NCBI GenBank assembly: GCA_027292975.1
Contig: JAPUGG010000188.1
Coordinates: forward strand, 1-35,480
DNA length: 35,480 bases
Direction of reading: 5' to 3'
Origin: Alphaproteobacteria bacterium
GTDB taxonomy: Bacteria > Pseudomonadota > Alphaproteobacteria > SMXQ01
The notes beneath the pieces were generated by a model. The model was not told where the DNA came from, made no database searches, and saw nothing but the letters and a program-made list of their open reading frames with translations. Below, piece by piece: positions 1 through 35,480 of this stretch (the first letter of the stretch is position 1; the number at the start of each line of letters is the position of its first letter). The position numbers and the translations under genes were made by a program.

Positions 1-326
1 AGGGTCAAGCCGTCGGGTTTGGACTGCCAGACGTAATTCCGGCCCGCGGGATTGGGAATCAGGTTGTTGACCTGGAGGTTCGGGTTGCCGGGAATAAACT
101 TTCCCCAGCGCTGGGCGAAATAGCGGGCCTGAATGTCGGTCCCGCCACCGGGCTTGAAGTCCACCACCAAGCGGATGGTCTTGCCCTTGAAATACTTCGC
201 CGCATCGATTTCCGCGGCCTGGGCAGGACCACCGGCAAAGCCGGCGAGGACCAGAGACAAGGCCGCCATTGAAAGGAAAACGGGCCGCGAACTCACTCCA
301 ATTGCGAATGCGATCTGTCTCAACAT
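1..326 (-). CDS. Tripartite tricarboxylate transporter (TctC/Bug-type) substrate-binding protein, N-terminal part, truncated by window edge
   Basis: Manual translation from ATG at 326: MLRQIAFAIGVSSRPVFLSMAALSLVLAGFAGGPAQAAEIDAAKYFKGKTIRLVVDFKPGGGTDIQARYFAQRW...PNPAGRNYVWQSKPDGLTL; signal peptide plus TctC-like TIRLVV-PGGGTD-AR and KPDGLTL motifs. Confidence 0.75.
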   Translation of the reverse strand, partial: MLRQIAFAIGVSSRPVFLSMAALSLVLAGFAGGPAQAAEIDAAKYFKGKTIRLVVDFKPGGGTDIQARYFAQRWGKFIPGNPNLQVNNLIPNPAGRNYVWQSKPDGLT

Positions 327-368
327 GACGATATCCCTTTCTGATGCCGAGAGGGTCGGCCGAGAAAC

Positions 369-1628
369 CTAATTGGCCGCCCTATCCAATTCCTTGAGGA
401 TGGGGCTGTATTTGGTGGTGTTGCCGCTACGGGCCCCCTTGGCCATATTCCCGGCCCGGCCACGCAATTTTGCTTTTTCGATGGGCAGGTCGATCCGATT
501 TACGGACAGATCACGGAAGACATTCATCGGGTCCTCGCCCGCTTCGACGGCTTGGGCGGCCTCCTCGAGCATCTTCCGATAGAGCACGACGCCCTTGTCC
601 GAGCGCCCGAGATGCTCATGGGTCCGGTCGGTGATGGCCCCCTGGCTGATCCAGGCGACGATATCCTGCCCGCTGTTGTTGTCGAGCACGTCCCATTGCG
701 GCAGGCCGGACGGGTCGAGCTGCGGCACCGGCGCGGTATAGTACGGGATCTCGTCGAGAGCCTGCGGTTTAATAGGCACGCCCGAAACCTCGGTATAGCA
801 GCGGTACCACCAATACGCCGTGGTCTCATCGTCCATGGGAACGCGGATCTGGAAGGCCGGGGCACCGGCGCTGCCGCTCTTGAGGATGTTGGGAAACACC
901 ACGGGATGGCCGATTGTCCAGTCCTCTTCTTGCTCTGTTCCGCCCTCAAGGACGCGCCGCTTGACGATGCCGTGCTCAAAGACGTCGAAGCCGACCTTCT
1001 GGTGAGACTGGCGGTCCCGCTTCTTCTCGGGCGTGCCCAGTTTGTCCATGACGTAGTTGCGCATATTTTGATGCAGCCATTCGACGTGTACCGGGTCGAG
1101 CGAGTTCTCCATGATCTGCACCCAGTTGCAGGGCACCACCGCGAAGCAAACCTCGCGCATGACGCCGTCCATCACGAACAGGTCCCAGGGTGGCAGCACC
1201 GGTACCGGGTCGGGCCCCAGGTAGCCGAAGAACATGCCGCCGAGTTCGGCAACCTTATAGGCCGGCGTGACGATCTTGTCCTTGAAGCGGCCCTCGGGGT
1301 TTTCCGTATCCTCGTAGGGCTGTTCGATGCATTGGCCGTTCTCGTCGAAAAGCCAGCCATGATAGGCACAGCGCAAGCCGCACTCGGTGGGGATGCCGTA
1401 GACCAGGGACATATTGCGGTGGGGACAGCGCGCTGTGATCAACCCGACGGTGCCCGAGAGGTCGCGGTAAAGCACCAGTTCCTCGCCGAGAATTTTGACC
1501 GGCAGCGTATCGCGGTCCTTCATCTGTGAAATCGCGGCGATGGGGTGCCAATAGCGCCGCAGCATCTCACCCATGGGCGTGCCGGCCCCGACTTGGGTCA
1601 GGCGCTGGTTCTGTTCCACTGTAAGCAT
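369..1628 (-). CDS. Rieske [2Fe-2S] aromatic ring-hydroxylating oxygenase alpha subunit (phthalate 4,5-dioxygenase-like)
   Basis: 419 aa ORF; Rieske motif CPHR-(x)n-CAYHGW and downstream mononuclear-iron-type region (ENSLDPVHVEWLH). Confidence 0.9.
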   Translation of the reverse strand: MLTVEQNQRLTQVGAGTPMGEMLRRYWHPIAAISQMKDRDTLPVKILGEELVLYRDLSGTVGLITARCPHRNMSLVYGIPTECGLRCAYHGWLFDENGQCIEQPYEDTENPEGRFKDKIVTPAYKVAELGGMFFGYLGPDPVPVLPPWDLFVMDGVMREVCFAVVPCNWVQIMENSLDPVHVEWLHQNMRNYVMDKLGTPEKKRDRQSHQKVGFDVFEHGIVKRRVLEGGTEQEEDWTIGHPVVFPNILKSGSAGAPAFQIRVPMDDETTAYWWYRCYTEVSGVPIKPQALDEIPYYTAPVPQLDPSGLPQWDVLDNNSGQDIVAWISQGAITDRTHEHLGRSDKGVVLYRKMLEEAAQAVEAGEDPMNVFRDLSVNRIDLPIEKAKLRGRAGNMAKGARSGNTTKYSPILKELDRAAN

Positions 1629-1868
1629 GGCATCCTTCCCTACCGGCCGCTGTTTGCACCTGTTGAATTCCGCAACATGATCTTAAACCTCTCGCTCGGG
1701 CCCGGTGCACCGGCACGGTTTTTCTCTCCACGGTATTAATGCTACGCCCAGTTTCCAACCCATGCCATCAAATTTGGCGGTGGGCCCTGCCCAAGCGGCC
1801 GGGATCGTGCCGAAAACCCGGCCAAAATAAAGGGCCCGACGGATCGACCATCGGGCCCGCTGACAGAT

Positions 1869-1945
1869 TGGTCGGAGCGGCGGGATTTGAACCCACGACC
1901 CCTTCACCCCCAGTGAAGTGCGCTACCAGGCTGCGCTACGCTCCG
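1869..1945 (-). tRNA. tRNA-Pro(GGG), CCA encoded
   Basis: Reverse complement CGGAGCGTAGCGCAGCCTGGTAGCGCACTTCACTGGGGGTGAAGGGGTCGTGGGTTCAAATCCCGCCGCTCCGACCA; 7-bp acceptor stem CGGAGCG/CGCTCCG, GGTTCAAATCC T-arm, anticodon stem CTTCA/TGAAG with loop CTGGGGG. Confidence 0.96.
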
Positions 1946-1962
1946 TCATGTGACCGTCCTTA

Positions 1963-2016
1963 CTAGAGCACTATCCGGCCAAATGGAAACCATTTGATGG
2001 GCGTAAATCGGTTTTC
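1963..2016 (+). repeat. Dispersed CTAGAGCAYTATCCGGCCaAAT... repeat, copy A
   Basis: ctagagcactatccggccaaatggaaaccatttgatgggcgtaaatcggtttt; shares its core with copies near 18755, 19019 and 28812. Confidence 0.75.
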
Positions 2017-2045
2017 AGGGCAGCCGCGGCGTGAAGGGCGAGGAC

Positions 2046-2462
2046 TCAGCCCGCCAACAGCTTCTTGAGTTCGGTCAGTTCGTCGATGATGGCGCGGATT
2101 TCCCGGCGCTGGGCATCGTTCAGCGAACCCGCGCCGCCGCCATCGGCGGCAGCGTCTGCCTCGGCCCGGCGGGCGTTTCCCTCCCGCAGCAATTTCTGGA
2201 CACCCTTGATGGTGTAGCCTTCCTGATAGAGAAGGGTCCGGATATTGTGCAGCAGAACGACATCTTCCGGACGGTAGTAACGGCGCCCACCACCGCGTTT
2301 CAGCGGTTTGACCTGGGCAAACTTGGATTCCCAGAATCTCAGGACATGTTGGGGAATTTCCAGTTCTTCGGCGACTTCGCTGATCGTCCGGAAGGCCTCG
2401 GCGGACTTGCCGGTCCGCCGCCCCGCGACCGAGTTCGGAGCCGATTGAGCCAGTTGCGCCAT
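2046..2462 (-). CDS. MerR family transcriptional regulator
   Basis: 138 aa; [48 protein letters not shown] is a MerR winged-helix domain; downstream of ihfA as is usual in alphaproteobacteria. Confidence 0.92.
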
Positions 2463-2870
2463 TTAGAAGTGCCCCCCGTCTCCGCCACGCCCGGGGCCGG
2501 GAAAAAAAGGACTGGCCGTGGGTTCGGCAACGGTCCCTGGCATGCCCTCACCGGAATCGTCTTCCGCCGCCTTTGGCGAGGCAGAGTCGACCCGGCTTTT
2601 CAGGACGTGGGAGGCCCGAAAGACGAGGACCTTGCGCGGCAGAATCGGTACTTCTTCGCCGGTTTTTGGATTGCGGCCGACGCGCTGGCCTTTCTGGCGT
2701 ACCGAAAAACTGCCGAACGATGAGATCTTGACGGTCTCACCGCGTATCAACGCGTCACTGATCTCTAGAAGCACGGCTTCGACCAATTCGCCCGATTCGT
2801 TGCGCGAAAGCCCCACCTCCTGATAGACCGCTTCACCCAATTGGGCACGGGTTACGGTATTACCAGCCAT
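2463..2870 (-). CDS. ihfA: Integration host factor subunit alpha
   Basis: [92 protein letters not shown] family. Start chosen at 2870 rather than the longest-ORF start 2894. Confidence 0.93.
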
Positions 2871-2997
2871 CACATCCTCCCACCAAGAGGGCAAGGGTAC
2901 CCTTCCCCAAAAAAGCCGTCAAGATCAAAGGGATGCGAGATATCGCTTACCTAATTCACGAATCACCCGGGAATCCGGGGGGCGGAGGCTTTCGCGG

Positions 2998-3972
2998 CTA
3001 CCAGCGCAGCACGGCGGCGGCCCAGGTAAAGCCCGCGCCCATGGCTTCCATCAGCACGAGATCGCCCCGCTTTATGCGGTCATCGTTTGCCGCTTCGCTG
3101 AGCGCCAAAGGGATCGACGCCGCCGAGGTATTGGCATGCCGATCCACGGTCACCACCATTTTCTCCAGGGCAATTCCCGATTTCTTGGCTGTCGCATCGA
3201 GAATCCGCTTGTTGGCCTGATGGGGCACCACCCAGTCTACGTCGGCAACGGAAAGTCCATTGCTTTCCAAGGCCTCACCGACCACTGCCGACAACTTAGT
3301 GACGGCCTGGCGGAATACTTCGCGGCCTTGCATGCGGACGACGCCGGCCACTTGATTGAGCGATGGACCGCCATCGGCGTAAAGGAGATCGTGCTGGCGG
3401 CCGTCGGAATAAAGATGCGTTGAAATTACGCCCCGATCGGTGTTGGTGCCGGTCCCCTCCTCGGCCCGCAGCACCACCGCCCCGGCCCCGTCACCGAAGA
3501 GCACGCAGGTGGTGCGGTCTTGCCAATCGAGAAGCCGGGAAAAGGTCTCGGCGCCGATGACCAGGGCCGTCCTGGCCTGGCCCAGCTGAAGGAAATTATC
3601 CGCCAGGGCCAGGGCGTAAATGAAGCCGGAACAGGCCGCCTGGACATCGAAGGCGCAGGCGGCATGGGCGCCGATCCGTTCCTGGACCCGGGTCGCCGTC
3701 GCCGGAAAGGTTTCATCGGGGGTCGAGGTACCGAGGACGATAATGTCGATTTCCGCGCCATCGACGCCCGCCCGCGCTAGCGCCTCAACTGTCGCGCGGG
3801 TGGCGAGATCAGACGTCAGCTCACCGTCCGCGGCGATGTGGCGCTGGCGGATTCCTGTCCTTTCGAAAATCCATTGATCGGAGGTCTCGACCATCTTGGC
3901 AAGATCGTCGTTGGTCAAAACCTTTTCGGGAAGGTACGACCCCCAACCTTGAACGACGGACCGGATCACCAT
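2998..3972 (-). CDS. fabH: Beta-ketoacyl-ACP synthase III
   Basis: Begins [47 protein letters not shown]; active-site region [10 protein letters not shown], catalytic H/N in VPHQANKRI and HANTSAAS; start codon overlaps plsX stop. Confidence 0.96.
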
Positions 3973-5015
3973 CAGGAACTGGCGACTTTCTGCACCGGGG
4001 CACCGAAACTTCCCAGGTGATCGAACTCTTCCGTGATCAGATCGTTGAATCCGCCCTTGATCATGTCGACGGCGACACCGATGGCATTGGCGAAACCGAA
4101 GGCGTCGGTTGCGCCGTGGCTCTTGATGACGATTCCGTTGAGCCCCAGCAACATGGCGCCGTTGTACCGGCGCGGGTCGACCTTGATACGCAGCTTGTTC
4201 AGCGCCCCCCGGGACAGCAAGTAACCCAGCCTGGACGTCAGAGAGGCCCGATAGGCTTTGCGCATAAAGGAGGTATACATCTTGGCGATCCCCTCGGCGG
4301 TCTTCAGCGCCACATTGCCGGTGAAGCCATCGGTCACCACCACATCCACCACCCCCGCCCACACCGCATCGCCTTCCACGAACCCATGGAATTCGATGGG
4401 CAGATCGATCCCGCGCAGGGTCGCCGCGGCCTGACGGATCGACTCATGGCCCTTGAGGTCCTCCTCGCCGACGTTGAGAAGCCCAATGCTGGGCTTGGGC
4501 AGGCCCAGCACGGTGCGCGCGAAGACTTCGCCCATGATGGCGAATTCAACCAAGTTGCGGTCGTCGCATTGGATATTGGCGCCGAGATCGAGCATCACGC
4601 ATTCCGACACCGTGGTCGGCAGGACCGTCGCGATCGCCGGTCGCGTGATCCCCGGCAACGTCCTCAGGGCGAGCTTCGCCATGGCCATCAAGGCCCCGGT
4701 GTTGCCCGCCGAGACCAAGCCGGCCGCATCGCCGCGCTTGACCGCGTCGATGGCCAGACCCATGGAAGAGCCGCGGCCTTTGCGCAGGGCCGCCGATGGC
4801 TTGTCCTCGCCGCTGATCACGATCTCGGTATGGTGGATGCTCGACACCGCCCGCAGTTTCTCATAACTGTCGAGGAAAGCGCTGACCGGCTCCTGTTCGC
4901 CATAGAACATGAACCCTATGCCGGGGTAGCGGGTTCGGGCCAACTCTGCGCCCCTGACGATCACGCCTGGTGCGCCGTCACCTCCCATGGCATCAAGGGC
5001 TATGGTCAAACCCAT
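3972..5015 (-). CDS. plsX: Phosphate acyltransferase PlsX
   Basis: [26 protein letters not shown]...[13 protein letters not shown]...[17 protein letters not shown]; typical PlsX. Confidence 0.97.
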
Positions 5016-5067
5016 GGTAGTCCACCCAGCGTTGGGATTACTTCTGGCGCCCTCGGGGGGCGCCCCG

Positions 5068-5253
5068 TCAAACGACGCCTTCGGTCTCGGCCACTTCTCG
5101 GCCGTCGTAGTAACCGCAAGAGCCGCACACGTGATGGGGCCGTTTCAACTCACCGCAATTGGGGCATTCCCCATACGCGCTGGGCTTAAGGGCATGGTGG
5201 GAGCGGCGTTGGTCGCGCCGCGACTTGGAAACTTTTGACTTTGGAACAGCCAT
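5068..5253 (-). CDS. rpmF: 50S ribosomal protein L32
   Basis: 61 aa [54 protein letters not shown]; upstream of plsX. Confidence 0.98.
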
Positions 5254-5358
5254 TTATCGATATCTCTGGGTCCTGGGCCGCATCGCGAGCCTGCCGCCGC
5301 CCACTCGAATGTGCAGTTTATCACCGAAATTCAGGGGCCTGGCAAGTCGCTTGAGGGT

Positions 5359-5958
5359 TCATTTCCTGTTTAATTTCTCCAATGCGGCAAACGGCGATTT
5401 TCGTTCCTTGTCATCGATCGCATCGCCAAGGGACGCCAAGGCGGAATCGGCATCGGCCGCACGCGGATAGGGAGGGAGCGCGAGGCCCAGGCATTCCGCC
5501 ACCGCTTCGCCGAGGTCGATGCCGGTATCGGTGAGCGGCTCGGGCTCTTCCTCCCCGTCATGGACGACCCAGACTTCCCTGGCCGCACCGCCCTCGGCGC
5601 CCGCCGTCTGGCGCCGGGTGTAGGAAACGGCGAGGCGGTCTTCGATGTGGGATGCCACCGGTTCAAGGGTGACCACGCAGGCCTGTACCACATCGGCGGC
5701 GATGCTTGCCTCGAGCCGCGCGCTCCGGCCGCCGTCGAACACGTGGAGGCGGCCCTTGGCCGACAGATGATCGAGGGACAAGAGCCCGAACCGGGCGGCC
5801 AGGGCCGCGCGTTCCTCGGGTCCGGCCTCGACCTCGATGGCGCTCGCCTCATTCCCGGCCCCCATGCCGGGTTCCACCGCAATCAGCCGCGAGAACTCGC
5901 TCATGGCGGCACCTTTGGTTTCCGGGGTTGGGGGCTTCCCATCGGTGGGTTTCGGCAT
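5359..5958 (-). CDS. DUF177 (YceD-like) domain protein; true start may be 5904 (MSEFSRLI)
   Basis: 199 aa; C-terminal LGEAVAECLGLALPPYPRAADAD...KSPFAALEKLNRK is typical of alphaproteobacterial DUF177 proteins; gene order with rpmF and the UbiCyt chaperone. Confidence 0.85.
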   Translation of the reverse strand: MPKPTDGKPPTPETKGAAMSEFSRLIAVEPGMGAGNEASAIEVEAGPEERAALAARFGLLSLDHLSAKGRLHVFDGGRSARLEASIAADVVQACVVTLEPVASHIEDRLAVSYTRRQTAGAEGGAAREVWVVHDGEEEPEPLTDTGIDLGEAVAECLGLALPPYPRAADADSALASLGDAIDDKERKSPFAALEKLNRK

Positions 5959-5985
5959 GATCGATCGGCTCCCTCTCGGTGGCTC

Positions 5986-6552
5986 CTAGACATCGGCCTC
6001 GCCGGCGGCGGCCGAGGGTGTCGCAAAGGCTAGGCGCCCGCCCATCATCGCCTCCAGGGGTATTTCCCCCAGACAGGCAACGGAATCCTGGAGGTAGACC
6101 GCCAGCGCCTGCGCCGCCCCGTCCGCGGCCGCGCCGGCGAAGACATTGCGGTCCAGCGCCTCGGCCAGCAGCCCGTCGGTGCCGGCCAACCCCTCCTCAT
6201 AGGCTTTGATGCGGCCATAAAACCCCTTGACCAGGGCCTTGACCCGTTTGGCGATGCCGAGGTCACCGATCCCCATTTCCCGCAGGTTCCGGTCCATGTC
6301 CGCGAACATCATGTCGAAGATCGCCTGTCCCAGTTGTTCGGCCAGGGGCAGCCCATGGCGCCGCGCCGTCTTGAGCCTGTTGAGCACGAGAAACCCATGC
6401 AGGGCGACCATTTCGAAGCGGCCCTCGACGGTATCGGGGACGCCGAGTTCGGAATAGAACCACGGGTCACGCGCCTGGGCCACCAAAGCCCCGTAAATCA
6501 GGCCCGCGGGCGTGGACAACCGACGTTTTCGAAACAGGGTATCGAGAATCAT
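5986..6552 (-). CDS. Ubiquinol-cytochrome c chaperone (CBP3/UQCC1-like) family protein
   Basis: From ATG at 6552: MILDTLFRKRRLSTPAGLIYGALVAQARDPWFYSELGVPDTVEGRFEMVALHGFLVLNRLK...FDMMFADMDRNLREMGIGDLGIAKRVK. Confidence 0.9.
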   Translation of the reverse strand: MILDTLFRKRRLSTPAGLIYGALVAQARDPWFYSELGVPDTVEGRFEMVALHGFLVLNRLKTARRHGLPLAEQLGQAIFDMMFADMDRNLREMGIGDLGIAKRVKALVKGFYGRIKAYEEGLAGTDGLLAEALDRNVFAGAAADGAAQALAVYLQDSVACLGEIPLEAMMGGRLAFATPSAAAGEADV

Positions 6553-6729
6553 TTGCGCCCGCGGGTGTTGACAGGGGGAATTCCACGATGCGATTGTGCC
6601 TCCAAGATGGTGGCCCATGGGTATCCCGTCAAGCGCGACGGCAGCCAGAAGGCTCCCGGCCGAAGAAACGTCGAAGTGGACAGTCGAATAGGACAATGGC
6701 CGCCGCCCGGAAGGCGGCGTCAAGAGGAA

Positions 6730-7227
6730 ATGATGGACAACCCCACCCCGCGCCACGGCCCCCCTCGGCGAAAAGGGGCGACACCCGCGTGGGCGGCGGT
6801 GCTCTCGGCGGTTCTGCTGCTAACGGCGGGATGCACGGCGGACATCAACGTCCGGGGCAACGCGGTGAATCAAGAAATGTTGACCCAGATCCAACCCGGT
6901 GTCCAGGACCGTGGCGCCGTCCGTGAGCTGTTGGGCTCCCCCACCAACGTCGCGACCTTCGACAACGAAACTTGGTATTACATCACCCAAAAGGACCATA
7001 CCATCGCCTTCTCCAAGGCCAGACCGCTGTCGCGCGAGGTGATAGCCATTTCCTTCAACGGGGCCGGCCGTGTCGCCAAGGTCAAGAAATACTCCCTCGC
7101 CGATGGCCGCAAAATCGAGCCGGTCGACCGCGAGACCCCGACACCGGGACAGGAATTCGGCCTCATAGAGCAATTGATCGGCAACCTCGGCCGCTTCGAA
7201 CAGCCGGGCGGAGGAAGCGGGTTGTAG
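6730..7227 (+). CDS. bamE: Outer membrane protein assembly factor BamE (SmpA/OmlA)
   Basis: MMDNPTP...AVLLLTAGCTADINVRGNAVNQEMLTQIQPGVQDRGAVRELLGSPTNVATFDNETWYYITQK; lipobox LTAGC; divergent from the CBP3-like gene. Confidence 0.92.
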   Translation: MMDNPTPRHGPPRRKGATPAWAAVLSAVLLLTAGCTADINVRGNAVNQEMLTQIQPGVQDRGAVRELLGSPTNVATFDNETWYYITQKDHTIAFSKARPLSREVIAISFNGAGRVAKVKKYSLADGRKIEPVDRETPTPGQEFGLIEQLIGNLGRFEQPGGGSGL

Positions 7228-7274
7228 CTTCCCCTTGCACCGGCCCCGGCGCACGGGCCCCGGCCGCCCTGCAA

Positions 7275-9350
7275 TCAGGCAACCAAGGCCAGCAGCAACA
7301 ACGCGACGATGTTCATGATCTTGATCATCGGATTGATGGCAGGGCCGGCGGTGTCCTTGTAGGGGTCGCCGACGGTGTCGCCGGTGATGGCCGCCATGTG
7401 GGCATCAGAGCCCTTGCCGCCGTGCTGGCCGTCCTCGATGAACTTCTTGGCATTGTCCCAGGCGCCGCCGCCCGAGGTCATGGAAATGGCGAGGAAAAGC
7501 CCGGTGACGATAGCGCCGAGCAGCATCGCACCCAGTGAGGTGAACGCCGCCGCCTGCCCGGCGATGGGCTTGATCACGAAGTAGAGCGCCGCCGGCGCGC
7601 CCACCGGCAACAGCGAGGGCACGATCATTTCCTTGATGGCGGCCCGGGTCAGCAGATCCACCGCGCGCTTATAATCCGGTTTGGCGGTGCCTTCCATGAT
7701 GCCTTCGATCTCGCGGAACTGGCGGCGCACTTCCACCACCACCGACCCCGCGGCGCGGCCCACCGCCATCATGCCGAGGGAAGCGAACAGGAAGGGCAAC
7801 ATTCCTCCCATGATCAGGCCGACGACCACGAACGGGTCTTGTAGTTCGAATGTCACCTTGAGATTTGGGAAGTAATAGCCGAGATCCTCCACGTAGGCGG
7901 TAAACAGCACCAGGGCGGCGAGGCCCGCCGAGCCGATGGCATAGCCCTTGGTCACCGCCTTGGTGGTGTTGCCCACCGCGTCCAGGGCATCGGTCGTCTT
8001 GCGCACGTCTTCAGGCAGGTCCGCCATTTGGGCGATGCCGCCGGCATTGTCGGTGACCGGCCCATAGGCGTCGAGCGCCACCACCATGCCGGCCAAGGAC
8101 AACATGGCGGTGACGGCAACGGCGATGCCGAACATTCCCGCCGCCAGGTAAGCGATCACGATCCCGCCGCAAATCACCAAAGCCGGCAGGGCGCAAGCCT
8201 CCATGGACACGGCGAGCCCTTGGATGACATTGGTCCCGTGTCCGGTGGTCGAGGCCTGGGCCACGCTTTGCACCGGCCGGTGTTCGGTTCCGGTGTAATA
8301 TTCGGTGATCCAGATCAACAGCGCCGTCACGCCCAGGCCGGTGAGCGCCGAAATATACAGGCTTATCCCGGTGAAGTTTTTACCACTGACGGTGAACGAC
8401 GCGTCGAACCCCACCAGCTTCCAGATCACCAGGGCAATGCCCATGGCCGCGATAACGGCCGTGGCGATGAACCCCTTATAGAGCGCCCCCATGATGTTTT
8501 GAGACGGCCCCAGGCGGACGAAGAAGGTGCCCGCGATGGACGCGATGATGGAAACGGCGCCGATCAACAGCGGCAACATCATCATCGTTTGTTGCGCCGC
8601 GCCGGTGAAAAAGATGACCGCCAGCAGCATCGTCGCGACCATGGTCACGGCGTAGGTTTCGAAGAGGTCGGCCGCCATGCCCGCGCAGTCCCCCACGTTG
8701 TCGCCCACATTATCGGCGATGACCGCGGGGTTACGGGGGTCGTCCTCGGGGATTCCCGCTTCGATCTTGCCCACCAGGTCGGCGCCCACGTCCGCGCCCT
8801 TGGTGAAGATGCCGCCGCCCAAACGCGCGAAAATGGAAATCAGGGATGCGCCGAAGCTGAGCGCAATCAGGGCCTCGAGAACCGCACGGGTGGCGAACCC
8901 GGTGCGCAGCAGGGCCCAGTAGTATACGGCGACACCCAGTAGGGCCAGGCCCACCACCAACATGCCGGTGACCGCACCGGCCTTGAAGGCGATGGCCAGC
9001 GCCTCGCTTATTCCCTTGCGGGCGGCTTCGGCCGTGCGCGCGTTGGCGCGCACGGATATATTCATGCCGATGTAGCCGGCCGCGGCGGACAGAATCGCGC
9101 CGATGGAGTACCCGAGAGCCACGTGCAGCCCCATCCGCCACCACAGGAACATGCCAATCACCACCCCGACCACGGCGATGGTCTGGTACTGGCGGTTGAG
9201 ATAGGCTTGGGCGCCTTCCCGCACGGCGTCGGAAATCTCGCGCATCCGGGCGTTCCCGGCGTCGGCGGCCAGCACCGCGCGGGAGGCAAAGATTCCATAA
9301 CCAATGGCAAGAAGACCGCAACCGAAGATCAGCCAAAAAGCGAGTGTCAT
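7275..9350 (-). CDS. hppA: Membrane-bound proton-pumping pyrophosphatase, K+-independent type
   Basis: Multi-TM protein with [47 protein letters not shown] and [16 protein letters not shown]; start chosen at MTLAFWLIF (9350). Confidence 0.97.
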
Positions 9351-9518
9351 CAAGATTTTCCCCTCATCGCTATCCGGAAGGTCCACTGGGACCCAGTTAA
9401 GTCCGGTCCCTCATGGCCTTCGGATTCCATCCGTCGGCCGATCGGCCAGGCCCACCCCAAAAGTGGCGGGAACATGCCAGAACTCCCCGCGGGGCGCAAC
9501 CGCCCCTTGATGGGGCCG

Positions 9519-10703
9519 TCATCCAGCCCGCCGGGCCAGGTGCGCCTGCCAAAACCACAGGGCGGCAACCAGGGAAGCAGCGATTCCGGGCACGACCGCG
9601 TAATTCAAGATCTCCCAACCGAAATTCTGATGCAGGATTCCGCCCGACATTGCCCCCAGGGCGACCGCGCCGAACACCAGAAAATCGTTGAATCCCTGGA
9701 CTTTCGCCTGTTCCGGACGGGCGATGGCCCCGGTCAGAAAACTGGTGCCGCCGACGAACATGAAATTCCAGCCGATCCCCAACGCCATCAGCGCCATGGT
9801 GAACTGCCAGAGCCCGTGACCCATCTGGTTCACCGCCACGCAGGCCAGGATAAAACACGCGCCGGCGACGATCACCGGCAGCACGCCGAACCGCTTGATC
9901 AGGTGGCCGGTGACAAAGGAAGGCGCGAACATTGCGAACACGTGCCACTGGATGACAAAGGCGGTGTCTCCGAACCCGTGGCCCATTCCATCCATGGCCA
10001 ACGGCGTCGAGGTCATCACCAGGGTCATCGAGCTGTAACCCGCCACGCCGGCAAGGATCGCCACGGCGACCGCGGGAATGCGCAGGATTTCCACCAAGGG
10101 ACGGCCCTGGTCCTTGCGCTCCCCGGCGCTCAGCCCGGGGATGTTCACGAATACCAGCAATGAGATGGTCACGACCTGGATCCCGGCAAAGGCGGCGAAG
10201 CTGCCGGTAAAGGCCACGTCCCCCAGGGCATCCACCGTGATGCGCGCGAGATTTGGACCGGAAAACGCCGCCACGACCCCACCCGCCAGCACCAGGGAGA
10301 TGGCCCTCGACCGGTTCTCCTCGTCGGCGCAATCGGCGGCGGCGAAACGGTAATAGAGGGCGAACCCGTTGACCACGCCGACCAGGGCGGAGCCGACGCA
10401 AAACAGCACGAAATGCCCGCCCATCAATGCCACGACGCAGATCAGCCCGGCGAGTATTCCAATCGACGCGCCGACCTGAAACCCGGTGCGGCGGCCGAAC
10501 CGCCGCATCATGAAAGACGCGGGAACCGTCGTCGCCATGGTCATCACGAACTGCAAGGAGATGGGCAGGGTGGCCAGACCGGAGCCGGGCCACAGGGCCT
10601 CACCGGCGAGCGCCGTCACCGTCAGCACCATGGAACTTCCGGTCATGAAAAGGGCTTGGCAGAGAGCAAGCAGGAAAAGGTTACGGCGGGCCCCTCGGAG
10701 CAT
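9519..10703 (-). CDS. Major facilitator superfamily transporter
   Basis: 394 aa with about 12 hydrophobic segments; MMRRFGRRTGFQVGASIGILAGL loop motif. Confidence 0.85.
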   Translation of the reverse strand: MLRGARRNLFLLALCQALFMTGSSMVLTVTALAGEALWPGSGLATLPISLQFVMTMATTVPASFMMRRFGRRTGFQVGASIGILAGLICVVALMGGHFVLFCVGSALVGVVNGFALYYRFAAADCADEENRSRAISLVLAGGVVAAFSGPNLARITVDALGDVAFTGSFAAFAGIQVVTISLLVFVNIPGLSAGERKDQGRPLVEILRIPAVAVAILAGVAGYSSMTLVMTSTPLAMDGMGHGFGDTAFVIQWHVFAMFAPSFVTGHLIKRFGVLPVIVAGACFILACVAVNQMGHGLWQFTMALMALGIGWNFMFVGGTSFLTGAIARPEQAKVQGFNDFLVFGAVALGAMSGGILHQNFGWEILNYAVVPGIAASLVAALWFWQAHLARRAG

Positions 10704-10760
10704 GGCGCAAGATTGCGCAATCGTCCCCCCATGGCAACGGGAAAGAAGTCAACGGGTGGT

Positions 10761-10808
10761 CATGGGGCCGTGGGGGCATGGCGGCATGGGGCCATGGGGG
10801 CATGGCGG
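10761..10808. repeat. Two tandem copies of a 24-bp unit (catggggccRtgggggcatggcgg)
   Basis: 10761-10784 catggggccgtgggggcatggcgg and 10785-10808 catggggccatgggggcatggcgg, one mismatch. Confidence 0.9.
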
Positions 10809-10814
10809 ATGCGA

Positions 10815-11261
10815 TTAAATCCGGGGGCGCATGGTGAAGGAGGCCTCGATCAAGACATCCTTGACCACATCCCCACCGATGATCTTCCTGGCCAGTCGCC
10901 TAAGCCTTATCTTGACGGTTTTTGCAATATACGCTCGGCCGTTGCCATGGCGCACGGCGATAACCCCGTAGAGGTCCCGCAAGAATGCGTCCTGCAGCTT
11001 GAGCCGTGCCGCCATGACCTTCTCCTTGTTGGCCTGGCCAAAGGTTTCGATGCTGATGATCAAATTGACCTGATTGACCACCCGGCCGTCGCGGATGACG
11101 GGGATGTAGAAGGGCTGCAATTTGAAGAATTGCGGGATATTCCCGAGAAAACGGTCGATGGTGGCGCTGCCAGATCCCGCCTTGTGACCGGCGGCCCATG
11201 CCGTCGGCGTGGCAAGCCACAGGGCAAAACAGGCTATGGCGATCCTAGCCAAGGGTTTCAT
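10815..11261 (-). CDS. Secreted/periplasmic protein, possibly FliL-like
   Basis: 148 aa with signal peptide MKPLARIAIACFALWLATPTAWAA, then FFKLQPFYIPVIRDGRVVNQVNLIISIETFGQANKEKV...RDLYGVI, resembling the FliL pattern; assignment tentative. Confidence 0.5.
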   Translation of the reverse strand: MKPLARIAIACFALWLATPTAWAAGHKAGSGSATIDRFLGNIPQFFKLQPFYIPVIRDGRVVNQVNLIISIETFGQANKEKVMAARLKLQDAFLRDLYGVIAVRHGNGRAYIAKTVKIRLRRLARKIIGGDVVKDVLIEASFTMRPRI

Positions 11262-11332
11262 GGCCGTCTCCCGGGTGTTCGGAACCGCCTCACCTTGACA
11301 TTGCTTTCTAAATTATTGGTAAAACGACGAAT

Positions 11333-12331
11333 TCACCCTCGGCGAAAATGCCGATAGCCGCCATTCTCGAGCTTCAACCCCAATCCGTCCCCATCATCCA
11401 CTTCAAGCCCGCCGCCATCGGTTATGGAGCCGATGCGGGTGACATCGACGGCGAGATCGCTAGCGATGGCGCGTAGCGCCGCGTCGTTTTCCGGAGGCGC
11501 GGTGAATAACAGCTCGTAATCATCACCGCCCGTGAGGAGATCCGCCAGTTTGCCTTGATCGAGACGCAGCGCCGCTTGCGCCGCGTTGGACAACGGCACC
11601 GCCTGGGCGACCAGGCGCGCACCGACGCCGGAGCAGGTACAGATATGGCCGAGATCCGCGATCAGGCCGTCGGAAACGTCGATCGCCGCATGGGCATGGC
11701 CCAGCAATCGAACCCCGAACTCAAGCCGTGGCCGAGGCCGGCGGTAACGCTCAACCAGGTAGTTTTCCTGGGCCTGGTCGAGCCCCTTGAGTGCGCCCTT
11801 TGCGATGCCCAGCCCAAGCGCCCCGTCGCCGATGGTGCCGGTGACATAGATCGCGTCTCCCGTCAATGCGCCGCCGCGGGTCAGCACCTGGCCGGCCGGC
11901 ACCGCGCCGAGCGCGGTCAAGGACAGTGTCAGGGGCCCGTCGCTCCCAACCGTATCGCCGCCGATCAGCGGCGCATGGAATTCTTCGCTATCGGCTTTGA
12001 GACCGGCGGCGAACCGCTCCATCCAATCGCCGGTCACGTCGCGCGGCAGGACCAAAGCGAGCAGCAGCCCAAGCGGTCGCGCGCCCATGGCGGCAAGGTC
12101 GGAAAGGTTGACCCGGATGATCTTTCGGGCGATGTCGCCGGGCGGGTCGTCGCCAAGAAAGTGGATCCCGGCGACCATGGTGTCGACCGCCGCAACCACG
12201 CGCTGGCCGGCCGGCACATCGAGAATGGCGGCATCGTCGGTGAGCCCAAGGGCACCGGGCGCGCCGGCGGCCAGCGGCGCCAAGTACTTGGCGATCAGAT
12301 CGAATTCGTCACCGATGCCATTGGCCGCCAC
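11333..12331 (-). CDS. thiL: Thiamine-monophosphate kinase
   Basis: GTG start at 12331 (MAANGIGDEFDLIAKYLAPLA) gives 332 aa; GLTDDAAIL, VNLSDLAAMGARPLGLLLAL, IDVSDGLIADLGHI, TGGDDYELLFT. Confidence 0.93.
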   Translation of the reverse strand: MAANGIGDEFDLIAKYLAPLAAGAPGALGLTDDAAILDVPAGQRVVAAVDTMVAGIHFLGDDPPGDIARKIIRVNLSDLAAMGARPLGLLLALVLPRDVTGDWMERFAAGLKADSEEFHAPLIGGDTVGSDGPLTLSLTALGAVPAGQVLTRGGALTGDAIYVTGTIGDGALGLGIAKGALKGLDQAQENYLVERYRRPRPRLEFGVRLLGHAHAAIDVSDGLIADLGHICTCSGVGARLVAQAVPLSNAAQAALRLDQGKLADLLTGGDDYELLFTAPPENDAALRAIASDLAVDVTRIGSITDGGGLEVDDGDGLGLKLENGGYRHFRRG

Positions 12332-12345
12332 CGCCGCCTCCCCGG

Positions 12346-12888
12346 TCAGGCCCCGCCCCGCGGCACGGGCCCGGCCTCCGACCTGCCGGCAACGGAATCC
12401 AGGACGCCGTTGATCAGACCGGGCTCGGCGCCGTCGAAAAACGCGTTGGCGACGCCCACGTATTCGTTGATGGACACCTTGGGCGGAATATCGTCGCGCA
12501 AGGTCAATTCGAAGACCCCGGCCTCGAGGATGAGGCGCACGAGAATTTCGAGCCGCGCGACGGTCCAATCGATGGTCAGCGCGGCGCCGATGATCTCGTC
12601 AAGCCTGTGACGATGCGCGACCACGCCGCCGACGATGGCCGCAAACAAATCCGGGTCAGGCGCCGGCAGGGCCGCGCTTGGGCCATCTTCGCCATCGCCT
12701 TGCGGAGCCTCGCCCGCCAAGAACTGGGCGATGGCCTGATCCACCCCGACGCCGGCGATCTCGATTTGATAGAGCGCTTGGACAGCGGTGAGCCTGGCGG
12801 CGGCGCGGCGCCCCACCGCGGCGGCCGATGCCGCCTTGACGTTCGGCGCACGATCCCCGGCGGCCATCGCCCTATCCGCTGAATTCAC
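12346..12888 (-). CDS. nusB: Transcription antitermination factor NusB
   Basis: RRAAARLTAVQALYQIEIAG...ILRLILEAGVFELTLRDDIPPKVSINEYVGVANAFFDGAEPGLINGVLD; ribH-nusB-thiL order. Confidence 0.95.
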   Translation of the reverse strand: MNSADRAMAAGDRAPNVKAASAAAVGRRAAARLTAVQALYQIEIAGVGVDQAIAQFLAGEAPQGDGEDGPSAALPAPDPDLFAAIVGGVVAHRHRLDEIIGAALTIDWTVARLEILVRLILEAGVFELTLRDDIPPKVSINEYVGVANAFFDGAEPGLINGVLDSVAGRSEAGPVPRGGA

Positions 12889-13321
12889 GGGCCAGGCCGA
12901 TCATGGCGAGGCAGGCACGGGCGGCGGTGCGGCCCTTGTCGCCCTTATCCACGGCGCCCCGTTCCATGGCCTGGTCCCTGTTTTCGACGGTCAAGATCCC
13001 GTAGCCGATGGCGAGCTTGTGCTCGAGGACAAGCTCTTGGAGGCCACGGGCCGATTCGCCGCAGATATAGTCGTAATGGGTGGTCTCGCCGCGGATGACG
13101 CAACCGAGCGCCACGTAGCCGTCGAAACGGGCCGCCCGGTCACGCCTTGCATCCATGGCCAGCCGGATCGCGCCGGGAATTTCGAAAGCGCCGGGAACAG
13201 CGAATCGTTCATAGGTGGCCCCGGCCTCCTCCAAGGCCGCCGCCGCACCCCTGACCAGTTCATCGGCAATGTCCTCGTAGAACCGCGCCTCGACAATCAT
13301 GATATGCGGATGGTCACTCAT
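12872..13321 (-). CDS. ribH: 6,7-dimethyl-8-ribityllumazine synthase
   Basis: IMIVEARFYEDIADELVRGA...VPGAFEIPGAI...GYVALGCVIRGETTHYDYICGES...IGYGILTVENRDQA. Confidence 0.96.
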   Translation of the reverse strand: MSDHPHIMIVEARFYEDIADELVRGAAAALEEAGATYERFAVPGAFEIPGAIRLAMDARRDRAARFDGYVALGCVIRGETTHYDYICGESARGLQELVLEHKLAIGYGILTVENRDQAMERGAVDKGDKGRTAARACLAMIGLAREFSG

Positions 13322-13420
13322 TTCCGATCGTTCTCACCCTAGAGCGCTGCCCGGGAAAATGGACTGCGATACCCGCCGCCGCCCCGGACACGGCCTCTAT
13401 GCCTGGAACATACAACCGAA

Positions 13421-14026
13421 TCAGGCCAAGGCAAGACGGTTCAGGTAGCGGGCGATAATGTCCGCCTCGAAATTGACATCGGCGCCTTCCACACACGCAC
13501 CGAGGGTGGTGTTTTCCAGGGTATGGGGGATGAGGTTGACCGAAAAGGTATCGTCTTCGACATGGTTTACCGTCAGGGCAACCCCATCGAGCGCCACGGA
13601 ACCCTTTTCGGCAACCAACTTTGACAATCCCGGGGGCGCCTGGAAGGTGAACCGCACGCTGCCATCGCGCCCTCCCACCGGCACGCACGCACCCACGGTG
13701 GCGATGCCGTCGACGTGGCCGCTCACCATGTGACCGCCCAGTTCGTCTCCCAGCCGCATGGCGCGCTCCAGATTAACGCGATGCCCCGCTGTCCAGAATC
13801 CCAGAGTGGTCCGCGCCAGGGTCTCCGCCGAGACATCGACGGCGAACCAGCCCTTGGAGCCGTCCCGGCCCTTGGCCACCACCGTCAAACAAGGACCCGA
13901 GCAAGCGATGGAAGCCCCTATGTCGATATCGGCCACATCGAGATCGGTTTCGATCTCCATGCGGGTATCGGTCCCCGGCTCGATCTTACGGACCGTCCCG
14001 ATATCGCTGATGATCCCGGTGAACAT
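13421..14026 (-). CDS. ribE: Riboflavin synthase (alpha chain)
   Basis: ATG at 14026: MFTGIISDIGTVRKIE...IACSGPCLTVV...FAVDVSAETLARTTLG...VNLERAMRLGDELGGHMVSGHVDG; two lumazine-binding repeats. Confidence 0.96.
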   Translation of the reverse strand: MFTGIISDIGTVRKIEPGTDTRMEIETDLDVADIDIGASIACSGPCLTVVAKGRDGSKGWFAVDVSAETLARTTLGFWTAGHRVNLERAMRLGDELGGHMVSGHVDGIATVGACVPVGGRDGSVRFTFQAPPGLSKLVAEKGSVALDGVALTVNHVEDDTFSVNLIPHTLENTTLGACVEGADVNFEADIIARYLNRLALA

Positions 14027-14039
14027 GGTGGTACCTTCC

Positions 14040-15176
14040 TTAACCTTGGGCCCCGCCGCCGCCTTCGCGCTCGTAGATTTCAAGGCAATCACGCCCGGCG
14101 GAAAAACTGTGGCGCCGTTCGAATGCGGCCATCTGACCGAGCCCATCGACGCCGAAAGCCTCGGCCACCGGCACCCCGTCGCCGCCGATAATGCCGGGTG
14201 CCCGGAACCAAGCGATACGGTCCACGGCATCGGCCCTGAGCAGCGCCGCCGCCACCCGTCCGCCGCCTTCGGCGAGCACCCTGGTCACGCCCCGTTGGGC
14301 AAGGACGCCGAGGACGGTGCCGGCATCGGGACGGCCGTCATGGTCGGAATCCACCTCGATCACCTCGACGCCGCTCTCGAGGAATGCCGCCTTGCGGTCG
14401 TCTTCGGCCCCCGCCAAGGTCATGATCCAGGTCGGGTGATCGTGTGCCGTGACCACAACCTTGGAGGTGAGCGGCGTCGTTAACCTGGAGTCCAGCACCA
14501 CCCTGAGCGGCGAGAACATCCCCATCCCTTGAAGCCGGCAGGTCAATTCCGGGTCGTCGGTCCGCACCGTCGTGGCCCCGGTCAGCACCGCGTCGTGGCA
14601 CGCCCTCAAACCATGACCCCATGACCGCGCGACCTCTCCGGTGATCCACCGGCTTTCGCCGGTATGGGTGGCGATGCGGCCGTCCAGCGTCGTCGCGCAT
14701 TTCAACGTCACCAAAGGGCGCCCCTCGATCACCCGTTTCATGAACCCGGCGTTGAGCCGCTCGGCGTCACGGCGCCCGACCCCGACCACGACCTCGATCC
14801 CCGCTTTCTCCAACCGTGCGATCCCGGCGCCCGATACCCTTGGATCGGGGTCCTCGGTAGCAATCACGGCACGCGCGATCCCGGCCTCGATCAAGGCGTC
14901 GGCACAGGGCGGCGTTTCACCGTGATGGGCGCAGGGCTCGAAGCTCACGTAAGCGGACCCATTGCGGGCCGCGTCCCCGGCGCGGCGCAGCGCCTCGGTC
15001 TCCCCGTGGGGGCGACCACCGGGCTGGGTCCAGCCGCGCCCCGCCACCGCGCCGTCGCTGTCCAGCACGACACAGCCCACCGCGGGGTTAGGCCAAACCC
15101 GGCCCAAGCCCCGGCGCGCCAGCGCCAGCGCGGTCATCATGTGGCGGATATCGGTTCCTTCAGTTTTCGTCGACAC
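14040..15176 (-). CDS. ribD: Bifunctional diaminohydroxyphosphoribosylaminopyrimidine deaminase / 5-amino-6-(5-phosphoribosylamino)uracil reductase
   Basis: [66 protein letters not shown]; reductase domain follows. Confidence 0.96.
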
Positions 15177-15618
15177 TCAATTGGCCCACGAATTCCTCGA
15201 AGTCCTTGGCCTCGCGGAAGTTGCGATAGACCGAAGCGAACCGGACGTAAGCGACCTGGTCGATACCGGCCAGCGCCTCCATCACCAACTCGCCGATATG
15301 GCTGGATGGGATTTCGCTTTCCCCCATGGTCTCGAGGCGGCGCTGGATGGAAGTGACGATCCGCTCCACCTGCTCCTCGTCCACCGGCCGCTTGCGCACG
15401 GCGATACGGATCGAACGGACCAGCTTGTCACGCTCGAACAGCTGCTTCTTGCCATCGCTTTTCAACACCATCAGGTCTCGAATCTGGACCCTCTCGAAGG
15501 TGGTCCAGCGCGACCCGCATTCGGCGCAGTAACGGCGGCGGCGGATGGCCGCGGCCTCTTCGGTGGGACGCGAATCCTTGACTTGGGAATCGTTATGACC
15601 GCAGAAAGGACAACGCAT
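15160..15618 (-). CDS. nrdR: Transcriptional repressor NrdR
   Basis: [56 protein letters not shown]; zinc ribbon plus ATP-cone. Confidence 0.97.
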
Positions 15619-15645
15619 TGCACCCGGGCCTCCTCGCCCTTCCGT

Positions 15646-16965
15646 TTATTTCAGGTTCGGGTAGACCGGAAAGCGCCGGCAGAGCGCACCGACCTTCTCG
15701 CGCACTTCGGTTTCGGCGGCGGAATTGTCCCCGGAGTCGGCCTTCAACCCGTTGAGCACCTCGCCGATCCAGGCACCCACCATGGCCCATTCGGCGGGAC
15801 CGAAACCCTGGGTCGTGGCCGCCGGCGTGCCCAAGCGGATGCCCGAGGTCACGAACGGTTTTTGCGGATCGAAGGGCACGGCGTTCTTGTTGCAGGTGAT
15901 TCCCGCCCGCTCGAGGCTCTCTTCCGCCGCCTTGCCGGTGAGGCCCAAAGGCCTCAGGTCCACCAGCACCAAGTGGGTATCGGTGCCGCCCGAGACGATA
16001 TCGACGCCCTCCTGCTGCAGGACATCGGCCAGAATGCGCGCATTGTCCTTGACGGCGGCGGCATAGGCCTTGAATTCGGGCGTCAGCGCCTCGCCCAAGG
16101 ACACCGCCTTGGCGGCGATCACATGCATCAGCGGCCCGCCCTGGGTTCCCGGGAAGACCGAAGACTTGATCTTCTTGCCGATGTCTTGGTCATTGGCGAG
16201 GATCATGCCGCCCCGGGGCCCGCGCAGGGTCTTGTGGGTGGTGGTGGTAACGACGTCCGCGTGATCTAGCGGATTGGGATGGACGCCGCCGGCGACCAGC
16301 CCGGCGAAATGGGCCATGTCCACCATCAGGACGGCGCCCACGGCATCGGCGATTTCACGGAAGCGCGCGAAGTCGATGATCCGCGGATAGGCCGACCCGC
16401 CGGCCAGGATGATCTTCGGTTTGTGTTGCCGGGCAAGGCTTTCGACCTCGTCGAAATCGATCAGCGCGTCCTGTTTGCGGACCCCGTATTGGACCGCGTT
16501 GAACCATTTTCCCGACTGACTGGGCGTGGCCCCGTGGCTCAAGTGCCCGCCGGCGGCGAGCGACATGCCCATAAAAGTGTCGCCCGGTTTCATCAGGGCG
16601 AAGAAAACCTGCTGGTTGGCCTGGGTTCCCGAATGGGGCTGCACATTGGCGTAAGCGCAACCGAACAGCGCCTGGGCCCGATCGATGGCCAGTTGCTCGG
16701 CGATATCGACGAATTCGCATCCGCCGTAGTACCGCCGCCCGGGATAGCCTTCGGCGTATTTGTTGGTCAGCACCGAGCCCTGGGCTTCCAGCACCGCCCG
16801 GGAGACGAAGTTCTCCGAAGCGATCAATTCGATCTGGTCCTGCTGGCGCTTGAGTTCGCCGTGAACCGCGGCGAACACTTGCGGATCCCGGGTCCGCAAA
16901 TCCTCGCCGAAAAAGGCCTCTTGAGAGCCGGCCTCCGTGCTGTTTAATACGGACGATATGGTCAT
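15646..16965 (-). CDS. glyA: Serine hydroxymethyltransferase
   Basis: ATG at 16965; [60 protein letters not shown] (PLP lysine). Confidence 0.97.
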
Positions 16966-17005
16966 AAATCCCTCACGCTTCGGGGCCCATCGGGCGGCCC
17001 GTCTG

Positions 17006-17440
17006 TCAAGACATCTTGGCGACCCGCCGGGCGTGGCGCCCACCTTGGAATTCGGTATCAAGAAACGCGGCCAGGCAGTCCTTCGCCACCTTCATACCGA
17101 TGAACCTCCCTGCCATCACCAGGACATTGGCGTCGTTGTGCTGGCGGGCAAGCCGAGCGGCCAGGTGGTCATGGACCAGGGCCGCACGAATCTCACGATG
17201 ACGGTTGGCGGCGATGCTCATGCCGATCCCCGATCCGCATAGCAACACACCCCGGTCCGCACGGCCCTCGCGGATCGCCGTGGCGAGCGCGTCGGCGAAA
17301 TCCGGATAATCCACCGAATCCGGCCCGTCGGTCCCAAGATCGAGGACGGAAAACCCACGGCGTTGCAAATCTCCCGTGAGGGCAACCTTGAGTTCGACCG
17401 CACCGTGATCGGAGGCAATGGCAATGGTTTCTGAGGGCAC
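17006..17440 (-). CDS. rpiB: Ribose-5-phosphate isomerase B
   Basis: [16 protein letters not shown]...[14 protein letters not shown]...[26 protein letters not shown]. Confidence 0.95.
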
Positions 17441-17578
17441 GGCCCTTCCCTTCGGACAGCCCGCCGCGGATCAATCGGCGGCGCGAAACTCGGCCGATCT
17501 CATTACCATATGTCGGGGGCGCACGCCACCCCGCCACAAGGACTACCGAAAATAAGGGCGATGCCCCGAGACGGCCGC

Positions 17579-18703
17579 TCAGAACGTGACGTAATCGTAG
17601 GTGCCGTCCTTCCATTCATAGAAGACGTAGCCCGGCGCCGTCACGTCGCCCTTGGCGTCGAAGCCGATAGTGCCGAGCACGGTGTCGAACTTGGAACCGT
17701 GGAGTTGCTCACGCAATTTGGCGGCATCGGTCCCGCCGGCGCGCTCCGCCGCTTGGGCGAATACCTGGATGGCGGCATAGGTATAAAGCGTATAGCCCTC
17801 GGCCGAAAATCCCTGCGCCTTGAATTTGGCCACCAGGGGCGCGACCTTGGGGTTCTTGCGGGGATCCGGGCTGAAGGTCATCAGCGTCCCCTCCCCCAGC
17901 TTGCCGGTGATGTTCCAGAATTCCTGGGTCACCAGGGCATCGCCGGACACCAGGCGCGTGGTAAGCCCCTGTTCGCGCATCTGGCGCACGATCAAGCCGG
18001 CCTCGGCGTGATAGCCGCCATAGAAGAGAATGTCGATGCGGTTCTTCTTGAGCCTCGTGACGATCGCCGAATAGTCCTTTTCCTTGGGCGTCACGGTCCC
18101 GGTCATGGCCAGGGAGACGCCCCGCTTCTTCAGCTGTTTCATGGTCTCTTCGGCCAAACCCTGGGAATAGGCCTGTTTGTCATGCACCACGGCGATCCGC
18201 TTGCCCTTGAACTTGTCGGCAATGAAGTCACCGGCGACTTGGCCCTGCTGGTCATCGCGGCCGCAGACCCGGAACACGTTGGACATGCCGCGCTCGGTCA
18301 ACTTCGGATTGGTCGAGCCCGGCGAGATCATGAGAATGTTTTCCGTCTGGTAGACCTGGCTGGCGGGGATGGAGGAGCCCGAGCAGAAATGCCCGGCCAT
18401 GAATTTCACGCCCTTGTTGACCATCTGGTTGGCGACCGCCACGGCCTGCTTGGGGTCGCATTGGTCGTCGCCGATCTCGAGCTTCAGTTTCTTGCCCAGC
18501 ACCCCACCCGCGGCGTTGATGTCCTTGACCGCCTGTTCGGCGCCGCGGCGCATCTGTTCCCCGAACGTCGCGTACTGTCCCGTCATGGGTCCCGCCGTGG
18601 CGATGACGATGAAGTTGGATTCGCTGGTTTTGGAATCGCAGCCCGTGAGGGCGAGCCCAATCGCCATCAAGGCGGAAAGAATGGAGATATTTTTAGCGTG
18701 CAT
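17579..18703 (-). CDS. livK: Branched-chain amino-acid ABC transporter substrate-binding protein (LivK/LivJ type)
   Basis: 374 aa, lipobox LALTGC; IVIATAGPMTGQYATFGEQMRRGAEQAVKDINAAGGVLGKKLKLEIGDDQCDPKQAVAVANQMV...PASQVYQTENILMISPGSTNP. Confidence 0.92.
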   Translation of the reverse strand: MHAKNISILSALMAIGLALTGCDSKTSESNFIVIATAGPMTGQYATFGEQMRRGAEQAVKDINAAGGVLGKKLKLEIGDDQCDPKQAVAVANQMVNKGVKFMAGHFCSGSSIPASQVYQTENILMISPGSTNPKLTERGMSNVFRVCGRDDQQGQVAGDFIADKFKGKRIAVVHDKQAYSQGLAEETMKQLKKRGVSLAMTGTVTPKEKDYSAIVTRLKKNRIDILFYGGYHAEAGLIVRQMREQGLTTRLVSGDALVTQEFWNITGKLGEGTLMTFSPDPRKNPKVAPLVAKFKAQGFSAEGYTLYTYAAIQVFAQAAERAGGTDAAKLREQLHGSKFDTVLGTIGFDAKGDVTAPGYVFYEWKDGTYDYVTF

Positions 18704-18754
18704 GACATGTCCCCTGGCGCGACTCGTAATTCGTCCCGGTGAAAGAGAAATACA

Positions 18755-19022
18755 CTAGAGCATTATCCGGCCAAATTGAACCATTTGACCGGGATGATTT
18801 TACGTCGTGGCTAGGCGCGTGTCGCACGGCGATGCGGGGCATCGGCGAAGATTCGCAACGACGCCTTGGGGCAAAAGCACCCGGCCTGCGGTGGGGCTCA
18901 TCGGCTCCCAGGGTGCGTTGCGACCCTCGCCCGATACACCGCATCGCGCTTCGGTCCGCGTCTGCCCTGGGAACCGATGAGCACCCATCAAATTAATTCA
19001 ATTAGGCCGGATAGTGCTCTAG
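18755..19022. mobile_element. MITE-like non-autonomous element (~268 bp) with inverted CTAGAGCAYTATCCGGCC termini
   Basis: Left end ctagagcattatccggccaaattgaaccatttgacc (18755-) and right end ...tcaaattaattcaattaggccggatagtgctctag (-19022) are inverted copies; two further inverted-repeat pairs inside; no credible CDS. Confidence 0.65.
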
Positions 19023-19057
19023 AGCATTATCCGGCCTAATTGAACCATTCGACTGGA
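19019..19057 (+). repeat. Dispersed CTAGAGCAYTATCCGGCC repeat, copy D, abutting the MITE-like element
   Basis: ctagagcattatccggcctaattgaaccattcgactgga; forms a near-perfect palindrome with the MITE right end (18998-19043, one mismatched pair). Confidence 0.75.
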
Positions 19058-19064
19058 TGACGCA

Positions 19065-19159
19065 TCACCGTTCGCGCCAATTCAAAGGTCCTGCCTTCTC
19101 GAACAGCCACGGGTACTGGCCGACCATGCGTCGGACCTGGCGGATGCGCCACGCCAGCA
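19065..19159 (-). pseudogene. Duplicated 3' fragment of the DUF6867-like gene at 21301-21633
   Basis: 19067-19159 matches 21303-21395 with two substitutions; encodes ...LLAWRIRQVRRMVGQYPWLFEKAGPLNWRER-stop. Confidence 0.9.
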
Positions 19160-19540
19160 AAGGCCGGTTTGACCGGGTGATCGCGATTACAATGAGGCCG
19201 TCCGCTTGGGGCCGGGTCAGGCCGGCATCTCCACGACCGGGGGAATGCATTCACCGGCAACGGTCAGTACGACCGCGCTATAGGTGATTACGATGCGGTT
19301 ATTCGCCTTAGGCCCAACAACGCCTTGGAATTTTACCACCGGGCCCGGGCCAAATTTTATTCGGTTCATCTCGCTGGCGCCCTCTCCGACCTTATGATGG
19401 CGGCAGGGATTGGGCTGAAAGGCTATTATGCAGCGTTCCGACGTTTTCTCAGACAGCTTCTTCAGGGACTAAGCGAACAAGCCAAGCTTGGCGCGGGCGA
19501 ATTTACGGTCTGGAGAGGATTATCTGGCCGCCTCTTTTAG
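19160..19540 (+). pseudogene. Frameshifted fragment of a TPR-repeat protein gene
   Basis: KGRFDRVIA(frameshift)YNEAVRLGPGQA then DRGNAFTGNGQYDRAIGDYDAVIRLRPNNALEFYHRARAKFYSVHLAGALSDLMMAAG; TPR consensus, no proper N-terminus. Confidence 0.75.
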
Positions 19541-21061
19541 TGCTTCCTTCACATGGTTCGACAAAATAAACGTCTTCTGGTCCAGACGTCTCAGGCCGCT
19601 TGAATAGGAGTACGGATCACGAGGATCCGTACTCCGACGAATTTTCAGCTGTTTCAAACTTGCTGGGACCAGTTCCTTGGCGATTCTTTCGTTCAACCGC
19701 CGTTTGGACGGGGAAGTCCTTGAAAACGCCGCCGCCCGCATCACGCTGTAGGACAAAATACTTGCCCCTGGCTTGGATCCGCCGTAGCTGAAGAGATAAT
19801 TGTTGTCACCCGAATAGATGTTCGCCTCTGTAATTCCCACATACATGGTCCGCGCATCATCCGAACGATAACGCTTAAGGGTTTGGGAAAACACGCTTAA
19901 ATAGGGCCCGGCTAAATATTGGCCCGGCTCCTTGTCGATTTTGCTGGCGATCTCTCGTGCGCGGTAGCGCGACAGCGGGTCCTTGGTTTCGACAGCCTTC
20001 AGCAACTCCCTTACATAGCGCGCCTTCCCCCAGCCGGCGAAATCAATGTCTCGGCCCTTGAGCCGCATGAGAGTGCGTTGAATTTGCCGCTGGCGCGCGA
20101 TGCGACCCGGCGCGCTGAATTTCCAGGTCTCTTTCAAACGCCTGATGTTCACGGGAACGCCGGTGATTTTCGAATAGATTTTGGCGGCTTCTTCCAGAAG
20201 CCAGGGATTGATTGGGGGCAGGGGAATCAGGATGAGTTGCAAGCCGGTCTCGTTTTTCTGCAACAGAGGTATGGCTTCGAATGTCGCCGCGGGCTTGCCC
20301 AAAATTTTCGCGGCCTTATCGATGTGTTCGCGATCCTCGGCATTCTCGAAGACGATCCGCGCGCTTTCCCTGGCCGCTGCGGTATCTTTGGTATTGGTGA
20401 AAAAATCGATATGGGCGTCGTAGTTGTCGGGAGAGGTGGTGACAACATTCTTCAATACGGCGAGCGCTTTCGGTTTCTTGCCTTGCCGCAATAACCGGCG
20501 CGCATAGTTGTGTGCCTCCGGCCCCCACAAGCCCATAGAGACATTTCCGGCCGACCTGGCCTTATGGTAGCGCTGTCTGTCAACGAAGGCCGTTATGACG
20601 GCGAACTTATCGCTGATCCCCTGGATATTTCCCGAGGGAACAACATAAACCCAATACTGAACTGATGTGGGGAGCCAATAGGTAAAGAAAAACGCCTCGC
20701 CCCCTCTATGGTGAGTTTTAGCAAAGACCTCCCTCGGGGAAATTTTATGAAATTCCCCCCCTGTATTTTTCATTTTGTCGTTCAATAATCCCAGCATGTT
20801 TTTGAATACGTTTTCGCAGCGTACTCGGTCGCATCCGAGGTTCATCACTATCATCCGCACGGATTGATCTTTCGTAGCGTAGTCGAACCGCTGTTCGTCA
20901 TTTTTTGCGGATTTTTTCTCTAGGCTCAGCTGCTTCCCGCCAACCTTGAACGCCGGGCCGAAATAGTCCGGCAAGAACGGGGGCATTTGAATTTCACCAA
21001 CTGAAGCCTGTGTGAGCATTACCGATGCGAAGATTGCAAATATGTAGATCATCTTTTTCAT
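19520..21061 (-). CDS. Secreted protein with helical/TPR-like middle and C-terminal archaemetzincin-like domain lacking the zinc site (candidate pseudo-metzincin)
   Basis: 513 aa; signal peptide MKKMIYIFAIFASVMLTQASVGE; C-terminal IPLPPINPWLLEEAAKIYSKITGVPVNI...VGITEANIYSGDNNYLFSYGG...GASILSYSVM...RIAKELVPASLKQLKIRRSTDPRDPYSYSSGLRRLDQK follows the archaemetzincin pattern without HExxHxxGxxHC. Confidence 0.55.
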   Translation of the reverse strand: MKKMIYIFAIFASVMLTQASVGEIQMPPFLPDYFGPAFKVGGKQLSLEKKSAKNDEQRFDYATKDQSVRMIVMNLGCDRVRCENVFKNMLGLLNDKMKNTGGEFHKISPREVFAKTHHRGGEAFFFTYWLPTSVQYWVYVVPSGNIQGISDKFAVITAFVDRQRYHKARSAGNVSMGLWGPEAHNYARRLLRQGKKPKALAVLKNVVTTSPDNYDAHIDFFTNTKDTAAARESARIVFENAEDREHIDKAAKILGKPAATFEAIPLLQKNETGLQLILIPLPPINPWLLEEAAKIYSKITGVPVNIRRLKETWKFSAPGRIARQRQIQRTLMRLKGRDIDFAGWGKARYVRELLKAVETKDPLSRYRAREIASKIDKEPGQYLAGPYLSVFSQTLKRYRSDDARTMYVGITEANIYSGDNNYLFSYGGSKPGASILSYSVMRAAAFSRTSPSKRRLNERIAKELVPASLKQLKIRRSTDPRDPYSYSSGLRRLDQKTFILSNHVKEALKEAAR

Positions 21062-21300
21062 GGATCAGAGCCCGTCAGGTGACGGTAGGCGTTTAGAGAA
21101 GGAGAGATTTTTCATGGTTTCGGAGTCTGTCCTTGAAAGCAAATCATCCCAAGTGGTAACTCTTCGCAAAGGTCCGCTTGCGTCTAAATATTAGACACCC
21201 TCTTTTGTCAGCTAATGGGATGCTGCTCCTATCGTGCGCGGGTTAAAGCCTTCGCAGACTAACCCAATGGAGGAAACAGCCGGTCCATCCCGATAGTGAA

Positions 21301-21633
21301 CTACCGTTCGCGCCAATTCAAAGGTCCTGCCTTTTCGAACAGCCACGGGTACTGGCCGACCATGCGGCGGACCTGGCGGATGCGCCACGCCAGCAGACCG
21401 ATCAAGGCGATGACCGCGAAATCCCGCAGAAAATAGCCCAAGGACGTGAGCGGCCCGCCGAACAGTCCCCAACTGAGGAAACGGTCGAATAACGCCAGCA
21501 ACCAACCGTAACCGACCACCTGCCAATAGGGCCGCCAGGTGGCGGCGATCGCCGTCCCCGTAAGCCAAGCGGCGGCACCGAAGATGCAGACGGTCAGCCC
21601 CAGGAAAACCGGCCAATCGGTCATTGCCGTCAC
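21301..21633 (-). CDS. DUF6867-like small membrane protein linked to liv operon
   Basis: 110 aa; AWLTGTAIAATWRPYWQVVGYGWLLALFDRFLSWGLFGGPLTSLGYFLRDFAVIALIGLLAWRIRQVRRMVGQYPWLFEKAGPLNWRER; overlaps livF. Confidence 0.75.
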   Translation of the reverse strand: MTAMTDWPVFLGLTVCIFGAAAWLTGTAIAATWRPYWQVVGYGWLLALFDRFLSWGLFGGPLTSLGYFLRDFAVIALIGLLAWRIRQVRRMVGQYPWLFEKAGPLNWRER

Positions 21634-22363
21634 CCGTGCCCCCCTTCCAGATAGGCGGCGCGGATATCGGCGTCGGCAAGCAGCTCCGCCCCGGTGCCTT
21701 CCATGCGGATCTCGCCGTTGACCATGACATAGGCACGGTCGGCAACGCCGAGAGCACGATAGGCGTTTTGCTCGACCAGGAAGACCGTCATGTCGCGCTC
21801 GGCGTTGATCTCGGCGATGACCTCGAAGATGCGGCGCACCACCAGGGGCGCCAAGCCGAGGGAGGGTTCATCCAACAGCAAAAGTCGGGGCCGGCTCATG
21901 AGCGCCCGGCCGATGGCCAACATCTGCTGTTCGCCACCCGACAGAGTCCCACCGCGCTGATGCCGCCGCTCGCCGAGAATCGGAAACAGCGCCAACACGT
22001 AATCAAGGTCTCCCTCGAAATCTCCGTCGGCGCCGCAGACCGCGCCGATCTGGAGGTTCTCCATGACCGTCATGCGGGGAAAGATGTGGCGGCCTTCCGG
22101 CACATGGGCGATGCCCAGCCTGGCAATCTCATGGGTGGGCAGGGCGGTGATGTCCCGGCCCTCGAACTCGATGCGCCCGCCGCGCCCGCGCGGATTGCCG
22201 CAAATGGTCATCAGCAGGGTTGACTTGCCGGCCCCGTTGGCGCCGATCAAGGTGACGATTTCCCCTTCCCGCACCTCGAGATCGACCCCGGAAAGCGCCC
22301 GGATCGCGCCGTAATAGGCGGCTATGCCGCGCACGGCAAGAAGCGGTTCTGCCGCGCCGCCGC

Positions 22364-22367
<4 letters not shown>
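21630..22367 (-). CDS. livF: Branched-chain amino-acid ABC transporter ATP-binding protein LivF
   Basis: Walker A GANGAGKST, signature LSGGEQQMLAIGRAL, Walker B LLLLDEPSLGLAP. Confidence 0.95.
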
Positions 22368-23232
<865 letters not shown>

Positions 23233-23236
<4 letters not shown>

Positions 23237-24549
23237 GGGAGACCGCCCCTCAAAGCCCCGGGTGGCGCCTGGCCCAGGCGAACCGACGGGACCCGATGGG
23301 CGAGAAGCCCGCGCGGCCGCCACACCATGATCGCCACCATGGCACCGCCGAACAACAGCATGCGGAATTCCGCGAAGTCCCGGGCGAGCTCGGGCAGCAG
23401 GATCAGGACGATGGCCGCGCAGATGACGCCGACCTGGCTACCCATGCCGCCCAGCACGACGATGGCGAGTATGATGGCCGATTCGATGAAGGTGAATGAC
23501 GACGGGTTGATGAACCCTTGGCGGGTGGCGAAAAAGGAGCCCGCGAACCCGGCGAACATGGCGCCGAGCCCGAAAGCCGACAGTTTGACGAGGACCGGAT
23601 TGAGGCCCAGCGCCCGGCTGGCGATTTCATCCTCGCGTAGCGCCTCCCAGGCGCGTCCCATGGGAAGCTTGCGCATGCGCTCGGAAAAGAGGTGGGTCAA
23701 CAGCGCCAGGATAAGAATAATGTAAAAAAGAAAGATCAGCTTGTGGATGCCACCGAATGGAATGCCGAAGAACTGGTGGAACGCGGTTTCCCCGGCGGCG
23801 GGGCTCGGCGTGAAACGGAGCCCGAACAAAGTGGGCACCGCGATCCCCGTGATGCCTTCGGAACCGCCCGTCAAACTCGACCAGTTGATGATGATGATGC
23901 GAGTCATCTCGCCGAAGCCGAGGGTCACGATGGCGAGGTAGTCGCCTCTGAGCCTGAGCACCGGAAACCCCAGAAGGACCCCGAACAGGGCGGCGATGGC
24001 ACCAGCCAGCGGCAGGCACACCCAGAAGCTCAAATCGAAATGGATCGCCAGCAAGGTGTAGGAATACGCCCCGACCGCGTAAAAGGCCACGTACCCGAGA
24101 TCGAGCAAGCCGGCAAGGCCGACCACGATATTGAGCCCCCAACCCAGCATGACGTAAATCATCACCAGCGTCGCCAGGTCCACCATCCGCCGGTCGGCGA
24201 CCGGCAATAGCGGCAGGATCGCCACCGCCAGGAAGAAAGCTGCGAACAACAACCTCTTATGCTCGGAAAGCCGGGCGACGGCGCGGTCGAACCAGGGCAG
24301 CGCGGTGCCCGATGCCGGCTTTCGTGTGCCGATCCACAGGGCCACGGCGGCACGGCCGGCAAACACCGCCGCGACCGCGATCACCACCCACCAGGGCCGG
24401 AACTCAAGCCCGCCGCCGCCACCGTCGGACAGCCGCACACCGAACAACAGCAGGGCGAGAACCAAGGCCACCAGGGCGGCCAGGCCTGCATCCTTGAGAA
24501 TCGCGCCCCACTGGATGCCGTCATCGCCAAAGCGGTTTCCCAAGTCCAC
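23233..24549 (-). CDS. livM: Branched-chain amino-acid ABC transporter permease LivM
   Basis: 438 aa; LNIVVGLAGLLDLGYVAFYAVGAYSYTLLA, LRLRGDYLAIVTLGFGEMTRII. Confidence 0.95.
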
Positions 24550-25466
24550 TAGACCTTTTCCACCTCGGGCTGGCCCAACAGGCCGGTCGGGCGAAAGACC
24601 AAGACCAGCACCAGAATTGAAAAGGCGGCCACGTCCTTATACTCGGCGGCGAAATAGGCGGCCCAGAACGCTTCCACCAGGCCGATCAGGATGCCGCCCA
24701 GCATGGCGCCCGGCAGCGACCCGATGCCGCCCAACACGGCTGCGGTGAAGGCCTTGAGCCCCACCAGGAAACCGATGAAGAAATCGATCACCCCGTAATG
24801 CAGCGTCGTCATGACCCCGGCGACGGCAGCCAGCCCGGCGCCCAGGAGGAACGTCAGGGAAACCGTGCGGTCGACGTCGATTCCCGACAGGGCCGCCATT
24901 TTCTGATCCTGTTCGCAGGCCCGCTGGGCGCGCCCCAAAGCCGTCCGCGAAATGAGTTGGGAGAACCCCGCCATGAGGATGAGCGTCAGCGCCATGATGA
25001 TGATCTGCATGTAACTGAGGGTCACCTGAAAACCGGCCCGTTCCGTCACTACGAAGCCGCCCGTGACCATCGGCGCCATGGCCTTGACGCGGGCGCCCTG
25101 AAGCAGCTGCACGTAATTCTGAAGAAAGATCGACATGCCGATGGCGGAAATCAGGGGCGCCAGCCTGAAAGACCCTCTCAGCGGCCGGTAGGCCAGCCGT
25201 TCCACGGCCCAGCCATAGGCGGCGGTGAACAAAACAGTCACCAGAAGCACCACCAGGATCGCCAGCGGCACCGATGCGACCCCGGACAGACCCAGGATCG
25301 AGAAGCAGATCAATGCGATGAAGGAGCCGATCATGTAGATCTCGCCATGGGCGAAATTGATCATGCCGATAATGCCGTAAACCATGGTGTAGCCGATGGC
25401 GATCAGCCCATAGACCGCGCCCAAGGTGAGACCGTTGATAAGTTGCTGGAGGAAGTATTCCATCAA
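24549..25466 (-). CDS. livH: Branched-chain amino-acid ABC transporter permease LivH
   Basis: LQQLINGLTLGAVYGLIAIGYTMVYGIIGMINFAHGEIYMIGSF; LGGIGSLPGAMLGGILIGLVE. Confidence 0.96.
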   Translation of the reverse strand: MMEYFLQQLINGLTLGAVYGLIAIGYTMVYGIIGMINFAHGEIYMIGSFIALICFSILGLSGVASVPLAILVVLLVTVLFTAAYGWAVERLAYRPLRGSFRLAPLISAIGMSIFLQNYVQLLQGARVKAMAPMVTGGFVVTERAGFQVTLSYMQIIIMALTLILMAGFSQLISRTALGRAQRACEQDQKMAALSGIDVDRTVSLTFLLGAGLAAVAGVMTTLHYGVIDFFIGFLVGLKAFTAAVLGGIGSLPGAMLGGILIGLVEAFWAAYFAAEYKDVAAFSILVLVLVFRPTGLLGQPEVEKV

Positions 25467-25472
25467 ACGCCG

Positions 25473-25709
25473 TCAACGTTTCACAGGTGGCCCCTGGCGC
25501 CCGCGCCCTTTTTCCTGCCCGCGCCGTTTTTCCTGAATGTAGGCGAGCTTGCGGAGGACCGTGTCTATCATCTCTTGTTCGGAGCAGTGGGCCGGCGCCA
25601 CGATGGAGACTTCGAGAAAAGTCTTGGTATCCACCGCAGAGACCTTAACGGCATTGCCGACCTGGTAAAATTCCACGATCACCCCTTCAATTTCCGTGGA
25701 TTTCTCCAT
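25473..25709 (-). CDS. Small conserved protein (DUF6898-like)
   Basis: MEKSTEIEGVIVEFYQVGNAVKVSAVDTKTFLEVSIVAPAHCSEQEMIDTVLRKLAYIQEKR; upstream of livH, short start chosen. Confidence 0.6.
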   Translation of the reverse strand: MEKSTEIEGVIVEFYQVGNAVKVSAVDTKTFLEVSIVAPAHCSEQEMIDTVLRKLAYIQEKRRGQEKGRGRQGPPVKR

Positions 25710-25845
25710 GCGCCCCGCGAGCAACCCGTTTCCTGGCCAGCCGAATAACATCAAGTCTAGAGGAAAGTGGATGGTGGTGCCAGCGCGCCTGCATTTCGAT
25801 TAACGTTTTACTAACCGCTGATTCGTAATAATTGTTTTCACCTAT

Positions 25846-28821
25846 ATGTATTCTAATATCATCATGTGGAAGCCACGCAAAATGACAGCCACCGGCAAAG
25901 CGACCGAGCCCGCCAAACTTGATCGGGCCGACCCCGACGGGCACATGCCAACCGGATTGGGACCAACGGGATTGGGGAGGACCCAATCACTTGCCGCAGC
26001 GATCTTCTCGGGTGTGGCCGTGGCGGCCGCCACCACCGCCTTGATATGGGGCCTGGGCGAGCAGACCTTGGGCGAACCGCTGAACCGCGTGGCGGAGAAC
26101 TATCGCCTCAGCCCACGACACCTCGACGGTTTGCTCTCTTTCGCCAGCGGCCTTTGCATCGTCGCCCTCTTCGCGGTCTACGCGGTGATCGCCAATAGGC
26201 GGACAATCCGGCTTGCCGAGGCCCATGCCGCCGAGAACCAGGACCCCAAGGCCCACCGTATCGCGGTCGAGGAACTGTCCCGGGCCCGCACCCAGCTCAC
26301 CGAGGCCATCGAGTCGATCTCCGAAGGATTCGTGCTGTTCGACAACGACGATCGGATGGTGCTTTGTAACGATAAGTACAAGACCATCTTCGCCGATGTC
26401 CGGGACACCATCATCACGGGCGTGCGTTTCGAGGATATCCTGCGCGCCGCCATCATCAGGGCACTGCCTCCGGACGCCATGAGCGACCCTGAGAAGTGGA
26501 TCCAGCGACGCTTGGCGCAACATCGCAATCCCACCGGCCCCTTCGAGATGGAGCTCGCGGACGGACGATGGATCCAGGTTTCGGAAAAGCGCACGCCCGA
26601 TGGCGCCTATGTCGGGGTGCGCACCGACATCACCCGCATGAAGCAGGTCGAAAAGGAGCTGCAGGACCGGGTGATGGAAATGGAATTCGCCCATGCACGC
26701 CTTGAAAACCAGGGCGTCGAACTTGCCGGACTCGCCGAGGACCTGGCCGTGGCGCGGGACGAAGCGGAGAAGGCTTCCATCGTCAAATCCGAATTCCTGG
26801 CCACCATGAGCCATGAAATCCGTACCCCCATGAACGGTGTCATCGGTATGACCGGGATGCTTCTGGATACCAAGCTCGACAGCGATCAGCAGGTCTATAC
26901 GGAATCGATCCGCGAATCCGCCGAGGCGCTGCTCACCATCGTCAACGATATCCTCGATTTCTCCAAACTGGAAGCGAACCGGCTGGAACTCGAGGACATC
27001 GCCTTCGATCCGGCCAACCTGATCGAAAGCGTGCTGGATCTGCTTGCGCCAAAGGCCAATCTCAAGGACCTTTCGCTGGGCAGCTACGTCCCGCCCGCCC
27101 TGCCGCCGCTCCTGCGTGGCGATCCCGGCCGCCTTCGTCAAATACTCATCAACCTCGTGGGCAACGCCGTGAAGTTCACGTCCGAAGGCGCCGTCACCAT
27201 CGAAGCCGATATCATCAGCGAGATGGATGACGGCATCGTGCTGCGGTTCGAGGTCATCGACAGCGGCATCGGCATTTCCGATGAGATGCAGTCCCGATTG
27301 TTCGACCGCTTCACCCAGGCCGATTCGTCGACCTCGCGGCGGTATGGCGGCACCGGCCTGGGACTGGCCATCTGCAAGAGGCTGACGCGCCTCATGGAGG
27401 GCGACATAGGCGCCACCAGCGAGCCCCAAATAGGCAGCCGTTTTTGGTTCCAGGTCCCCTTGCGCTTCGCCGAAGATGTCACACCTTCGACCCCCAACCC
27501 CGAATACGTGCTGGCCGGCATCAACGTTCTTCTCGCCGCCCCCGATGACCGGGGCCGGGAGGTCCTCGAACGCCAGCTTCGCGACCGCGGTGCCATGGTC
27601 ACCGCCGTCGGCGATGCTTCGGAGGCGCTGGCGGCATTGCAGCCCGAAACCGGGCGAACCCGCTACCACATCGCCCTCTTGGACCACCAACTCGCCATGA
27701 CCAACAACGCCCAAATCACCAGGCGCAATGCCGAACTCGATCAAGGCGCCCATTGCATTCTCATGGTCACCACCGGTCAGCGCCCCAACGCGGAGGCGAT
27801 GGATGCCATGGGCGTGACCGAATGCCTGAATAAACCCCTGCATCAAGCGATGATGATTGGCTGCATCCGCCGATTGTCCTCCTTGGACGGGACAACAACG
27901 GCGCGGGCGGACGGCAATGACGCCGAGACCCCGCCGGCGGAAGAAAATATCGACGCCAAGGCGACGCGAAATATGGCTCCGTTACGGGTGCTGGTCGCCG
28001 AAGACAATCACGTCAACCAGATGCTCGCCGTCGCCCTGCTGACCAAGATGGGGCACCGCGCGGAAGTCGCGGGCAACGGCAAGGAGGCGGTCGACGCGGT
28101 CAAAAGGCTGCCCTACGATCTCGTGCTGATGGACGTGCAAATGCCGGAGATGGACGGCTTCGAGGCGACTGCCGAAATCCGTAATCTGCCGCCCCCCAAG
28201 AACCGGATCCCGATCATCGCGCTGACCGCCAACGCCATGCCGGGCGAGGACAAGGTGTGCCGCTCTAAGGGCATGGACGATTATCTCGCCAAGCCTGTGG
28301 ATGTCGCGAAGCTGGCTCAGGCACTGGAGCGCTGGGGGCGGGCGCAATCCTGCGTCCCGGCCAACCTGCTGGCCGCCGCGGCGGTCGAGGAATCAACCAC
28401 GCCCGAGTTCCGTCCCGCCACCGAAAGCACCGTGGCCAGGGACACCATCGACGGCCTGATCCTCGCGGTTGGTCCGGAGCGCGCGGCAGCGCTCTTTCAA
28501 AGCTATTGCGCAGAGGCCCATGCGAGCGCCCAGCACATCATGGAGCTCGCCGCACAGGAGGACTACGACTTCCTCATCGAGCGGGCGCATAACCTGAAGA
28601 GCACCTCGGGCAGCTTCGGTGCCTGGGGGCTCCATGAAAAAGCCAAACAGTTGGAGTTCGCCGCCCGCGACGGGGACAAGGAGTTGGTTCAATTCCTGGT
28701 CCCAGGAATCGTCAGCCTGGTCCATGAGGTCACCAGGGTTCTCGATGAATTGCGCCAGGAGATCACCGGCCAAGCCCGCATGACTTCCCCCGCCCCGCGG
28801 TCAAAAGCGGTGGCCGGATAG
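25846..28821 (+). CDS. Membrane hybrid sensor histidine kinase: 2 TM, PAS, HisKA, HATPase_c, REC (degenerate), REC, HPt
   Basis: H-box FLATMSHEIRTPMNGVIGM, N/G boxes NLVGNAVKF, DSGIGI, GGTGLGLAICK; second REC VLVAEDNHVNQ...LVLMDVQMPEMDG...KP; HPt ERAHNLKSTSGSFGA. Confidence 0.95.
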   Translation: MYSNIIMWKPRKMTATGKATEPAKLDRADPDGHMPTGLGPTGLGRTQSLAAAIFSGVAVAAATTALIWGLGEQTLGEPLNRVAENYRLSPRHLDGLLSFASGLCIVALFAVYAVIANRRTIRLAEAHAAENQDPKAHRIAVEELSRARTQLTEAIESISEGFVLFDNDDRMVLCNDKYKTIFADVRDTIITGVRFEDILRAAIIRALPPDAMSDPEKWIQRRLAQHRNPTGPFEMELADGRWIQVSEKRTPDGAYVGVRTDITRMKQVEKELQDRVMEMEFAHARLENQGVELAGLAEDLAVARDEAEKASIVKSEFLATMSHEIRTPMNGVIGMTGMLLDTKLDSDQQVYTESIRESAEALLTIVNDILDFSKLEANRLELEDIAFDPANLIESVLDLLAPKANLKDLSLGSYVPPALPPLLRGDPGRLRQILINLVGNAVKFTSEGAVTIEADIISEMDDGIVLRFEVIDSGIGISDEMQSRLFDRFTQADSSTSRRYGGTGLGLAICKRLTRLMEGDIGATSEPQIGSRFWFQVPLRFAEDVTPSTPNPEYVLAGINVLLAAPDDRGREVLERQLRDRGAMVTAVGDASEALAALQPETGRTRYHIALLDHQLAMTNNAQITRRNAELDQGAHCILMVTTGQRPNAEAMDAMGVTECLNKPLHQAMMIGCIRRLSSLDGTTTARADGNDAETPPAEENIDAKATRNMAPLRVLVAEDNHVNQMLAVALLTKMGHRAEVAGNGKEAVDAVKRLPYDLVLMDVQMPEMDGFEATAEIRNLPPPKNRIPIIALTANAMPGEDKVCRSKGMDDYLAKPVDVAKLAQALERWGRAQSCVPANLLAAAAVEESTTPEFRPATESTVARDTIDGLILAVGPERAAALFQSYCAEAHASAQHIMELAAQEDYDFLIERAHNLKSTSGSFGAWGLHEKAKQLEFAARDGDKELVQFLVPGIVSLVHEVTRVLDELRQEITGQARMTSPAPRSKAVAG

Positions 28822-28829
28822 TGCTCTAG
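28812..28829 (-). repeat. Dispersed CTAGAGCACTATCCGGCC repeat, copy E (partial)
   Basis: ggccggatagtgctctag, identical to the 18-nt terminus of the MITE right end; overlaps the kinase stop codon. Confidence 0.75.
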
Positions 28830-28958
28830 AATATATTTCGCTATGGAAACGCCCCCGGGTGACGACGACACATCGGCGGGCAGGCAAAAGAAACCGCGGC
28901 CCGAGAGAGCGCCGCGGTATGCCCCGCCGGGCGGGGAAGGCGGATCGTTGGAAGGGTT

Positions 28959-29438
28959 CTAGGCGACCGAGGCCTTCGCCGGGCTTCGAGTCCCGAAGGT
29001 CAGAATCCGAGTCCAGAACTGCTCCATGTGACGGAGCGCCCGCGACGCTTCTTGGAGTTCTTCATCGGTAATCGGCCCTTCGACGATCTCGGCGATTTGG
29101 CGCTCGAACATCTCGCGCAGGGAATGAAACAGGACCAGGCCCTTTTCCGACAGGCGGACACGGATGGAGCGCCGGTCGTGGGTCGAGCGTTGGTGGATCA
29201 AATAACCGTTTTCGACCATTTTCTTGACGTTGTAGGAAACGTTGGAGCCGAGGTAATAGCCGCGGTTGGTCAGTTCCCCCACGGTGAGTTCCTCGTCGCC
29301 GACATTGAACAGGATCAAAGCCTGGATATTGTTGATATCCGAGGTATCCAGACGTTCTAATTCGCTCTTGACCACTTCCAGGAATTGGCGATGAAGCCTT
29401 TCAACCAGGAAAATGACATCTTGATAAATATGATCCAC
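28959..29438 (-). CDS. MarR/winged-helix regulator, LdtR-like
   Basis: 159 aa; DINNIQALILFNVGDEELTVGELTNRGYYLGSNVSYNVKKMVENGYLIHQRSTHDRRSIRVRLSEKG. Confidence 0.85.
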   Translation of the reverse strand: MDHIYQDVIFLVERLHRQFLEVVKSELERLDTSDINNIQALILFNVGDEELTVGELTNRGYYLGSNVSYNVKKMVENGYLIHQRSTHDRRSIRVRLSEKGLVLFHSLREMFERQIAEIVEGPITDEELQEASRALRHMEQFWTRILTFGTRSPAKASVA

Positions 29439-29505
29439 GCTAACCTCACTTCACAATTAAGACCCTGCAGATCCCTGCACCGGCGCAGACTGCCTTTCTC
29501 GCGGT

Positions 29506-30665
<1,160 letters not shown>

Positions 30666-30719
30666 GGCCCCGTAATAGTTGATCTATAAGATTAATAAAT
30701 AGACATAATAATTTGAAAT

Positions 30720-33167
30720 ATGCGGTTATTTAGACGCGCATTCATCGTCCTTCTTGTGGCGGTTCCGTGCTTGCTCCTGGTTCTTGCCGGGGCCGGGTAC
30801 CTATGGCTCAGGACCTCCCTGCCGATGACCGAGGGCACGCTCCGCCTGACCGGGCCCCAATCGGCCATAGAGATTTTTCGGGATGCCCGCGGCGTTCCCC
30901 ATATCCGCGCCGAGAACCAACTCGACGCCTATTTCGCCCTGGGATTCGTCCATGCCCAGGACCGCCTATGGCAGATGGAGATGATGCGTCGCACGGCGAG
31001 CGGGCGCCTCGCGGAAATGGGCGGCGCAAGGCTGCTGCCCGGCGACCGTGCCATGCGCACCCTCGGCCTCGCCCGCCTTGCCCGGCATGATCTCGAGAAT
31101 CTGTCGGCCCCCGTAACAGCCGCGCTTGAGGCCTATGCGCGGGGCATCAACAGCTGGCTGGCCACACATTCCGGCGCCCTGCCTCCCGAATTCTACGTCA
31201 CCGGCATCCGCCCCGCCCCCTGGAAGGCCGAGGAATCGCTTCTCTGGGGAAGGCTCATGGGATTACGGCTTTCCAGCAACTGGCGCCGCGAAGCCCTGCG
31301 CGCCCGGCTCCTGCGGCGCCTGGCGCCGGCCAAGGTGGCGGCCTTGTGGCCACCCTACCCCGCCGACGGGCCGGTGACGGTGCCGCACCCTGTCCGCGAA
31401 TCGGCGCGACGACCCGCCCCCTCCCCAACACGTTGGGACGGCATGCCGGACCTGCCCTACGACGCCCTGGCGCAGGCGATCCCCACGCCTCTATCGTCCA
31501 GCGCTTCCAATGCCTGGGCGGTGTCGGGGCGCCGCACCGCATCCGGCAAGCCGATCCTGGCCGGCGATCCGCATCTCGGCTTTCACGCCCCCAACCTCTG
31601 GTACCTCGCGCGGATCACCGCGCCGGGGCTGACCATCGCCGGCGCGACCCTGCCGGGCGTGCCCTTTCATATCTTCGGCCACAACCAGGCCATCGCCTGG
31701 ACCGTGACCGTCACCGGCGCCGACACCCAGGACCTGGTGATCGAACAACTCCAGGCCGGCGATGGCGGACGATACCTCACGCCCGACGGTCCCCGCGCCT
31801 TCATCACCCGGATGGAGACCATCAAAGTGAAGGGCGGCGAGCCGGTTCACCTGACCGTCCGCGCCACCCGCAACGGCCCGGTGATTTCCGACCTCATGGA
31901 CGGGACAGCTTCGGTCGCGCCAAGGGGCGCGGTGGTGGCGCTCCGGGCGTCGATGCTGGCGCCCGACGACCACACGGCCGAGGCGCTCTACCATCTCAAT
32001 CGGGCCCGAAACTGGAAGCAATTTCGTGCCGCATTGCGGAAATTCCATAGCCCGGTTCAGAACTTCGTGTACGGCGACGTCCAGGGGCGGATCGGCTTCC
32101 AACTGGCGGGCCGCATACCCATACGCAGGTCGGGGGACGGCTTCGCGCCGGTTCTGGGCAGCCAAGCCGCCAATGATTGGACCGGTTACATTCCCTTCGA
32201 TCGCCTCCCCAACCTGGCCGACCCCAAGAGCGGTCTCATCATCAACGCCAACAACCGGGTTGTCGGCCCCGGGTACCCCCATCTCATCACCCGGGACTGG
32301 GACCAGCCCTACCGCGCGCAACGCATTGGCCAGAGACTCGCCGGCGACCGACGCCATGACGTCGCGGCCAGCGCCGCCATGCAGATGGACAACCTCTCCC
32401 TCGCCGCGCGCGAGATCATTCCGGTCCTGCTTGCCGCGACTCCGAGGACGGCCGAGACCGGCCCGGCGCTCGACCGGCTCGCGGCCTGGGACGCGATGGT
32501 GCTCCGCGCCAAACCGGAGCCCCTAATCTTCAACGCCTGGCTGCGCCAGATCACCCCTGGCTTGGTCGCCGATGAACTCGGCCCCCTAGCCGGCGGCACC
32601 CGGCGCGCCGACCCCCAGTTTATCCGACACGTGCTCGAACGCGACCGCGCCTGGTGCGACGATGTCTCGACGCCGGCGCGGGAACTCTGCGGACCCGTGC
32701 TGGCGGCCGCGCTGGTCCGCGCGCTGGAAGACCTTACCCAACGGTTCGGGCCGGACATCAGCCAATGGCGCTGGGGCGATGCCCATATCGCGCGATTCAG
32801 GAACCGGGTGTTGTCCCCCCTGCCCCTGATCGGCGGTTTCGCCGATATTTCAATCGCCACCGACGGCGACACCTTCACCCTCAACCGGGGGACAACCCGA
32901 AGGTTTTCACGGCGCAATCCGTTCGCCCACGGCCACGGCGCCACTTTCCGGGCGATCTACGATTTCGCCGATCTCGAGCGGTCGCTGTTCATCCAGCCGA
33001 CGGGGCAATCGGGCAATCCCCTGTCTTCCCATTACCGCGACCTGATCGAGACCTGGCGCGATGGCGGCTACCTCACGATTCCATCGCGCCTCCATGACGG
33101 TCTCAGGCGGCTGCGCCTGGTGCCGATGGCGCCCGCGACGACGCCAAACCCCAAAGCCGCCCAGTAA
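30720..33167 (+). CDS. Penicillin acylase family protein (Ntn hydrolase)
   Basis: 815 aa; N-terminal membrane/signal segment; GVPHIRAENQLDAYFALGFVHAQDRLWQMEMMRR; probable beta-chain start SNAWAVSGRRTASGKPILAGDPHLG. Confidence 0.92.
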   Translation: MRLFRRAFIVLLVAVPCLLLVLAGAGYLWLRTSLPMTEGTLRLTGPQSAIEIFRDARGVPHIRAENQLDAYFALGFVHAQDRLWQMEMMRRTASGRLAEMGGARLLPGDRAMRTLGLARLARHDLENLSAPVTAALEAYARGINSWLATHSGALPPEFYVTGIRPAPWKAEESLLWGRLMGLRLSSNWRREALRARLLRRLAPAKVAALWPPYPADGPVTVPHPVRESARRPAPSPTRWDGMPDLPYDALAQAIPTPLSSSASNAWAVSGRRTASGKPILAGDPHLGFHAPNLWYLARITAPGLTIAGATLPGVPFHIFGHNQAIAWTVTVTGADTQDLVIEQLQAGDGGRYLTPDGPRAFITRMETIKVKGGEPVHLTVRATRNGPVISDLMDGTASVAPRGAVVALRASMLAPDDHTAEALYHLNRARNWKQFRAALRKFHSPVQNFVYGDVQGRIGFQLAGRIPIRRSGDGFAPVLGSQAANDWTGYIPFDRLPNLADPKSGLIINANNRVVGPGYPHLITRDWDQPYRAQRIGQRLAGDRRHDVAASAAMQMDNLSLAAREIIPVLLAATPRTAETGPALDRLAAWDAMVLRAKPEPLIFNAWLRQITPGLVADELGPLAGGTRRADPQFIRHVLERDRAWCDDVSTPARELCGPVLAAALVRALEDLTQRFGPDISQWRWGDAHIARFRNRVLSPLPLIGGFADISIATDGDTFTLNRGTTRRFSRRNPFAHGHGATFRAIYDFADLERSLFIQPTGQSGNPLSSHYRDLIETWRDGGYLTIPSRLHDGLRRLRLVPMAPATTPNPKAAQ

Positions 33168-33237
33168 ACGGCTTTTTAACCAAATGTCTGCAATCTAGGG
33201 GCCGTACCCACGGGTTTGAAAACGGGCCGGTTTCCCT

Positions 33238-34101
33238 ATGCTTTTCATTGTTGGTGTCTTGATGGTGATCGTTTGCGTGTTCGGCGGATACGTCGCGCTC
33301 GGGGGCCACTTGTATGTCCTTTGGCAGCCGTTCGAGCTGGTGATCATTGGCGGCGCGGCAATCGGCGCCTTCATCATCGGCAATCCCAAGTCTGTTCTGA
33401 CCGGAACCGGCAAGGAGCTCGGCAAGCTCCTGAAGGGTTCCAAATACGGCAAGGAGGCTTACCTGGAACTGCTTACCATGCTCTACGCGATTTTCAAATT
33501 GGCCAAGTCCAAGGGCATGCTGGCCCTTGAAGCCCATGTGGAAGACCCCCACGACAGTGACCTGTTCAAGCAATTTCCCATCTTCCAGAAGGACCATCAC
33601 GCGCTCGAATTTCTCTGCGATTACCTGCGGATGATGATCCTGGGTTCGGAAAACCCGTTCGAGATGGAAGCCCTGATGGACGAGGAGATCGACACCCGAC
33701 ACAGCGAAGAGATGCAGGTCTCCACCGCCATCCAGTCCATGGCCGACGCCACGCCGGCGCTCGGCATCGTCGCCGCGGTGCTGGGCATCATCCATACCAT
33801 GGGATCCATCACCGAACCGCCTGAAGTTCTCGGCCAACTCATCGGCGGCGCCCTGGTGGGAACCTTCCTTGGCGTGCTTCTGGCGTACGGCTTCTTCGGT
33901 CCCATAGCGTCTTTTCTGAAGCAAACCTACGACGCCGAGATCAAATATTTTCAGTGCATCAAGGTCGCGCTGCTTGCCCATATGCAGGGCAACGCGCCCG
34001 CTGTCTCCGTGGAATTCGCGCGCAAGGCGCTGCTGGGGGACGTGCGGCCCAGCTTTTACGAAGTCGAAGATGCCGTGGAGAACGCCCCGAAATTGGCGTA
34101 G
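33238..34101 (+). CDS. motA: Flagellar motor stator protein MotA
   Basis: 287 aa; FELVIIGGAAIGAFIIGN, ADATPALGIVAAVLGIIHTMGSITEPPEVLGQLIGGALVGTFLGVLLAYGFFGPIA. Confidence 0.96.
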   Translation: MLFIVGVLMVIVCVFGGYVALGGHLYVLWQPFELVIIGGAAIGAFIIGNPKSVLTGTGKELGKLLKGSKYGKEAYLELLTMLYAIFKLAKSKGMLALEAHVEDPHDSDLFKQFPIFQKDHHALEFLCDYLRMMILGSENPFEMEALMDEEIDTRHSEEMQVSTAIQSMADATPALGIVAAVLGIIHTMGSITEPPEVLGQLIGGALVGTFLGVLLAYGFFGPIASFLKQTYDAEIKYFQCIKVALLAHMQGNAPAVSVEFARKALLGDVRPSFYEVEDAVENAPKLA

Positions 34102-34145
34102 CGGACCGGCAATCCCCGGGCGGCTGACCAGGTAGGTAGGATCAT

Positions 34146-35213
34146 ATGGCGACCAACGCGGCACCGATCATCATCATCAGGAAGAAGAAACGCGGTCACG
34201 GCGAGGCCCACCATGGCGGGGCCTGGAAGGTGGCCTATGCCGATTTCGTGACGGCGATGATGGCGTTCTTCCTTATGCTTTGGTTGCTCAATTCGACCAC
34301 CCAGGAGCAACGCTCGGGAATCTCAAGCTATTTCGCCCCCGCTTCGGTCGCCCGCACCGCGTCGGGCGCCGGCGGCGTGCTAGGCGGCCTGACCATCACC
34401 TTGGAGGGCCCGCAGGCCGGCAGGGGCGCGCCCCTTGGCGTTCCGGAGCCGATGCCCAGAGAGGACAGCGAAAGCGCCGAGCAAGACCACCAGGACCGGA
34501 TCGACGCCGGGCCCAGCGATTTCCCAACGGAATATCCCGATGATTCGGGCAAGACCAACGACCCGGCTGGCGCCAAGGGAAAACCCGGCGAACAACATCT
34601 CAAGGCCCTCCTGCGCAAGCGCGAGGACGAGACATTCGAGATCGCCCGGAAAGCCATCAAGAGGGTCCTGGCAACCCTGCCGGGCCTGCGCAAGTTGGCC
34701 GATCATCTGATCATCGAGTCGACCGAAGAGGGCTTGCGCATTCAGATCATCGACCGCGAAAAGAAATCCATGTTCGCGCGCGGCTCCTCGATGCCCTACC
34801 AACATACCCGCCAGCTTCTGGAAGTCATCGCCCATGTGGTCGCAAAGCTGCCCAACAAGATCATCATCGCCGGCCATACCGACGCCATTCCCTACGCACG
34901 CGGGGCCAGCTATTCCAACTGGGAACTATCCACCGACCGCGCCCATGCATCGCGCCGTGCACTGAGTCGCTTCGGGGTCCGGAAGGAGCGGTTCGCCCGC
35001 ATCATCGGCAAAGCCGCGACCGAACCCCTGATCACCGCTGATCCCCGCAACGCCCGCAACCGCCGCATCTCGATCACCTTGGTGCGGCAGACCCGTCCGC
35101 CCCCTAAGGTCGCGCCCCGCAATCCGGTCAAGAAGGCCGCCGCGCCGCCGCCCGTGGTCAAGGGCGCCAAACTCAACCGGGTCATCGGGCCCGCGAACAC
35201 GCCCGGGCGCTAA
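34146..35213 (+). CDS. motB: Flagellar motor protein MotB
   Basis: AWKVAYADFVTAMMAFFLMLWLLNSTT (plug/TM with Asp) and OmpA-like IAGHTDAIPYARGASYSNWELSTDRAHASRRAL. Confidence 0.96.
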   Translation: MATNAAPIIIIRKKKRGHGEAHHGGAWKVAYADFVTAMMAFFLMLWLLNSTTQEQRSGISSYFAPASVARTASGAGGVLGGLTITLEGPQAGRGAPLGVPEPMPREDSESAEQDHQDRIDAGPSDFPTEYPDDSGKTNDPAGAKGKPGEQHLKALLRKREDETFEIARKAIKRVLATLPGLRKLADHLIIESTEEGLRIQIIDREKKSMFARGSSMPYQHTRQLLEVIAHVVAKLPNKIIIAGHTDAIPYARGASYSNWELSTDRAHASRRALSRFGVRKERFARIIGKAATEPLITADPRNARNRRISITLVRQTRPPPKVAPRNPVKKAAAPPPVVKGAKLNRVIGPANTPGR

Positions 35214-35273
35214 TCGGCCGCCGCCATCGCAGCGCGATTGCGGGAGGCTTCCCATTCGCGCCATAATGCCGCC

Positions 35274-35480
35274 ATGTCGCCAAGGCCCCATCCCCTACAC
35301 GCCTCTCCCCTGCGTCCCTGTCCCTATCTCGAGGGGCGTAGTGAACGTGTCGTCGCGACCGAACTCTCGGGCAGGGGCGCAAAGGATCTGTACCATGACG
35401 GCCTCCGTGCCGGGTTTCGGCGCAGCCACAATTTCATGTACCGGCCCGCCTGTCCCGGTTGCGACGCCTGCCGCCCGGTC
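35274..35480 (+). CDS. bpt: Aspartate/glutamate leucyltransferase or arginyl-tRNA-protein transferase, N-terminal part, truncated by window edge
   Basis: Manual translation [73 protein letters not shown] and [10 protein letters not shown] motifs of the ATE N-terminal domain. Confidence 0.85.

Follow-up and report, generated by a model that had tools for sequence, protein, structure and literature searches.

A rare family of probably exported archaemetzincin homologues in which the zinc site is replaced by a conserved motif

Background

Pseudopeptidases have been studied mostly in animals. BepA, an M48 peptidase with TPR that resides in the Gram-negative periplasm, retains its zinc. Among archaemetzincins (M54), the nearest described non-proteolytic protein is CarG of Myxococcus xanthus (NF033824), which has the archaemetzincin fold and exerts its function through binding of CarD (PMC8156234). 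The zinc ligands are retained in CarG, which binds two zinc atoms, its catalytic Glu being changed to Gln in the motif HQxxHxxExxHC (PMC8156234), and it provides a precedent for a dead archaemetzincin that works by protein binding (PMC8156234; PMC3427221). M54 is nowhere mentioned in a 2024 review covering inactive homologues of metallopeptidases.

The protein described here comes from a marine bacterium. Its gene lies on the minus strand at 19520..21061 of the window (the whole 35,480-nt stretch of DNA that was analysed), where the first-pass annotation had placed it, and encodes 513 aa plus a stop, with full-length homologues at loci L006, L064, L007 and L037. It and its relatives share with canonical archaemetzincins (M54, AmzA; 2x7m, 3zvs, 3lmc) the fold, the order of elements and the landmarks GQY, GIT...NIY, SILSY and D-x-K, but differ in that HExxHxxGxxHCx4CxMx17CxxC is entirely replaced and in having an insertion (residues 311-375) and additional N-terminal domains. 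The fold is likewise common to CarG, whose model NF033824 weakly matches four of the six family members (best 6.7e-7); the window protein does not match it at E 0.01, the best member reaches 29 bits vs a curated 250, and the CarG-type HQxxHxxExxHC zinc-binding motif is missing from the window protein in the alignment. CarG is a small partner of a transcription factor, whereas this family has no ligands and carries a leader peptide and extra domains. BepA, compared by description, resembles it in joining a metallopeptidase-fold domain with TPR in the periplasm, but belongs to another peptidase family, keeps zinc and has the reversed domain order. No archaemetzincin described as exported, zinc-free and multidomain turned up in the literature and libraries searched. 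The initial proposal of an exported, zinc-site-replaced archaemetzincin of an undescribed kind is supported as to architecture and the loss of the zinc ligands, but not as to non-proteolytic archaemetzincins in general, which CarG and NF033824 already represent.

Homology to archaemetzincins

The pseudo-archaemetzincin domain spans residues 273-513 (19523..20245, minus strand), as placed by NCBIfam NF033823, hhalign, AlphaFold2 (AF2) and Foldseek. The archaemetzincin model NF033823 matches all six members (best E 6.2e-10), the window protein at E 3.4e-5 and 23.9 bits against a curated cut-off of 145, and all six scores fall far under that cut-off; the window protein is an M54 homologue that lies outside curated NF033823 membership. 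A profile built from three family members, without any M54 sequence, retrieves from other genomes proteins of ~190 aa with intact HExxHxxGxxHC (E 1.6e-8, 4.6e-8 and 4.4e-7). Aligned by hhalign to canonical M54 loci selected with Pfam, the family domain gives E 3.3e-10; a repeat gave E 3.8e-9 and a score of 64.0, where the maximum from 100 column shuffles was 20.9 and the reversed profile scored 13.6. Residues 273-513 are modelled by AF2 with pLDDT 92.4 when family and M54 rows are in the alignment, and all five Foldseek matches in PDB with E <0.001 are archaemetzincins (3lmc, 2x7m, 3zvs, 4axq; TMt 0.73-0.80). Because of those M54 rows, the confident model confirms that the sequence suits the fold but does not count as separate evidence of homology.

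A chance alignment might be argued from the lack of any Pfam PF07998 match to the window protein itself and from its identity of just 14-23% to canonical M54. Against this, the NCBIfam match, the profile searches, the hhalign controls, the tree, the bridging protein L039 (below) and the model all concur, making coincidence extremely improbable. The C-terminal archaemetzincin domain proposed at first pass is thus borne out by NCBIfam, profile searches, hhalign, phylogeny and a confident model whose significant structural matches (with M54 rows in its alignment) are archaemetzincins only. The proposed gap-free alignment of PASLK...DQK to HExxH...DxK was also reproduced, beyond chance, by both profile-profile and multiple alignment, with KELV at the position of the zinc helix. 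PDB sequence searches were uninformative. Strict M54 searches returned nothing above cut-off either in the whole source genome or in a 399-genome Pseudomonadota sample; families such as this one are overlooked by current Pfam models.

The replaced zinc site

The former active-site helix and zinc/Met-turn loop correspond in the gap-free alignment to K462-L500 (19562..19678, minus strand; KELVPASLKQLKIRRSTDPRDPYSYSSGLRRLDQKTFIL). In this alignment the first zinc-site His has become P466, the catalytic Glu A467, the second His K470, the motif Gly K473 and the third His R476; S477, D482, S501 and V504 stand in for the four zinc-finger Cys, and Y484 for the Met-turn Met (Tyr in 6/6 members). The window protein is accordingly missing the HExxHxxGxxH catalytic zinc site, the Cys4 finger and the Met-turn Met, and the alignment confirms the original observation that all His ligands, the catalytic Glu and the motif Cys are substituted. 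Not one His or Cys is invariant across the six members, and in four of the five relatives the second Cys alone survives as a relic (DPTCPY, DPKCPY, DPSCPY).

What has taken the place of the zinc site, the motif KELVPASLK...R..DP..PYSYS, is near-identical in all six members, and nowhere else in the protein is conservation as high. Invariant positions among the five full-length members number 87/513 (17%) overall and 30/50 (60%) within residues 451-500, and none of 20000 permutations was as extreme as the best 50-residue conservation window. One homologue pair (L037/L038) is under purifying selection, with dN/dS of 0.10/0.86, about 0.12. From the conservation of residues 451-500 and this ratio it follows that the remodelled site is being kept by selection, not decaying. 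A frameshift concealing HExxH was rejected, as the replacement motif is common to six separate loci.

Loss of every catalytic residue, a patchy distribution and a low-GC insertion (see below) might be expected of a functionless protease gene in decay. That reading is strongly contradicted, and we consider it very unlikely: several lineages carry an intact ORF, one pair has a dN/dS of about 0.12, and conservation peaks at the former active site, the reverse of what decay should produce. That this site is better conserved across five relatives than any other part suggests that a protease has been converted in evolution to another use, probably binding.

Domain architecture and export

By inspection, residues ~1-22 (20996..21061, minus strand) form a probable Sec signal peptide, as first described, with KK, a hydrophobic core and a QAS/AxA-type site; the leader, MKKMIYIFAIFASVMLTQASVGE, is typical, and the four other full-length members likewise open with a hydrophobic leader whose last residues, by inspection, are AxA-like. 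On the strength of this N-terminus, the window protein is probably exported.

A first AF2 model, based on three family rows, is reasonably confident over residues ~23-258 and unreliable over the C-terminal M54 domain, so its Foldseek result was used for the N-terminal half only. There, an alpha/beta domain at residues ~25-145 (20627..20989, minus strand; pLDDT mostly 66-87) is tentatively DcrB/Mog1-PsbP-like from the model and Foldseek (6e8a DcrB: probability 1.00/0.99, TMt 0.43, E 4e-3). It is followed by a TPR-like helical region at residues ~146-258 (20288..20626, minus strand), whose helices (pLDDT mostly 68-91) resemble TPR domains of FKBP52 and OGT in Foldseek. Pfam finds only TPR matches in the window protein, all sub-threshold, including TPR_14 at E 0.0075 and 17.3 bits vs a cut-off of 23.5. 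Both assignments remain tentative because all Foldseek E-values for this half exceed 0.001. The TPR-like helices had been foreseen, and the sub-threshold Pfam and Foldseek TPR matches support them; the tentative DcrB-like domain that precedes them had not.

Within the M54 fold, alignment and a gap in hhalign mark a family-specific insertion at residues ~311-375 (19937..20131, minus strand), missing from canonical M54. It holds the RQRQIQRTLM segment, so equating RQIQRTLMRL with the M54 RxQY stretch was an error; hhalign and alignment place the real equivalent at E378-P-G-Q-Y-L-A384 (19910..19930, minus strand), with GQY at residues 380-382.

Distribution and order of loss

A search of 385 class genomes with the window protein (P0001) brought up a single full-length relative, L002/L007 (38% identity), in Rhodospirillaceae SI074_bin97. 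The resulting two-sequence profile found L006 (50% identity) in the MAG 'Deltaproteobacteria' CSMAG_1136, and a three-sequence profile run on 345 genomes of that phylum found L037, L038 (a fragment) and L039; L064 came from a later search. Two further candidates from the class-genome search, L003 and L004, were dropped as marginal and short, L003 lying within an unrelated gene. The family is rare. The 10 other genomes from the order to which the window belongs do not have it, and within a 399-genome sample of the phylum it occurs in the window's genome only. Viral, plasmid and phage collections gave no relatives, nor did a single-sequence scan of genome contigs; PHROGs had no match for the family, and PADLOC a single marginal match, to a relative.

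L039 (genome G847, 1474-2760, minus strand) is a TPR + M54 protein that can be described as a metal-finger-only archaemetzincin. It exceeds the Pfam M54 cut-off (42.5 vs 24.4 bits), has no HExxH and keeps all four Cys (RCTFPTC...CSWC). In the tree, where the root is arbitrary, it is sister to the family with support 99/98, or 99/99 without three long branches. Like the family, it has a TPR-like region ahead of a dead M54 domain, with I-x-R replacing the region of the third His; unlike the family, it keeps the four Cys, has no KELVPASLK motif, is shorter, and begins with a TM segment or leader. This suggests an order of loss in which the catalytic site went first and the zinc finger later. The series can be traced from the canonical enzyme through L039, with its zinc finger kept, and the members with one relic Cys to the two alphaproteobacterial members with no Cys.

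The searches also brought up other M54 variants. The 324-aa archaemetzincin at L089:1066-2040 is probably both exported and active, given its intact HExxHxxGxxHC and apparent leader peptide (CCSIARAG). Archaemetzincins at L065, L066, L067, L070, L071 and other loci have HELGHTFNLRHC, the Gly of HExxHxxG being changed to Asn, Ser, Asp or Lys.

Genomic context

On one side of the gene is a branched-chain amino-acid transport cluster that includes a DUF6867 gene, and on the other a gene for a periplasmic binding protein. With a GC content of 0.52 and a GC3 of 0.63, the pseudo-archaemetzincin gene stands below eleven other genes of the window, which have GC 0.61-0.66 and GC3 0.78-0.84. It is flanked by two copies of a 93-bp direct repeat, 98% identical and spaced 2236 bp apart: copy 1 (21303..21395) is the 3' end of the DUF6867 gene (PF21741) of the transport cluster, and copy 2 (19067..19159), on the gene's far side, is a detached duplicate of that 3' end. 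The repeats are attachment-site-like, and there is no integrase between them. This arrangement suggests that a ~2.2-kb segment was inserted beside the transport cluster; from the low GC and the flanking repeat, the gene was probably acquired horizontally in the source genome. Elsewhere in the family, a DDE-type transposase lies near L006 and an IS91-type one (L096) on L064's contig, and no conserved gene neighbourhood was found among members.

A REP-like palindromic element, AGAGCATTATCCGGCC, occurs at 18749-19056 and also at 1965, 19514 and 28812, with six matches in the window (up to 3 mismatches) vs 0.33 expected; one copy spans the 3' end of the pseudo-archaemetzincin gene. Elsewhere in the window, a short tandem array at 10761-10808 consists of two 24-bp copies of CATGGGGCCATGGGGGCATGGCGG.

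Possible function

We favour, as fairly probable, the reading that the protein is an exported multidomain pseudopeptidase serving in the periplasm as a module for binding or scaffolding. Nothing remains in its archaemetzincin domain of the catalytic zinc site with its Glu, of the Met-turn Met or of the Cys4 zinc finger; the protein would bind no zinc and cleave nothing. The remodelled helix and loop (KELVPASLK...R..DP..PYSYS) would form a conserved core or a contact surface, and the TPR-like part may offer a second surface for protein contacts. Such a module would be broadly analogous to CarG, a dead archaemetzincin that acts through partner binding, and that precedent supports a binding role; the gene itself probably arrived horizontally, as the ~2.2-kb insertion. 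Counting against this reading, neighbourhoods differ between members, and the conserved motif might equally signal a catalytic site of a new type.

Extreme conservation of a motif, with invariant polar and charged residues exactly at the former zinc site, is also what one might expect of an enzyme repurposed around a new zinc-independent catalytic site using S468, K470, R476, D479, Y484 or Y486. No known catalytic motif was recognised there, however, and the conserved P, A, L, Y and S fit a structural or binding core equally well, which leaves this reading an outside chance. Another proposal, that the protein inhibits or regulates active archaemetzincins through domain mimicry, would cast it in a role known for pseudopeptidases, which can regulate active relatives (PMC11266112), and canonical M54 is co-resident with the family or its sister in some genomes (G762, G847). 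Yet no M54 match was found in the window's genome (92% complete), so a role in regulating an M54 enzyme of the host itself was rejected for the source genome; profile search of G970 and G1163 yielded the pseudo form only; and the canonical M54 of G762 (L056) is probably cytosolic, having no obvious leader. We regard inhibition by mimicry as improbable.

There is a slim prospect that the family has reinvented the site, as a zinc-independent catalytic or ligand-sensing one (S468/K470/R476/D479/Y484-Y486), in an exported protein spreading horizontally among aquatic bacteria. If true, this would be a new kind of exported enzyme or sensor on a metzincin scaffold. For the family as a whole, conservation has come to peak at the dead active site, and has done so in a series that can be traced, which makes these pseudo-archaemetzincins a good test case for the conversion of a catalytic cleft to another use.
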